DNA of 64,000 nt, taken from contig JABSRZ010000003.1 of the NCBI GenBank assembly GCA_013214705.1, positions 775,443-839,442 on the forward strand, given 5' to 3'. Source of the stretch: Hyphomicrobiales bacterium. GTDB taxonomy: Bacteria > Pseudomonadota > Alphaproteobacteria > Rhizobiales > OSC116. Of the stretch, positions 1-64,000 are shown piece by piece. The notes under the pieces are model-generated. The model was not told where the DNA came from. It made no database searches and saw nothing but the letters and a program-made list of their open reading frames with translations. Each line of letters opens with the position of its first letter. Positions within the stretch are counted from its first letter, which is position 1. Position numbers and translations under genes: made by a program.

Positions 1-155
1 ATTGGCTAGAATTTGCGGTTCTTAACGTCCGTTTGGCATTAAAAGCTATGTGATTAATTTCTAAATTGCTAAATTTACCTGCCAACACAGCCAGTCCAAT
101 TATCATTTATTTGAATTGGTTTTTTCAATAACATGATGATATTCATAAAGCCACT
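1..155. other. Window edge, no confident gene
   Basis: Two short open frames touch the edge. On the plus strand a frame ends with a TGA at 51-53 after about 16 codons and could be the last codons of an upstream gene. On the minus strand an ATG at 106-104 opens a frame of 35 codons that leaves the window, but I see no ribosome binding site before it. Neither can be assigned. The remainder is AT-rich and probably holds the promoter of the following permease gene. Confidence 0.3.
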
Positions 156-191
156 TATTTAGGAGACGTTGTGTATTTAGGAGACATTGTG
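156..191 (+). repeat. Tandem 18-bp duplication containing RBS and GTG start
   Basis: Two adjacent 18-bp copies (156-173 and 174-191) differ at one base. Each carries TTAGGAGAC, a 5-nt spacer after GGAG and a GTG codon. Because 18 is a multiple of three, both GTG codons (171 and 189) are in frame with the permease gene, so it has two equivalent translation starts six codons apart. Confidence 0.85.
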
Positions 192-1157
192 AAACTAGAA
201 ACCCCGATATTTGTAACTTTTGCGGCCATATTAACTTGGAGTCTATTGAGCGTCAGCGGGCGGGTGATATTGCTAAAATATAGTTTGGCCCCTGCGACCT
301 TTGTATTCATTCAAATGTTATCTGGCGGGATGGCATTGGTATTGTTAAGCCCCAAACGCATAAAAACCATTGGCTTGATGCCATTAACCCAATATCACAC
401 CTGGGCGTTTGGCGGGTTTAGGGTGGTGGCAGCCAGTTTTTATGCCGGCGCTTTGATATATTTGAGTGCCGCAAACCTATCATTTATGGGCGCATCTAAC
501 GTGACGATGAGCGTATTATATGTGTGGTTTGTGCTCAACCGAAAACCGACATTACGCGAGCTGCCCGGCCATATCATCATCGTCATCATGTGGGTATTAT
601 TGGCTCTGCAATTTGATGGCCAGTTTAACAACCCCGGCATTTGGCTGTTATTGGTGTCGCAATTCATCATCACCATTGCCATAACTTTGGGCGAAACCCA
701 CCCGCTAAACCAGAGCAATAATAGCGGCGATACATTTTATTTAACCGGCATGGTTTTGGTGGCCAGCGCGGCCATATTATTGAGTTTGTCTTACATCGCA
801 TCGCGGTTCGAGAGCCAATTGCCAAGTGATTTTTACCCCACTATTCGCGCCCATGTGGCGGGTTTTATATTGGAAGATTTATTAAACCCGGCGGCATGGC
901 TATTGGGCATTATAACTGGGGTTAGTTTTCGGGCGGCGGCTATCTATTATTCACTGCGGGCGGTGAAACTAACCAGTAGCGAATTTTATTTGGGCAGTAT
1001 GGCATTTATGCCGTTCACCAATATGGCGTTAGAAGATATTGCCATGCGGTTTGGTTTTTTGCCCACTGTGAAATTAGAGTTTTATCAAATATTATTTGGC
1101 AGCATTATATGTGCTGCGTCTTTATATATTATTTATTGCAAACGCGCGAAACGCTGA
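171..1157 (+). CDS. DMT/EamA-like membrane transporter
   Basis: This 328-residue protein is almost entirely hydrophobic and shows about ten membrane-spanning segments, the size and layout of drug/metabolite transporter (EamA-type) permeases. The substrate cannot be read from the sequence. Translation can begin at GTG 171 or at GTG 189, each with its own GGAG at ideal spacing, because the start region is duplicated. The gene ends just before a 54-bp tandem repeat and is convergent with the bdh gene. Assignment rests on hydropathy and overall resemblance, so the family is likely but the function is open. Confidence 0.65.
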   Translation: MYLGDIVKLETPIFVTFAAILTWSLLSVSGRVILLKYSLAPATFVFIQMLSGGMALVLLSPKRIKTIGLMPLTQYHTWAFGGFRVVAASFYAGALIYLSAANLSFMGASNVTMSVLYVWFVLNRKPTLRELPGHIIIVIMWVLLALQFDGQFNNPGIWLLLVSQFIITIAITLGETHPLNQSNNSGDTFYLTGMVLVASAAILLSLSYIASRFESQLPSDFYPTIRAHVAGFILEDLLNPAAWLLGIITGVSFRAAAIYYSLRAVKLTSSEFYLGSMAFMPFTNMALEDIAMRFGFLPTVKLEFYQILFGSIICAASLYIIYCKRAKR

Positions 1158-1166
1158 ACTGTTGCG

Positions 1167-1301
1167 CTGGGCTACTGCGCAGTCCAGCCGCCAACTTAAT
1201 GTTGCCGATGGCGTGAAGAGCTGGGCTACTGCGCAGTCCAGCCGCCAACTTGATGTTGCCGATGGCGTGAAGAGCTGGGCTACTGCGCAGTCCAGCCGCC
1301 A
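1167..1301. repeat. 54-bp tandem repeat, 2.5 copies, derived from the bdh 3' end
   Basis: Two full units (1167-1220, 1221-1274) differ at one position and are followed by a 27-bp partial unit (1275-1301). Read on the minus strand, the partial unit is the end of the dehydrogenase gene, coding GGWTAQ and a TAG stop, so that segment is repeated twice more beyond the real stop. Each unit contains the perfect palindrome ACTGCGCAGT flanked by CTGG/CCAG and could form a hairpin. The unit is 18 codons long, so the frame is kept through the array. Confidence 0.9.
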
Positions 1302-2059
1302 TCTAGAGGCAAGCTAACGCCGGTCATCTGGCTGGCAGCAACAGAGCATAAAAACACCGCCAAATCGCCCAATTGTTCAACCTGTACAAAGCTTTTGCTG
1401 GGTTGTTTCTCGCCCAATAATTGTTCAATCGCCGCTTCTTGGCTACCTAATATTTTGGCTTTGTCATCTATTTGTTGTTGAATTAATGGGGTTAAGGTAA
1501 AGCCCGGGCAAATGGCATTGGCGGTAATGTTGGCCTCGGCGGTTTCTAGTGCCACGGTTTTGGTTAACCCCACCAGCCCATGTTTTGCCGCCACATAAGC
1601 TGATTTATTGACCGATGCCACCAAGCCATGCACCGAAGCCACATTGATAATGCGCCCCCAACCATTTTGGCGCATTTTGGGCAGGCACAGTCTGATGGTG
1701 TGAAAAGCACTGGATAGGTTTATGGCGATGATGTCATCCCATTTTTGCGGCTCAAATTGCTCTATCGGCACCACATGTTGAATGCCGGCATTGTTGACCA
1801 ATATATCCACCATGCCAAATTCGGCTTCCGCCAAATTGATCATTTGCGCAATCTCAGCCGGCGACAACATATTTGCATCGCTATAAATAACTTTGCCACT
1901 GCCTTGGCCATTAACCTGTTCTATGGCTTTGGCGATGTCGGCTTTGCTGCCAAACCCGCTTAAAATTATGTTGGCATTTTGTTTGGCAAGCTGGCGCGCA
2001 ATGCCCAGACCAATGCCAGATGTCGAGCCGGTGATTAAGGCGGTTTTGCGGTGGAGCAT
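1280..2059 (-). CDS. bdhA: 3-hydroxybutyrate dehydrogenase (SDR family)
   Basis: A classical short-chain dehydrogenase of 259 residues that should oxidise D-3-hydroxybutyrate to acetoacetate with NAD+ in the cytoplasm, part of PHB or ketone-body use. Visible motifs are the N-terminal TGSTSGIG nucleotide-binding loop, NNAG near residue 90, a catalytic serine in NVASVHG, YVAAK (the Tyr-Lys pair) and a CPGFTLTPL segment followed by a helix rich in Q/D/K, as in BdhA enzymes. The C-terminus GGWTAQ is also typical of the family. The last codons belong to a 54-bp tandem array. Other SDR substrates cannot be excluded but the overall pattern fits BdhA well. Confidence 0.85.
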   Translation of the reverse strand: MLHRKTALITGSTSGIGLGIARQLAKQNANIILSGFGSKADIAKAIEQVNGQGSGKVIYSDANMLSPAEIAQMINLAEAEFGMVDILVNNAGIQHVVPIEQFEPQKWDDIIAINLSSAFHTIRLCLPKMRQNGWGRIINVASVHGLVASVNKSAYVAAKHGLVGLTKTVALETAEANITANAICPGFTLTPLIQQQIDDKAKILGSQEAAIEQLLGEKQPSKSFVQVEQLGDLAVFLCSVAASQMTGVSLPLDGGWTAQ

Positions 2060-2150
2060 TATTTTTCCAATGGCTGTTTATTTCCATACCAGTCTAACAA
2101 TATCTAGGTTAAAGTAAAATTGAAAAAGACATTGATAGAGGCATAAGACT

Positions 2151-2594
2151 TTGAAAAAAATAGCTGTTGTGGCGCATGATTCAAAAAAGCAAGTGTTGTT
2201 AAATTGGATTGAAGAACATTTCGATGCGCTGAAAAATCATACATTTATTGCCACCGGCACCACTGGCACACTTATTAAAGAACGGTTTGCCGATATTGAG
2301 ATCGAGATTAAATTATCCGGCCCGTTAGGCGGCGACCAACAAATTGGTTCGCTGATAGCCACTGGCGAAATAGATATGCTGATTTTCTTTACCGACCCAA
2401 TGACGGCCATGCCGCATGATGTAGATGTGAAAGCCCTGACCCGGTTGGCCGTGGTTTATAATGTGCCCACCGCATCTAACCGCGCCACTGCCGATTATCT
2501 GGTCACCAGCCCGCATTTTAACGATGATTACCAACAACAAGATAACGACTATAGCGATTATTTAGCTCGGTTTGAAGAAGATAAAAATCTATGA
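2151..2594 (+). CDS. mgsA: Methylglyoxal synthase
   Basis: This 147-residue protein converts dihydroxyacetone phosphate to methylglyoxal and phosphate, a bypass of lower glycolysis used when phosphate is scarce or sugar phosphates accumulate. Family signatures are the N-terminal VAHD, the ATGTTG phosphate loop, the LSGPLGGDQQIG motif with its catalytic aspartate, FFTDPMTAMPHDVDV and the NVPTASNRATADYL segment. The start is a TTG preceded by AGAGG at 9 nt. The stop overlaps the ATG of the next gene by 4 bp, so the two are translationally coupled. Confidence 0.93.
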   Translation: MKKIAVVAHDSKKQVLLNWIEEHFDALKNHTFIATGTTGTLIKERFADIEIEIKLSGPLGGDQQIGSLIATGEIDMLIFFTDPMTAMPHDVDVKALTRLAVVYNVPTASNRATADYLVTSPHFNDDYQQQDNDYSDYLARFEEDKNL

Positions 2595-3733
2595 AAATTC
2601 GAAATTTACCCCATCAGTTCCAATTGTATATTGGGTTCTTTTTATACGCTTTGGTTTTAGGCGCTATATTTCCGCGGCTAGGCGAGCTGCAGCGCGCCAT
2701 GCAAATTGGCGAATCTGATTTAGGCTTAGGCCTGTTAGGCTTTGCCCTTGGCACGCAAGTCTCACTTATGTTGGCCGGTGGGTTGATTAAAAAAATCGGC
2801 TTTAAATTGGTTATCTTATTGGGCATTCCGCTATTGGGCGCGGCCGAAATTGCCGCTAGTTTTATGCCATCTTTAGCTGGGTTTTTCATCTGTTTGGTCA
2901 TCGCCGGTTTGGCCATCGGCATGTTGGAAGTGGTGTTTAATTTAGAAGCCGACCGCACAGAATTTAGGCTGGGCAGGCTAGTGATGAACCGCGCCCATGC
3001 CTTTTGGAGCTTTGGCATGTTTGCCGCCGGGCTGATAGGCGCAACCGCCGCGCAATTTGATGTATCGCCTAGCCAGCATCTTATTATTTTAAATATTATT
3101 TGTTTTATTTTGATGGCCTTGGTATTTAGTAATTTTAAACCCGCGCCTGCCCGCAATGAAAATAAAACTCCGCCGCCTAAATTTGTGCGGCCATCAATAG
3201 GTATTTTAACTTTGGTGGCATTTACACTGAGTGCGATGTTGTTAGAGGGCGCTGGCGCTGACTGGTCGGTCATTTATATGCGCGATATATTTGATATGCC
3301 AGCGTTTATAAATGGCATGGCACTCACTTTAGGCGCGCTAACACAAGCGGTTACGCGTTATTTTGCCGACCCCTATATAGAAAAATATGGCCCGGTTAAA
3401 ATTGCCCGCATTTTAATTAGCTTGCTTGGTATTGGCGCAATTATCGTGACTTTTGCGCCCAACGCTTACCTAGCTTTGGCTGGCTTTGCGCTCATTGGCG
3501 TGGGCACGAGTAGCATATTCCCGTTGGCGATGTCTGCCGCTGCTCAACGGCCAGACCGCGATGCAGCCACCAATGTGGCGTCATTGGCACAATTGTCGTT
3601 TTTCATATTCTTGTTGGCACCGCCAATTTTGGGTTATATTGCCGAACATTGGGGCATTCGGGTGTCGTTCGGCGTATCATTGCCGTTAATTTTGGTCAGC
3701 TGGTTTACTTTAAGCAGCCTTAAAAACAATTGA
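2591..3733 (+). CDS. MFS transporter
   Basis: A 380-residue membrane protein with about twelve predicted spans and the glycine-rich helices of major facilitator permeases. Its general pattern (N-terminal QLYIGFFLYALVLGAIFPRLGELQ, a long inner loop near residue 190) recalls the YbjJ/FucP-like MFS branch. The substrate is unknown. It overlaps mgsA by 4 bp (ATGA), so it is made from the same mRNA; a role in exporting or importing a sugar-related metabolite is only an inference from that pairing. A 10-bp perfect inverted repeat lies after its stop. Confidence 0.75.
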   Translation: MKIRNLPHQFQLYIGFFLYALVLGAIFPRLGELQRAMQIGESDLGLGLLGFALGTQVSLMLAGGLIKKIGFKLVILLGIPLLGAAEIAASFMPSLAGFFICLVIAGLAIGMLEVVFNLEADRTEFRLGRLVMNRAHAFWSFGMFAAGLIGATAAQFDVSPSQHLIILNIICFILMALVFSNFKPAPARNENKTPPPKFVRPSIGILTLVAFTLSAMLLEGAGADWSVIYMRDIFDMPAFINGMALTLGALTQAVTRYFADPYIEKYGPVKIARILISLLGIGAIIVTFAPNAYLALAGFALIGVGTSSIFPLAMSAAAQRPDRDAATNVASLAQLSFFIFLLAPPILGYIAEHWGIRVSFGVSLPLILVSWFTLSSLKNN

Positions 3734-3750
3734 TTTGTGCTGAAAGTTAA

Positions 3751-3795
3751 AAACCAACTTCACATCTCCCCCAAGAAGTAAAGTTGGTTTCTTGC
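3751..3795. terminator. Bidirectional terminator between MFS gene and gcvPB
   Basis: A perfect 10-bp inverted repeat (AAACCAACTT at 3751-3760, AAGTTGGTTT at 3781-3790) separated by 20 nt lies between two convergent genes. On the minus strand the right arm continues into a run of five T, so termination of the gcv mRNA is the better-supported direction. Confidence 0.6.
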
Positions 3796-3886
3796 GCCGT
3801 GGGCAGTCCCACTTTGCATTTGATTACAAACTTATCTCATATTACGGCCAAATAGGTTTGTAACATATGTCTTACCGTTATTCATA

Positions 3887-5479
3887 TCAATCGGCGTTTG
3901 GTGTCCATTTCAATATTGGTTTACGGGCGGCTAAAGTTTCGTCTAAACGGCGCATCGGCGCATGAAATGGCGCGTTGAGGAATCTCTCGGTTTCACCATT
4001 TTGGGCGCTTTTGGCCAAATCTCGCATAGTGGCGATGAATTGGTCGAGCGTGTCTTTGCTTTCGGACTCGGTCGGTTCTATCAACATAGCGCCATGCACA
4101 ACCAATGGGAAATACATGGTCATCGGGTGGAAGCCTTCGTCAATCATCGCCTTGGCAAAATCTAGCGTGGTGATGCCAGTGTCTTTCAAAAAATCGTCTT
4201 GAAACAGCGCTTCATGCATAGCCGGGCGTTTAAACCCTGGCGATTGCTCCTCAAATGATGGGGTCAACACATCTTTTAACTTGGCTTTCACATAATTTGC
4301 GTTTAGCACCGCGTCCTCTGCCGCCTGTTTTATGCCATCTTGCCCATGGCTTAATATGTAAGCTAATGCACGGGTATTCATGCCCATTTGGCCATGAAAA
4401 GCCGTCATCCGGCCAAAGGCTTGCGTGCCTTGTTTATGTTCCACCAAGGATACGATGTTATCATCGGCATTGCGATGCACAAATGGCACCGGCGCAAATT
4501 TGGCCAAAGCTTCAGACAATACTACCGGGCCAGCACCCGGACCACCGCCGCCATGCGGGGTCGAGAATGTTTTGTGCAGGTTGATATGCATAGCATCTAC
4601 GCCCAAATCGCCGGGTCGGGCGCGGCCCATAATGGCGTTGAAATTTGCCCCATCGCAATAAAAATAAGCGCCAGCTTCGTGCACCGCATCGGCTATTTCC
4701 ATAATATCACGTTCAAACAAACCACAAGTATTGGGGTTGGTGAGCATGATGGCTGCCACTTCATCACTTAAGGCTTCTCTAATGGTTGCGGGGTCAACCG
4801 TGCCATCATCACGGGTTTTAATGGTTTGCACTTGATAACCAACAAACACTGCGGTTGCAGGGTTGGTGCCATGAGCAGATTCGGGTATCAGCACTTTGGT
4901 GCGTTTGGTGGCCTCGCCTCTGGCGCGCAGAGCCGCTTCGATGGCCATCATGCCGCAAAGCTCACCATGGGCGCCGGCTTTGGGGCTCATCGCCACAGCC
5001 GCCATGCCGGTTAATTTCATCAACCAATCGGCCAAGTTTTCTATCACCTCTATCGCGCCGCGCACAGTTTGTTGCGGTTGGAGTGGGTGAATGTCGGCCA
5101 AGCCGGGCAAGCGGGCGATTTTTTCGTTAATGCGCGGGTTATGCTTCATGGTGCAAGAGCCCAGCGGGTACATGCCCGAATCGATGGCGAAGTTTTTTTG
5201 GCTTAAACGCACATAATGGCGCATGGTTTGCGGTTCAGATAAGCCATAAAGCCCAATTTCTTCATCTCTATCTAAGCCACCCAAACGGTTGGCTGACACG
5301 TCACGTGGCGCAGCAATGTCGACACCGGTTTGTTCGACACTGCCAACTTCAAACAGCAATGGCTCGTTAATTTGCAGCGCTTTATTGCCGGTAAATGTCG
5401 GGTGATCGGTATGGGTTTCGGTAATATTGGGAGCTGAAGGGCGGCCAACATTGTTCATTTTATTGGTTGGTTTATTCAT
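3887..5479 (-). CDS. gcvPB: Glycine dehydrogenase (decarboxylating) subunit 2
   Basis: The second half of a split P-protein (530 residues). With GcvPA it decarboxylates glycine using pyridoxal phosphate and passes the aminomethyl group to lipoyl-GcvH. The PLP lysine is K303 in NLHKTFSTPHGGGGPG; GSCTMKHNPR, ESAHGTNPA and TNPNTCG are further P-protein hallmarks. It is the last gene of the gcv operon, overlapping gcvPA by 4 bp (ATGA), and ends before a hairpin terminator. Two-subunit P-protein is found in many bacteria and some alphaproteobacteria, while others have a single fused protein of about 950 residues. Confidence 0.95.
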   Translation of the reverse strand: MNKPTNKMNNVGRPSAPNITETHTDHPTFTGNKALQINEPLLFEVGSVEQTGVDIAAPRDVSANRLGGLDRDEEIGLYGLSEPQTMRHYVRLSQKNFAIDSGMYPLGSCTMKHNPRINEKIARLPGLADIHPLQPQQTVRGAIEVIENLADWLMKLTGMAAVAMSPKAGAHGELCGMMAIEAALRARGEATKRTKVLIPESAHGTNPATAVFVGYQVQTIKTRDDGTVDPATIREALSDEVAAIMLTNPNTCGLFERDIMEIADAVHEAGAYFYCDGANFNAIMGRARPGDLGVDAMHINLHKTFSTPHGGGGPGAGPVVLSEALAKFAPVPFVHRNADDNIVSLVEHKQGTQAFGRMTAFHGQMGMNTRALAYILSHGQDGIKQAAEDAVLNANYVKAKLKDVLTPSFEEQSPGFKRPAMHEALFQDDFLKDTGITTLDFAKAMIDEGFHPMTMYFPLVVHGAMLIEPTESESKDTLDQFIATMRDLAKSAQNGETERFLNAPFHAPMRRLDETLAARKPILKWTPNAD

Positions 5480-6837
5480 GACAATGCCTCGCGTAATGCG
5501 GTTTCTAATAAATCAAAATCTTCATCACTATTGGTTTCAGTGACCGCAATGACCAGGAGGTCATCGCTTTGATTATGTGGCAACAGACGCGAAACCGGCA
5601 ACCCTGCCAAAATATTCTGCGCCGCCAAAGCGTTGACAATGTCATTGGCATTATGGCCGTTCAGCCTAATGGTAAACTCGTTAAAAAAGCTCGTTGTTAG
5701 CAAATCTACATCTGTTATTTTGCTTAACCGCTCGGCCAAAATCACTGCGCCATTATGTGATGCCATGGCCATTTTGCGCAGGCCTTTTTCGCCCAATAAA
5801 GTCATATGAATGGTAAATGCCAAGGTGCACAGCCCGGCATTTGTACATATGTTGGAGGTGGCTTTTTCGCGCCGTATATGTTGTTCGCGGGTAGACATGG
5901 TCAGCACAAAACCGCGTTTGCCATCGGCATCGACGGTTTCGCCGCACACCCTGCCCGGCATTTGGCGCAATAGTTTTTTGGTGGTGGCAAACAGGCCAAC
6001 ATATGGCCCGCCAAAGTTAAGCCCCACACCAATAGATTGGCCTTCGCCAACCACAATATCTGCCCCCATAGTGCCGGGCGCTTTTACTGCGCCTAGCGAT
6101 ACAACTTCTGTAACCACTACAATGAGCAAGGCTTTGACTGCATGCACGGCATCAGCTAGTGCGGTAAAATCGGCCAATTCACCAAAAAAGTTTGGCGTTT
6201 GCACAACCACACAGGAGGTTTCATTGTCTAACAATTCGATAATTTGAGCAATTTCGGCATGGCCTAAGACCTCGACATTTGCTGGCATTTTTAGCACCGA
6301 CTTTTCGCCAAAATCAGACAGGTTTTCGATCACCTCGATATATTGTGGGTGCACGCCGCCAGAAATGATGGCTTTTTTGCGTTTGGTGGCACGATGAGCC
6401 ATCAATACAGCTTCGCCAGTGCCGGTAGAACCATCATACATGGAGGCATTTGCCACTTCCATGTCATATAATTGCGCGACTTGGGTTTGGAATTCGAACA
6501 AAGTTTGCAATGTGCCTTGTGAAATTTCGGGCTGATACGGCGTGTAAGCGGTTAGAAATTCACTACGTTGAATTAAATGATCGACCGTGGCGGGGACATG
6601 ATGGCGATAAGCACCGCCTCCGACAAAAAATGCAGCCGCAGATGCCGCCAAGTTTTTGTCAGATTGTTTCCGAAAAAACCTATCAACTTCTAACTCGGTG
6701 GCATGGTTTGGCAGGCCAAAGCCATTTTCCACCCGCACAGCGGCGGGAATTTCGGCAAATAAATCATCAATAGAGCTGACGCCAATGGCGTCTAACATTT
6801 CTTTGCGGTCGGTGGGGGAATGTGGCAAATATCGCAT
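5476..6837 (-). CDS. gcvPA: Glycine dehydrogenase (decarboxylating) subunit 1
   Basis: A 453-residue N-terminal half of the split glycine decarboxylase. Typical segments are the opening MRYLPHSPTDRKEML, GGGAYRHHVPATVDHL, the YTPYQPEISQGTLQTLFEFQ block, ANASMYDGSTGTGEA and TREQHIRREKATSNICTN. It lacks the PLP lysine motif, which is in the downstream gcvPB, as expected for an alpha2beta2 P-protein. It lies 25 bp after gcvH and overlaps gcvPB by 4 bp. Confidence 0.95.
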   Translation of the reverse strand: MRYLPHSPTDRKEMLDAIGVSSIDDLFAEIPAAVRVENGFGLPNHATELEVDRFFRKQSDKNLAASAAAFFVGGGAYRHHVPATVDHLIQRSEFLTAYTPYQPEISQGTLQTLFEFQTQVAQLYDMEVANASMYDGSTGTGEAVLMAHRATKRKKAIISGGVHPQYIEVIENLSDFGEKSVLKMPANVEVLGHAEIAQIIELLDNETSCVVVQTPNFFGELADFTALADAVHAVKALLIVVVTEVVSLGAVKAPGTMGADIVVGEGQSIGVGLNFGGPYVGLFATTKKLLRQMPGRVCGETVDADGKRGFVLTMSTREQHIRREKATSNICTNAGLCTLAFTIHMTLLGEKGLRKMAMASHNGAVILAERLSKITDVDLLTTSFFNEFTIRLNGHNANDIVNALAAQNILAGLPVSRLLPHNQSDDLLVIAVTETNSDEDFDLLETALREALS

Positions 6838-6862
6838 AGCTATTCTTTTCTGGGTCTAATAA

Positions 6863-7231
6863 TTAGTCGGCAATGTGAGTTTGGTAAGCCGTTTCGTCCA
6901 GCAAGCCTTCGGTGTCAGCCGTGTTGGACATTTTGATTTTAATAAACCAGCCGACAGTTTCTGCACCGGCATTTACGGTTTCTGGTGCGTCTTCGAGCAG
7001 GCTGTTAACTTCGATAACTTCTCCAGCGACGGCGGTATAAACTTCTGACGCGGCTTTGACCGATTCGACAACGGCAATTTCATCGCCTTTTTCGAAAGTT
7101 GTGCCTTTTTCGGGCAGTTCAACAAAGACAACATCGCCCAATTGATCTTGTGCATGGTGTGATACGCCAATGGTGGCAATGTCACCATCTATAAATGCAT
7201 ATTCATGGTCTTCTGTATAAAATTTACTCAT
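6863..7231 (-). CDS. gcvH: Glycine cleavage system H protein
   Basis: A 122-residue lipoyl carrier that shuttles the aminomethyl group between P, T and L proteins. The lipoylation site is K59 in VVESVKAASE, preceded by the hairpin GDEIAV, and SHHAQDQLGDVVFVELP is the conserved N-terminal half. I start at ATG 7231 (MSKFYTEDHE) because AAGGAA lies 7 nt before it; a TTG five codons upstream would put that Shine-Dalgarno inside the coding region. It sits between gcvT and gcvPA. Confidence 0.95.
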   Translation of the reverse strand: MSKFYTEDHEYAFIDGDIATIGVSHHAQDQLGDVVFVELPEKGTTFEKGDEIAVVESVKAASEVYTAVAGEVIEVNSLLEDAPETVNAGAETVGWFIKIKMSNTADTEGLLDETAYQTHIAD

Positions 7232-7261
7232 CGTAATTTCCTTCAATAATGGCGGGGGCTG

Positions 7262-8389
7262 CTAGGGTTTGTAATAATTTTGCGGCACAAATGGCATGGC
7301 GGCAATTTTGGCCGGGCGGGCTTTGCCACGCACCATTAAATCCACTTCAGTGCCAATGCTGGTAAATTCGATATCGACATAGCCCATGGCAATTGGCCCG
7401 CCAAAAGTTGGGCCAAACCCGCCAGAGGTTATTTCACCAATTTTTTGGCCTGATTTGCTATAAATTTCTGTATGTTCGCGTGCTGGTGCGCGGCCTTCGG
7501 GCAATATGCCTACCCGTTTGCGGTTTGCGCCTTGCTCTATTTGTTGCAACACAATGTCTGCCCCAATAAACCCACCCTCTTGGCGGCGGCGCTTGTTTAT
7601 CGCCCATAATAAATCGGCTTCAACTGGGTTGGTTGTGGTGTCGATGTCATGCCCATAAAGGCAAAGGCCAACTTCGAGGCGAAGGCTATCACGCGCGCCA
7701 AGGCCGATGGCCTCAACCTCATCATGTTCAAGTAAAAGATTTGCAAATTCAATAGCTTGATCGTTGGCGATTGAAATTTCAAAACCATCTTCGCCGGTGT
7801 AGCCACAGCGAGCGATGACCAGATCTGTGCCGTCAAAATCGACATGGCTTATGCTCATAAACGGCTGTGTTGCCACTTGCGGAACATGTAGGGCTAATAT
7901 TTGCGCCGCCTTTGGCCCTTGCAATGCGATTAACGCCCGGTCGAGAATTTCTAATGTGGCTATGCCGGATAATTGCTGGCCTATATGTTCGAAATCGACA
8001 TGTTTACAGCCGGCATTGACCACCAAATATAAACGTTGGCAGCCATTTTCATCTTCACCCAAACGGGTTATCATTAAATCATCTAATATGCAGCCATTAT
8101 CTGCCATTAACAGGCTGTAACGGGTGCGGTTTTCGGCTAGGTTTATTAACGATGCTGGCACAAGTTTTTCAAACGCTTCGGCTATATTCACATCGGCATT
8201 GGCGGCGGTTAACACCGCTTGGCCCATATGTGATACATCAAACAAGCCCGCATTTTGGCGGGTGTGGTTATGCTCGGCCAACACGCCTAATGGATATTGT
8301 ACAGGCATGTCATAACCGGCAAAAGGCACAATTTTTGCCCCCAATTTGACATGTAAATCAAATAACGCAGTTTTTAAATTATCGCTCAT
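7262..8389 (-). CDS. gcvT: Aminomethyltransferase (T protein)
   Basis: A 375-residue folate-dependent enzyme that takes the aminomethyl group from GcvH, releases ammonia and forms methylene-tetrahydrofolate. Recognisable parts are the N-terminal FAGYDMPVQYPLGV, FDVSHMGQ, the catalytic aspartate region RTRYSLLMADNGCILDD, CGYTGEDGFEIS, and LGARDSLRLEVGLCLYGHD. The ATG at 8389 has GAGGGG 5 nt upstream and is preferred to the GTG two codons earlier. It is the first gene after the glycine riboswitch and so the control point of the operon. Confidence 0.95.
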   Translation of the reverse strand: MSDNLKTALFDLHVKLGAKIVPFAGYDMPVQYPLGVLAEHNHTRQNAGLFDVSHMGQAVLTAANADVNIAEAFEKLVPASLINLAENRTRYSLLMADNGCILDDLMITRLGEDENGCQRLYLVVNAGCKHVDFEHIGQQLSGIATLEILDRALIALQGPKAAQILALHVPQVATQPFMSISHVDFDGTDLVIARCGYTGEDGFEISIANDQAIEFANLLLEHDEVEAIGLGARDSLRLEVGLCLYGHDIDTTTNPVEADLLWAINKRRRQEGGFIGADIVLQQIEQGANRKRVGILPEGRAPAREHTEIYSKSGQKIGEITSGGFGPTFGGPIAMGYVDIEFTSIGTEVDLMVRGKARPAKIAAMPFVPQNYYKP

Positions 8390-8464
8390 AATCACCCCTC
8401 AAGTGTGTAAAATATTTTAAATAAATATTACCTAAAATATACAGAATCCAGCCAACCCCATAAA

Positions 8465-8705
8465 ATGAGGCCTGCCCCTTCTGTCCATAACCTGAGAGAT
8501 TTGCCCATATTACCGATGGAAATTAACCAATGGAAAATATGAGTTTGCGCCCTTCGGTGGATATCTTATTCGTAAGAATAAATATCACTCTCCAGAGTGT
8601 CATCAAACTGCGGTCCGTTTGCCTGAGAGTTTCCGGGGTGGTTGCTCCTTCGGCGTTCGCTTTCTAGCTAGTGAATAAGAAGAATCGAAACTCTCCCGCA
8701 GCTTT
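8465..8705 (-). promoter_or_regulatory. Tandem glycine riboswitch
   Basis: Read on the minus strand, two glycine aptamers occur in a row upstream of gcvT. The first (about 8703-8610) has GGAGAG, CGCCGAAGGAGCAA and ACTCTCAGGCAAACGGACCG; the second (about 8601-8472) has GGAGAG, CACCGAAGGGCGCAA, CTCTCAGG and a closing GGACAGAAGGGGC. These are the conserved cores of the glycine riboswitch, which usually switches the gcv operon on when glycine is plentiful. I see no clear intrinsic terminator between the second aptamer and gcvT, so translational control is possible. Confidence 0.95.
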
Positions 8706-8720
8706 CACTTGTATGTAGGC

Positions 8721-8750
8721 ATAATATAAAGCCCGGTGATTAGATGTCAA
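8721..8750 (-). promoter_or_regulatory. Promoter of the gcv operon
   Basis: On the minus strand a consensus TTGACA (8750-8745) is followed after 16 bp by TATATT, or after 18 bp by TATTAT. Transcription would start a few bases before the first aptamer. The site lies directly after the stop codon of the usp gene. Confidence 0.8.
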
Positions 8751-8761
8751 CAAGACTTATG

Positions 8762-9610
8762 TCAGCGCGACATTAATATCGGTAAATTTAAATTTGCCAG
8801 TATATGGCGGGTGGCACCGCCAAATATAAACTCACGTAACCTCGAATGGCCATAAGCGCCCATCACCAGTAAGTCTGCAGCGTTAATTGCCGCCTCATGC
8901 AACAAAGTCTCGCCGATATTTCTACCATCACTGGCAACTGTATCGGCAATGACGCTTAACCCATGATGCGAAAACACTTCGGCAATTTCAGAACCGGGTA
9001 AATTGCCTGCCAATTTTGGGTTTAAATGCGGGTCAACCCAAACAAAACGAATTTCAGACTGTGAGGTCAGTAAAGGCAATGTATCAAAACTTGCTCGCGC
9101 CGCTTCGGCACTCATATTCCACGCTATGTTAACCCGGTCACCGATGGTTTCGAACACTTGCCCACGTGGAATGATGATGACTGGACGACCCGATTCTAAA
9201 ATGATTTTTTCGACAAAATCAACTTCCACTCCATAGAAATTCTCGGCGTCTATATTGGGCACTAATATCAAATCGGTGGTACGGGCATGGCGTATAAATT
9301 CATCTGCTATGTCTGAATCGGTGGAGTTTAAAACTAGAGATTTGCCCAATACATCATTGGCTCTTAAGGCTTTTTCAAAAATCTCGACCGTTTCTTTGGC
9401 TTGTTGCTTATACTTTGTTAGCTCTGAGTTTTGCAAATCTAACATGATGCTATCTGAGCCAAATACACCCATTTTAAACGAAAATAAAGGCACTATAAAA
9501 ATACCAATGAGATGAGCATCATGCCTGCGGGCAAGTGCGCAACTGGTTTTTATTGTGGCATCAACATTATCGACATCATTAAGGTTTATTAAAATGTTTT
9601 TAACAGACAT
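8762..9610 (-). CDS. Tandem-domain universal stress protein
   Basis: A 282-residue cytoplasmic protein built of two UspA folds (about 1-145 and 150-282). The second domain ends with GAYGHSRLREFIFGGATRHI, the G-2x-G-9x-G(S/T) ATP-binding motif of Usp proteins; the first domain lacks it. This layout matches UspE-like proteins that support survival in low oxygen or stationary phase. AAGGA precedes the ATG at a good distance. An FNR-type palindrome about 40 bp before a possible start site suggests oxygen control. Confidence 0.85.
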   Translation of the reverse strand: MSVKNILINLNDVDNVDATIKTSCALARRHDAHLIGIFIVPLFSFKMGVFGSDSIMLDLQNSELTKYKQQAKETVEIFEKALRANDVLGKSLVLNSTDSDIADEFIRHARTTDLILVPNIDAENFYGVEVDFVEKIILESGRPVIIIPRGQVFETIGDRVNIAWNMSAEAARASFDTLPLLTSQSEIRFVWVDPHLNPKLAGNLPGSEIAEVFSHHGLSVIADTVASDGRNIGETLLHEAAINAADLLVMGAYGHSRLREFIFGGATRHILANLNLPILMSR

Positions 9611-9657
9611 AACTTATTCCTTTTCAATGTGCTTAATAAACGGCTTGTGGCGGCATG

Positions 9658-9698
9658 AAATTACGCTCAAGTGGCTTTGTATTTTTGAACTAGCTCAA
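9658..9698 (-). promoter_or_regulatory. Possible FNR/CRP-family box and -10 of the usp gene
   Basis: TTGA-N6-TCAA (9685-9698) matches the core spacing of FNR-type half-sites. A weak -10 (TAATTT, 9663-9658) would place the box centre near -40, the class II activation position. Only the four-base cores match, so the site is a candidate. Confidence 0.45.
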
Positions 9699-9805
9699 CA
9701 TTTAGCTAGATTTTGTTGCGGCAAATTGTACCGCTATGGCCGAATAAATATTGAAACTTATAACCATTGCTGTTATCAAACGTATATTAGTTACTGGAAT
9801 TATCA

Positions 9806-10783
9806 ATGCAAAAACGACCATTAAAAGTTATCATGTGTGAACCTTTGGGTTTTTGTGCCGGGGTTGACCGCGCCATACAGATTGTCGAAAAATCACTCGA
9901 AAAATTTGGCGCACCGGTTTATGTGCGGCATGAAATTGTGCACAATAAATTTGTGGTGGAAAGCCTTAAAAACAAAGGCGCAATATTTGTAAAAGAGTTA
10001 GATGAAATACCAGATACCGATGCACCGGTTATATTTTCGGCGCATGGTGTGCCTATTTCTGTGCCCGCAGAGGCCAAACGGCGCAATATGTTCCAGCTAG
10101 ATGCCACTTGCCCCTTGGTTACCAAAGTGCATTTTGAAGCCAAGCGACATTATAAAAAGCGCCTTGAAACCATTTTAATAGGCCATGCTGGCCACCCCGA
10201 AGTTTTGGGCACAATGGGGCAATTGCCAGCTGGCGCTGTATTGCTGGTCGAAACCTTAGAAGACGTTGGTAAGTTGGTGGTTAAAGACCCCACTAGATTG
10301 GCCTATATGTCGCAAACCACGCTTTCGGTCGATGATACCAAAGACATGATTGAGGCGTTAAAGGCACGTTTTCCTAGCATCACTGGCCCGGGCAAAGATG
10401 ATGTATGTTACGCCACCACCAACCGCCAAGAAGCGGTAAAAGCCATTGTTGGCCGCATAGACGGGCTTATTGTGGTGGGCGCGCCGCATAGCAGCAATTC
10501 CCGCCGTTTGGTGGAAATTGCCGAACGCGAAGGTTGCGGTGTGTCGGCACTGGTCGAGCGAGCCAGCCAGATAGATTGGGGCATGTTTGACGGCGTGAAT
10601 GTTATGGGGCTTACCGCTGGCGCATCCGCTCCAGATGTGTTGATTGAAGAAATTGTCGACGCTATGCGCGACAGATTTGATGTGACAGTGGAGACGGTGA
10701 TTACCGCCAAAGAAACCGTGACCTTTAACTTGCCCAAAGAATTGCGCGAACCTAGGCAAAATAAAACTACAACCAGCGTATAA
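9806..10783 (+). CDS. ispH: 4-hydroxy-3-methylbut-2-enyl diphosphate reductase
   Basis: The last enzyme of the MEP isoprenoid pathway, an iron-sulfur protein that reduces HMBPP to IPP and DMAPP (325 residues). The three cluster cysteines are C17 (LGFCAGV), C102 ([10 protein letters not shown]) and C201 ([11 protein letters not shown]). [20 protein letters not shown] and TTNRQ are further family blocks. It begins a plus-strand cluster with thrB and rnhA, a gene order common in alphaproteobacteria. Confidence 0.97.
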
Positions 10784-10813
10784 AATACCCCCCTCCTAAG
10801 ATTTGAGCGTAAT

Positions 10814-11788
10814 ATGGCTGTATATACTGATGTGAGCGAAGATGCGCTCGAACAATTTTTAACCCGCTATAATGTGGGGCAATTGTTGTGGTGTAAAGGC
10901 ATAGCCGAAGGGGTTGAAAATACAAATTATATTATGGCCACTGACAAAGGCCAGTTTATATTAACGCTTTACGAAGCCCGGGTGAGCGAAACTGACTTGC
11001 CATTTTATTTGGGCCTAATGAACCATTTGGCCGAAAATGGCCTGGAAACCGCAAGGCCTATCCGCCAAAATGATGGTGTTATTTATAGCCAATTATGCGG
11101 CAAACCGGCGGCTCTTATCGAGTTTTTGGAAGGGGTGGCGCTTAAATCGCCAAACAATCAAAGCCTGTTTCAGTTGGGGGTTCAATCGGCAAAATTTCAT
11201 CTCATTGCCGCCGATTTTAAACTCAGCCGAAAAAACGCTCTCAATTTGGCCGCTTGGCGCCCCTTGCTGGCCAGTTGCGGCGATAATTTGAGCCATATTG
11301 CGCCAGATATAAAAATTGGCTTGCAAGCATTCTTAACCGATGAATTAAATTATTTAGAGGCCAACTGGCCGCAAAATCTGCCACAAGGCATTATCCATGC
11401 CGATTTATTTCCCGACAATGTATTTTTTATGCAAGGTGAATTATCAGGCATTATAGATTTTTATTTCGCTTGTAACGAGTTATATGCCTACGAGCTGGCC
11501 ATCATCATCAACGCTTGGTGTTTTGAAACCAATGGCGAGTTGAATATAACCAAAGTCAAAGCGTTTTTTAGGGGCTATCAGTCCATTCGGCCATTAGAGA
11601 AAGTCGAACTTGAAGCCATGCCAATTTTATGCCGTGGTGCGGCCATTCGGTTTTTACTGACACGGCTTTATGACTGGATAAATGTGCCAGAAGACGCTTT
11701 GGTTATCCCCAAAAAGCCGACAGAATATATTCGAAATCTGAGCTTCCACCAAACAATAGAAAATTTTAGTGAATATGGAATCGAATGA
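10814..11788 (+). CDS. thrB: Homoserine kinase (type II, APH fold)
   Basis: A 324-residue kinase of the aminoglycoside phosphotransferase fold that makes O-phosphohomoserine for threonine synthesis; ThrC is also encoded in this window. Key motifs are the N-terminal [13 protein letters not shown] nucleotide loop, the Brenner motif [13 protein letters not shown] (catalytic Asp and metal-binding Asn) and GIIDFYFAC with the second metal aspartate. It follows ispH by 30 bp and its stop codon is close to the rnhA start. Confidence 0.95.
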
Positions 11789-11792
11789 CGCG

Positions 11793-12257
11793 ATGGTGGT
11801 AGAAGAGGCAAACAAGGTGGTCATTTACACCGATGGCGCTTGCTCTGGCAACCCCGGCCCAGGTGGTTGGGGGGTGTGGATGTCGTTTAATGGCGCGACC
11901 AAAGAATTAAGCGGATTTGTAACCGAAAGCACAAATAACCGCATGGAATTGACTGCCACAATAGAAGCCCTAAACTTGCTAAAACGGGCTTGTGACGTGA
12001 TATTATACACTGACAGCGTATATGTGAAAGATGGCATTAACAAATGGCTGAACGGCTGGAAAGCGCGAAATTGGCGCACAGCGGCTAAAAAACCAGTTAA
12101 GAATGTCGAACTTTGGAAATCGCTCGACTTGGCGACGCAACGGCACAAAATAGAGTGGCGCTGGGTGAAAGGCCATGCTGGCAATGAAGGCAATGAACGG
12201 GCAGACCAATTGGCCACTGGGGCTATTGAAAAAGCCCGCGCTGACGGCCTAATCTAA
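11793..12257 (+). CDS. rnhA: Ribonuclease HI
   Basis: Cleaves the RNA strand of RNA-DNA hybrids. From ATG 11793 it is 154 residues with all catalytic residues visible: D14 in [17 protein letters not shown]52 in [10 protein letters not shown]74 in [12 protein letters not shown]128 and D138 in [15 protein letters not shown]. In-frame GTG 11769 and ATG 11775 lie inside thrB and would add up to eight residues; family length favours the later start. The 3' end overlaps the convergent glk gene by 9 bp. Confidence 0.95.
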
Positions 12258-13214
12258 ACTTGCCAAAGCGCCAATGAGAGCCGGGTATTTGTGGGTTATG
12301 ATGTGGGTTGCCACATTGCTTGTGAGGTCTGCCATGCGGCCTTTTTTCTCGAATATTTTGCGAAATTCACTTTTCAGAAAAAACGGCAATATTTTTGGCA
12401 CAATCCCGCCAGCAATATAAACCCCGCCAAACGCCGAAAAATGCAAACAATGATCGCCCGCGGTGCGGCCTAAGATATTGCAAAATAGGTTGAGGCTTTC
12501 GACCGCCAAGTCATCGGCATCATCTAGCGCGCGTTTGGTTATTTCGGTCGGCGAAAGGTCATCAATTTGTTTATGGTCAATCTCGGCCAATGTATCATAG
12601 ATGGTTTTTATGCCAGTGCCAGATATCAGCCGCTCTATCGACACTCGGTAATATTGTTTGCGCAACGAGCGCACCAAGGCAAATTCGCGCTCGGTATTGG
12701 GGCTAAATGTCGAATGACCGGCCTCACTGGGTATGGCGTGCCAATGAGGGTTATCGCCAGCTATATCGCAGGGTATTAATGCCGCCATGCCCATGCCTGT
12801 GCCCGGCCCGATGACCAGTTTATTGGCATTTTCTTCGACTTTGCCGCCGCCCACTTGCAACAGGTCGCTGGCTTTCATATGCGGTAAACAATAGGCAAGT
12901 GCGGTAAAATCGTTGATGATTTTGAGGGTTTTGAAGCCAAATTTCTGTTTATATTCGAGTTGTGAGAAACCAAAATTAACGTTGGTTAGCTCTATCCGGT
13001 CGCCTTTTATGGGGCCGGCTACCGCGATGGCTGCATGGTGAACACTGCCTGGCGATTCTAAACCATGCGATTTTAAATATTTGGCAATTATCTGGTCTAG
13101 ATGTTGGAAATTTTTGTTTTCGAAATATTCGACATGCAACAATTCGGTGTTGGGGCTTTGGGCCAACGCGAGGCGGGTGTTTGTACCGCCTATATCACCT
13201 AAAATTGCATACAT
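12249..13214 (-). CDS. glk: Glucokinase
   Basis: A 321-residue glucokinase of the bacterial Glk family that phosphorylates glucose with [15 protein letters not shown] (phosphate loop) is at the N-terminus, [14 protein letters not shown] and [12 protein letters not shown] form the sugar site, [12 protein letters not shown] is the second phosphate motif, and [15 protein letters not shown] is near the C-terminus. With pgi (37.2 kb) it feeds glucose into glycolysis or the Entner-Doudoroff route. Its last 9 bp overlap rnhA tail to tail. Confidence 0.93.
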
Positions 13215-13378
13215 AATAAACCCGTTCTCAATCAGCAGAATTCTAGACTCATAGATAGCGAAATTGCCAAATTTGTCTATCTAAAACTCAACAACAAGTT
13301 GGATAAATTCAAATTGGTATGTAAATAATTTGTAAAAACCGCATTTATAGTGGAGGAGGATAGAGATTTGCTAGCAAT

Positions 13379-14188
13379 CTAGTTTAGGGTTTTTTGGGTT
13401 TGCAAATAATCTTGGCCATTAAAATAGTGAATGGTTAGAGAATGATTCGCGGTTGATTTAGCCAGTTTCATGCCCAAAATATTATAGACTAAATGACTAG
13501 AAGAAGCTGAAAACAGTTGATAAAATCTATTCTGGTTATCGGTGATAAATAGATCTCCAACCACTGCCGAATTGAGGCTAATGTTCAGCCTATTGGCGGC
13601 ATCATATTGAATAGATGACAACGCACTGTCGGCAAAATCTATTGGTTCTGGCAAGCGATCGAAATATTTACCAAATTTTAAAAATGCCATGGTTTTTTGC
13701 AAATCACCAGCATCGAGTTTTAGATTGAATACCGCCCGTTCCGGCAAGCAAATTACATCACAAACCGCATAATCGAAAATTACATTCATCGGGCTATTCA
13801 GGTTAGTATACTGGCGTTTCAACTCTATAAACAACACGATTTTATCTTTATAACCCCATGTTTCACCATACTTATTAATGAATTTTTGCGGGTGGGGATA
13901 TAAAATTTTCTGACCATCGGGCATGATGTTAGCGCCCGATATTTCGACCATAGCTGGCACGCCGGTGCTGCCGGGCGATTGCCAATAAGTTTTATAATTT
14001 TCAACAATATTAATTTCGACACCCAGTATAATGTCTTGATTGGTTGCCGACAATATATGCGCGCGGGCGGCGCTAAACTCGGTTTTTTGCCATTCGCTGA
14101 CCAAAATATTTTGTGCCATTACAACGTTAGACAATAGCCAGATAAATACCGATATTGAAGCACAAAGTTTCGATATTTTCAGCAGCAT
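13379..14188 (-). CDS. Periplasmic DsbD N-terminal-domain-like thiol protein
   Basis: This 269-residue protein has a signal peptide (about 1-25, ending AQN) and a body resembling the N-terminal immunoglobulin-like domain of DsbD/ScsB thiol reductases: TYWQSPGSTGVPAM near residue 70, then YAVCDVICLPERA with a C-x3-C pair near residue 145. It lacks the membrane and thioredoxin parts of full DsbD, so it probably serves as a stand-alone periplasmic redox partner. Such single-domain proteins are common in alphaproteobacteria. Divergent from yqgE. Confidence 0.75.
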   Translation of the reverse strand: MLLKISKLCASISVFIWLLSNVVMAQNILVSEWQKTEFSAARAHILSATNQDIILGVEINIVENYKTYWQSPGSTGVPAMVEISGANIMPDGQKILYPHPQKFINKYGETWGYKDKIVLFIELKRQYTNLNSPMNVIFDYAVCDVICLPERAVFNLKLDAGDLQKTMAFLKFGKYFDRLPEPIDFADSALSSIQYDAANRLNISLNSAVVGDLFITDNQNRFYQLFSASSSHLVYNILGMKLAKSTANHSLTIHYFNGQDYLQTQKTLN

Positions 14189-14307
14189 GTTAAATCCTAG
14201 GGCTATTTATTGCCTCAACTAGGGCGATAATGGTGGTTGATTTATTAGTTAGTTTAGCAATATTATATTTTGCATGAAGATGATAATCAAAATTTCGTGA
14301 GGCGAAA

Positions 14308-14940
14308 GTGGATTTATCCAATAAATTATTGGTTGCGCTGCCAAATATATTAGACCCTAGATTTGCAAAAGCGGTTATTTATATCTGCTCGCATAATGAA
14401 AATGGCTGTTTAGGCCTGACAATTAACGCACCGTCGCAAAATTTAACGGTTGGCGATACGCTAAGCCAATTAAATTTGCCAGAATTTGATATAGACGCAC
14501 TTATCGATGGTGATGGCAACAATTCTAAACTTGCAAACTCTACCATTGAAATGCCACCGCATTTGTTTCAGATACCGGTGTTAAATGGCGGGCCGGTAGA
14601 GCATAACCGTGGGTTTGTGTTGCATTCTAAAGATTATGAGTTAGCAGGCCAGACTTTGAAAATTTCGAATAGTATATCGATGACCTCTACGGCCGATATA
14701 TTGTCTGATATATCCCGTGGGCGCGGGCCCAAGAAAATATGTTTTGCCATTGGCTATGTCGGCTGGCGGGCTGACCAGTTGGAAAAAGAAATTTCAGAAA
14801 ACGCATGGTTGGTGATAGATGCCGACGACGACATTGTGTTTAACCATGAGTTTGACAAAAAATATGAAATGACGATGCAATTAATCGGCATCCCGCCCGA
14901 AATGGTTTCATCTATTTCTAGCGCCAGTGGCCGCGCTTAG
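14308..14940 (+). CDS. YqgE/AlgH family protein
   Basis: A 210-residue member of the UPF0301 (YqgE/AlgH) family, whose biochemical function is not firmly established. It shows the family blocks LVALPNILDPRFAKAVIYIC, HNENGCLGLTINAP, NGGPVEHNRGFVLHS and FAIGYVGWRADQLEKEI, with a 13-residue acidic insertion near residue 70. Translation begins at a GTG preceded by GAGG. Its TAG stop overlaps the stop codon of the convergent EAL gene by sharing bases in TTAG. Confidence 0.92.
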   Translation: MDLSNKLLVALPNILDPRFAKAVIYICSHNENGCLGLTINAPSQNLTVGDTLSQLNLPEFDIDALIDGDGNNSKLANSTIEMPPHLFQIPVLNGGPVEHNRGFVLHSKDYELAGQTLKISNSISMTSTADILSDISRGRGPKKICFAIGYVGWRADQLEKEISENAWLVIDADDDIVFNHEFDKKYEMTMQLIGIPPEMVSSISSASGRA

Positions 14941-17900
14941 GCATAATTTGCCGATAAGAAGTTAAGGCTATCTTTGGCATTCATCGGTTCACCAAACCTA
15001 AAGCCCTGCCCCCATTCGCAACCCAAATCTATCAATTCAAGCGCCTGGTCGTCGGTTTCGATGCCTTCAGCCACAACTTTTAAGCCCAAATCTCGCGCCA
15101 AATGAATGATGGCTTTAAGGATGATGGGACGGGTGTCGCCAAAATTTTCGCCATTGATAAAGGATCGGTCTATTTTAATCACATCAAATGGGAATTGATG
15201 CAAATAAGACAAAGATGAATGGCCGGTGCCAAAATCATCACAACATAAGCCGGCACCAGCGTCTTTTAAACGGGTTAGTATTTGGCGAGCTAGCTCGGGG
15301 TTCTTCATCACCAAAGACTCGGTAACTTCTAATTTTAAAGTCGAATGGATGACGTTAAACCGGCTTAGAACTTCTTGCACTTGCTCGACCAATTTGGGCT
15401 GGAACAATTCTAAACTCGACATATTGACCGATACAAATAACGGGTCGCTATGGCTGAAAGTGCGTTGCCAAATGTTCAGCTGTTTCACTGATTCTAATAA
15501 GGCAAATTTACCCAATTGGTGGATGTGGCCAGTGTCCTCGGCCAATTTAATGAATTCACTGGGCAATATGTCGCCCTCGACCGGGTGATGCCAGCGAATC
15601 AGCGCTTCAAAACCCACCGGACGCATGGTTTTAAGCGAAATTATCGGTTGGAATAACATTTCAAACTCATTGCGCGCTATGGCTTGGCGCAAATCATTTT
15701 CGCGGTTAAATTTTTCGCCGCCTTTGCCATTTAAAGCCACGGAGTAAAATATAACCGATGGTTGATCGACTTGTTTTGCGGTGTCTAGGGCAAGCTCAGT
15801 ATTGTGCAGCAGCTCACTTGGGGCATCATTATTATCTTCCGCCAATGCCATGCCGATGCTGGTATTGAGCACCACTTCACGCCGACCAAGCAATATCGGC
15901 TCGGCAATAAGGCTGCGCAAATTTTCGGCCAACGTGGCGATGGCATTTTGGTCGGCATATTCTATCAAAATGATGGCAAATTGGTCGGCACCAAGTCTGG
16001 CCACCGTATCAATTCCATGGCCATAATTTTCCAACCTTCGTGCCACGGTCATCAGTAAATTGTCGCCCATGGCAATGCCGACGCTGTCGTTAACTTGTTT
16101 AAATCTATCAATGTCGATTATCAGCAATGCAGGCATGGTTTTTTTGTCAGACTTGGCGCGTAATATGGCGCGCTCTAACCTATCCATAAATAACGAACGC
16201 CGCGGCAAGCCGGTTAAACTGTCATGCACAGCGTCTTGAAATAACCGATCTTCGGAGGTTTTTTGGTGGGTCACTTCTTTTAACGTGCCAACAAAACTGG
16301 TTAAATAGCCTTCGTCATCAGTCAGCGCTACCGCGCGCAATTCAAACCACAGATATTCGTTTTGCGCGTTACGTAACCTGAAATCTTGGTCGATGCGCGA
16401 ATTGCCATCTTCTAATATGACCGAAAGCGCGTTTTCGAATTTTGGCATGTCATGGGCATGTAAATAGCCAATCCATTCGCTGACCAATTGGGTCATCGTG
16501 TCTTGGCCATAATTTAGCAAATCGTCCAAATCTGTGCCACATTTAATCATACCTTCGATTAAATCCCATTCCCACAGCACTTGGCCACTACCGGCAATGG
16601 CTAAGTTGGAAAGGTTATTTTGATGGCTGTTAACCGACTTATTGGCCCCAAACGTAGCTGAATTAAAACTAGATTGTTCGGTAACATCGACACCACTTAA
16701 GGTATATTCCTCGGCATTGCGGGCGATGAAATATTGCAACAAAGCCACAAATGACATCAGTAAAAATAGCGCATAAAACGCCCCGACCACCAAATTCATA
16801 TATAATAGATCTGAACCCAAAGCCACGTAGATTTGCGCCACGGCCCATAGGCTAAATATGACCCAAATGGGCAACACCGTTTGGGCGATGGCAAATTTAG
16901 CTGTCGGCCAATATTTTACAATCAGCGCGAAGCCCATAACAATCACCAACAGCGCGTTGAGCCGGGCAATTGTGGCCGCCAAGGCAGGCGATACAGGCGC
17001 TATAAGCAACGCCACAGCGGCTATTAGCAACGGGAATAACATCGCCAACCGGGTGATGTTGAATTTATAAACCTTGCCGCCAAGCTTGATGGATTTTATA
17101 TTTTTGGCCACAAAATCAATGCGCCGGTTGAAAAATAAATATAACATTAGCAATGGCAAATTGGCCATAATCACTTCTGAAACCGCTCTGATAAACGACA
17201 GGCTATAGGCATTTTCTGGCAATATTACGGTGATGAAACCAAATTCTTGCAAACTAAAAGCCAGGGCAGACCAACAAATGGCCGCCACAATGGCCAACAA
17301 AATATCGCGTTTTACCACCAAAAGACCCGAAATAAAGATGGCCAACAGGCCAAAGACACCAATCATTAGACCTTGATAAAATGGCAAATAAATCTGGTGT
17401 TTGTTAAACGAGCCTATATCCCATAAACTAAGTTTGTTGGGCAGGCTTTGTGCCACCCGCGCTACAAATGTCACAGTTTTTTCGGCTGGTATAATGATGG
17501 AATAAACGTCACTACCGGCGATATTTTGCAATTCTGGTTTTTTATCTTGGCTGCTATACAGCTGCTCTATCCGCTTGCCACTTAGCTTTGGCATAAACAC
17601 GCCATCATTGCCACCACCAAAATGCGGCGCGACTAAATAGCGTTCTATATCCACTTTGCTGGGGTTGGTGAGCGCAAAGCTAAACCATAACGGGCTGCTG
17701 CCATCTGCACTCAAAATATTCATGGTCTTTTTTTCGTCATCGGCGGGGCGAATTACTTGCACCACCACGCTTGTTGCTGGCTCATAGACCGATGTATAAT
17801 CGGATATATTTAAATGCCGTGCATCTGGATATACCAGAATATTTTCGGTCGCGTTGGCGGTCGTTTGGGCATTGATGGCAATAAAAAGGCCGCAAATAAG

Positions 17901-18023
17901 TGGTAAAAACCAACTTGCCGCTGTTTTCAACCAATTTGAATATTTTGCCACATATTCTAAAATCATTAAATTTCCCACTGCCCAAATTGAGTTGATTATT
18001 GCGCACATAGTCCCATAACGCAC
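14937..18023 (-). CDS. Membrane PAS-GGDEF-EAL protein, probable c-di-GMP phosphodiesterase
   Basis: A 1028-residue signalling protein. After a hydrophobic signal (about 35-55) comes a periplasmic domain (to about 205), seven or so membrane spans (about 210-430; 7TMR-DISM-like), a PAS domain (about 470-590), GGDEF (about 605-765) and EAL (about 780-1020). The GGDEF signature reads GADQF, which should abolish cyclase activity. The EAL part is intact: EALIRWHHP, NMSSLELF, EVTES, DDFGTGHSSLSYL and KIDRSFI. Net activity is therefore probably c-di-GMP hydrolysis, with GGDEF as a regulatory domain. Start uncertain: ATG 17966 with GGGA upstream is an alternative. Confidence 0.88.
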   Translation of the reverse strand: MRYGTMCAIINSIWAVGNLMILEYVAKYSNWLKTAASWFLPLICGLFIAINAQTTANATENILVYPDARHLNISDYTSVYEPATSVVVQVIRPADDEKKTMNILSADGSSPLWFSFALTNPSKVDIERYLVAPHFGGGNDGVFMPKLSGKRIEQLYSSQDKKPELQNIAGSDVYSIIIPAEKTVTFVARVAQSLPNKLSLWDIGSFNKHQIYLPFYQGLMIGVFGLLAIFISGLLVVKRDILLAIVAAICWSALAFSLQEFGFITVILPENAYSLSFIRAVSEVIMANLPLLMLYLFFNRRIDFVAKNIKSIKLGGKVYKFNITRLAMLFPLLIAAVALLIAPVSPALAATIARLNALLVIVMGFALIVKYWPTAKFAIAQTVLPIWVIFSLWAVAQIYVALGSDLLYMNLVVGAFYALFLLMSFVALLQYFIARNAEEYTLSGVDVTEQSSFNSATFGANKSVNSHQNNLSNLAIAGSGQVLWEWDLIEGMIKCGTDLDDLLNYGQDTMTQLVSEWIGYLHAHDMPKFENALSVILEDGNSRIDQDFRLRNAQNEYLWFELRAVALTDDEGYLTSFVGTLKEVTHQKTSEDRLFQDAVHDSLTGLPRRSLFMDRLERAILRAKSDKKTMPALLIIDIDRFKQVNDSVGIAMGDNLLMTVARRLENYGHGIDTVARLGADQFAIILIEYADQNAIATLAENLRSLIAEPILLGRREVVLNTSIGMALAEDNNDAPSELLHNTELALDTAKQVDQPSVIFYSVALNGKGGEKFNRENDLRQAIARNEFEMLFQPIISLKTMRPVGFEALIRWHHPVEGDILPSEFIKLAEDTGHIHQLGKFALLESVKQLNIWQRTFSHSDPLFVSVNMSSLELFQPKLVEQVQEVLSRFNVIHSTLKLEVTESLVMKNPELARQILTRLKDAGAGLCCDDFGTGHSSLSYLHQFPFDVIKIDRSFINGENFGDTRPIILKAIIHLARDLGLKVVAEGIETDDQALELIDLGCEWGQGFRFGEPMNAKDSLNFLSANYA

Positions 18024-18137
18024 GTCGCCACTTAATAAGGCCCAATTATTAAGTTTTAGGTATATAAATCTTTTAACAATAGGTGCAATTCAAAGCAATA
18101 TTTTTTATGGATTCGCGTTGATAAAATACCCATTTGG

Positions 18138-18713
18138 TTAATTTTGGGCGATTTTTGCAAATAACCTGTGGTCTTGCCATTGGCCATTGATTTTTAAATA
18201 CCGTTTGGCTTCGCCTTCGGCCTCAAACCCGCATTTTTCTAGCACCCGAATCGAGGCAATATTACCCAATAATGTGGCTGCTTGTACGCGGTTAAAACCC
18301 CATATTTTGAAGCATTTATCGGTGATCAATGTAACCGCTTCGGTCATATAGCCTTTAGAATTTTGGCTTTCCGCCATCCAATAGCCTAATGAACATGCTT
18401 GAAATACGCCGCGTTGGACATTGTTAATATTCACGCCGCCAACCAGTGTTTTGCTGGTATTTTCAAAAATTAGGAAGCCGTATTTTCTATCTTGGCCAGC
18501 TTCATGCTGGTCATTTCGCACCCGAGCGTAAAATACCTTCTTACTCAGCGCATTAGCCGCCCAAATGGGCTCAAACGGTTGCAGAAATTGCTGATTGGCG
18601 CGGCGAACGGCAAAAAACTGCGGATAATCGGATTTTTCGGCCATGCGAATGTAAATATGCTGGCCAATAATCGGTTGTTTGGCCAAAGTGAGAAATTTAT
18701 TGTCACTAAACAT
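18138..18713 (-). CDS. GNAT N-acetyltransferase, RimJ/RimL-like
   Basis: A 191-residue GNAT enzyme that should transfer an acetyl group from acetyl-CoA to an amino group, possibly the N-terminus of a ribosomal protein. The family pattern is seen in the GYWMAESQNSKGYMTEAV acetyl-CoA site, LITDKCFKIWGFNRVQA and the LGNIASIRVLEKCGFEAEGE tail typical of RimJ. It overlaps the preceding M16 peptidase gene by 8 bp, so it is the last gene of the long cox-thrC run. Actual substrate unknown. Confidence 0.85.
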   Translation of the reverse strand: MFSDNKFLTLAKQPIIGQHIYIRMAEKSDYPQFFAVRRANQQFLQPFEPIWAANALSKKVFYARVRNDQHEAGQDRKYGFLIFENTSKTLVGGVNINNVQRGVFQACSLGYWMAESQNSKGYMTEAVTLITDKCFKIWGFNRVQAATLLGNIASIRVLEKCGFEAEGEAKRYLKINGQWQDHRLFAKIAQN

Positions 18714-20007
18714 CCACTGCCTCGCCCAAATTAATGGTGATGCTGGGTGTTAAATCTGATAATTGGAATTTTCCATCGGCATTCAGTTGAGCGCCAGATT
18801 TTATGAAAATATCATTGGCGACGCGCTTAATGTCAGCCACTGTAACGGCCTCTAATTTTTCGATAATGTCATCTATTTTTATCAGCTGTTTGTAAAAAAT
18901 ACTTTGGCGGGCAATTTGTTCACTGCGCGATACCGGGCTTTCTAAACTCATCAATTGCGCGGCTTTAATTTGCGCACAGGCGCGGTTTAATTCTGGTTGG
19001 CTAACATTGGCTATAATGTCAAATATTTCTTTATTTATCAAGTCTTTAACAATGTCTATATTGGCTTGGCTGGCGGCGGCATAGATGAACATTAAGCCGG
19101 TATCATCAAAGCCCCAACTGCTCGAATATATGCTGTAGCATAGGCCGGAATCTTCGCGGATATTTTGGAATAAACGCGATGACATACCGCCACCCAAAAT
19201 TTGCGACATGATTTGCTGGGCAAAATAATCGGCATGGTTAAAATGATAGGCTTCAAACCCGGTGACCAAATAATTTTGTTCAAGTGATTTGGCAATTGAA
19301 ACTTCATTAGCAGTGAATTTGGCCGGTTGCAGCGCCGGGGCAGATTTTGCGGGCATGGCGGCAAAATATTGCGTCACCAGCTCTAACATTTGCTGGTGAG
19401 TTGCGCCGCCAGCCATGGCTATGGTTATGTTTTCGGGCACATATAAATTGTGCAGAAAATCTGTAAGATTTTGTTTTGTTAATGATTTTACCGATTTTGG
19501 TGTGCCCAATATAGAGCGCCCGATGGCTTGGTTGGCAAAGGCATCCTCGATCATTCTATCATATAAAATGTCGTCTGGGTCATCATCTGTGGCGGCAATT
19601 TCTTGCAAAATAACCTGCTTTTCTTTGTCCATTTCTTCCGGCAAAAATAATGGGTTGAGCAATATATCGGCCAATATTTCGATGCCTAGTGGCAGGTCAT
19701 TTTTCAGCAATCTAAAATAATAACTGGTCACTTCTATGCCGGTGGAGGCGTTCATATCGCCGCCGACATTTTCTATAATTTCGACAATTTGTTTGGCACT
19801 GCGGGTGGTTGTGCCTTTAAACGCCATATGCTCTAAAAAATGTGCAATGCCATTATTGTCCAAAGTCTCATTGCGCGAGCCGGCCTTTATCCACGCGCCG
19901 ACAGCCACAGATTGCAACGGCATTTCATGGGTTACCACGGTCAGGCCATTGGGCAATTGGGAGGAATAAACACCATCTTCTATTTTTGTGGTTATTATTT
20001 CGGTCAT
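18706..20007 (-). CDS. M16 zinc peptidase, processing-peptidase type
   Basis: A 433-residue M16 (pitrilysin/mitochondrial processing peptidase beta-like) metallopeptidase. The inverted zinc motif is HFLEH (H56, E59, H60) in NGIAHFLEHMAFKGT, with the distal glutamate in the following helix (KEKQVILQEIAA). ILGGGMSSRLFQNIREDSGLCYSIYS is the conserved C-terminal block. Located between thrC and the acetyltransferase gene, an arrangement conserved in alphaproteobacteria. Cytoplasmic, no signal peptide. Confidence 0.93.
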   Translation of the reverse strand: MTEIITTKIEDGVYSSQLPNGLTVVTHEMPLQSVAVGAWIKAGSRNETLDNNGIAHFLEHMAFKGTTTRSAKQIVEIIENVGGDMNASTGIEVTSYYFRLLKNDLPLGIEILADILLNPLFLPEEMDKEKQVILQEIAATDDDPDDILYDRMIEDAFANQAIGRSILGTPKSVKSLTKQNLTDFLHNLYVPENITIAMAGGATHQQMLELVTQYFAAMPAKSAPALQPAKFTANEVSIAKSLEQNYLVTGFEAYHFNHADYFAQQIMSQILGGGMSSRLFQNIREDSGLCYSIYSSSWGFDDTGLMFIYAAASQANIDIVKDLINKEIFDIIANVSQPELNRACAQIKAAQLMSLESPVSRSEQIARQSIFYKQLIKIDDIIEKLEAVTVADIKRVANDIFIKSGAQLNADGKFQLSDLTPSITINLGEAVDV

Positions 20008-20010
20008 AAG

Positions 20011-21438
20011 TTAATTAACGGCACGGCTGTTGGATTTGATATATTGGGTGATCTGATTGCCATCATTAGGCAAGATATCATATTTTTCTGTCCGTTCAAA
20101 CAGGTCTGACAGATGATTTGGCAATTTTGGGTGGATGTTGGTTGCGGCTTTGACGGCATCGGGGAATTTAGCCGGGTCGGCGGTCGATAAAACCACCATA
20201 TTATTGGGGCTATCATATGCGGCGCTATATTGCTGCGCCACATGCAAAGCCACGGCGGTATGCGGGTCGATTAATTTGGCGTTTTGCTGTAGCGCGTTTT
20301 TCATCGCCGCGCTCACTTGGTTTTCATCGGCTTTATCGGTGGCAAAACCTTTATTGATAATCTTCAATGTGTCGCTGGGGATTTCAAACTGATCCGATTG
20401 TTTCAGGCTGTTCATCATCTGATTCACTTGGCCAGCATCGCGGCCTGAAGCTTCGAACAATAATCGTTCGAAATTAGATGAAATTTGAATGTCCATACTT
20501 GGGCTGGTGGTGGCGACCACTTTATGCATGTCATAATGGCCGGTGTCTAACGCACGTTTTAAAATGTCATTCTCGTTGGTGGCGATTATTAATTTGCCCA
20601 TCGGCAAGCCCATTTTGCTGGCGACAAAACCGGCAAATATATCGCCAAAATTGCCGGTTGGCACGGTGAAATCGCATTTTTTATCTGGCCCACCAAGCGC
20701 TAGGCTAGCGGTGACATAATATACCACTTGCGCCACGATGCGCGCCCAGTTGATGCTGTTAACCCCCGATAGTGCCACTTCTGCTCTAAAGCTTGGATTG
20801 TTAAACATGGCTTTCACTTGGTTTTGGCAATCATCAAAATTACCTTTAACCGCAATGTTATAAATATTGGCACTGCCCGAAGTGGTCATTTGCCGACGTT
20901 GCACCGGGCTGACCCTCTCGTCCGGATGCAGGATAAATAAATCTATCCGTGTGCACGATAAAAACGCCTCGACCGCCGCCCCGCCCGTATCACCTGACGT
21001 GGCACATACAATGGTAGAGCGTAAATTACGCTTGGTTAAGGCGCGGTCCATTAATTTGGCGATCAGCTGCATCGCCACATCTTTAAACGCGATGGTGGGG
21101 CCGTGATAAAGCTCTAACAGCCATTGATTGGTGTCTAATTGGGTAAGCGGGGTGACAGCCTTATGCGAAAAGCTTGCATAAGCTTCATCTATCATGGTTT
21201 TAAGTTCAGCTTTGGGGATGCAGTCGCCAACAAATGGCGCGATGACAAATAAAGCCACTTCGGCATAGGGCTTACCAACCATGCTGCGCCATTGGTCTTG
21301 GCTATATGTCGGCCATACATCGGGCACATAAAGGCCACCATCGGCGGCAAGGCCTTTCAGCATCACGTCTTCGAAATTTAGTTTTTCCGGGTTTGAATTT
21401 TCATCACGGGTTGAGATAAATAGGGTCATAAATTTCAA
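20011..21438 (-). CDS. thrC: Threonine synthase
   Basis: A PLP enzyme of 475 residues converting O-phosphohomoserine to threonine. Signature segments are FISTRDE at the N-terminus, ADGGLYVPD, ELYHGPTIAFKDVAMQ with the PLP lysine, CATSGDTGGAAVEAF and FTVPTGNFGDIFAGF. The length and the N-terminal region fit the long (yeast/proteobacterial) class. It overlaps surf1 by 4 bp and is followed 3 bp later by the M16 gene, so this biosynthetic gene is cotranscribed with respiratory assembly genes. Partner gene thrB lies at 10.8 kb. Confidence 0.96.
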   Translation of the reverse strand: MKFMTLFISTRDENSNPEKLNFEDVMLKGLAADGGLYVPDVWPTYSQDQWRSMVGKPYAEVALFVIAPFVGDCIPKAELKTMIDEAYASFSHKAVTPLTQLDTNQWLLELYHGPTIAFKDVAMQLIAKLMDRALTKRNLRSTIVCATSGDTGGAAVEAFLSCTRIDLFILHPDERVSPVQRRQMTTSGSANIYNIAVKGNFDDCQNQVKAMFNNPSFRAEVALSGVNSINWARIVAQVVYYVTASLALGGPDKKCDFTVPTGNFGDIFAGFVASKMGLPMGKLIIATNENDILKRALDTGHYDMHKVVATTSPSMDIQISSNFERLLFEASGRDAGQVNQMMNSLKQSDQFEIPSDTLKIINKGFATDKADENQVSAAMKNALQQNAKLIDPHTAVALHVAQQYSAAYDSPNNMVVLSTADPAKFPDAVKAATNIHPKLPNHLSDLFERTEKYDILPNDGNQITQYIKSNSRAVN

Positions 21439-22202
21439 TCGGTTTTTGCGGGTGGTTTATGGTTTAAATATAATCGCCCTGCATATATATGCAGGTAAAT
21501 GTATAAAATTAGCAGGCCTGCCGCGAGGGCAAACCAAGTGATTAGGTAGCTTAAGTGATTATTGGCACTTTTAATTTCTATTTTGGTGACTTTTGGAAAA
21601 TCTTGCAAATCGTTCTGGCTTAAAGATACATAGAAATTATCGGCATTTTGAAAGCCAAATTTTGTGGCCATCGAGGCTATGTCTCGCCAATACCAAACTT
21701 CATCTGCCATAACATTATCGGGCAAAAACCCGCCTTGGGTTTCGGCTATTTTTACATGTCCGTAAATAACCAGTTCAGCGGTTGGTAACTGGTTATAAGT
21801 TTCAGGCAGGGCAAACGCATTTTCGGTTATAAAACCGCGGTCAATCATAATATATTTTGCCGCCCCCTCGCTTAAATATTCAAACGGGGTGAAAACATAA
21901 TAGCCATATAATATGGTGCGGGCTGATTTTTTATATTGGCCGCGTACCAACACTTGTTTATCGGCCACATAGTTGCCAGTTATTTTTACCGGGCGATATT
22001 TAAAATCTTCGGTTGTACCCAAGGCGGTTAGCGCGCCAAGTGATGCTGGCTCTAACTTGGCAGCGGCGGCAATGTTGGCGTTTAAAATGGTTTTCCACTC
22101 ATAACGCTGCACTTGCCACACCCCCATGGTGATGAGCGCAGCAAACACCAATGTGGCAAAAAATGTGAGCCAAGGATAAGGTTTAAAAGTCATAACTCTC
22201 AT
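21435..22202 (-). CDS. SURF1 family cytochrome oxidase assembly protein
   Basis: A 255-residue inner-membrane protein with one span at each end (about 10-30 and 215-235) around a periplasmic domain, the layout of SURF1/Shy1. Conserved elements are LGVWQVQRYEWK-like helix end, FKYRPVKITGNY, VLVRGQY, and the VDRGFI-type segment IMIDRGFI. SURF1 helps insert heme a into subunit I of aa3 oxidase. It follows coxC, separated by a hairpin that may lower its expression. Confidence 0.93.
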   Translation of the reverse strand: MRVMTFKPYPWLTFFATLVFAALITMGVWQVQRYEWKTILNANIAAAAKLEPASLGALTALGTTEDFKYRPVKITGNYVADKQVLVRGQYKKSARTILYGYYVFTPFEYLSEGAAKYIMIDRGFITENAFALPETYNQLPTAELVIYGHVKIAETQGGFLPDNVMADEVWYWRDIASMATKFGFQNADNFYVSLSQNDLQDFPKVTKIEIKSANNHLSYLITWFALAAGLLILYIYLHIYAGRLYLNHKPPAKTD

Positions 22203-22216
22203 TTATCACAACCATG

Positions 22217-22245
22217 CAAAAAAGGCGACCCGAAGATCGCCTTTG
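22217..22245 (-). terminator. Hairpin between coxC and surf1
   Basis: On the minus strand, an 8-bp stem (AAAGGCGA/TCGCCTTT) with an 8-nt loop is followed by a T run, giving an intrinsic-terminator shape right after coxC. The next genes are in the same direction only a few bases later, so it may act as a partial terminator. Confidence 0.7.
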
Positions 22246-22287
22246 ATAGATTTGTTCACCATCTAATGGTTTTGCTCAGCATATTAA

Positions 22288-23133
22288 TTAGTGAGCAACC
22301 GGCATTGTGGCCGGGTCGCCAGCGCCAAGCACATAGACAAAGATGAACAGAAAAATCCACACCACATCGACAAAATGCCAATACCAAGCGGCGGCTTCAA
22401 AACCAAAATGATGATCTGGTTTAAAGTGGCCTTTAATGGTGCGCACCAACATAACAAACAAACAAATGGTGCCGATGATAACATGGAAACCATGAAAGCC
22501 GGTCGCCATATAGAATACAGATGGATATAAGCCGCCATCAAAATCAAAGGTCGCATGGCCATATTCAATATATTGCAGCACTGTGAACAACATGCCCAAC
22601 AACACAGCGCCAGAAAGACCAGCTATGACGGTTTTACGATTGTCATGGATAAGCGCATGATGCGCCCAAGTGACGGCAAAACCAGACAGTAACAATACCA
22701 ATGTGTTGATGAAAGGTAAGTCCCAAGCGTCGAATGTACGGATAGACAATGGCGGCCATTGACCGCCCGTATATTCAATGCGTAATTCTTGAATCAATTC
22801 ATTGGGGAAGAGAGCGGCATCAAAATATGCCCAGAACCAAGCCACGAAAAACATAACTTCTGAAATGATGAACATAAATACGCCATAACGCATATGCAGC
22901 TGCACCACAGGTGTATGATCGCCTTTATACTCGGCTTCATTAACAATGTCTGACCACCAGAAATAGGCCATTGCCAAAACCAATAGCAAACCAAAAAGTG
23001 GGATAAGACCTGAGCCAATATCGTGCAAGAAAAAGATAAAACCTGCCGCCATAATAAATGTCGACCATGCTGCCAAGAACGGCCACGGACTTGGGTCTAC
23101 CAAATGATAGTCATGATTTTTTTCGTCAGACAT
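22288..23133 (-). CDS. coxC: Cytochrome c oxidase subunit III
   Basis: A 281-residue, seven-span subunit III of aa3-type cytochrome oxidase. Recognisable are HLVDPSPWPFLAAWS at the N-terminus, the RYGVFMFIISEVMFFVAWFWAYFDAAL helix with the conserved glutamate, FHGFHVIIGT and WYWHFVDVVWIFLFIFVYVLG at the end. ATG 23133 lies 9 nt after GAGGAG; the ATG three codons upstream abuts the Shine-Dalgarno and is unlikely. Confidence 0.96.
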   Translation of the reverse strand: MSDEKNHDYHLVDPSPWPFLAAWSTFIMAAGFIFFLHDIGSGLIPLFGLLLVLAMAYFWWSDIVNEAEYKGDHTPVVQLHMRYGVFMFIISEVMFFVAWFWAYFDAALFPNELIQELRIEYTGGQWPPLSIRTFDAWDLPFINTLVLLLSGFAVTWAHHALIHDNRKTVIAGLSGAVLLGMLFTVLQYIEYGHATFDFDGGLYPSVFYMATGFHGFHVIIGTICLFVMLVRTIKGHFKPDHHFGFEAAAWYWHFVDVVWIFLFIFVYVLGAGDPATMPVAH

Positions 23134-23187
23134 AATGCCCATCTCCTCAATTAACTCACCATTATGTGAGTTTTTATTATTCTGTGT

Positions 23188-23739
23188 TTAATCTTCAACC
23201 GGGTAAAAGGTGTAGGATAAAGTGATTATATTTACATGTTCTAAGTCGGGGTCTGTTGCATATTCAGGATCGATAAAAAATTCCACTGGCATATCCACTT
23301 GTTGATTGGGGTTGAGCGTTTGTTCGGTGAAACAAAAACAATCAATCTTGTTAAAATATGCGGCGGCTGCATCTGGTGTTACGTTAAAAATAGCGCTGCC
23401 TTTTATATTTTTATCAGTCAAATTTCTAGCCCGATAAAATATCAATTTGGTTTCGCCAATTTTCACCTCAACCTCGTGTTGAGCGGGTTTAAATTCCCAT
23501 GGCAAATCATTTGATATATTGGCATCAAATTGCACTTTGATTTTACGTTCTAGTACAATATCTGAGCCTTTATCGGCTCTTTGTGTGGTGCCGCCAAAGC
23601 CAGTAACTTGGCAAAATGCTTCGTATAATGGCACCGCTGCATAGGCCACGCCGACCATAAACAACACAAATAAGCTTAATGACACCGCCGTTTTGATGGC
23701 TTTTTTATCCTGCGTTTGCTTCCCTTCTTTATTGTCCAT
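23188..23739 (-). CDS. ctaG: Cytochrome c oxidase assembly protein CtaG/Cox11
   Basis: A 183-residue protein with one N-terminal span and a periplasmic immunoglobulin-like domain that delivers copper to the CuB site of subunit I. The copper motif CFCF is present in KIDCFCFTEQTL, with VPLYEAFCQVTGFGG after the membrane span and the MPVEFFIDP segment near the end. It lies between the CoxF-like gene and coxC in the operon. Confidence 0.95.
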   Translation of the reverse strand: MDNKEGKQTQDKKAIKTAVSLSLFVLFMVGVAYAAVPLYEAFCQVTGFGGTTQRADKGSDIVLERKIKVQFDANISNDLPWEFKPAQHEVEVKIGETKLIFYRARNLTDKNIKGSAIFNVTPDAAAAYFNKIDCFCFTEQTLNPNQQVDMPVEFFIDPEYATDPDLEHVNIITLSYTFYPVED

Positions 23740-23752
23740 TTAATTTATTTCT

Positions 23753-23929
23753 TTATAGACTTCTACTGGCTACATTTGCGCCCAATTGCACAAATGTGGC
23801 GATGAAAAATATGGTGGCTAAACCGGCCAAAATGAGTGCAATGGCCACATTGCGCCGTCTGATGATTTTTTTCTGTTCATCAGTTAAAGTCACAGCATCT
23901 AGTTCGAAATGTTTATGTGATTTCGCCAT
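23753..23929 (-). CDS. Small single-span membrane protein, CoxF-like
   Basis: A 58-residue protein with a charged N-terminus (DEQKKIIRRRN) and one membrane span (about 30-50). Its place between cyoE and ctaG, its size and its TDEQKK-RRRN-ALILA pattern match the small protein often annotated as CoxF or a cox operon hypothetical protein in alphaproteobacteria. I start at ATG 23929, 1 bp after the cyoE stop. Function unproven; a role in oxidase assembly is inferred from position. Confidence 0.75.
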   Translation of the reverse strand: MAKSHKHFELDAVTLTDEQKKIIRRRNVAIALILAGLATIFFIATFVQLGANVASRSL

Positions 23930-23930
23930 T

Positions 23931-24911
23931 TTACAACCCAATTAGATTTAATAAGTTAAAGCTAACCAATATATCAAAACTATGTTCGGCCAACAATAAA
24001 GTGAACAACAGCATGAGGTATAGCAATGAAAACGCAAACATATTTTTGGCCGCTTTGGTGGCCGCATCGCCACTATTATGGCGGTGAACTTGATGCGCAA
24101 AATAAATAAAGCCAAAGCCCAACACCAATGCCGCACTAGCGTATAGCAGGCCAGCAAAGCCCAATAAAGCTGGCAACAAACCACAAATGGCGGTGATATA
24201 AGTGTAAGCTAATATTTGTCTGCGGGTTGCAGGCTCGCCCTTAACGCTTGGCATCATCGGTATGTTGGCTTTTTCATAATCGCGCTTTATGTAGAGGTTA
24301 AGCGCCCAAAAATGCGCCGGTGTCCACATAAAGATAATCAGAAACAGCACAAGGCTTTCTATGGTGATGCTGCCGGTAACACAAGCGTAACCAATCATCG
24401 GCGGGAAAGCGCCAGATGCGCCGCCAATAACAATGTTAAGCGGTGTGCGGGGTTTTAACCACATGGTGTAAATCACCATATAATAGAAAATTGTGAACGC
24501 CAAAAACCCAGCGGCAAACCAGTTGACCAACATGCCAAGCATGGTGACCGAACCGACCATTAACAAAATGCCAAAGGTTAAAGCTTGGTCGGGCTTGATG
24601 CGGCCAGAAGGTATCGGCCGGTTGGCCGTACGCGACATAAGAGCGTCTATTTTATGCTCATACCACATGTTTAGACAGCCAGCAGACCCTGCGCCAATGG
24701 CAATGCAAAGAATAGAAATAAACGCAGTGAACGGATGAATATAACCCGGCGCAACCACCAAGCCGACCAAAGCTGTGAACACCACCAAACGCATAACGCT
24801 TGGCTTTAACAGCTCAAAATAGTCTTTAACATCCGCCATTTGTTCGGCACCCAACTCGTTAGCAGCTGGGTTGCCATTCTTGGCATTTATGTCAATATTC
24901 ATATCGCTCAT
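23931..24911 (-). CDS. cyoE: Protoheme IX farnesyltransferase (heme O synthase)
   Basis: A 326-residue, multi-span UbiA-superfamily enzyme that farnesylates heme b to heme O, the precursor of heme A for the adjacent oxidase. The prenyltransferase motif appears as NMWYEHKIDALMSRTANRPIPSG (Asn/Asp metal site near residue 85), and DYFELLKPSVMRLVVFTALVG is the typical N-terminus. It follows coxA by 13 bp. Also named ctaB. Confidence 0.95.
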   Translation of the reverse strand: MSDMNIDINAKNGNPAANELGAEQMADVKDYFELLKPSVMRLVVFTALVGLVVAPGYIHPFTAFISILCIAIGAGSAGCLNMWYEHKIDALMSRTANRPIPSGRIKPDQALTFGILLMVGSVTMLGMLVNWFAAGFLAFTIFYYMVIYTMWLKPRTPLNIVIGGASGAFPPMIGYACVTGSITIESLVLFLIIFMWTPAHFWALNLYIKRDYEKANIPMMPSVKGEPATRRQILAYTYITAICGLLPALLGFAGLLYASAALVLGFGFIYFAHQVHRHNSGDAATKAAKNMFAFSLLYLMLLFTLLLAEHSFDILVSFNLLNLIGL

Positions 24912-24924
24912 TAGATATCTCTAA

Positions 24925-27467
<2,543 letters not shown>

Positions 27468-27557
27468 ATTTAATGTCAAAACCCTTTTCTGAGCTTGCCT
27501 TAATTTTTATTTTTGAGCATATAATTAAGTGGCAATGTTACAAATAGATGCCGCTTG

Positions 27558-27597
27558 ATTATATATACAAAACCAGTCCTAGTTTGACTTAAGTCAA
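27558..27597 (-). promoter_or_regulatory. coxB promoter with FNR-type box
   Basis: TTGACTTAAGTCAA (27584-27597) is a perfect 14-bp palindrome of the FNR/Dnr type (TTGAC-N4-GTCAA). On the minus strand a consensus TATAAT (27563-27558) follows at a distance that puts the box centre near -40, the position of class II activators. No good -35 hexamer is needed in that arrangement. Which family member binds is unknown. Confidence 0.7.
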
Positions 27598-27721
27598 TAA
27601 CCCAATTGATAACACAATTCAACAAATTAAAACCATTACAATCTGCGTAAAAACCATTTCACTGAATAACTCTTAAAACTGGGCTGATTTTTGGGTGAAA
27701 ACAAGGGGCAAACGGGCATAT

Positions 27722-27758
27722 TTGATATATATCAAAAGATTAATAGCAGAGCTAAAAT
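27722..27758 (+). promoter_or_regulatory. Second FNR-type box with -10 toward the ialB-like gene
   Basis: TTGATATATATCAA (27722-27735) is a perfect match to the FNR consensus TTGAT-N4-ATCAA. Downstream on the plus strand TAAAAT (27753-27758) could be the -10, placing the box centre about -37; later T-rich hexamers would move it to about -43. The box could also affect the divergent cox promoter from about 180 bp upstream. Confidence 0.65.
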
Positions 27759-27935
27759 CTATTTTGCTGCCATCTGCTGACTGACGACATGCATCTAAAT
27801 CTAATTGCAGGTTTGTTGGTCATATATTTACTTATTGGCTGCACTATAATTATCAGAATAAATAAACTCTATTCAAGCCAGATATTTAAGCTATATTTAG
27901 GCTTCCATTCTACCGGTCTACAAGGTGATATAGTT

Positions 27936-28514
27936 ATGTCGAAAATTGCGAATTATAGCCATTATTTGGTTGCGGCTTTTGGGTTATTAGTGGCGCTAAT
28001 GGTTAGCCAAACGGCCAACGCTGCCCCCGCCAACAACACAAAATATGGCGATTGGCTTATGCATTGTTCTGATGTGGAGTCACCAAGCCAAGCGGCTGAA
28101 AACAGCACCGAAGTACCAACTGAGCAAGTGTGCGCTTTGTTTCAAAGCGTGGCGGCCGAAAACCGTCCACGGTTTGGCTTGACAATATTATTGTCTAAAG
28201 ATGATGGCAAAACCACCATTCAATCGGGCGCGCCCAAGGCCGCTGGGTTGATAAAAATATTGGTGCCTTTAGGGGTGCTTATTCCCACCGGCATCGGCAT
28301 GGATATTAATGGCACAAATATCGGCCTCACTGGGTTTTTGCGCTGCTTGCCAAACGGCTGCACGGCGGTTGCCACCCTTACCACCGAAACTTTGGCGAGT
28401 TTAATGACCGCCAGCTCAGTTTCATTTACAGTTTTTCTAACCCCTGATGACGGCTTATCAATTCCGATTAAATTAAACGGTTTGGCCGCTGGTTTTGCGG
28501 CGCTCAGTTCATAA
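27936..28514 (+). CDS. Invasion-associated locus B (IalB)-like secreted protein
   Basis: A 192-residue protein with a clear signal peptide (about 1-32, ending ANA-A) followed by the pattern of the IalB family: YGDWLMHCSD, EQVCALFQSV, and a late CLPNGCTAVATL pair of cysteines, all probably disulfide-bonded in the periplasm. ATG 27936 has AAGGTG 9 nt upstream. An in-frame ATG at 27789 would add 49 residues with another hydrophobic stretch and hide the signal peptide, so I reject it. IalB proteins are common in alphaproteobacteria; the name refers to Bartonella and does not imply virulence here. Confidence 0.82.
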   Translation: MSKIANYSHYLVAAFGLLVALMVSQTANAAPANNTKYGDWLMHCSDVESPSQAAENSTEVPTEQVCALFQSVAAENRPRFGLTILLSKDDGKTTIQSGAPKAAGLIKILVPLGVLIPTGIGMDINGTNIGLTGFLRCLPNGCTAVATLTTETLASLMTASSVSFTVFLTPDDGLSIPIKLNGLAAGFAALSS

Positions 28515-28552
28515 TCAAGCAACAAATCCCGTTATTTATATGAGCAAAATGT

Positions 28553-29983
28553 ATGAGTAAATCTAAAAACATGGCTAACCCCAGCAAGCCAGCGACGCGC
28601 AAAAAAGTAAAAGTAGAAGCTAAATTTGTCACCGGCTCTATTATGCGCCATGTGGTTATATTGGCCTCCACCGCCTCGATTGGTTTGGTGTCGGTATTTG
28701 CGGTCGATCTGATTGATTTATATTATCTGTCCATGCTTGACGACCAGGCGATTGTGGCGGCGTTGGCATTTGCCTCTGCGATTATATTTTTCAACATGAG
28801 TTTTTCGATAGGTCTGTCTATTGCCATGTCAGCCACGGTTGCCAAGGCCATTGGCGCCAAACAAGATTTGCTGGCGCGCGGTCTGGCGATGAATAATTTC
28901 ATCATCTCGGTGGGTTTTACCGCCGTGCTGGGCTGGGTCACATGGTATTTTCGGTTGGATTTGCTTAAAATGGTCGGAGCCGAAGGCGCAAGCTTAGATT
29001 ACGCCAACCGATATTTGGGCATATTATTGCCCAGTTTGCCATTCTTGTCATTGGCCATGTCGGGCGGGGGATTGGTGCGGGCGATGGGCGCTCCGAAATT
29101 ATCGATGTATGCGATGTTGTCTGGCTCCTTGGTGAATTTGATTTTAGACCCGATATTGATTTTTGGCTTTGACATGGGCATTGAGGGCGCAGCATGGGCT
29201 TCATTTGCCGCGCGGATAGCCATCGGTGGGTCGGCGCTATATATTATTTATGTCATGCATGATTTTTCGGTCACATTTTCGACTAAAATATTCAAATCAC
29301 AATTGCCAATTATTTTGGCCATCGCTTTGCCGGCGATGGCGACCCAATTGGCATCGCCTATCGCCAACGCATTTATGACTTGGGAAATGGCCAAATATAG
29401 CGAAAGCTACATGGCGGGTTGGTCGCTCGTTGGGCGGCTATCGCCGATGGTATTTGGGGTGTTATTTGCGCTATCTGGCGCAGTTGGACCAATATATGGC
29501 CAAAATTTTGGCGCCCGCAATTTTGAGCGAGTGCGCCGGACACTTACGGACAGCATGTTATTTGTGCTGATATATAGTGTTTTTGCGTCGATCGTATTTT
29601 ATCTGATGCTCGATTATATCATTGCCGCGTTTGGGGTGGTTGGCGATGCCGAAAGCTTTATGCAATTTGTTGGGGTGTGGATTGGCCCGGTATTTGGGTT
29701 TTACAGCCTGTTATTTGTGGCCAATGCGGCGTTTAACAATTTGGGTTACCCGCTGCTTGCCACCGCGTTTAATTTTGGCAAAGCCACCTTGGGCACCATA
29801 CCATTTGTTTTATATGGCTCATACATAATGGGCGCAGATGGCATTTTTGCTGGCAATGGGGTGGGCAATATTATATTTGGTTTAGCGGCATTGGCCGTGT
29901 GTTTTTATGTCATCAATAAATTGGCAAATTTAAATGATGGCAAGGGCCCAGAACCCGGGTTTAGAGCGCGCAACAAAAAATAG
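28553..29983 (+). CDS. MATE family efflux transporter
   Basis: A 476-residue, twelve-span multidrug and toxin extrusion permease, driven by Na+ or H+. Two homologous halves are visible, each with the ALAFASAIIFF / GWSLVGRLSPM type first helix and the QNFGARNFERVRRTL loop characteristic of MATE proteins. A basic cytoplasmic N-terminus of about 30 residues precedes the first span. It ends at an 8-bp hairpin, convergent with the DUF1127 gene. Substrate unknown. Confidence 0.9.
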   Translation: MSKSKNMANPSKPATRKKVKVEAKFVTGSIMRHVVILASTASIGLVSVFAVDLIDLYYLSMLDDQAIVAALAFASAIIFFNMSFSIGLSIAMSATVAKAIGAKQDLLARGLAMNNFIISVGFTAVLGWVTWYFRLDLLKMVGAEGASLDYANRYLGILLPSLPFLSLAMSGGGLVRAMGAPKLSMYAMLSGSLVNLILDPILIFGFDMGIEGAAWASFAARIAIGGSALYIIYVMHDFSVTFSTKIFKSQLPIILAIALPAMATQLASPIANAFMTWEMAKYSESYMAGWSLVGRLSPMVFGVLFALSGAVGPIYGQNFGARNFERVRRTLTDSMLFVLIYSVFASIVFYLMLDYIIAAFGVVGDAESFMQFVGVWIGPVFGFYSLLFVANAAFNNLGYPLLATAFNFGKATLGTIPFVLYGSYIMGADGIFAGNGVGNIIFGLAALAVCFYVINKLANLNDGKGPEPGFRARNKK

Positions 29984-30012
29984 AATGGCCGAGGAGTGAC
30001 CATTCTATTTGC
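29981..30012 (+). terminator. Hairpin after the MATE gene
   Basis: An 8-bp inverted repeat (TAGAATGG at 29981-29988, CCATTCTA at 30000-30007) begins at the stop codon and is followed by a short T-rich stretch. The shape suits an intrinsic terminator, though the T run is brief. Confidence 0.5.
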
Positions 30013-30027
30013 GGATTTTGGGTTAAA

Positions 30028-30294
30028 TTACAGCCAAATACTAGCCCGAACAGGGCTTGAGTTAACCGGTTTTTCATGCGCCATTTTTGGGTTAATATCT
30101 GGCTCAATCAGCCCCATATCGCGTTTCAAATGGCCGGGCAATCGGGCTAAGGAATGTTCATCATTCCCATTTTTTAGCCAGAAAAAATTACTTAAAAACT
30201 TTAGAAACATGGTTTCTGTCTTTCTTATTTGTAGATTATATTTAAATTCAAAGTCTCGCCTTGGCGGCGTTGGGTTTAGCGATTGTAAATGCAT
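30028..30294 (-). CDS. DUF1127-like small protein
   Basis: An 88-residue basic protein whose middle contains LARLPGHLKRDMGLIEPDI, a match to the DUF1127 (YjiS-like) pattern of leucine-arginine-rich sequence followed by RD-IGL. Some alphaproteobacterial DUF1127 proteins bind RNA and influence phosphate or carbon metabolism. ATG 30294 has AAAGGA six bases upstream; a later ATG at 30210 would still retain the domain. The plus-strand frame in the same place shows no family pattern. Confidence 0.7.
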   Translation of the reverse strand: MHLQSLNPTPPRRDFEFKYNLQIRKTETMFLKFLSNFFWLKNGNDEHSLARLPGHLKRDMGLIEPDINPKMAHEKPVNSSPVRASIWL

Positions 30295-30753
30295 AAACAT
30301 TCCTTTCTTGACGCGGTGAAACGCCAGTGATGATGCGGCTAATTTTAGAAAAAAAGACGCAATGAGTTGATTTTTGAAATTTGAAATTTTCAGAAATTGG
30401 AGTCTAACCGTTGGGTAGGCAATCTAGTTTTAGATAGATTTATACCGAGGCGGTGAGGCAATAGGCCGGGCAAATAAAAAATGCCAGCCGAACAAACCCA
30501 GAGGTGTTAAATTTGTTGATTATCATTTTATACCTCCATTGTTGTTAAAGTTTCACAATAATATTGTGTGCGGCATGTATAGGCGTGGTTTTAATTTAAA
30601 TCAAGTCAATAATTCTTATGTAGTTTTCAAATATATTGATGGGTCGGTTTATCCACTCAAAAGGCAATGTCGCGCCGATAGACGATTGACAGTTGAAGTA
30701 AATGAATGCAGTTTACACATAGACCAATATTATTGATGTATTAGGAGCAGCAT
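30295..30753. other. Intergenic region, no gene recognised
   Basis: About 460 bp between the divergent DUF1127 and LysR genes. It must hold both promoters. An inverted repeat AATCTA/TAGATT occurs at 30421-30440 and a TTGACA at 30686-30691 without a convincing -10 at the right distance. A 65-codon plus-strand frame (30539-30736) has no ribosome binding site or family resemblance. I see no RNA gene. Confidence 0.4.
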
Positions 30754-31650
30754 ATGGCACAAATTTTAGACATGGATAATTTACGCACTTTTTTGGCCAT
30801 TGCCGAATCTGGCAGTTTTACCGCTGCCTCACGCGAGGTGTTTAAAACCCAAAGTGCGGTTTCGATGCAAATGAAACGGCTCGAAGACACCATCGGTAAA
30901 AAACTATTTTACAAAGAAGGCCGGATAAACCGCCTCACCCGTGATGGCGATATTTTGCTTAATTTTGCCCGCCGAATCATTAGGTTGAACAATGAAGCCC
31001 TGCTCACCATCACCCAACCTGAAATTTCGGGCTTGGTGCGCCTTGGCATTGGTGATGATTATGCCGAACGTTATTTGCCAGAAATTTTGGCACGTTTTTC
31101 TTATTCTAACCCCAATGTCGAAGTGGCCATTGTTTGTGACGACAGCACCTATGTGGCCAAACAATTGCAAAAAGGTGAATTAGATTTAGCAGTTGGCACT
31201 GGCGGCGAATTTAGCGAACATGGTGAATTGCTTAAACGCGAGCGGTTGGTGTGGGCCACCAGCGCGACCCATAGCGCCCAATTGCAAGATGTATTGCCCA
31301 TTGCCATTTGCGGCGATGATTGTGGCTGGAGCAACCAAGCCACAAAAACCCTTAAAAAAATGAACCGACCTTATAGAGTGGCTTATAAAGCCCGCAACCA
31401 TGCGGTTATTGCCTCGGTGGTTATTGCCGGTTTGGCGGTAACGGCCATTGCCCAAAGCGGTTTACGCCCGGGCATGCGCACCCTAGGACCAGACGAAGGC
31501 TTTGCCGAATTAGGCACCAGTGACATTTCATTGTTAAAACCACTCGCGCCACTATCATCGGCAGCCGAGATATTAAGCCAACACATATGCGATAGCTTGG
31601 CAACATTGGGCACAAATGGCCTGCAGAGTTTTAGTGATGCTGCAGAATAA
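30754..31650 (+). CDS. LysR-family transcriptional regulator
   Basis: A 298-residue regulator with an N-terminal winged helix (LRTFLAIAESGSFTAASREVFKTQSAVSMQMKRLE, about 10-45) and a LysR substrate-binding domain from about residue 90. AGGAG lies 7 nt before the ATG. The inducer and target are unknown: the nearest genes (MATE, DUF1127, gshA) do not form an obvious divergent pair. Its 3' end faces repeat element A. Confidence 0.9.
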   Translation: MAQILDMDNLRTFLAIAESGSFTAASREVFKTQSAVSMQMKRLEDTIGKKLFYKEGRINRLTRDGDILLNFARRIIRLNNEALLTITQPEISGLVRLGIGDDYAERYLPEILARFSYSNPNVEVAIVCDDSTYVAKQLQKGELDLAVGTGGEFSEHGELLKRERLVWATSATHSAQLQDVLPIAICGDDCGWSNQATKTLKKMNRPYRVAYKARNHAVIASVVIAGLAVTAIAQSGLRPGMRTLGPDEGFAELGTSDISLLKPLAPLSSAAEILSQHICDSLATLGTNGLQSFSDAAE

Positions 31651-31683
31651 TTTTCTACGAAAATTTTTCTGCTTAATTGTTTT

Positions 31684-31910
31684 TAGCACTGCGTGCGTTC
31701 GCTCCGCTCTCTAGCTACGCCCTAACGGGCGGGCCTCAATGGCCATCTCACCAACTTCGTTGGTTCGGGGAAACCTCCTGCAACTTTGTGCAGAGTTTCT
31801 GGCTGCCCCAAGAATCCCGGTGATTCGACGAGTGCGCCCAGAAGCCGAGAGGCATTCTGTGTGGCCAACGCGCGGAGGCTAGAGAGCGCAGCGAACGCAC
31901 GCAAGTGCCA
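31684..31910. repeat. Dispersed hairpin element, copy A
   Basis: This copy is framed by inverted arms of about 30 bp (31686-31715 and 31879-31908; GCGTGCGTTCGCT versus its complement AGCGAACGCACGC). Inside the left arm follow three small hairpins: GCCC-TAAC-GGGC, GGCC-TCAAT-GGCC and ACCAAC-TTC-GTTGGT. A further CTGCA/TGCAG hairpin lies in the centre. Frames inside have no ribosome binding site and are not shared with other copies. The gap between lysR and gshA (convergent) holds nothing else that I recognise. Confidence 0.75.
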
Positions 31911-32028
31911 ACAGTGAGGCGAAGCCGAACGTATAAATGGGAGTACCCGTAAAGTCAGCAGGAGCGCCAACTGTCTATGTCTTTACAGCATCAAACGCTG
32001 GCTCAGCGGTTGAAACTCTGAGTGTGGC

Positions 32029-33408
32029 TCAGTAGCTATATTCCTTAAATATGCGGTTAATGTCGCCCGCCCATTCGCCGTGATATTGCTCAAGCATAAC
32101 GTCGGCATGGGTGCGGCCGGTCGAGGTGATTTCGAACAGATTTTCTAAAAATACGGTTTCATTAACGCCGCTGGTGTCTTTTAAATCGCGTGCGGCGAGG
32201 CCTTGGCGGGAAATTTCGACCATTTGTTTGGCAATGTCTTGCACGGTGCCATTTCTAAATGGGGTTTGTAGTGCGTCTTTGGGCACAGCGTTGCGCAAGG
32301 CCAACATTTCATCTGTGCTCCAGTCTTTGATTAGCTCATAAGCTTGGTCAAGTGCGGCAGAATCATATAACAAACCCACCCATAAAGCTGGTAACGCGCA
32401 TAGGTTTTGCCAACTGCCGGCATCTGCGCCGCGCATTTCTAAAAACTGTTTCATCCTCACTTCGGGGAATAATGTGGTTAAATGGTCTTCCCAATCGCTT
32501 ATGGTGGGTTTTTCGCCGGGCAAGCAGTTTAATTTTCCGTCTAAAAAATCTCTAAAACTTTCGCCGGTTGCGTTGATATAGTGGCCATCACGGTAAACAA
32601 AATACATTGGCACATCTAAGGCATGATCGACATAAGACTCAAAACCTGCGCCGTCTTCAAACATAAATGGCAACATGCCGGTGCGGGCATTGTCAGTGTC
32701 TTTCCAAACTTCGCTTCGATAGCTTTTAAACCCATTGGGCTTGCCATCAGCAAATGGCGAATTGGCAAAAATTGCGGTGGCAATTGGTTGTAAGGCCAAG
32801 CTCACGCGCAGTTTTTTAAGCATATCCGCTTCTGATTCGAAATCTAAATTCACCTGCACGGTGGCGCTGCGGAACATCATCTCGCGCCCCAATGTGCCAA
32901 CGGTTTGCATATATTCGCGCATTATTTTATAGCGGCCCTTGGGCATAATCGGCACATCGGCTAATTTCCATGTCGGGGCAAAACCTAGGCCGATAAAGCT
33001 GCGGCAATGCACATCGCCCACTGCCCGCACTTGGCGCAAATGGCTATGCACCTCGCGGCAAGTCTCGTGAATGGTGCTTAATGGCGCACCCGAAAGCTCG
33101 AACTGCCCACCCGGTTCCAGGGTGATAGAGCCTAAAATATCTGTGCTTGAGTCTAGTCTTGGGGCTTTTAGGCCAATTAATTTGCCCTCTTCCATCATCG
33201 GTGTCCAACCAAAGCCATCGCGCAGGCTGGCCATCAATTGCTCTATGCCGCATTTGCCGCCATAGGGCAATGGTGTCAGCTCATCATTACAATAGCCAAA
33301 TTTTTCATGCTCGGTGCCAATTCGCCATTGCGATTTGGGTTTGCAGCCCCGGCTAAGCGCTTGGATGAGGTCTTGTTTGTTTTCGATCAGAGGGGAGGTC
33401 TTTGCCAT
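32029..33408 (-). CDS. gshA: Glutamate-cysteine ligase
   Basis: The first enzyme of glutathione synthesis, ATP-dependent, of the plant/alphaproteobacterial type (459 residues). Recognisable stretches are WRIGTEHEKFGY, YGGKCGIEQLM, LGSITLEPGGQFELSGAP, CRSFIGLGFAPTWK, MPKGRYKIMREYM and the RGADAGSW segment. I start at ATG 33408 (MAKTSPLIENKQ), because the upstream TTG frame only translates an 18-bp DNA repeat. The rsmE gene lies upstream on the same strand. Confidence 0.94.
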   Translation of the reverse strand: MAKTSPLIENKQDLIQALSRGCKPKSQWRIGTEHEKFGYCNDELTPLPYGGKCGIEQLMASLRDGFGWTPMMEEGKLIGLKAPRLDSSTDILGSITLEPGGQFELSGAPLSTIHETCREVHSHLRQVRAVGDVHCRSFIGLGFAPTWKLADVPIMPKGRYKIMREYMQTVGTLGREMMFRSATVQVNLDFESEADMLKKLRVSLALQPIATAIFANSPFADGKPNGFKSYRSEVWKDTDNARTGMLPFMFEDGAGFESYVDHALDVPMYFVYRDGHYINATGESFRDFLDGKLNCLPGEKPTISDWEDHLTTLFPEVRMKQFLEMRGADAGSWQNLCALPALWVGLLYDSAALDQAYELIKDWSTDEMLALRNAVPKDALQTPFRNGTVQDIAKQMVEISRQGLAARDLKDTSGVNETVFLENLFEITSTGRTHADVMLEQYHGEWAGDINRIFKEYSY

Positions 33409-33423
33409 TTTTCTAGGCTTTCT

Positions 33424-33478
33424 AAATTTTAACAGGTGGCTAAATTTTAACAGGTGGCTTAATTTCAACAGGGTGGCT
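33424..33478 (-). repeat. Three 18-bp tandem repeats in the gshA leader
   Basis: Two identical 18-bp units (33424-33441, 33442-33459) and a diverged third (33460-33478) lie 15-70 bp upstream of the gshA start. Each contains AGCCACCTGTTAAAATTT on the minus strand or a variant. The units sit where a 5' untranslated leader is expected. Confidence 0.85.
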
Positions 33479-33578
33479 TATTATATAGGATGAAAAGAGT
33501 AAATGTTAAGTCAAAAAAACTTGATTAGACGAATAATTTTGATGGGTTTTCTACATAAATTTAGCGTGAAATTTAAAT

Positions 33579-34319
33579 TCACCAATCGCCTATAACCGCC
33601 TGCACCAGCGTCAATGCCGCAACTGCAGCGGTATCTGCCCGCATAACGCGCGGCCCCAGCGAAATGGTGGTGACATTATCTAACGCCAGCAATGCTTTGC
33701 GCTCCGCGTCACTAAAGCCGCCTTCCGGGCCGACAAGCACGCAAATGTTTTGACCCCTTAACCCAGCAATTTGTGTGATGGGAGAAGCGGTTGTTGCCGC
33801 TTCATCGCAAAAAATAAGCGCATGGCTGCTTGTATATTTATCCAGAAAAGCATCAAATTTAATCGGTTCACATATTTTTGGTATGCTTAGCATGGTACAT
33901 TGTTCGGCGGCCTCGATGGCATTGGCGGTAAGCTTATCGTGTTTTAACTTATGGTTTATGGTGTGGTCGGTTATGACCGGTTGCAATATACCCGCACCTA
34001 GCTCGGTGGCTTTTTGCACCATATAATCTAATCGGGTTTTTTTTAACGGCGCAAAAGCATAGACAAGTTGCGAGTTTGCGGTTTGTGGTTTGGTATTTTC
34101 TAACGGCTTTAGGCAGATGCGTTTTTTGGTTTCAAACACCAATGCAGCGCGCCATTCGCCATGGATTCCATTAAAAACCATCAGCTCATCGCCATGTTCC
34201 ATACGCATGACATTGCGCACATAATGCCATTGGTCGGCATCCAAAGCCACAAGCTGGCTGTGGCTTAAAGTTGCATTTACATATAGGCGTGGTAATTTAT
34301 GTTGGTTATTTCTCATCAT
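33579..34319 (-). CDS. rsmE: 16S rRNA (uracil-1498-N3)-methyltransferase
   Basis: A SPOUT-class methyltransferase of about 246 residues modifying U1498 of 16S rRNA. The knot and SAM site are seen in VLVGPEGGFSDAERKAL and ISLGPRVMRADTAAVAAL; HYVRNVMRMEHGDELMVF is the N-terminal PUA-like part. ATG 34319 or 34316 is the probable start, overlapping the end of the small membrane protein gene by 11-14 bp. Near gshA and ubiA as in many alphaproteobacteria. Confidence 0.93.
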   Translation of the reverse strand: MMRNNQHKLPRLYVNATLSHSQLVALDADQWHYVRNVMRMEHGDELMVFNGIHGEWRAALVFETKKRICLKPLENTKPQTANSQLVYAFAPLKKTRLDYMVQKATELGAGILQPVITDHTINHKLKHDKLTANAIEAAEQCTMLSIPKICEPIKFDAFLDKYTSSHALIFCDEAATTASPITQIAGLRGQNICVLVGPEGGFSDAERKALLALDNVTTISLGPRVMRADTAAVAALTLVQAVIGDW

Positions 34320-34542
34320 GGCGTTTGCCAACATGTATGCGGGTTAATACCACAGCAACGATGATAAACACCGCCAAAATGCCGACCGGCGTGCCGGTGA
34401 ATTGTTGTTGAATAACTGTTGCAATATCGCCAGTGAAACCAAACATCATGCCATCAAGCAACGGCATCACCACCCAATATACAAAGAAAAATATCGGCAG
34501 TAATTTGGCGAAATAAATAATATAGGGTTTGTTGTTTTCCAT
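34306..34542 (-). CDS. Small membrane protein of unknown function
   Basis: A 78-residue protein with two predicted membrane spans (about 8-32 and 50-68), a glycine/threonine-containing loop between them and a basic tail (RIHVGKRHDEK). I do not recognise a family. It is translationally linked to rsmE, whose start overlaps its stop, and has a plausible AGGAT Shine-Dalgarno before its ATG. Confidence 0.6.
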   Translation of the reverse strand: MENNKPYIIYFAKLLPIFFFVYWVVMPLLDGMMFGFTGDIATVIQQQFTGTPVGILAVFIIVAVVLTRIHVGKRHDEK

Positions 34543-34753
34543 TTGGCAATCCTTTAGGCAATTCTTGGCGCATTATGGCGTAATTTATAGGCCAATATCA
34601 ACAAATTTCTGATTGATATATTGCTGGTTTCTTTTATAAATCCGATTCAATTAAATGCAAGTTGAAACTGGCAACAAGAAATATAAGCCTTGATGTTGTG
34701 AAATGCGCAAATCCGTTTATAAATGATGTAAATATCGCTAGCATGAGGCCAAA

Positions 34754-35704
34754 ATGAATAACCACAAAGTTGCCGATGCACATAGCCAAAATTGGAGCGA
34801 CAAATGGCTGCCTAAAAAATTCGCGCCGTATTTTCAACTAATGCGGTTAGACCGACCTGTCGGCGTGTGGCTGTTATTATGGCCATGTTTTTGGGGGCAA
34901 ATATTGGGGCTATATGCCCGCCATAACCAAGGTTTAGAGCTAAATATGTGGTCGCAATTGCATTATATTATCTTGTTTTTTGTCGGTGCTATTATTATGC
35001 GTGGTGCAGGCTGCGCTTATAATGACTTGGTCGATTATAAATATGACAAACAGGTCGAACGCACCAAAAGTAGGCCGTTGCCGGCGGGCAAAATAACCAT
35101 CAGACAAGCCAAATATCTGTTGTTTTATTTGCTGCTGGCAGGCTTGATGGTGCTAATTCAATTTAATTGGTTCACAATATTTGTTGGCGCGACTTCGCTT
35201 ATATTGGTGGCCACCTACCCGTGGATGAAGCGCTTTACCTATTGGCCACAAGCGTTTTTGGGCTTGGCATTTAACTGGGGTGCATTGGTTGGCTTTACCG
35301 CGGTTACCGGTTATTTATCTGGCGCGGCCATCTGGCTATATATTGGCGGCTTTTTTTGGACAATCGGTTATGACACCATATACGCGCATCAAGATAAAGA
35401 TGACGATATGATGATTGGGCTGAAATCTACCGCGATATTATTTGGCAACCAAACCAAATTGTGGCTGTTTATTTTATATTCACTGGCCATGGCAAGCTTT
35501 GCTTTGGCTTTGTTTGTCGCCGGTTTGGGTATAATGTCGGTGTTGGCGCTAGCGCCACTCGCTGTGCATTTAATCTGGCAAATTATGGCACTCAAATTAG
35601 ACGATGCCGACAATTGTTTAAAAATATTTAAATCCAATATATTGTTTGGCGGCTTGTTGACGTTGGGGTTTTTTGCCATTTTAATCTTGATCGGCTTTAT
35701 CTAA
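34754..35704 (+). CDS. ubiA: 4-hydroxybenzoate polyprenyltransferase
   Basis: A 316-residue, multi-span prenyltransferase that attaches the polyprenyl tail to 4-hydroxybenzoate in ubiquinone synthesis. Both aspartate-rich motifs are visible: NDLVDYKYDKQVERTKSRPLPAG (near residue 92) and YDTIYAHQDKDDD (near residue 210). RPVGVWLLLWPCFWG is the typical first helix. It is followed without a gap by an IMPase-family gene. The product, ubiquinone, supplies the respiratory chain ending in the aa3 oxidase. Confidence 0.96.
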   Translation: MNNHKVADAHSQNWSDKWLPKKFAPYFQLMRLDRPVGVWLLLWPCFWGQILGLYARHNQGLELNMWSQLHYIILFFVGAIIMRGAGCAYNDLVDYKYDKQVERTKSRPLPAGKITIRQAKYLLFYLLLAGLMVLIQFNWFTIFVGATSLILVATYPWMKRFTYWPQAFLGLAFNWGALVGFTAVTGYLSGAAIWLYIGGFFWTIGYDTIYAHQDKDDDMMIGLKSTAILFGNQTKLWLFILYSLAMASFALALFVAGLGIMSVLALAPLAVHLIWQIMALKLDDADNCLKIFKSNILFGGLLTLGFFAILILIGFI

Positions 35705-36547
35705 ATGAGCATTTTATCGGCTGCCGAAATTATAAGTTTACAACAAATCGTGCAGCAGGCTGGGCAGATTGGGCTAAGTTATTTTGGTAAAAATGTTAAA
35801 AACTGGCAAAAATCCGACAATACACCGGTTTCAGAGGCCGACTTAAAAGTTAATGAATTTTTGGAAGCTCAGCTTAAAGCGTTTCGGCCGGAATTTGGTT
35901 GGCTGTCTGAAGAAACAATAGATGACCTGGCGCGCCAAGATAAACAATATATCTGGGTGATAGACCCGATAGATGGCACAAAGGCGTTTATAAAAGGCGA
36001 TGCCGAATGGGTGGTGTCTGTGGCCATTGTGAAAAATAACCGGCCAGTGGCGGGTGTGGTTTATGACCCGGTGGCAGGGTTACTATATTTTGCCCAGACA
36101 GGCCAAGGCGCACATATAATAGAGGTCAAAAATGGTTTGTTTTTGCCCGACGCGCCGCTTAAAACCAGCATAAGAAGCGATGTCAACAATGCCAATTTAT
36201 TGGCCTATAAATTCCATTTCGACCATATGGCAGAACGCTCGGGCTATGTTTGGCCAGACATGAATTATAGCAATGTCAACAGCATGGCGCTGCGGGTGGC
36301 CTTGGTGGCGCAGGGCAAATTTGACGCGATGGTGAGTTTTACCCAGAAAAGCGAATGGGACATTGCGGCGGCAGATATCATCATCCATGAGGCTGGTGGC
36401 CGCATAACTGATGGTTACGGAAATATATTGACCTATAATAAGACTGAGCCTAACCTACCACATATGGTGGCAGCGGGCGGTGAGTTTCATAGAAAAATTA
36501 TCCAGCATACGATGAATTTCAATTTTTTGACTGACACCAAAATGTAA
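35705..36547 (+). CDS. Inositol-monophosphatase-family phosphatase (CysQ/HisN type)
   Basis: A 280-residue Mg2+-dependent phosphatase. The metal-binding motifs are GWLSEET near residue 70, WVIDPIDGTKAFIKG (D-P-I/L-D-G-T) and SEWDIAAADIIIHEAGG near the C-terminus. Members of this branch hydrolyse 3'-phosphoadenosine 5'-phosphate (CysQ) or histidinol phosphate (HisN); the sequence alone does not separate these. Its ATG follows the ubiA stop directly, so it is cotranscribed. Confidence 0.85.
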   Translation: MSILSAAEIISLQQIVQQAGQIGLSYFGKNVKNWQKSDNTPVSEADLKVNEFLEAQLKAFRPEFGWLSEETIDDLARQDKQYIWVIDPIDGTKAFIKGDAEWVVSVAIVKNNRPVAGVVYDPVAGLLYFAQTGQGAHIIEVKNGLFLPDAPLKTSIRSDVNNANLLAYKFHFDHMAERSGYVWPDMNYSNVNSMALRVALVAQGKFDAMVSFTQKSEWDIAAADIIIHEAGGRITDGYGNILTYNKTEPNLPHMVAAGGEFHRKIIQHTMNFNFLTDTKM

Positions 36548-36631
36548 ATTTGGCGCTTATAACCTCTAGGTGCTATTGCCTTTTGCAGGTAATTTGATTA
36601 TGGAGAGGCAATTACACAGGGTGGAGACCAA

Positions 36632-36877
36632 ATGGCAGACGAACAAAAATTACACATGGTAGCAGGCGGTGAACTTGAAGACCTGAAATCGATTAAATTT
36701 CGCGATTTAAGCAAGCTTGATATTGTCGGCATTTACCCCAATTATCAAGAGGCGGTCGACGCTTGGAAATCTAAAGCCCAAGGCACAGTCGACAACGCCC
36801 ATATGCGTTACTTTGTGTTTAACCTGCATAAACTTATCGATTTGGATATTGATGTGGATGAAGATAAAAGGATTTAG
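36632..36877 (+). CDS. DUF4170 family protein
   Basis: An 81-residue acidic cytoplasmic protein of the DUF4170 type: LHMVAGGELEDL, VGIYPNYQEAVDAWKSKAQ and DNAHMRYFVFNLHKLID are characteristic. This family is found in alphaproteobacteria, often next to CysQ-like genes as here, and has no established function. GGTGGAG precedes the ATG. It is the last gene before repeat element B. Confidence 0.88.
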   Translation: MADEQKLHMVAGGELEDLKSIKFRDLSKLDIVGIYPNYQEAVDAWKSKAQGTVDNAHMRYFVFNLHKLIDLDIDVDEDKRI

Positions 36878-36892
36878 GGTTTTTGGTTGGTT

Positions 36893-37220
36893 GACGGCTG
36901 CTGTTTTTTGCCTGACACTGCGTGCGTTCGCTTGCTACGAGCTTTTTTTCTTAACACTGCGTGCGCAAACTCCGTTTGCTTGCTACGCCCTAACGGGCGG
37001 GCCTCAATGGCCAAGTTCGCCAACAAGTTGGCTCGCCTTTTTTACCTTGTATAGGTGGGGCAGACGGAAATTTTGTACTGATTATCATGGGAAAAAAGTC
37101 CGAAGCCGTAAGGCTGAGGCAAGCACGACTGCGCGTCGCCGTTAGGCGTGGCAAGCAAACGGAGTTTGCGCACGCAGTGTTAGGCAAAAAAACAGCAGCC
37201 GTCAGGCGCACGCAGTGTTA
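36893..37220. repeat. Dispersed hairpin element, copy B, with nested inverted arms
   Basis: An outer arm pair (36894-36924 with 37169-37200) and an inner pair (the CACTGCGTGCG/ACGGAGTTTGCGCACGCA region, about 36955-36990 with 37140-37180) enclose the core at 36981-37036. The core has the hairpins GCCC-TAAC-GGGC, GGCC-TCAAT-GGCC and GCCAAC-AA-GTTGGC. The ACACTGCGTGCG block occurs twice on the left and its complement twice on the right, so the element looks partly duplicated. No convincing coding region is inside, and the gap holds nothing else. Confidence 0.8.
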
Positions 37221-37227
37221 AAAAAAT

Positions 37228-38487
37228 TCACAACTCTGCAATATATTGCCTTGTTAGGTTTTTGCTTTGTTCGACTGCGGGCTGGTCGAAGGCGTTTACT
37301 TGCATAAGCTCGGCGGCGGCAATGGTTTCGCACATGAAGTGCATTAGTAACGCGCCCATGGTGGCTTCATCCAATTTTTCTAGCGTGATATAGCGCACGG
37401 GAATGGCTTTATCGGCCAAAGTTTGTGCCGTTGCGCGTTGTTGCGCGGTCACAATGTCGCCAATTGTGCGCCCGGCAATATAATCAAATTGATCGCCCGA
37501 AAATACGTTTGGCTTAAGCAAATTGCCTTGGCCAGATTGGTCTAGGGTGATGAAAGTTACATATTTATTTTTAGGCCCATCTAAAAATAATTGCTGTTGG
37601 CTATGTTGATCTACCGGGCCGATGGATGAAATGGGGGTTATACCTTTGCCATCTTTGCCCAAGCTTTCGGCCCATAACTGCACATACCAAGCGGTGAATA
37701 ATTTCAACTGGTCTTTATACGCCCAAAGTACGTTTTCACAATGGCCTTTACCATCGAAATAAACACTATAAGCCGCGCCTTCAACCGCATGTTTTGGGTT
37801 GTCCATCACCGAAATAGCGCCGCGTTTTATCTCCGCCAAATCTAAATCGAACAAAGCCGCTACAAATAAACCAACGTTAGACAATACCGAAAACCGCCCA
37901 CCAATGCCTTGATGATGATCTAAAATCGGCATTTTATATTGTTCGGCAAGTTGGCGAATGGGGTTCAGAGTTTGCTTATGTGGCTCGGTTATAATCACCG
38001 CGCTGTCGGCCAGATAATCTGCCCCATTATGGCCAATCGACCAATCTAGATATACACTCGCCAACGCCACGGTTTCTAAGGTCGTGCCAGATTTAGAAAT
38101 GATGACCACGCCAGTGGTTTTGGGGTTAAGACCAGCTAGTAAATTGGCCAAACTTAACGCATCTAGATTGTCTAAAAAATGAATGTTAAACGGTTTATTG
38201 GCATCACTGCCGACACAGCCATAACCCGCTAGTTGCACCAAAGCTTGGGCGCCAAGGCTCGAGCCGCCGCAACCAATATGCACAATGTCAGTGAGGCCAG
38301 TTTTGAATTTTTTGGCCACTTGGTTAATGTCATCAATTTCAGACATATCGGCAGCATTGGCAAAAAATGCCATCTGTTTAAATTTTGCATCCAAGCCCTT
38401 TTGGGCTTCGTTAATCATCAAAGTGATGCGGTCATTGTCAAGTTTTAGCGTTTCAGCAGATAAAATACTGGCTTCATAAAGGCTCAT
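37228..38487 (-). CDS. pgi: Glucose-6-phosphate isomerase
   Basis: A 419-residue isomerase interconverting glucose 6-phosphate and fructose 6-phosphate. Family signatures are HIGCGGSSLGAQA, VVIISKSGTTLETVA (sugar-phosphate loop), GIGGRFSVLSNVG (the catalytic Gly-Arg region) and VDQHSQQQLFLDGP. It is much shorter than the 549-residue E. coli enzyme and lacks its N-terminal extension, as in a compact class of Pgi. With glk it forms the entry of glucose metabolism. Its 3' end faces repeat element B. Confidence 0.92.
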   Translation of the reverse strand: MSLYEASILSAETLKLDNDRITLMINEAQKGLDAKFKQMAFFANAADMSEIDDINQVAKKFKTGLTDIVHIGCGGSSLGAQALVQLAGYGCVGSDANKPFNIHFLDNLDALSLANLLAGLNPKTTGVVIISKSGTTLETVALASVYLDWSIGHNGADYLADSAVIITEPHKQTLNPIRQLAEQYKMPILDHHQGIGGRFSVLSNVGLFVAALFDLDLAEIKRGAISVMDNPKHAVEGAAYSVYFDGKGHCENVLWAYKDQLKLFTAWYVQLWAESLGKDGKGITPISSIGPVDQHSQQQLFLDGPKNKYVTFITLDQSGQGNLLKPNVFSGDQFDYIAGRTIGDIVTAQQRATAQTLADKAIPVRYITLEKLDEATMGALLMHFMCETIAAAELMQVNAFDQPAVEQSKNLTRQYIAEL

Positions 38488-38519
38488 GGAGTTTCCAAAA
38501 TAATTAGATTTCAGGCGGC

Positions 38520-39767
38520 TTATTCGGCCGGCCCTACGGTGACTTGTGCCATATTTTTAACGTCAAGTAAACGCGCGGCCATAATACCAATTTCATCTTT
38601 GCTGACTTTATTCACCAAATTATTACGCTGGTCGATAAAACCGATGCCAAAGTCGAAATATTGCATCGATAATAACTGATGGGCAATTTTCGAACCGGTG
38701 TCAAAACGCAGTGGATACGCACCTGTTAAGTAGGTTTTGGCGTTTTCAAGCTCTTCGTCAGTTACCCCTTTGTCGTGCATTTTTTCTATTTCTTGACGTA
38801 AAATCTTAATGGTTTCGGCCATTTTATCGGCAGATGTGGCGGCATTACCGGTTATCAGCGAGCCATGTTTTAACGGGATAAGCGAGGTATGAATGCCATA
38901 AGTGAGGCCGCGTTTTTCGCGTATTTCTTCCATCAGACGAGATGAAAAACCACCGCCGCCCAAAATATGGTTAAGCACCATTAAACTCATAAAACTAGGG
39001 TCATTTTGCGCCACCGATGGCAAGGCGAAATTGACCACGGCTTGCGGCACATCCATAACATGATGTTGGGTTTGGCCGATGCCAACAAATTCGGCTTCTT
39101 CTACTTGTTTGGCTGGTTTGCTTAAGTTTTTTCGGCCGCTAAATATGCGGCTTACCAATGCTTCGGCTTCGCTCTCGTTGACATCGCCGACAATCACCAA
39201 ATAGGGGTGATCGGCATTAAAATTTTGCTGGGCAGCATGCACCAAGTCGGTTTGGTTTAATGCGTTCAAACTTTGTTCGCTGCCTTTTACCAAATTGCCA
39301 TAGGCGTGTTCGCCAAAGCATAATTTCATTAGTTTTTTGGCCGCAACTTCTGATGGGTTGGTGCTGGCACTGCGGATGGAAGCTATAATTTGCGCCTTAA
39401 CTCGGGCGGTAGCCGCTTCGCTAAAATGCGGTTCAAACATGGCCATGTGCAACAGGTCAGCCGCGCGTTCTTTATGCTTGGTGAGCATTTTTAACGAGCC
39501 ATTTATAATGTCTCTCGTGGCCGAGAAATGCAGATGGGTGGCGGTTTCATCCAAAGCTTTATGAAAAGCTTGGTCATCAAGTTCGCCCGCGCCTTCATCT
39601 AACAATGCGCTCATTAAATAGGCCAAACCATGCTGGTTGGCATCTAATGAAGAGCCGCCAATAAACGCAAATTCTATGTTTATGATTGGCAGGCGATGGT
39701 CTTCAACCAACCAAACTTCTAAATCGGCTGCCGCAGTTTGGCTGAGCTGTAATTGTTTAATCTGCAT
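38520..39767 (-). CDS. M16-family peptidase-like protein, zinc site absent
   Basis: A 415-residue M16 homologue in which the HxxEH motif is replaced (QHGLAYLMSALLDEGAG), so it cannot bind the catalytic zinc. The C-terminal block HILGGGGFSSRLMEEIREKRGLTYGI is well kept. Such proteins pair with an active M16 subunit, and the active partner is encoded immediately upstream with an 11-bp overlap. The pair resembles the alpha/beta mitochondrial processing peptidase and bacterial M16B dimers. No signal peptide is evident. Confidence 0.88.
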   Translation of the reverse strand: MQIKQLQLSQTAAADLEVWLVEDHRLPIINIEFAFIGGSSLDANQHGLAYLMSALLDEGAGELDDQAFHKALDETATHLHFSATRDIINGSLKMLTKHKERAADLLHMAMFEPHFSEAATARVKAQIIASIRSASTNPSEVAAKKLMKLCFGEHAYGNLVKGSEQSLNALNQTDLVHAAQQNFNADHPYLVIVGDVNESEAEALVSRIFSGRKNLSKPAKQVEEAEFVGIGQTQHHVMDVPQAVVNFALPSVAQNDPSFMSLMVLNHILGGGGFSSRLMEEIREKRGLTYGIHTSLIPLKHGSLITGNAATSADKMAETIKILRQEIEKMHDKGVTDEELENAKTYLTGAYPLRFDTGSKIAHQLLSMQYFDFGIGFIDQRNNLVNKVSKDEIGIMAARLLDVKNMAQVTVGPAE

Positions 39768-41100
39768 TATTTACATCCGCTTCTGCCACAGTTTCGCCAA
39801 TACCCAAAAGATGTTCATCTTTGCCCCATAAATGCCCGGTAACCGATGATTTTTCATCGATATATTGCGACAATGCGTCTAATATATCGGCTTTTGTCAG
39901 GCTTTCTATACGCTCTGGCCAGTCTAAAATATCTTCTAAAGTCATGTTGCAGCATAAGGCTGCGCCAATCATCCGCGCCATCGATGTTTGGTTGTCTCTT
40001 GTGTAGAGGCTTTCGGCCACCATCAGGTTTTTGGCACGCTCAAATGCGCTATCCGATGGGCCTTTTTCTAGAAAATTCGCCACCGAAACATCGATCAACT
40101 CGGCCATATGCGACAGGCCAAAGGGTTCACGCGGTATGGCGTAAAGCCCTAAAGGTGCGTAATCCATCGCCACCGAATTATACCAGCCACCAGCGGCCAC
40201 AGCGGCTTGTTGATTAACCACCAAATCGACATATAAATGCGAGGTTGTGCTGCCCGCCAATAACAATATACCCAATTGCAAAGCTTCGGCTTGCTTGTCT
40301 TTTTCGGCATTTGCCACCCGTGCAGACGGGGCTAAATATTGCCTAATCCATTGTGGTTGCTCTACTCGTTCATCAAACATATCCACTTGTCGCGCGCACA
40401 TATGTGGCGGCTCGATGACCCGTTTGCGCGGGGTGATGTTTTGCGATTTTATGCTGCCATAATGTTTTTGTGCCAGCTTTAACACCTGCTCAGGAGTCAC
40501 ATCGCCAGCCACCACCAATATGGCATTATCTGGCGCATAATGTTGTTTATAAAATTTTATCGCGTCATGCCGGTTTAGCTCAGCAATTTCATGATCCCAG
40601 CCAATAATTGGCACGCCATAAGGGTGGGCTAAAAATAAAGCTGCGGTCATTTGCTCAAAATGTATGGCGTCGGGTTTGTTGTCTGTGCGTTGTTTGCGCT
40701 CTTCGCGCACCACGTCTCTTTCGGGCAATAATACCTCATCCGATAAGGTCAAGCCGGTCATTCTATCGGCCTCAAGCTCCATAGCCAATTCTAACCTATC
40801 GGCGGCCAACCGCTCAAAATAGCAGGTATAATCTTGCCCGGTAAAGGCGTTGTCCTGCCCGCCATTTTTGGCAATAATTTTGGAATGCTCACCCGGGGCT
40901 ATTTTGTCTGTGCCCTTAAACATCAGATGTTCTAAAAAATGGGCGATGCCAGATTTGCCGGCCACTTCGTCGGCAGCGCCAACTTTATACCATAACATAT
41001 GGGTGATGACCGGGGCACGGTGGTCTTCAATAACCACTACATCCAAGCCATTAGCGAGAGAAAAACAGCTAATGCCGTTTTTCTTTTTTTCTATTTTCAT
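39757..41100 (-). CDS. M16-family zinc peptidase, active subunit
   Basis: A 447-residue metallopeptidase with the inverted zinc motif HFLEH (H54, E57, H58) in SGIAHFLEHLMFKGTD and the remote glutamate in the RDVVREERKQR helix. It probably forms a heterodimer with the zinc-less protein encoded next. No clear signal peptide is seen, in contrast to many PqqL-type homologues. It is downstream of lspA and a lipoprotein gene, an order seen widely in alphaproteobacteria. Confidence 0.9.
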   Translation of the reverse strand: MKIEKKKNGISCFSLANGLDVVVIEDHRAPVITHMLWYKVGAADEVAGKSGIAHFLEHLMFKGTDKIAPGEHSKIIAKNGGQDNAFTGQDYTCYFERLAADRLELAMELEADRMTGLTLSDEVLLPERDVVREERKQRTDNKPDAIHFEQMTAALFLAHPYGVPIIGWDHEIAELNRHDAIKFYKQHYAPDNAILVVAGDVTPEQVLKLAQKHYGSIKSQNITPRKRVIEPPHMCARQVDMFDERVEQPQWIRQYLAPSARVANAEKDKQAEALQLGILLLAGSTTSHLYVDLVVNQQAAVAAGGWYNSVAMDYAPLGLYAIPREPFGLSHMAELIDVSVANFLEKGPSDSAFERAKNLMVAESLYTRDNQTSMARMIGAALCCNMTLEDILDWPERIESLTKADILDALSQYIDEKSSVTGHLWGKDEHLLGIGETVAEADVNNAD

Positions 41101-41141
41101 AAGTTCACTTTTCTGAATGTCAATTTATTCACATGTGCAAT

Positions 41142-41807
41142 TCATTCAATAGTGATGAAATATTCGCCACAAGTGAATTTTTTACCTTCGAGCTTGCAAC
41201 TTGCATTAGCGGCTGCAACCAGCGCGGCCGTGGCCAATGGGTTAACCATTTTGCCAGCGCGCATGTCGGTCCTAAAGGTGAATAAATCGGTAAATTTATA
41301 ATCTTTGGGGGCTATTTTGCTCACCACTGCCAACTTAACTTCTGGTTTAACTTCGGGCTTTGGCTCTACTTTAACCACCGGCATAATGGCTGGCCGCGGT
41401 ATTGGCTTGCCGATAACCACTGCTTTGGTAATTTTTGGTGTGGCAATTGTTGGGGCGACAATTTTTGGCGCTATAATTTTTGGTGTGCCAGTAATAGGGT
41501 CGACTATAAGCGGCTCTACAACGGCTGCTTCTGTGGCTTGTGGTTGATCAAATAGGCCGAAAAAGTTAAAAAAGTTTGGTGAGCTTTCGGCCACTTTAAT
41601 GTTGTCATTATTGCCTTGGGGGGTTGGCAATTCACTACCATTTGCTTGCACAAGTGGGGCATTTGTTTCGACATTATTGGCATCAATGCCTTCATTAGAT
41701 ATGCCAATCATTTCGCCAAAACCGCCGGTAGATGAGCAAGATGAAAGGAATGTAGCCACAGCTATAACCATTATAAATTTTAAATAAAATCCCGCAGCCA
41801 ATTTCAT
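41142..41807 (-). CDS. Lipoprotein with Pro-Lys-Ile repeats
   Basis: A 221-residue predicted lipoprotein: hydrophobic signal then a lipobox LSSC with the lipidated Cys at position 24. The middle (about 105-155) is low-complexity, with repeated PKI/PTI and KPEVKPEVK units that form an extended linker. The C-terminal 65 residues contain two cysteines (ASCKLEGKKFTCGEYF) and may be a small disulfide-bonded domain. No known family is recognised. It lies next to lspA, whose product would mature it. Confidence 0.75.
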   Translation of the reverse strand: MKLAAGFYLKFIMVIAVATFLSSCSSTGGFGEMIGISNEGIDANNVETNAPLVQANGSELPTPQGNNDNIKVAESSPNFFNFFGLFDQPQATEAAVVEPLIVDPITGTPKIIAPKIVAPTIATPKITKAVVIGKPIPRPAIMPVVKVEPKPEVKPEVKLAVVSKIAPKDYKFTDLFTFRTDMRAGKMVNPLATAALVAAANASCKLEGKKFTCGEYFITIE

Positions 41808-41872
41808 GCCCTACCCCTAATCATTACGCGCTTGTTAACATGCCAATATATTACAGGCTAAATTTAAATTAT

Positions 41873-42406
41873 TCAAACTACTTTACGCTTTGAGAGAATA
41901 AAAACATCAAACAGCATTAATATCACCCCCAATGTCATGGCTATATCGGCAATGTTAAACACATACCAGGTGTAATCGCCAAATTTTGGCTGAAAAACAT
42001 CCACAACCCCTTGGCGAAACCATCGATCAAAGCCATTGCCTAAGGCTGTGCCGATAAAAAATGAATAATATATAACGCTAATTTTTTGTTTGGTGCGCAA
42101 TGTCACTATGATCAAAATTATAGCAATAACGCTGGTGAGGGCGGCTAAAAAATAACTGCCCATGCCCGATTGTTGAAACAGGCCGTAAGATACGCCCTTA
42201 TTCCACACCAAAACCAAATTCATAAATGGCAACCATTGCACCACGCCTTTATGAGCTAAATCATAAATTTCGAGCATATAATATTTATGCAATTGGTCGG
42301 CGGCAAACCAAAACCCCGCAATTGACGTCAGCCAAACCAAACGTTGTTTAAAACTTAAATGGTTTGGCTGGGTTTCATTTGGCTGGGTATGATTTGGGTT
42401 TGCCAC
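41873..42406 (-). CDS. lspA: Lipoprotein signal peptidase (signal peptidase II)
   Basis: A 177-residue, four-span aspartic peptidase that removes the signal peptide from prolipoproteins. Both catalytic aspartates are seen in the pattern GNGFDRWFRQGVVDVF and FNIADIAMTLGV. The N-terminal 18 residues include the repeat TQPN-TQPN, caused by a small DNA repeat, and are probably not functional. It follows ileS by 11 bp, giving the conserved ribF-ileS-lspA order. Confidence 0.95.
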   Translation of the reverse strand: MANPNHTQPNETQPNHLSFKQRLVWLTSIAGFWFAADQLHKYYMLEIYDLAHKGVVQWLPFMNLVLVWNKGVSYGLFQQSGMGSYFLAALTSVIAIILIIVTLRTKQKISVIYYSFFIGTALGNGFDRWFRQGVVDVFQPKFGDYTWYVFNIADIAMTLGVILMLFDVFILSKRKVV

Positions 42407-42417
42407 GGCACTAAATC

Positions 42418-45276
42418 CTATTGAGCGGCATCATAAATACGCACTGCCTCAGCATCACGGGCCGATAATTCTGGGTATTTCGGGTCCGAACCCACATCGA
42501 GCAAAATCTTCCAACTGCGCTGGCATTTGGTGCCTTTGGCCATTTTATGCACCACAGAAACGCCCGTAACATCTGGCAATGTGAAGCCGTTATCAATGCT
42601 TTGGTTCAGCTTCAAATCAGCTTGCGAGGTGATGAAAATATCAGCAAAATCACCATCTGACATGCCGTCAAACAAAGTTAAATATGCCGGATTGTCAATG
42701 TATATGTCTGGCGAAGATTCTAAACTAGAGCCGATGCGTTTCTCGCGCCGTTCAATTTCCAACGCGCCGGTTACCACTTTACGCACTTCGCGAATTTTGC
42801 CCCATTTGTCGGCCAAGGCATCATCACGCCACGTGTCTTTCATCGGCGGAAATAGGTGCAAATGCACACTGTCGTTCAAATCTGGAAAACGGGTTTGCCA
42901 CACCTCTTCCATCGTGAAGGCTAAAATTGGCGATAACCAAGCGGTGATGGCGTGGAACACCAAGTCCATAACCGTGCGGCTGGCGCGGCGGTTAATGCTG
43001 TCTGGCGCATCGCAATAAAGCGCATCTTTGCGGATGTCAAAATAGAATGCCGACAGATCAAACGCGCAGAAATTAAGCACTTGCTGGCTAACGGTTTTAA
43101 AATCATATCCCATATAGGCCGCGCGCACTTGTTTGTCGAGCGCATGTAACCGATCTAAAATATAGCGTTCTAGCTCTGGCATTTGAGCAAAATCTAGCCG
43201 CTCAGCCTCGTTGAAATCGCTGATATTGCCGAGCAAAAACCGCATGGTATTGCGCAATTTCCGATAGCTATCCATGGTGGTTTTAATGGCTTCATCGCCA
43301 AGCCGGGTATTGTCGGTATAATCGGTCGAACCAACCCAAAGGCGTAATATATCAGCACCTTGGCTATTGGCCATTTTAACCGGGTCCATGCCATTGCCGA
43401 GCGATTTAGACATTTTCTTGCCGTGTTTATCGTTGACAAAACCATGAGTTAACACGGCTTTATAAGGCGCTTTACCTCGCGTGCCAATGCCGTTCATCAA
43501 TGATGATTGGAACCAGCCTCGATGTTGGTCGGTACCTTCTAAATATAAATCAGCTGGCCAAACATGGTCGGCCCGGGCTTCGAGCACAAAGGCGTGGGTC
43601 GAGCCAGAATCAAACCAAACGTCTAAAATATCGCCAACCATGTCATAATCTGCCGGGTCATAATTGGTAGATTTTAAGAAATATTCAGCATCTTGGGCAA
43701 ACCAAATGTCGGCACCATGCTGCTCAAACTCATCGGCAATAAAGTTATTCAACTCATCATCACGGAGCAATTCACCGGTTTGTTTATGGGTGAAACAGCA
43801 TAAAGGCACACCCCAAGCCCGTTGCCGAGATATCACCCAATCTGGGCGGCCTTCGACCATAGCGCGAATGCGGTTTTTGCTGATTTCAGGATACCATTTC
43901 ACGTCATTGTCAATGGCGTGTAAAGCTTTCTCGCGCAGGTCATTAACCTCCATCGAGATAAACCATTGCGGGGTATTGCGAAAAATAATCGGGGCTTTTG
44001 AGCGCCAAGAATGTGGGTAGCTATGGCGCACGCTGCCTTTGGCTACCATGTTGCCAACCTCGATAAGCTGTTTGATAACCGCGCCATTGGCCGCGCCAAA
44101 TTTGCCTTTATCGTCAATCACTTGCAAGCCAGCAAATAAAGGCACATGGTCAAAATATTTGCCATCTGCGCCGACAGTTTGTGGAATTTCGAGTTTTTCA
44201 CGTACGCCAATTTCGTAATCATCTGCGCCATGGCCGGGGGCGGTGTGCACAAAGCCCGTACCAGCTTCATTGGTCACATGGTCGCCAGCAAATAAAGGCA
44301 CGTCAAAATCATAACCTAAACCGCGCAATGGGTGGCTCATTATGGCGCCGGTTAATTGCGCGGCGGTTAAATCGGTAGTTTTGGTTAGGGTTATGCCCTT
44401 GGCTTTCGCCGCCACATCATCGGCTAATTCCACCGCCAAAATAAGCTTATCACCAAGTTGCGCTAGGCTTTCATCCGTCACTTCGGTCACTTCATATACG
44501 GCGTAGGGAATTTTTTGGCTAAAGCAAACGGCCCGGTTGGCAGGTATAGTCCATGGGGTGGTGGTCCAGATAACCACCGACGCGCCGGCAATGGCAGGGT
44601 CGCCAGAAATGATGGGGAATTTCACCCAAATGGTTGGCGATTTGTGATCTTGATATTCAATTTCAGCTTCGGCAAGTGAGGTTTTTTCGACCACTGACCA
44701 CATAACCGGTTTTGAACCTTGATACAGGCCGCCATTCATCACATATTTCATAAACTCGCGGGCAATCTGTGCCTCGGCTGGGAATTTCATAGTTGTATAG
44801 GGGTTATCCCATTCGCCATTTACGCCCAAACGTTTAAACTCATCGCGTTGAATGTCGACCCATTTTGCCGCAAATGTCCGGCATTCTTGCCTAAATTCGA
44901 CCAGATCAACATCGTCTTTATCTAGCCCTTTGGCACGGTATTTTTCTTCGATCTTCCATTCAATTGGCAGGCCATGGCAATCCCAACCGGGCACATAAAG
45001 CGCATCTTTGCCCATCATTTGTTGGCTACGGGTGATGATGTCTTTCAAAATTTTATTTTGCGCATGCCCGGCATGTAAATGGCCATTGGCATAAGGCGGG
45101 CCATCATGCAAAATAAATTTTGTTCGGCCTTTGGCGGCGGCTCTTAATTTTTTATATAAGTCTAAATCCGCCCAATGTTCCAAATGTTTAGGTTCGGCTT
45201 TTGCCAGCCCTGCTCGCATAGGAAAACTGGTTTTTGGCAATGCCAAAGTGTCTTTATAATCTCTAGATTCGCTCAT
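42418..45276 (-). CDS. ileS: Isoleucyl-tRNA synthetase
   Basis: A 952-residue class I synthetase charging tRNA-Ile. The HIGH motif occurs as GPPYANGHLHAGHA (about residue 60), the WDCHGLPIEWKIEE block follows, the editing domain holds WTTTPWTIPANRA, and KMSKS is present exactly in GKKMSKSLGNGMDP. C-terminal residues QRSWKI replace the usual zinc finger partly: only one cysteine in GTKCQRSW is visible, so the C-terminal zinc site may be lost. No T-box or other leader control is evident. Confidence 0.96.
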   Translation of the reverse strand: MSESRDYKDTLALPKTSFPMRAGLAKAEPKHLEHWADLDLYKKLRAAAKGRTKFILHDGPPYANGHLHAGHAQNKILKDIITRSQQMMGKDALYVPGWDCHGLPIEWKIEEKYRAKGLDKDDVDLVEFRQECRTFAAKWVDIQRDEFKRLGVNGEWDNPYTTMKFPAEAQIAREFMKYVMNGGLYQGSKPVMWSVVEKTSLAEAEIEYQDHKSPTIWVKFPIISGDPAIAGASVVIWTTTPWTIPANRAVCFSQKIPYAVYEVTEVTDESLAQLGDKLILAVELADDVAAKAKGITLTKTTDLTAAQLTGAIMSHPLRGLGYDFDVPLFAGDHVTNEAGTGFVHTAPGHGADDYEIGVREKLEIPQTVGADGKYFDHVPLFAGLQVIDDKGKFGAANGAVIKQLIEVGNMVAKGSVRHSYPHSWRSKAPIIFRNTPQWFISMEVNDLREKALHAIDNDVKWYPEISKNRIRAMVEGRPDWVISRQRAWGVPLCCFTHKQTGELLRDDELNNFIADEFEQHGADIWFAQDAEYFLKSTNYDPADYDMVGDILDVWFDSGSTHAFVLEARADHVWPADLYLEGTDQHRGWFQSSLMNGIGTRGKAPYKAVLTHGFVNDKHGKKMSKSLGNGMDPVKMANSQGADILRLWVGSTDYTDNTRLGDEAIKTTMDSYRKLRNTMRFLLGNISDFNEAERLDFAQMPELERYILDRLHALDKQVRAAYMGYDFKTVSQQVLNFCAFDLSAFYFDIRKDALYCDAPDSINRRASRTVMDLVFHAITAWLSPILAFTMEEVWQTRFPDLNDSVHLHLFPPMKDTWRDDALADKWGKIREVRKVVTGALEIERREKRIGSSLESSPDIYIDNPAYLTLFDGMSDGDFADIFITSQADLKLNQSIDNGFTLPDVTGVSVVHKMAKGTKCQRSWKILLDVGSDPKYPELSARDAEAVRIYDAAQ

Positions 45277-45534
45277 TTTTAGCTCTTTTTTGGCGCGGCT
45301 ATATTTGGTTTACTGCCGGCTATTTTAATGTTTAAGTTGGCTTAAATATCCCGGCCTTGACGTTTAAGTTAACGCAAAAACCGGGCTGATAATTCGTATG
45401 AGACGATCGGCTATGGTATATTTTAAGCTAGATTTAAATTTATTTTGAACCAACATATATTGCTCTTCAATTTTCTAAAAGATTAGAAGCTTTATGAACT
45501 GAAATGCGGGGTAAATCAAATAATTTTCTGATAT

Positions 45535-46533
45535 TCAAGCGATTTTATGAATTCTCTGGGTTGGAGATGGGTTTTTGGCAAAATATTGCTTAATTTGCAC
45601 CACATCCTTATCTATAGCTGCAATGAGCGGCTCTAACCCTTCAAACTTTTCATCATCTCTGATGAATTTATGCAGATGAATTTTTACCTGTTTGCCATAA
45701 ATATCTCGATCGAAATCAAATATAAATATTTCGAACCTGGCACCAACGCCGTTAACCGTGGGGCGGGTGCCATAATTGCCAGCGCCTTGGAATAATTGGC
45801 CATCAATTTCTATTTGGGCGGCATAAGTGCCGTGTTTTAACTCGCAATCGGAGCGGGTGGCAATGTTGGCGGTTGGGAAGCCAATGGTGCGGCCCAACTG
45901 TTTGCCCTCGACAACCACACCATTTAAATACCAAGAATGGCCAAGCAATTGCGTGGCAAGTGCCGGTTCGCCATCGCGCAATGCTTGGCGAACCTTGCTC
46001 GATGAAATGGTTTGTTGGCTGTGTTTTAGTGGCTTCAATACGCTGACGCCAAAGCCATATTTTTCGCCCCACAGGGTTAACATTTCGGCGTTGCCTTGGC
46101 GGTTTTTGCCAAAATAAAAATTTTCGCCAACGATAATGTGCGAAATGCCAAGCATGGTGACCAATATTTTTTGCACAAATTCTTCTGCCGTCAACGCCGC
46201 CAACTGCTTGGAAAATTCTAGCATAACTAGTATGTCTATGCCCAATTGTTCGAACAAATCGGCACGGGTGGCATTGTCTGTTAACCTAAAAAAATTACCT
46301 GTCGGGTTAAAAAATGCCCGCGGATGCGGCGAAAAGGTGATGACCCCAAATGGTTTGCGTTGCTTGGAACTGCCAGTTTGTTGAGCAATTTCAAGAGCCT
46401 GTTTCAAGATATATTGGTGACCTTTATGCACGCCGTCAAAATTACCGATGGCCAATATTGCCGATTTTTTGTCGTCAGGCAATTGGCGCGAGCCGTTAAC
46501 TGTTTCACTGGCATTGGTGGTAAATCGAAACAT
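45535..46533 (-). CDS. ribF: Bifunctional riboflavin kinase / FAD synthetase
   Basis: A 332-residue enzyme making FMN and FAD. The N-terminal nucleotidyltransferase domain has IGNFDGVHKGHQYIL and VGENFYFGKNRQGN, and the C-terminal kinase domain has LGRTIGFPTANI, GTYAAQIEIDG and NYGTRPTVNG with the terminal FDRDIYGK segment. It lies upstream of ileS and lspA on the same strand, separated from ileS by about 260 bp, so ileS may have its own promoter. Confidence 0.95.
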   Translation of the reverse strand: MFRFTTNASETVNGSRQLPDDKKSAILAIGNFDGVHKGHQYILKQALEIAQQTGSSKQRKPFGVITFSPHPRAFFNPTGNFFRLTDNATRADLFEQLGIDILVMLEFSKQLAALTAEEFVQKILVTMLGISHIIVGENFYFGKNRQGNAEMLTLWGEKYGFGVSVLKPLKHSQQTISSSKVRQALRDGEPALATQLLGHSWYLNGVVVEGKQLGRTIGFPTANIATRSDCELKHGTYAAQIEIDGQLFQGAGNYGTRPTVNGVGARFEIFIFDFDRDIYGKQVKIHLHKFIRDDEKFEGLEPLIAAIDKDVVQIKQYFAKNPSPTQRIHKIA

Positions 46534-46786
46534 AGGAGGTGGTCACTAACAAAATTATATTGAGTGTCATTACATGCTTTATGACTGATAAAATAGAGTT
46601 TTACATAAAAGTTTACCATAAATCTATTCAATTTGCGTTTGTTAACCTTATTTTTATGTCCTTAGGCAAATATGTACCACAGATAAGTGCGAATTCCCTC
46701 GCTATCGTTCGCATTCATTTTGGTATTAGCGTATCGGTTTGATATGAGAGGGCATGTTATACCCCTAAATTCTTGGAGCGAATTGG

Positions 46787-47173
46787 ATGGCATTAAATCT
46801 TTCAATGGAAGTTTTGGTTGTTGATGACTATAAAACAATGATCAGAATTATTAGAAACCTTCTAAAACAACTGGGTTTTCAAAATATTGACGATGCGGCA
46901 GACGGAGCAGAAGCTCTTGGTAAGCTGAAAGAAAAAAGTTATGGCCTTATTATTTCCGATTGGAATATGGAACCAATGACTGGCTATGAATTGCTTAAAG
47001 AAGTTCGCTCTGACGACGTACTTGCGAAAACCCCTTTTATAATGGTGACCGCAGAATCTAAAACTGAAAATGTAATTGCTGCTAAAAAAGCTGGCGTGAA
47101 TAATTACATTGTAAAACCATTTAATGCCGCGACATTAAAAAATAAAATTAATGCAGTATTTGGCGAGTCATAA
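46787..47173 (+). CDS. cheY: CheY-type response regulator
   Basis: A 128-residue single-domain receiver. All CheY residues are in register with the E. coli protein: acidic pair D13/D14, phosphorylation site D58, switch residues T88 and Y107, and K110 before a cis proline. It has no output domain and should act by binding a target such as the flagellar switch. It is 65 bp upstream of a CheZ-like phosphatase gene and no kinase CheA or receptor gene is adjacent. GGAG precedes the start. Confidence 0.9.
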   Translation: MALNLSMEVLVVDDYKTMIRIIRNLLKQLGFQNIDDAADGAEALGKLKEKSYGLIISDWNMEPMTGYELLKEVRSDDVLAKTPFIMVTAESKTENVIAAKKAGVNNYIVKPFNAATLKNKINAVFGES

Positions 47174-47238
47174 AGACCTGTAGCCCCCCAAATTCAATTA
47201 TATTTTTTGAATTTCGCTAAAAACTAAGGTCAAATATT

Positions 47239-47883
47239 ATGAAATTTAACACCGCATTGTCAAAACACTCTGACGAGATTTTGAAGCTGTTAAAAAATGC
47301 ACGAGACAAAGACATAAAACTTAATGATGTTATGTCGATGGCTGAAATTATGATGAATAGCATGCATGCTTTTTTTAAAAGTATGGACGTTGCAGTTTAT
47401 AAAGAAATGCGCGACATTGCCACTTACATCGAAAAAGCCAAAGGCGATATATCAAACCTTCAAGCCAACAAATTAAAGGGCGAGCACATACCTGTGGCTG
47501 GCCGTGAGTTGGACGAAGTTGTGGCCGCAACCGAGCGGGCTACCGACATTATTATGGAAAACGCCGAAAATATTATGGCCACCGATACATCCGACCCAAT
47601 TGCCTACCAAAAGGCGGTGAATGAAGGGTTGATGAATATATTTGAAGCCTGTAGCTTCCAAGACATTACCGGCCAGCGCATAACCAAAGTGGTCGGCACG
47701 TTAAAACACATTGAAGAGCGGGTGTCTAAATTTGCCTCTGCCACCGGTGTGCAAGACAGTGAAGGTGTGTTTACTGAAGAAGAAATAAAACGCTTTAAAC
47801 GCCAAAAAGATCTTATTTTACACGGCCCGCAAGCCGAAGGCAAAGGCACCGCACAAGATGATATTGACGCGATGTTTGATTGA
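47239..47883 (+). CDS. cheZ: CheZ-like CheY-phosphatase
   Basis: A 214-residue mostly helical protein. The catalytic motif is FQDITGQRITKV with D142 and Q146, equivalent to D143/Q147 of E. coli CheZ, near the end of a long four-helix-bundle region. The last residues (DDIDAMFD) resemble the short acidic CheY-binding tail of CheZ. It forms a two-gene unit with the upstream CheY. An intrinsic terminator follows 20 bp after the stop. Confidence 0.85.
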   Translation: MKFNTALSKHSDEILKLLKNARDKDIKLNDVMSMAEIMMNSMHAFFKSMDVAVYKEMRDIATYIEKAKGDISNLQANKLKGEHIPVAGRELDEVVAATERATDIIMENAENIMATDTSDPIAYQKAVNEGLMNIFEACSFQDITGQRITKVVGTLKHIEERVSKFASATGVQDSEGVFTEEEIKRFKRQKDLILHGPQAEGKGTAQDDIDAMFD

Positions 47884-47902
47884 TTAGTTGCTAATGAATT
47901 TG

Positions 47903-47929
47903 AAAGCCACCTTTTGGGTGGCTTTTTTT
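47903..47929 (+). terminator. Intrinsic terminator of the cheY-cheZ unit
   Basis: An 8-bp stem (AAGCCACC/GGTGGCTT) with a 5-nt loop is followed by seven T, the classical form. Confidence 0.9.
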
Positions 47930-48070
47930 ATGCCACAGTTTCTGGATTTGCGCACGAGTTTCCGACGCTGAACCTGCCTTTAATCTTGCTAAGACATAGA
48001 CAGTTAGCGCTCCTGCGTATACAGGGATTCCTCCATCTATATCGCTCACGGCCATACCGCACTTCGTGCT

Positions 48071-48144
48071 GGCCTACGCGGGTGCGCCACATAAGTGGCG
48101 GCCTCCAATCCGGCTGGTTCAAAAAACACATGAGTTTTTTGAAC
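48071..48144 (+). repeat. Dispersed hairpin element, copy C1 (variant)
   Basis: The same order of elements as in the other copies, but with altered stems: GCCAC-ATAA-GTGGC, then GCC-TCCAATCC-GGC, then a perfect 11-bp AT-rich stem (GTTCAAAAAAC at 48117-48127, GTTTTTTGAAC at 48134-48144). The upstream stretch 47930-48070 shows no gene. Confidence 0.6.
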
Positions 48145-48211
48145 GGGAGTTATGCGGCAATTTTGCGCTGAATTTCGGGAAACTACGGACAATGAGGTAG
48201 TGTGGGTAAAA

Positions 48212-48304
48212 GGGGCGAGCCAACTTGTTGGCGAACTTGCCGACTGAGGCCGCCGTTAGGCGCAGCAAGAGAGCGGAGCGAACGCACGCACGCAGTGTAG
48301 GCAA
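48212..48304 (-). repeat. Dispersed hairpin element, copy C2
   Basis: Minus-strand copy closest to copy B: GCC-TAAC-GGC, a diverged middle hairpin, GCCAAC-AA-GTTGGC and the GCGTGCGTTCGCTCCGCTCT arm at the right end. Only one arm is recognisable. The whole gap from 47930 to 48331 between cheZ and the HAD gene is filled by these two copies and unassigned sequence. Confidence 0.7.
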
Positions 48305-48331
48305 AAGAATCAGCTTAAATAAACAAAGTGT

Positions 48332-49225
48332 TTATTTAAGCTGTGCCAAATAGTATTTTACATCAACGCCTTTGAGTTTTATCTGCTGTTCGATAAAGTT
48401 GGTAAAATCATCGGAAAATACATCGCCGCCGGTGTGTTTTTCGGATTGTTCGAACTCGCGGGCATGGATGCCATCGGCGACAAATAGCATATCGGCGCCC
48501 AATTTATTTGCGCCGGGGACATCGGTCGCCAAGCCATCGCCTATAACTAGTATTTTTTTGGGGTCTATTTTGGTTTCGGGTAGCAATTTGGCCAATTTGT
48601 CTAAGGCTATTTGATATATTTGCGAATGCGGCTTGCCGGTATAAATCACCTCGCCGCCCAGCTGTTTATATAAAGCGGCCAAAGCGCCTGCGCAATAATA
48701 TAACGTGCCGCCGACATCCACAACATTGTCGGGGTTAGAACATAAAAACGGTAAGTTTTTTTGCTTCATTTGGGTCAATAATGGTAAATAATCTTGCAGG
48801 TCTACTTCATTTTTTTCGGCCAAAAATGTACATAAAACATAATCGGCTTTGTCTAAATCTACCAATTCAGAAAAATCTGGCTGTACGGCTTCGGTGTCGC
48901 TATCTCGCAAGCCTAAATGAAAACATTTCTGCCCGTTTGCTGTCCATTTTTTAATAATCGCTGCAGCCACATCGCCCGAGGTTATAATGTCATCATAAAA
49001 GCCATCCTCAGCCTGAATGACGTTTTTAAGATGGTTGATAACTTGACTTGCGGAGCTTGGCGCATTGGTGATCAGAATAACCTTAACGCCTTTGGCACGT
49101 GCCGCTTTCAGGGCTTTGACGCTGGCTTTAAATGGCGTCACACTATTGTGAATCACCCCCCATATATCGCTAAATATGGCGTCATAATTGCATAATATTT
49201 CATCTAAATTTGTAATTTTCTGCAT
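48332..49225 (-). CDS. HAD-superfamily hydrolase, TIGR01459/NagD-like
   Basis: A 297-residue phosphatase of the class II HAD group. The nucleophile motif reads FSDIWGVIHNS rather than DxDxT; in this subgroup the second aspartate is often replaced, as here. ILITNAPSSASQV is motif II, YTGKPHSQIYQIAL carries the motif III lysine and ILVIGDGLATDVPGANKLGAD is motif IV. The substrate is unknown. With the missing second aspartate the activity is uncertain. Confidence 0.82.
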   Translation of the reverse strand: MQKITNLDEILCNYDAIFSDIWGVIHNSVTPFKASVKALKAARAKGVKVILITNAPSSASQVINHLKNVIQAEDGFYDDIITSGDVAAAIIKKWTANGQKCFHLGLRDSDTEAVQPDFSELVDLDKADYVLCTFLAEKNEVDLQDYLPLLTQMKQKNLPFLCSNPDNVVDVGGTLYYCAGALAALYKQLGGEVIYTGKPHSQIYQIALDKLAKLLPETKIDPKKILVIGDGLATDVPGANKLGADMLFVADGIHAREFEQSEKHTGGDVFSDDFTNFIEQQIKLKGVDVKYYLAQLK

Positions 49226-49283
49226 GGTTTGCCTTATATGCTGGTACGCTGGTCGCGGGTATACTTATTGCTGGTCAAAAAAT

Positions 49284-50588
49284 TCAGGCTATTTGTTTCA
49301 ACTCATGCAATAGATGAGATTTATCACGCACCAAGGTGGGTTCGCCAAATAAATAGCCCTGCGCATATTTGACTTTATATTCTAACAATTCGGGCACAAT
49401 ATGTTCGTTTTGCACTTCATCGACAATAAGTTCTAAGCCAGAGCGGCGCACATGTTCGGCAAAATCGTCTATCAATATTTGCGCACCATGCGCCTCGGCA
49501 TTGTTCAAAAATATATTTGCCGATATTTTGATATATCTAAAGCCCAACAGGTGTAGTTTTCTAAAATCGAGGTTTAAATCGGTGACGTTATCGAGCGAAA
49601 ATCTAAAGCCCAACTGCATCAAACTGAGCAAAGCTTCGCTTTCGATTATACCGGTTTCGGACAATGTATGTTGCGAAAATTCAAAAATCAACATGTCAGA
49701 TTGATCTTGGTTATTGGTCATAAAATCGATAAACTCATCGAAAAAGGTGACATCCAATAAAGAATGGCCAGAAATATTGCAGAAAATTTTAAGCTGTCGG
49801 TTGCGTTCGACAAATCTTTTGGCCAATAATACCGACCTGAATAGCATTAGATTGTCGATAACCGGCATAATGCCAGCGCGTTCGGCGGTGGCTAAATATT
49901 CTCGCGGGGTGATAACTTTGCCATTGCCATCGCGCACCCAGGTGTAGCTTTCATAATAAACTATATGTCGTTCGGGCAAGCTCACAATAGGCTGGGCGTA
50001 TAAATCGACTTTATTATCGGCTAATGATTGGTTCAAAAGCTCAACCAAACCATCATCCGTCACCCGCCCGGCATCGATTGGTTTTTCAATCATTTCAATG
50101 TCTTGGTCAAAAGTTACATCAAACAGGCTTTTTTGGTTTTGCCTAATTTGGTCTATATTCAGGCGGTTGCTGCCGGCATTTATCTGTTCGGTTTCGCGTA
50201 ACAGGTTGGCCAGGCTGGTCTCTATATTATCGGCGAAGAGCCGCAAATTGTCATCTGTGGCGCGGTTAAGGCCATGCATATATTTAAGTTCGTGGTCAAA
50301 ATGCTGGCGCAAATAAGCTTGTTGCTTGCGCAAAGCAGTAATTTCGGCGGCAATGTAATTAACTTTTTGGTCAAGGCTGGCCTCGCCACTATGCTCAGAT
50401 TTTAAACTCAGCATAAACACCATATGGGTGATGAGCAAAATGAGCACAATAAGCGTGGTGCTAAAAATGGTTTCGGCAAGGCTTAAACCCAATAAAATGC
50501 TCGCAATGGCTGCGCAGGAGGCGGCAATAACTAAGCTGGTGATAAGAATAGAAATTGTGCCTAAATAGGATATTTCTTTTATGCGCAT
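49284..50588 (-). CDS. Degenerate EAL-domain membrane protein, TipF-like
   Basis: A 434-residue protein with two N-terminal spans (about 5-60), a coiled coil (about 70-120) and an EAL-fold domain (about 195-430). The active-site motifs are lost: EAL is YESYTW and DDFGTG is SLDNVTD, while QPIVSLPERHIVYYE and the fold are kept. The same layout is known for Caulobacter TipF, a c-di-GMP-binding flagellar positioning factor. I therefore infer a non-enzymatic c-di-GMP receptor or scaffold, possibly linked to motility with the nearby cheY-cheZ. ATG 50588 has AGAGG 6 nt upstream. Confidence 0.75.
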   Translation of the reverse strand: MRIKEISYLGTISILITSLVIAASCAAIASILLGLSLAETIFSTTLIVLILLITHMVFMLSLKSEHSGEASLDQKVNYIAAEITALRKQQAYLRQHFDHELKYMHGLNRATDDNLRLFADNIETSLANLLRETEQINAGSNRLNIDQIRQNQKSLFDVTFDQDIEMIEKPIDAGRVTDDGLVELLNQSLADNKVDLYAQPIVSLPERHIVYYESYTWVRDGNGKVITPREYLATAERAGIMPVIDNLMLFRSVLLAKRFVERNRQLKIFCNISGHSLLDVTFFDEFIDFMTNNQDQSDMLIFEFSQHTLSETGIIESEALLSLMQLGFRFSLDNVTDLNLDFRKLHLLGFRYIKISANIFLNNAEAHGAQILIDDFAEHVRRSGLELIVDEVQNEHIVPELLEYKVKYAQGYLFGEPTLVRDKSHLLHELKQIA

Positions 50589-50729
50589 AGGGGCCTCTAA
50601 ACCTAGATTAATCAAAATCACTATATGGCAGGTATATTGATTTGTTAACTATGTTTTTTAGCTGCGGGCATATAATAATAAAAAATTCACAATTATTGCG
50701 CTTATTCCTAACATTATCCATGCGCACGC

Positions 50730-50758
50730 TTGACTCTTATGGTCACTAACCCTATCTA
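50730..50758 (+). promoter_or_regulatory. groESL promoter
   Basis: CTTGACT (-35, TTGACT at 50730-50735) followed after 17 bp by TATCTA. The CTTGAC and the preceding CCCTAT also resemble the RpoH heat-shock promoter of alphaproteobacteria, so two sigma factors may share the site. Confidence 0.65.
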
Positions 50759-50768
50759 TCTTGCAGTG

Positions 50769-50795
50769 TTAGCACTCTGTCTTAGTGAGTGCTAA
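50769..50795 (+). promoter_or_regulatory. CIRCE operator
   Basis: A perfect match to the CIRCE consensus, TTAGCACTC-N9-GAGTGCTAA. It is bound by the HrcA repressor and lies at the expected transcription start, so it controls groESL. Confidence 0.97.
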
Positions 50796-50826
50796 TTGTT
50801 TGAATAATATTTTTTGGAGAAATTAA

Positions 50827-51114
50827 ATGGCTCTACGTCCTTTACATGACCGTGTTTTGGTTCGCCCAGATGAAGCAGAAACAAAAACTGCTGGCGGTAT
50901 CATCATTGTTGAATCAGCCCAAGACAAGCCTTCACAAGGTGAAGTGATTGCAGTTGGCAACGGCAGCCGCGACGATAATGGCGCTTTAATCGCCCTTGAA
51001 GTTAAAGCTGGCGACACCGTTTTGTTTGGCAAATGGTCTGGCACAGAAATCAAAGTCGATGGTGAAGACCTGATGATTATGAAAGAAGCCGATATTCTTG
51101 GCATCGTGGAATAA
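50827..51114 (+). CDS. groES: Co-chaperonin GroES
   Basis: A 95-residue Cpn10 that caps the GroEL ring. [23 protein letters not shown] is the N-terminus and mobile loop, and [32 protein letters not shown] the conserved core. TTGGAGA precedes the ATG. It is the first gene of the CIRCE-controlled operon. Confidence 0.98.
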
Positions 51115-51144
51115 TTCACAATAATAATATTAATATAAATTTAG

Positions 51145-52794
<1,650 letters not shown>

Positions 52795-52803
52795 ATCTGA
52801 TTT

Positions 52804-52905
52804 CGTTCGCGGCTATTCTCGCTGCGCTCGGCCTACACGGGGTGCGCCTTAACAGGCGGGCCTCAATGGCCAAGCTCACCAACGAGTTGGCTCGGAGGAA
52901 TACCA
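52804..52905 (+). repeat. Dispersed hairpin element, copy D
   Basis: Core with GCCT-TAAC-AGGC, GGCC-TCAAT-GGCC and CCAAC-GA-GTTGG. The left flank GTTCGCGGCTATTCTCGCTG resembles the arm of copies A and C2 weakly. No right arm is seen; instead the groEL terminator hairpins follow. Confidence 0.7.
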
Positions 52906-52911
52906 TTCTAA

Positions 52912-52952
52912 CGCTGTGCATAAGCAACATACTGTTTATGCGCAGCGGATTT
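52912..52952 (+). terminator. First hairpin terminator after groEL
   Basis: A 12-bp stem with one G-T pair (52912-52923 with 52936-52947) is followed by five T. Confidence 0.65.
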
Positions 52953-52986
52953 TTCCTTTAGCTGTTACAAGTTAAAAGGTATGAAG

Positions 52987-53020
52987 AAGGATGTACAGCT
53001 TAGGCTGTGCATCCTTTTTT
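52987..53020 (+). terminator. Second intrinsic terminator after groEL
   Basis: A 13-bp stem (AAGGATGTACAGC with GCTGTGCATCCTT, one mismatch) and a six-base T run form a strong terminator. Together with the hairpin 35 bp upstream it gives a tandem terminator for the highly expressed groESL mRNA. Confidence 0.92.
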
Positions 53021-53035
53021 ATTGGTAATGCCTAG

Positions 53036-55264
53036 TTATTCGACCAAGATTTCGCTGCGGGCAATCACTTTTCTGGTGTCCATTAATTTATAGCGAATTT
53101 CATATTTGCCAGCGGTTTCTGGCACATAAATAAACAATGGGCTGCCCTGAATTGTGCCAGCTTTGCTCAGTGGGTTGGCATTGTCTTTGGCACCCAATTT
53201 GGTAATTTCAATGCGGTCGCCTTTGCTGTTAGGGCCTGTCCAGCTCACTTCGATGGCGTCGCCCGCATTGGCTTTGCTTGGCGCGCTGATGCTGGCATTC
53301 ACTGGCCTTAGCATCACATCGACATTCGTCAATGTGCGTTTTGACACCCCCACCACATATCTCACTTCAAACAGTCCCAAAGCTTTGGGCACTTTAAACT
53401 CCACTGGCGAGCCTCTGCCGGTATAGGCATAGCTATTAAAGCTGCCTTGTTCCGCGCCTTTTTCGACAATGGTTATATAGTCGCGTTTGCCATTAGGGCC
53501 TGTCCATTCCACGGTAATTTTGCCGCCCGGAACTGGCGCATTGACCACACTTAGTGTTGCCGATGTTGCCAGCAATTCAATCGGCGCAAAGGCCAAAGTG
53601 CGCTTGGAGCTACCAAACACATATCTAATTTCATAATCACCGACCGCATCTGGCGCGGTAATTTTAGCCGGGTTGCCATTTTGGGTATAGGCATAATCTA
53701 GATATTCGCCCTCCTCTACGCCTGATGGCACGATGGTGATATAATCGCCTTTATTGCTAGGGCCACTCCAATTTACCAAAAATTCGGTCGAGCCAAACAC
53801 AGTCGCTGGTGCGTCAATATTGCCAGCAACCGCCGTTACTTTAATATCAACGCTGGCCAAAGTGCGTTTTGAGCTGCCCAATACATAACGTATCTCATAG
53901 TCTCCTAAACCATCGGGCGCGCTCAAAGTCGATGGATTGCCGTTTTGCGCATAGGCATAATCTAGATATTCGCCCTCATCTGAGCCTTTGGCTACAATGG
54001 TAAGATAGTCTCGATCATATGCCGGGCCGAACCAATTTATCGCAAATTCCGCACCCGCCGCCACAGTTTTGGCCACGTCTATTGTGACGGCGATTTCAGT
54101 CACTTCGATGTCGCGACGCGCCACGGTTTGCTTGGTTTCGCCATAGACATATCTGATTTCATATGTGCCCACGCCGTCTGGTGCGGTTATAGCCGCCGGG
54201 TTGCCATTCTGAGTGTAGAAATAGCTGGTATAGACACCCGGTTTTGCGCCTATTTCAACAATGGTCACATAGTCAGATTTGGCATTTGGCCCGCCCCATA
54301 CCACGTCGAACGTGGCACCGCGCGCCACGCTGGCCGGCGCATCTAGTGTGGCTTCTAGCTGTTGCACTTCAACCGGCACTTCAATAATTTGCTTTTGCAC
54401 ATCGGCAATTATGCTGAATTCTGTACCGCCAGATACATTTTGCCCGGCAACCGAAACGCTATAGTCGCCAGCTTCTAAACTGCCGATAGAGGCTTCAAAC
54501 GCGGTTGTGGTGTGGATGTTTTGGTTATTGGCATCGCTTATTGTCCAATCTAACGAAATCCCGGTAACCCGGTTGCCATTTTGGTCGATAGCGACCAGCC
54601 TGACATTGGGTATAATGGCCGCAACGGTTTGGTTTAACGCCTCGACCAATTCACTGGCATTGGCAGCGGAAAAATATTGCCCGCCGGTGTTTTCAGCCAA
54701 ACATGCCACTTGTTTGCCTTCGGCTTTAGACAAGCCGAAGCCCACCACATGGGCGGTAAAATCCAGCCCTTGGGCTTCTAATGACGTGCCTATTTCGCAT
54801 ATATTGGCTTTGCAGGTTTCCAGCCCATCGGTGATTAATATAACTGTGGCTTTGTCTTCGGTATAACGCAATTCCTTGGCGGCCAATTGCACCGCTGCAC
54901 TTAACGGCGTTTTGCCTAAAAATTTCAAACTATCGACTTTATTGGCTATTTCATCGGCCGAACCGGCTCTTGGCGGCACGATAAGCTCAATGTCACTGCA
55001 ATCGCCTTTAACCCGATGCCCATAGGCCATGAGGCCGAGTATAGTTGTATCGGATACGCCTTTTAGCACTTCACGCAGCGTTTCGCGGGCAATGACCAAT
55101 TTGGGTTTGCCATTAATTTGCCCCCACATAGAGCCGGAACCATCTAGCACAATCATGGTGCGCTCGGCCGCCTGTACCGAAATAGGTATGACGTTGAGAT
55201 AAACCAGAGCCAACAAAGCCAAAACAGCCTTTGATGCGTCCGTTAATTGCCGAGACCAAAACAT
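53036..55264 (-). CDS. Secreted VWA-domain protein with five C-terminal repeats
   Basis: A 742-residue exported protein: signal peptide (about 1-32, ending VQA), a von Willebrand factor A domain (about 35-215) with an intact MIDAS (DGSGSMW, T in LITDGLE, and DCSD-type loop), a linker domain (about 220-300), then five repeats of about 88 residues to the end. Each repeat has the pattern W-GP-DY-TIV-G and Y-QNGNP-APD-G-YEIRYV-G-KRTLA and probably folds as a beta-sandwich. Similar proteins occur in Rhodobacterales. Role in adhesion or envelope sensing is inferred only. Confidence 0.85.
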   Translation of the reverse strand: MFWSRQLTDASKAVLALLALVYLNVIPISVQAAERTMIVLDGSGSMWGQINGKPKLVIARETLREVLKGVSDTTILGLMAYGHRVKGDCSDIELIVPPRAGSADEIANKVDSLKFLGKTPLSAAVQLAAKELRYTEDKATVILITDGLETCKANICEIGTSLEAQGLDFTAHVVGFGLSKAEGKQVACLAENTGGQYFSAANASELVEALNQTVAAIIPNVRLVAIDQNGNRVTGISLDWTISDANNQNIHTTTAFEASIGSLEAGDYSVSVAGQNVSGGTEFSIIADVQKQIIEVPVEVQQLEATLDAPASVARGATFDVVWGGPNAKSDYVTIVEIGAKPGVYTSYFYTQNGNPAAITAPDGVGTYEIRYVYGETKQTVARRDIEVTEIAVTIDVAKTVAAGAEFAINWFGPAYDRDYLTIVAKGSDEGEYLDYAYAQNGNPSTLSAPDGLGDYEIRYVLGSSKRTLASVDIKVTAVAGNIDAPATVFGSTEFLVNWSGPSNKGDYITIVPSGVEEGEYLDYAYTQNGNPAKITAPDAVGDYEIRYVFGSSKRTLAFAPIELLATSATLSVVNAPVPGGKITVEWTGPNGKRDYITIVEKGAEQGSFNSYAYTGRGSPVEFKVPKALGLFEVRYVVGVSKRTLTNVDVMLRPVNASISAPSKANAGDAIEVSWTGPNSKGDRIEITKLGAKDNANPLSKAGTIQGSPLFIYVPETAGKYEIRYKLMDTRKVIARSEILVE

Positions 55265-55436
55265 AACCTACCCCCTTATATTTTGGCTAACTGTAACAGC
55301 AAATTTTAAAATTGTCACATACGCGACCAAAGCAGAAAACCGGTTAATGTTGTTGGCATATATTTCAATCAGTTAAGCTGGATTTTGGCAAATATCTGGT
55401 TCTGTGTATAATGGCAGCCATCCGGGGGGAGCAATT

Positions 55437-56465
55437 ATGGTTGATAACCACAAGAAATCATCACTAGCCGATGGCTATAAAAATATTTTGTTTATAGTCT
55501 TGCTGGGTGTTGGTTTAGGTTTAACGCCGTTTTTTGCCAGCGCCGGCGAAGTCACTAAAACCCTATTGCAAAAATCGCTCGAAAAAGGCGGGGTGAGTGA
55601 AAAAAGCTCTAAACAAATATCAGAATATGCAAATATATTATTTGATGGCGTGCGCGAATATTCGCGTGGTTTTGCGCCCAAACCCGGCACTGCCCGCAGC
55701 TCGGTGCCCAACCCAGTCGAGCCATTGGTGGCGGTGGCGGCCAATATAGATACAATTGCCTGCGCCACATTACTTGTGGCCATTCGCCAAGCCCGCACAA
55801 GGTTGCATAGCCACATCGTCAAAGATATGCGCGACCCGACGGTGGAAGAATTTAAAATTCTCAACAATCTAAGAATTTTGGAAGGCAAAGTAGAACAAGG
55901 TTGCGCCGCCCGTAATGAGGACAAGCCGGTAAAACCCAAAATTGAAACCGTGGTCGATGAGCCAATAAGCATCTACCCAAGCGATTGGACCAATGATGAC
56001 ATAGCTTGTTTGAACAAATGTTATATACCGCATTTAACCTATACCAGGCTTGCGGAAAATAATTTGGAGGCCGGGCGTAATACGCTGAGAGACGCTCAAA
56101 ATAAAGTCGGGCGTTTGGTTGGTGATCTTTCGACTGAAATAATGACCAATCCATTTTTATGTGAAATAGATGACAGTGCTCTTAACAAGGCAAAAGTCGA
56201 CCTTAAATCCAAGCGGTTGCAGCTTGAAGAAAATTTAAAGACCATAGAAAGACGCTACCAGCGAGAGGTTGTCGATTGTGTGAAAAAATGCCCGGTAAGG
56301 GTGCAAATTAGGCTGGTGAAATTTTATGCGCGCAGTCCATCGCATATAGAATTTGATGAATATTTGTTAAATATGATCATTGCCGAAACCACGCTTAATA
56401 TGATTATTCCTAGGGCTATTTGCTTAAAACCGCTAAAATTTCTAGCGCCGTTGGTGCCTCAATAA
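55437..56465 (+). CDS. Secreted protein with conserved cysteines, unknown family
   Basis: A 342-residue protein with a signal segment (about 15-37, ending FASAGE). It contains eight or so cysteines, including CLNKC near residue 195 and CVKKC near 275, and a helical, charged central part (about 205-275) that may be a coiled coil. ATG 55437 follows GGGGGAG at 6 nt. I do not recognise the family. It is divergent from the VWA-repeat gene, with which it may share regulation. Confidence 0.65.
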   Translation: MVDNHKKSSLADGYKNILFIVLLGVGLGLTPFFASAGEVTKTLLQKSLEKGGVSEKSSKQISEYANILFDGVREYSRGFAPKPGTARSSVPNPVEPLVAVAANIDTIACATLLVAIRQARTRLHSHIVKDMRDPTVEEFKILNNLRILEGKVEQGCAARNEDKPVKPKIETVVDEPISIYPSDWTNDDIACLNKCYIPHLTYTRLAENNLEAGRNTLRDAQNKVGRLVGDLSTEIMTNPFLCEIDDSALNKAKVDLKSKRLQLEENLKTIERRYQREVVDCVKKCPVRVQIRLVKFYARSPSHIEFDEYLLNMIIAETTLNMIIPRAICLKPLKFLAPLVPQ

Positions 56466-56481
56466 AAAGCTGATAATATCC

Positions 56482-57258
56482 CTAATCGAATAATGAATCA
56501 ATATCATCTTGCGAGGATCTAATCGCGCCATCATCTTCAAGGCCAGGGCCAGAAAGCAAAGCGTCATCACCAGTTTTCTTATTCAAGCTATCCGGTGAAA
56601 TGTCTAAGAAATTCTCCAAACCACCCCAAATAGAAATCATTTTATCGATATGAGCTTCGATAAATTTCATGGTGTCTAAAACTTTATGAACCCGCTGGCC
56701 AGTTAAATCCTGAAAGTTACAGGCTTCAAAAATCTTAACGGTTTGCTCTTGGATGTCGAGCACCAAATCTTCATGTTCACTGCCCGAAAGTTTGGCAGCT
56801 AGGTCTCGGGCATCCGCATCGATGGTTTCTGCCGCGGTTAAAATGGCATCTGTTGCCGACTCGGTGGCAAGCACCACTGCATCTAATTCATTGGCCACTT
56901 GCACCTCGGTGCCCTCGCCAAAATTAGTATGGTGTAAGGTGGCAATCTCGCGTTTTGTTTCGGTTATCGATTGAGAAATTTGTTCTAATTCCTCGCGCAA
57001 ATGGCGGGCATCTGCCAATTCTTTTTTAAAATCAATTAAAAATTGATTTTCCGCATTCTCAGCCGAATTTGCTGATACACTTAACCCACTATCTTTTAAA
57101 TCTGCAATGGCGTTTAAAATTTCTTGTTGGCGAGTGGCTTCATCCGCTTGTGGCACTTGCTCAGCTAACTTTAAAGGGCTATTACGTTCTATCCGAAAAA
57201 TTCTTTTTTGAGCAGATCTCATATTTTTTGTGCAACCAATTTTACCAGTGACAAACAC
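56482..57258 (-). CDS. Second CheZ-like phosphatase
   Basis: A 258-residue helical protein. FQDLTGQRVHKV carries D184 and Q188, matching the CheZ catalytic pair, and the C-terminus reads SSQDDIDSLFD, almost the same as the tail of the other CheZ (QDDIDAMFD). A coiled-coil region (about 75-115) precedes the bundle, and the N-terminus is longer and basic. No receiver gene is adjacent, so it may act on the orphan CheY at 46.8 kb or a different one. Start uncertain: ATG 57222 is an alternative to GTG 57258. Confidence 0.75.
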   Translation of the reverse strand: MFVTGKIGCTKNMRSAQKRIFRIERNSPLKLAEQVPQADEATRQQEILNAIADLKDSGLSVSANSAENAENQFLIDFKKELADARHLREELEQISQSITETKREIATLHHTNFGEGTEVQVANELDAVVLATESATDAILTAAETIDADARDLAAKLSGSEHEDLVLDIQEQTVKIFEACNFQDLTGQRVHKVLDTMKFIEAHIDKMISIWGGLENFLDISPDSLNKKTGDDALLSGPGLEDDGAIRSSQDDIDSLFD

Positions 57259-57350
57259 TTGGTTTTTGAATGATAATTTCGCTATAAGATAACCTAAAAT
57301 GAATTAAAGAATAATTTACAAACCCAACCTAGTTAAAAATTTGCCGCTTT

Positions 57351-57959
57351 ATGTATAAATATTCACACCAAACATATGCAAAAATTATTTCGCTCGCGAT
57401 TATTATGGCAACAATTGGATATTTATTATGGTCGATATTTACGCCGGTGCCACCAGCATTAGATTACCGCATTGCGCTTATTGCCGAGCTTCCACAAGCA
57501 AAACATAAACTTAATGGACAGGTAATATTAAGCGACGGCGATAGTTTTAAAATGGCAAATACAAATGATAGAGTGCGGTTACATGGCATTGACAGCCCTG
57601 AATTGGCTCAAAATTGTAGCCAAAACGGCAAAAAATGGGCTTGTGGTTTGCAGGCAAAATTGGCCTTAAGCCGCAAAATAAACCATGCCGAAATTAGCTG
57701 TGTTGGCGATGAGTTGGATGCGTATCAGCGGTTAATTGCCACCTGCTATTTGCACGTTAGCGGTCAAGAGAACGAGCTGAGCCTTAATGGATATGAAAAT
57801 TTAAATCAATGGATGGTCAAAAATGGCTGGGCCATTGCCTATCGGTTTTATTCTGAGCGCTATATTGGATCAGAAAAATTTGCCAAAACCAAGCGGTTAG
57901 GCATTTGGCGTGGCAGTTTTATGCCGCCTTATAACTGGCGACGGCAAAACCCCAGATAG
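57351..57959 (+). CDS. Thermonuclease-family (SNase-like) membrane-anchored nuclease
   Basis: A 202-residue protein with an N-terminal membrane span (about 10-28) and an SNase domain (about 55-190). VRLHGIDSPELAQNC is the catalytic-loop motif (Arg and Asp), and YQRLIATCY and NGWAIAYRFYSERYI match later blocks of the family. It should cut nucleic acids outside the membrane with Ca2+. It nearly touches the convergent ATPase-domain gene. Confidence 0.82.
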   Translation: MYKYSHQTYAKIISLAIIMATIGYLLWSIFTPVPPALDYRIALIAELPQAKHKLNGQVILSDGDSFKMANTNDRVRLHGIDSPELAQNCSQNGKKWACGLQAKLALSRKINHAEISCVGDELDAYQRLIATCYLHVSGQENELSLNGYENLNQWMVKNGWAIAYRFYSERYIGSEKFAKTKRLGIWRGSFMPPYNWRRQNPR

Positions 57960-57963
57960 TCAA

Positions 57964-58524
57964 TTATCGAGACACCAAACAAGATTTAGGAATGGTAAGC
58001 GTGACACTTGTGCCGCGGTTAACAACGCTTTGCATGCGCAAAGTGCCAAAATGCATTTTCAAATAGGCGTTTACCAGCGACAGGCCTAAGCCGGCATTTT
58101 CATTGATGTGCTTTATGCCTTGTTCGCATTTGGTATATGGTTCTAATATTTGTTCTAATTTTTCGGGCGTTATGCCTTGGCCTTCGTCATCCACTCTTAT
58201 ATAAAAATCGCCGTTAAAATCTAACCCGGTAGAGACATATATCGAGGTTTCTGGCTGCGAGGCTTTGAGCGCATTTTGCACCACATATAATATCGATTGA
58301 GTGATTTTTTCATAATCAATTTTCAACACCACATTAATTTTTGTGGCTTCATAAAAGAAACTGACCAATTGCGAAGCCGCTTGGATTTTCATTGATTCCA
58401 TCGGGGCTTGCATCAAATCTGCCACCGCAATTGTGGATTCGTTTAAAAGAAAACTCTGGTTTCCATCAGTTGTTTTATCACTGTAATTATAGGCTAAGTT
58501 ATTCACCTTTGACACCCTTTGCAA
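57964..58524 (-). CDS. HATPase-domain protein without a histidine phosphotransfer domain
   Basis: A 186-residue protein consisting almost wholly of a histidine-kinase type ATP-binding domain: N-box VVQNALKAS, G1 box VDDEGQGI, an F-like box and G2 AGLGLSLVNAY. The first 70 residues show no DHp helix pair with an H-E/D motif. It may be a diverged kinase remnant, an anti-sigma-like kinase or a partner protein. It is located near the CheZ-like gene, which is its only possible functional neighbour. Confidence 0.75.
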   Translation of the reverse strand: MQRVSKVNNLAYNYSDKTTDGNQSFLLNESTIAVADLMQAPMESMKIQAASQLVSFFYEATKINVVLKIDYEKITQSILYVVQNALKASQPETSIYVSTGLDFNGDFYIRVDDEGQGITPEKLEQILEPYTKCEQGIKHINENAGLGLSLVNAYLKMHFGTLRMQSVVNRGTSVTLTIPKSCLVSR

Positions 58525-58689
58525 TCGTATAAACTAATCTGGCTATAGGCATAAAAGCCGCGCCGATTGTTTGATTATAAGGTAAGTGTATTAGCGGTTT
58601 GATAAAAAGGCTGGTTAAAAAATGAATTTTTATGCTGGCAATATTTAACTCAAAACCAGGTTAAATTGATAACAAAATTTTAACAATAT

Positions 58690-61065
58690 TTAGTCATCTT
58701 TTGGTGAGATTTTATTTTTGGCTGCGGTTTTTTGGCTTCTTTTTAATTTGAAATTATACAGTATCCGCATGGCCGAAGGCAGTAATAATGTGTCGGTTAA
58801 CAAAGCGCCCATAATGAGCATCATGAGCAAGATGCCATATAATTTAATCAGCGGCATTTCACTAAATACCACAATGCCAATGCCGCCACCGAGCACCAGT
58901 GATGTCACCACCAATACAGAGGTAACGCTATCCATGGTTTTGCGCAGCGCGTCTTCTATGTTTAAACCTTCTTGGATGGCGCGTTTATACCTGTGTAACA
59001 CATGAATGGTATTGTCGACCGCAATGCCAAAGCCGATGGTAAATGCCACCACAGAGATGAATTGCAGCCCTTGATTGGTTATGTATAAAAACAGCCCGGC
59101 AAGCCCTATGGGTATTAAATTAGCAATCAGCGCAAACCCGCCTGCGCCCAAAGAACGGAATGAAATAGCGACAACAGCCACGCCGCCAAATATAGCCAAT
59201 ATCAGCGAATAATTGAGGCTATTAATCATGTCATGGCTAGATTTAGCCGACAAAGGCAATATGCCGGTCACGCTTAATTTGGCAAATGAAAACTTAGCTT
59301 CTAAAGCTTTGAGATTGGCTTCTAATTGCACCAATTCAGGCAGCAATGCCGATGCATCGGTATCGGGCAACAAGCCAATGACCAAGCTTTGTTTTTGGTC
59401 TTGGCGCAACAGGCCGGACGCCACATCTACATTATTGTCGATGAACTCAAAAAATCCATCTACCGATTTATCGGTTTTATTGTTTTGGACATAGTCACGC
59501 AATGTATTGAGCGATAAAGTTTGTTTGACAAATTCGGTGTTTTTTAGCAAACCTTCAATGGCAGCATATAGCTCAAAAGTTGGCTCGCTGCGTAGGTTAT
59601 GGGCTTGGTCAAATTCTACAAAAATTCTAATCTCATTGGTGCCAGATAATTTTTCGCCAATGCGGCTGACCCCAACAAATGCCTCATTATGCTGCGGTAA
59701 ATTGTCTATATAACGGTAACGCGGCTCGTTTTGGGTATAAAATATCGCCAAAATCGCCACACATAACACCGAGAATATGGCAATTTGTTTTGGCCATTTC
59801 ATAAATAAAACTTTGCAAAATTCGGTATAGCTATCTAACGCCCGGTGCATGATGGGATGTTTGTAACCGGGTTCTGCCTCGGTCACCAAATGATGCATTT
59901 TCATTTTTTTGGGCAATGTAAGTTTTGCCAAAGCGGGTATAAGCGTGAGGGTGATGACGAAGGCAAAGAAAGTGCCAAAGGTACAGATATAGCCAAATTT
60001 ACTAACAATAGGGTGTTGCGCGGCCAATAATGACACCATGGCCACGCCGGTGGTGATCGAGGTTAAAACGCAGGCTGGGCCAATGTGTTTTACGGTTAGC
60101 CTAATGGCCTCATCGCGGTCATAACCCTGCTCTAAGCGCCGCCGTAAGCCATAAACCAAATGCACGCTATCACAAAATGAAATAACCATAATCAGCAAAG
60201 GCGCAATGTTAGACAAAACATCCATCTCGATGTCAAACCAGCCAAACATGCCGCGCATGGTGACCATGGACACCACGGTCGGCAGGCCAGCCAGTAACAC
60301 AAATTTGCCTTTTCTAAAATATAACCAAGAGATTATAAAGCCAAATAAAATGCCAAATAGCGTGAAACTGGCTTGGTCATACAACATATAGCCGATGATT
60401 TCGGCCTTAAATATACTAAGCCCTGACATTTCAAAAGCTAGGCTTTTGTCGTTGATTTGTTTTTTTGCCAAATCCAATAGCCTGCTGCGCAAATCTAATA
60501 ATTTGTCGCGCTCTTCTCGGTCTTTGCCATCGCCAACCGTGGCGTCAGATTTTGGCTCGTTGACGGTGATGATGTATAATATAAGCTGCTTGTCATAAGA
60601 CAATAATTTGCCGCCAACCAACGGGTGGGTGAGCGCATGATCTAGCACCATATCGACATTATTTGAGGTTATTTCGGCAGGGAAAAGTGGCCCAAAAACA
60701 TTTTGATCATTGGGGAAATCGCGCATCGAAAACGGCGAAACCACGGCCTTAATGCCGTCATCAAATTCAAATTCGAGCTGTAAGTCATTTAATTTTCTAA
60801 TGTTTTCTGGTTTAGATAGATTTTCGCCCGATATGGTGAGCAAAAATTCATTGTCGCTGGTGACAAATAAATCATTCACTTTTTCGAACAATTCATATTG
60901 CGGGCTGCCGTCTTTAAATAGATCGGTCACATTAGAATTAAACACAATTCTATATTGGCCAAACCACATAAATATTGTGATGAGGATTATGATGACAATT
61001 GTGGTTTTGGCATATTTATGAGAAATATAGCCAATAGATTCTAGCCCGAATTTCTCTTTATTCAT
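58690..61065 (-). CDS. RND/MMPL-family exporter
   Basis: A 791-residue permease with twelve spans and two large periplasmic loops (after the first and seventh spans), the architecture of the RND superfamily. The first repeat has NIAPLLIMVISFCDSVHLVYGLRRRLEQG and the second VVAFTIGFGIAVDNTIHVLHRYKRAIQEG, the paired SSD/MMPL motifs with membrane aspartates. Substrate unknown; related proteins export lipids or small molecules. It stands alone, with no adaptor or outer-membrane gene nearby. Confidence 0.88.
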   Translation of the reverse strand: MNKEKFGLESIGYISHKYAKTTIVIIILITIFMWFGQYRIVFNSNVTDLFKDGSPQYELFEKVNDLFVTSDNEFLLTISGENLSKPENIRKLNDLQLEFEFDDGIKAVVSPFSMRDFPNDQNVFGPLFPAEITSNNVDMVLDHALTHPLVGGKLLSYDKQLILYIITVNEPKSDATVGDGKDREERDKLLDLRSRLLDLAKKQINDKSLAFEMSGLSIFKAEIIGYMLYDQASFTLFGILFGFIISWLYFRKGKFVLLAGLPTVVSMVTMRGMFGWFDIEMDVLSNIAPLLIMVISFCDSVHLVYGLRRRLEQGYDRDEAIRLTVKHIGPACVLTSITTGVAMVSLLAAQHPIVSKFGYICTFGTFFAFVITLTLIPALAKLTLPKKMKMHHLVTEAEPGYKHPIMHRALDSYTEFCKVLFMKWPKQIAIFSVLCVAILAIFYTQNEPRYRYIDNLPQHNEAFVGVSRIGEKLSGTNEIRIFVEFDQAHNLRSEPTFELYAAIEGLLKNTEFVKQTLSLNTLRDYVQNNKTDKSVDGFFEFIDNNVDVASGLLRQDQKQSLVIGLLPDTDASALLPELVQLEANLKALEAKFSFAKLSVTGILPLSAKSSHDMINSLNYSLILAIFGGVAVVAISFRSLGAGGFALIANLIPIGLAGLFLYITNQGLQFISVVAFTIGFGIAVDNTIHVLHRYKRAIQEGLNIEDALRKTMDSVTSVLVVTSLVLGGGIGIVVFSEMPLIKLYGILLMMLIMGALLTDTLLLPSAMRILYNFKLKRSQKTAAKNKISPKDD

Positions 61066-61193
61066 AATAGATGCACATCTTGTTCACTGAATTTGGCTTA
61101 ATTTAGCATAGAAATTTAGTTTTGATTAAGCTAAATTTGGCTTATTCACCACATCTAATCATCATGATTAACAGATAAGCGTGGAAAACAGCT

Positions 61194-61226
61194 AAAAAAA
61201 GGCCCGTATTTGTTAAAATACGAGCC
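61194..61226 (-). terminator. Intrinsic terminator of bfr
   Basis: An 11-bp stem with one mismatch (61201-61211 with 61216-61226) followed on the minus strand by a seven-base T run. Confidence 0.9.
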
Positions 61227-61246
61227 TTGATTAGATGCGAAACTAG

Positions 61247-61711
61247 CTACATGATAGATTGTAGATAATTTTGTTCGCCAACCCGCTCTATAAGCGAAAG
61301 TCTGGTTTCTAACCAATCAATATGCTCTTCTTCATCACCCAAAATTTTGGTGAATAATTCGCGGGTTACATAGTCTTTTTTCTGTTCGCATAATGTCAGG
61401 GCTTCAGTATATAACGCCTTGGCTTCATATTCTGTTTTCAAATCCACTTCATGCATTTCTTTAACGGTTTCGCCAATGCGAATGCCGGCTAAATCTTGCA
61501 AATTCGGGTGGCCTTCGAGCATTAAAATACGCTGAATGATGGTGTCCGCATGGCGCATTTCTTCCAGCGATTCCTCATACATTTTTTTGCCTAAGGTTTC
61601 AAAACCCCAATCGTCTAAAATCCGAGCGTGTAAAAAAAACTGGTTCACAGCCGTAAGCTCTAATTTTAGTGCTTTGTTTAAATATTCAATAACCTCTAAA
61701 TCGCCCTTCAT
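61247..61711 (-). CDS. bfr: Bacterioferritin
   Basis: A 154-residue iron-storage subunit that forms a 24-mer with bound heme. M52 in SLEEMRHAD is the axial heme ligand and E18, E51 and H54 belong to the di-iron ferroxidase site, with EEHIDWLETR near residue 130 completing it. LEGHPNLQDL is typical. The preceding gene on the same strand is the cognate ferredoxin Bfd. AGGAG is at 6 nt before the start and a good promoter lies just upstream. Confidence 0.97.
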   Translation of the reverse strand: MKGDLEVIEYLNKALKLELTAVNQFFLHARILDDWGFETLGKKMYEESLEEMRHADTIIQRILMLEGHPNLQDLAGIRIGETVKEMHEVDLKTEYEAKALYTEALTLCEQKKDYVTRELFTKILGDEEEHIDWLETRLSLIERVGEQNYLQSIM

Positions 61712-61739
61712 CGCAATCTCCTATAAGTAGTTTATAATA

Positions 61740-61768
61740 ATTCTAATCTATTTGAAAACGCTAGTCAA
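61740..61768 (-). promoter_or_regulatory. Promoter of bfr
   Basis: TTGACT at 61768-61763 and TAGAAT at 61745-61740, 17 bp apart, on the minus strand. An iron-responsive operator may overlap it, but I could not identify one with confidence. Confidence 0.65.
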
Positions 61769-61839
61769 CACAATTAGATACACCAGACCAGCGACATATT
61801 GCTGGTATAATATACAAAAATATAGATGACGAATTTAAC

Positions 61840-62043
61840 TTAAGCGACTGATTTTTTGAGTTTTTCGGCCGCAATATAATCGGCATGGGCAAGGTCTATA
61901 ATATTTTGAATGCCGGTAAAACAGCGGCCACAATTTGGCCGTTTGTCCAAAGCGCTGAAACATTTTTTAATGGAGCCATCTGCATAATGAGCAACTTTTT
62001 TAAAGTCTTTGTCAGAAATGGCGTTACAGTTACAAATAATCAT
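61840..62043 (-). CDS. bfd: Bacterioferritin-associated ferredoxin
   Basis: A 67-residue [2Fe-2S] protein that reduces the iron core of bacterioferritin so that it can be released. The four cluster ligands are C4 and C6 (MIICNCNAIS) and C38 and C41 (RPNCGRC). The next gene downstream is bfr, with its own promoter in between. Confidence 0.94.
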   Translation of the reverse strand: MIICNCNAISDKDFKKVAHYADGSIKKCFSALDKRPNCGRCFTGIQNIIDLAHADYIAAEKLKKSVA

Positions 62044-62212
62044 AGGCCTATATAGGTTTAGTTAATAATGATTGTCAATTGCTAGTTGGCATCGTGATTA
62101 ACTTATCCATAGTAATTTACTTGGGATTAAACATGCCGATTGTGACAGGCAGTTTTAGCGAGCCGAAATTAAAAATTTTAACTGGTAATTATCAATGATT
62201 TGAAAAAGAAAA

Positions 62213-62289
62213 TGGTACAGTTAGCGGGGCTCGAACCTGCGACCTCCTGGTCCACAACCAGGCGCTCTAACCAACTGAGCTATAACTGC
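62213..62289 (-). tRNA. tRNA-His (anticodon GTG)
   Basis: A complete cloverleaf on the minus strand: 7-bp acceptor (G1-T72 wobble), D-arm GCTC/GAGC, anticodon stem CCTGG/CCAGG with loop TTGTGGA, and a T-arm GCAGG/CCCGC with one A-C mismatch. The discriminator is A73 and CCA is encoded (62215-62213). The base before G1 is T, so no G-1 is encoded. This matches the alphaproteobacterial variant of tRNA-His. Confidence 0.95.
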
Positions 62290-62482
62290 ACAAAACTGGT
62301 GATAGGCTCACCAAGGTTGGGATTGTTTAGACCCTTAATAATCAATTTGCAAGTAAGATTGTAATTTCTCCCATAAAGATTGTGCAAATATGTATATTTT
62401 GTTTATTAATTGGCGCTGGCTTTTCTTTTGAGCCAAAATATGGTTTGATACAGATCAGATTAATTCAGAAATTGAGAGCATT

Positions 62483-62698
62483 ATGGGCATTAATTCTTCG
62501 CATAACCTAGTGGCAGATTTACAATTAGGCTCGACCTCCGATGGTTTGGTGCGCATTTATGTCATTGGCGAAGACATCGACCTGCCAATGGATTTCGAAC
62601 CCGATGAAGCCCGTGAAATTGCTGCCGAATTGCTGAGCGCTGCAGATGAGGCTGAACAAATAACCAAACAGAACCGTAAAAAGGGCAAAAAAAAGTAG
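62483..62698 (+). CDS. Small conserved protein, DUF6324-like
   Basis: A 71-residue acidic protein with a lysine-rich tail (NRKKGKKK). DLQLGSTSDGLVRIYV, LPMDFEPDEAREIAAEL and the overall length recall the small DUF6324 family of alphaproteobacteria; I make that link from memory of the pattern and with moderate confidence. Function unknown. An almost complete FNR-type sequence, TTGAT-N4-ATCAG, ends 24 bp before its ATG. Confidence 0.65.
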   Translation: MGINSSHNLVADLQLGSTSDGLVRIYVIGEDIDLPMDFEPDEAREIAAELLSAADEAEQITKQNRKKGKKK

Positions 62699-62873
62699 TA
62701 TTAATGACTTAAGTAATTGATTTTTATATTATGTATTGATCTTAACTATGTTTATAAACCTTTCTTTACGCCGGTGGTTATATCTGATTAATTAAAACTT
62801 TACCTAGTTTGTAAAATAATTTTTGTTTAGAATGAAATGAGTAGCTTAAGCGTTCTGAAAGATGAGTTGAGTG

Positions 62874-64000
62874 ATGAGTATTGGCCAGCCGAGCAATTTA
62901 AATAATTTGATAGATATTGAAAGCAATCTCTACAAATTAACCATACCCGCTTGGGTGTGGGATGCTGACCGAAATCGGATTATTTCGGCCAATGGACATG
63001 CGGTTAAATTTTGGAATGAACTCAGCGTTTTAGACCTTATCGACACTGTTTTTGGCATGTCGCACCCGGTTAGCTTCCAATTTTCCAACGCGATAAATTA
63101 TTTAAAAGCTGCCCCACACTGCATCAGCGTCGCGGTGGATTTTAGCGCCATAAATGTGCCTGGGGGTGTGCCCGGACATGTGAATGGGCCGACCGATTGC
63201 CAATTTTCGCGGCTGCCCGCTGCCGATGGCCGCAATATAATATTGATGAAAATAGCCGATGAGGCGGACATTGCACCACAAGCCACCACCGAGCCAGAAA
63301 TTCTTTCGGCAACTTTAGAAGCCGATGATATGGTGGCTAAAATGCTCGACAATTCGCCGGTTGCGTTGGCACTGTTTGACAGCCAAGGGCGGTTTAATTA
63401 TGCCAACAAACAATGCCAACAAATTTTTGCAAATTCGGCAGATCAATTTGTAGAACCCAATTCACTGGCAGATTGGTTTGTCGATGATGAGAATAAATTG
63501 GACTCGCCCGGTTCAACCGCTCAAAACTTAATCGAAAAATGCATAAAATATAACATCGCCAACATAAGTGTAAAAATAGACACAGCTTTTGGTGCGCGCA
63601 TGCATAGCATCATCGCCAAATCTTTTGCCATCAAACCATTTGATGATGGCAGCCAATATATATTGGTATATATGCGCGATGTGGCAGATGAGCGACATTA
63701 TGAACAAATTTTAATCGACCGGATTTCGAAACTTGAACAGCTCACCCAATTGGGCAGTGATTTTTTCTTTATTTTGGATAAAAATTTGAATTTTGTGCAA
63801 GTTAGCGGTAATTTTGAACAATTAACTGGCTATGCCACCGCCGATTTGCTTGGCCGAACATGGCAAGATGTTGCCACAAGTTTTAATTTAGACCCAAGGG
63901 GTGTGGCATCAGCGCATTTTGCCGACCAAACTTCATTTGACTATTTAAACGTCGAATGGCCGCTTAAAAATTCAAGTGGCAAATTATCGCTATCATGGCG
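62874..64000 (+). CDS. PAS-domain sensor protein, 3' part beyond the window
   Basis: An open frame of 375 codons from ATG 62874 continues past the window end. There are at least two PAS-like regions: VALALFDSQGRFNYANKQC near residue 170 and SDFFFILDKNLNFVQVSG followed by GYATADLLGRTW near residue 310. The N-terminus (AWVWDADRNRIISANGHAV) looks like a further PAS. No membrane span is seen. The output, probably a histidine kinase or a GGDEF/EAL module, lies outside the window. Confidence 0.8.
   Translation, partial: MSIGQPSNLNNLIDIESNLYKLTIPAWVWDADRNRIISANGHAVKFWNELSVLDLIDTVFGMSHPVSFQFSNAINYLKAAPHCISVAVDFSAINVPGGVPGHVNGPTDCQFSRLPAADGRNIILMKIADEADIAPQATTEPEILSATLEADDMVAKMLDNSPVALALFDSQGRFNYANKQCQQIFANSADQFVEPNSLADWFVDDENKLDSPGSTAQNLIEKCIKYNIANISVKIDTAFGARMHSIIAKSFAIKPFDDGSQYILVYMRDVADERHYEQILIDRISKLEQLTQLGSDFFFILDKNLNFVQVSGNFEQLTGYATADLLGRTWQDVATSFNLDPRGVASAHFADQTSFDYLNVEWPLKNSSGKLSLSW

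Follow-up and report, generated by a model that had tools for sequence, protein, structure and literature searches.

The convergent gap of 350 bp between a DUF4170 gene and pgi in an uncultured marine Hyphomicrobiales bacterium raises the question of what kind of palindromic DNA occupies it and how such DNA came to be there. The window, that is, the whole stretch of 64,000 nucleotides that was analysed, contains in this gap a composite of palindromic modules that fills it almost exactly and is designated here as array B (Table 1). The initial annotation had read this stretch (copy B, 36893-37220), together with a second one (copy A), as a MITE-like mobile element with long inverted arms. The coordinates given for copy B were correct, and its nested arms were recovered as the inner and outer pairs listed in Table 1. 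The arms of copy A, proposed to be about 30 bp long, are there as well and measure 26 nt, with the copy itself covering approximately the extent of array A; its DNA fold has z = -8.5. Two copies beyond A and B, arrays C and D, were found in the window. The predicted folding energy of array B is -176.7 kcal/mol, compared with -118.5 +/- 5.7 kcal/mol in shuffled sequences (z = -10.1; 0 of 100 shuffles equal it). The arms had been described as built from a common motif; they far exceed chance, unlike the motif TGCGTGCG alone, which gives a weak signal (8 observed versus 3.7 expected, with 3 of 100 shuffles reaching 8). A search for a target-site duplication found no direct repeat bracketing array B.

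Table 1. Coordinates of array B, its modules and other features of the window.
Feature	Position	Strand	Remarks
DUF4170 gene	36632-36877	+	left neighbour of array B
Array B	36892-37226	.	built of palindromic modules; occupies the convergent gap
pgi	37228-38487	-	right neighbour of array B
Inner arms, array B	36943-36989 (+) / 37145-37191		47 nt, 94% complementary
Outer arms, array B	36892-36909 (+) / 37187-37204		18 nt, 100% complementary
Further arms, array B	36946-36966 / 37206-37226; 36904-36926 / 37169-37191
Truncated extra copy of terminal cap + HP1 + CTAC tag	36915-36939	+	ACACTGCGTGCGTTCGCTTGCTACG; direct repeats D1, D3
Left string, order of modules			cap CACTGCGTGCG, HP1 GCAAACTCCGTTTGC, linker TTGCTAC, HP2 CGCCCTAACGGGCG, HP3 GGCCTCAATGGCC, HP4 GCCAACAAGTTGGC
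HP1, variable hairpin	36965-36979	+	GCAAAC-TCC-GTTTGC; about nine alternative stems in other copies
GTAG-type tag (CTAC on + strand)	36983-36986	-	three bases from HP1
HP2	36986-36999	+	CGCCCTAACGGGCG; other copies and species have short and compensated variants
HP3	37000-37012	+	GGCCTCAATGGCC; alternative module GCCTCAGTCGGC
HP4	37019-37032	+	GCCAACAAGTTGGC; alternatives GCCAATAAATTGGC, CACCAACTTCGTTGG
Scrap of the full-length element's outer-end module	37056-37079	+	GGGGCAGACGGAAATTTTGTAC
Second hairpin string	37099-37182	-	TCCGAAGCC..GGCTGAGGC..CGTCGCCGTTAGGCG..HP1..cap
Duplicated terminal cap	37206-37220	-	GCGCACGCAGTGTTA; direct repeat D2
lysR	30754-31650	+	neighbour of array A
Array A	31652-32016	.	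core string, outer modules, part of central module E
Arms, array A	31690-31715 / 31878-31903		26 nt, 96% complementary
gshA	32029-33468	-	neighbour of array A
Array C	47947-48348	.	convergent gap, genes 47239-47883 (+) and 48332-49225 (-)
Array D	52843-52900	+	partial core string; convergent gap downstream of groEL (51145-52794, +)
Glycine riboswitch RF00504	8601-8708	-	70.5 bits; upstream of gene 7262-8395 (-)
Tandem 54-bp repeat, 3 copies	1166-1327		first two copies 98% identical; across another convergent gap; contains palindrome-like stretch GCTGGGCTACTGCGCAGTCCAGC
264-bp periodic repeats	53591-54313		inside large gene 53036-55264 (-); likely repeated protein domains

Array B is built of a left and a right string of small hairpins in facing orientation, separated by a scrap of a third module. 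This composite make-up is what gives the copy its nested look. The right string has the cap and HP1 in common with the left one, and its other hairpins are of the type prevailing in a sister species. The tag next to HP1 reads CTAC/GTAG in 38 of the 45 full copies (84%) and GCAG in three. Rfam models applied to the window at gathering thresholds matched only the glycine riboswitch and a tRNA; the arrays matched no described RNA family.

The longest arrays follow a symmetric plan, and the full form reaches about 450-650 bp in some of them. An outer module that ends in CTGAGTTTCCGTCTGCC is followed by two variable hairpins, the first preceding GCACGCAAGTGCCAACAG and the second AACGTATAAATG, and by a module whose end is GGCAGGAGCGC; next is the central module E (about 116 bp), after which the same modules come in reverse complement. 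The linkers between modules, CTTGCTACG and CTTGCCTC, are constant; the left and right arms often bear different alleles of one module. Full-length copies have the inverted ends GTCTGCC..GGCAGAC and CACTGCGTGCG..CGCACGCAGTG, and the string HP1-HP4 stands at one or both ends of the full form or alone. The predicted fold of a full copy is a long stem bearing side hairpins (z = -4.8). A protein-coding origin of module E was considered and rejected, as its variability is equal across codon positions (0.156/0.143/0.160) and each frame is interrupted in at least one copy.

The genome (3.5 Mb in 45 contigs) was sampled by stretches. DNA searches gave dozens of matching places, the best candidates being scored; at least 75 arrays, many of them 350-650 bp long, were delimited in 423 kb taken around the matches, and only two in 280 kb of unselected DNA (fourteen 20-kb stretches), which makes at least 77 arrays of this kind. 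The arrays are thus clumped, and the genome total is probably about a hundred. Eleven random 20-kb stretches of contigs C23, C41 and C34 contained no arrays. C45 and the surroundings of the window, by contrast, have one array in every 10-16 kb; clumping is strong in the genome G000. One cluster, at C41:19-60 kb, is close to dnaA (C41:12.3 kb); placement by the replication origin was nevertheless discarded as an explanation, because other clusters lie elsewhere and the GC skew gave no clear answer. Searches with an RNA model of the HP1-HP4 string gave matches in each of the six genomes of the genus and, with strict filters, in none of 146 further genomes tested from the order. Judging by these searches, the family appears to be confined, as far as the tested genomes show, to a single Hyphomicrobiales genus. 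The named relatives of the host are uncultured Hyphomicrobiales/Alphaproteobacteria MAGs (NORP94, NORP194, BB6 and DT_98). A phage, plasmid or viral origin of the arrays was also considered and obtained no DNA matches.

The copies had been characterised as dispersed, non-coding and palindromic, and this was borne out, with none of 73 arrays overlapping a gene predicted by our own simple gene caller. Gaps with arrays comprise 35 convergent, 33 tandem and 4 divergent ones, against 26, 214 and 56 among gaps without arrays. The resulting enrichment in convergent gaps over the rest (p = 2e-13) refers to targeted DNA that had been picked around arrays; in the unselected window, arrays occupy 4 of 10 convergent gaps and none of 47 others (p = 0.0005). 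Within tandem gaps, 28 of the 33 arrays are closer to the upstream stop codon (p = 7e-5). The arrays avoid genes and promoters and crowd at the 3′ ends of genes, a distribution the same as that published for REPs, which show a bias to convergent and unidirectional gaps and closeness to 3′ ends (PMC3733652). Arrays at C34:54500-74000 and C34:191000-207000 adjoin genes with KAP P-loop NTPase, HD-CE/HATPase and Thoeris ThsB TIR-like domains; these regions are possibly defence islands.

The stems of the small hairpins change by wholesale compensatory replacement, loops and linkers remaining constant. Across 40 copies of HP1, AU, UA, CG and GC pairs are found at the same positions. Cells changed on both sides number 49, compared with 18 in shuffles, and the covariation score is 0.152 versus 0.063 (a value reached by none of 500 shuffles; slid controls stay at or below 0.083), although these counts overstate the independent events because the copies within one genome are related. 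The number of distinct perfect stems does not suffer from this overstatement. The stem alleles comprise GCAAAC/GTTTGC, GCTTTC/GAAAGC, GCACGC/GCGTGC, GCTTAAC/GTTAAGC, GCGAAC/GTTCGC, GAGATAC/GTATCTC, GCTTGC/GCAAGC and GCGGTAC/GTACCGC, along with a non-palindromic allele, GTTCGCTCCGCTCTC, and several of the HP1 alleles recur in other species. Compensated stems of HP2 (CGTCC..GGACG, CGCGC..GCGCG) and of HP4 (GCCAAAAA..TTTTTGGC) also occur in other species. One-sided changes of the G-U type are almost absent from HP1, so that selection at the RNA level is not specifically indicated.

Modules are reshuffled as well. Six module features form 28 combinations among 45 full strings, and the four-gamete condition holds for most module pairs. 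Direct evidence of module replacement inside an existing element is provided by the 3′ end of pnp in the genomes G001 and G005: the two have near-identical flanks and agree over the central module and much the greater part of the left half, yet their right-hand hairpin blocks are wholly unlike, and they differ in two smaller hairpins too.

The comparison of relatives, where gene order is conserved over 20 kb around sites A, B and C, gave both empty and filled gaps. In BB6 (L050) the three sites are array-free gaps of 33, about 57 and about 93 bp, which agrees with the empty sites expected by the initial annotation; the target-site duplication that was to accompany them was not found at copy B. 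L048 and L049 have arrays at all three sites, and in these the caps and HP1 are shared with the host and the inner modules are different. The modules at site B stand in the opposite order to those of the sister species, which makes shared ancestry of the insert there uncertain. An element is present at rplS in G000, G001 and G005 and absent in G002-G004; at pnp it is present in the same three genomes and absent in G003 and G004; upstream of truB it is present in G000 and G002, and G003 has an apparent decayed remnant. In NORP194, site A (L049:17016-18984) contains two extra genes between arrays where other species have one array; by eye, they encode an SPFH/band-7-like protein and a small Arc-like protein. 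It looks as if arrays serve there as recombination points by which genes are gained.

It seems probable to us that the arrays are a mosaic repeat of the BIME/RIME type that has spread through the genus, persists at the 3′ ends of genes and is rewritten in place. Each palindromic module could fold back on itself in single-stranded DNA or RNA, and the family would have spread as non-autonomous DNA, persisting almost only where an insert does little damage, namely immediately behind stop codons, above all in convergent gaps. Once in place, each patch would be rewritten by exchange with other copies, either by recombination (gene conversion) or by a switch of template at the constant linkers, and such exchange would replace whole hairpins and keep the palindromes perfect. 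The comparisons show the dispersal, the restriction to the genus, the 3′-end location, the compensatory stems, the reshuffling, the exchange of modules in place between species and the differences in occupancy between species; both the mode of copying and that of exchange are inferred. Any function, such as protection of transcript 3′ ends, bidirectional termination or binding of the gyrase/IHF type known from enterobacterial BIMEs, would be secondary. Against this reading, a mobilising enzyme was not found, so that spread by transposition is unproven; segmental recombination could also disperse modules, and the clumping of arrays is not what simple random insertion would produce. A further suggestion, which we hold to be doubtful, is that the hairpin itself is the mobile or exchangeable cassette, with an activity on folded single-stranded DNA swapping whole stem-loops at constant linkers and the scaffolds staying put. 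If true, this would be a hairpin-cassette system in which alleles circulate across copies and species, unlike the transposition of a whole REP.

A true MITE, non-autonomous, with terminal inverted repeats and moved in trans by the transposase of its own or a recently lost element, would account for the symmetric full-length copies with their inverted ends, the empty sites in relatives and the multiplication within one genus. The reading of the initial annotation is supported in part, as the arrays do share with MITEs their short, non-coding character, terminal inverted repeats and many copies. What argues against a MITE proper is that no transposase was recognised among genes between neighbouring arrays, that no direct repeat brackets copy B and that the ends vary. 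Genes between neighbouring arrays look ordinary, and none of the ten less obvious ones checked against Pfam was a transposase. PF01797 (Y1_Tnp, the RAYT superfamily) had no matches in the host genome and four congeners, the positive controls E. coli and Caulobacter both matching; the sixth genome, G004, has three Y1 genes that are neither near arrays nor flanked by the repeat. No flanking duplication was seen at the array ends compared at pnp, a comparison limited by the divergence of the empty sites. The ends and content vary by module, and the ends are not fixed because the copies are mosaics of interchangeable hairpins and not deletion derivatives of one transposon. Two observations had been named as speaking against mobility, the same occupancy in every relative and the lack of a transposase whose ends match. 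The outcome lay half-way between the two possibilities: these searches found no matching transposase, and the sites proved to be empty in some relatives and filled by different mosaics in others. We consider a true MITE unlikely.

The same search bears on a REP or REPIN of the GTAG super-family driven by a RAYT whose gene is now lost. The GTAG-like tag by HP1, the short loop, the stem of 6-7 bp with compensatory sub-families, the inverted dimers, the clusters and the shared genomic distribution bring HP1 close to GTAG-tagged REPs, and a RAYT-REP unit can, according to the literature, disappear through deletion (PMC3733652). With Y1_Tnp missing or unlinked in the genomes searched, HP1 is not classed as a GTAG-tagged REP despite its tag and stem sub-families; elements of up to 650 bp with many unrelated modules are, besides, larger than REPINs, and this origin is in our estimation improbable. 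Elements selected at 3′ ends, as bidirectional terminators or transcript-stabilising hairpins spread by selection and not by mobility of their own, would fit the strong 3′-end and convergent bias, the conserved foldback and the ordinary bidirectional terminator-like hairpin that an array-free relative has in the gap of site C. However, a terminator-like hairpin also adjoins the array itself at site C and at pnp, the array hairpins are not directly followed by T-runs, unlike intrinsic terminators, and empty sites are tolerated in relatives; it is very unlikely that selection of this kind explains the arrays.

Among known intergenic mosaics, the Rhizobium-specific intergenic mosaic elements (RIME) are short, about 100 bp, and contain two palindromes, and the neisserial ones (NIME) are intergenic mosaics of short inverted repeats with interchangeable units. 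The arrays can be likened by description to RIME, as alphaproteobacterial intergenic mosaics of large palindromes; NIME are built of different units, those exchanged in the arrays being hairpins with near-perfect foldback. RIME are attributed to Osteras et al. 1995 in PMC2873474, and NIME (dRS3/RS arrays) are named in PMC9778887 and related papers. The likeness to BIME/REP (PU) and GTAG-tagged REP sequences (PMC3733652, PMC2817692) includes extragenic palindromes, compensatory stem sub-families, inverted dimers, mosaic clusters, location at 3′ ends in convergent and unidirectional gaps and a GTAG-like tag. Features of the BIME type found in the arrays are mosaics of palindromic units with other short motifs, alternating orientation, extragenic location and rarity in divergent gaps; that of GTAG-REPs is a palindromic unit of 20-40 bp with a GTAG-type tetranucleotide at one end. 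The arrays differ from them in having no RAYT, at least eight different hairpin modules, a symmetric central module and patches of up to about 650 bp, and in their occurrence, among the genomes tested, in one Hyphomicrobiales genus only. Like MITEs and REPINs (PMC3116915) they are short, non-coding, inverted-repeat and multicopy, but the parent transposase and the duplication were not found and the ends are not fixed.

The arrays are mosaic hairpin repeats that resemble the REP/BIME type and are unusually large and modular; they are a variant of these known repeats, and the variant is new. The in-place exchange of whole hairpins, by whatever mechanism it may proceed, is the most instructive part. 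Since several species have the same gaps empty, filled or module-swapped, their comparison gives direct access to the order of events and to the exchange junctions. CGTC-type REPs present the same puzzle of palindromes with no recognisable transposase (PMC3733652), and the arrays matter for understanding how REP-like repeats originate and how near-perfect palindromes are maintained without one.
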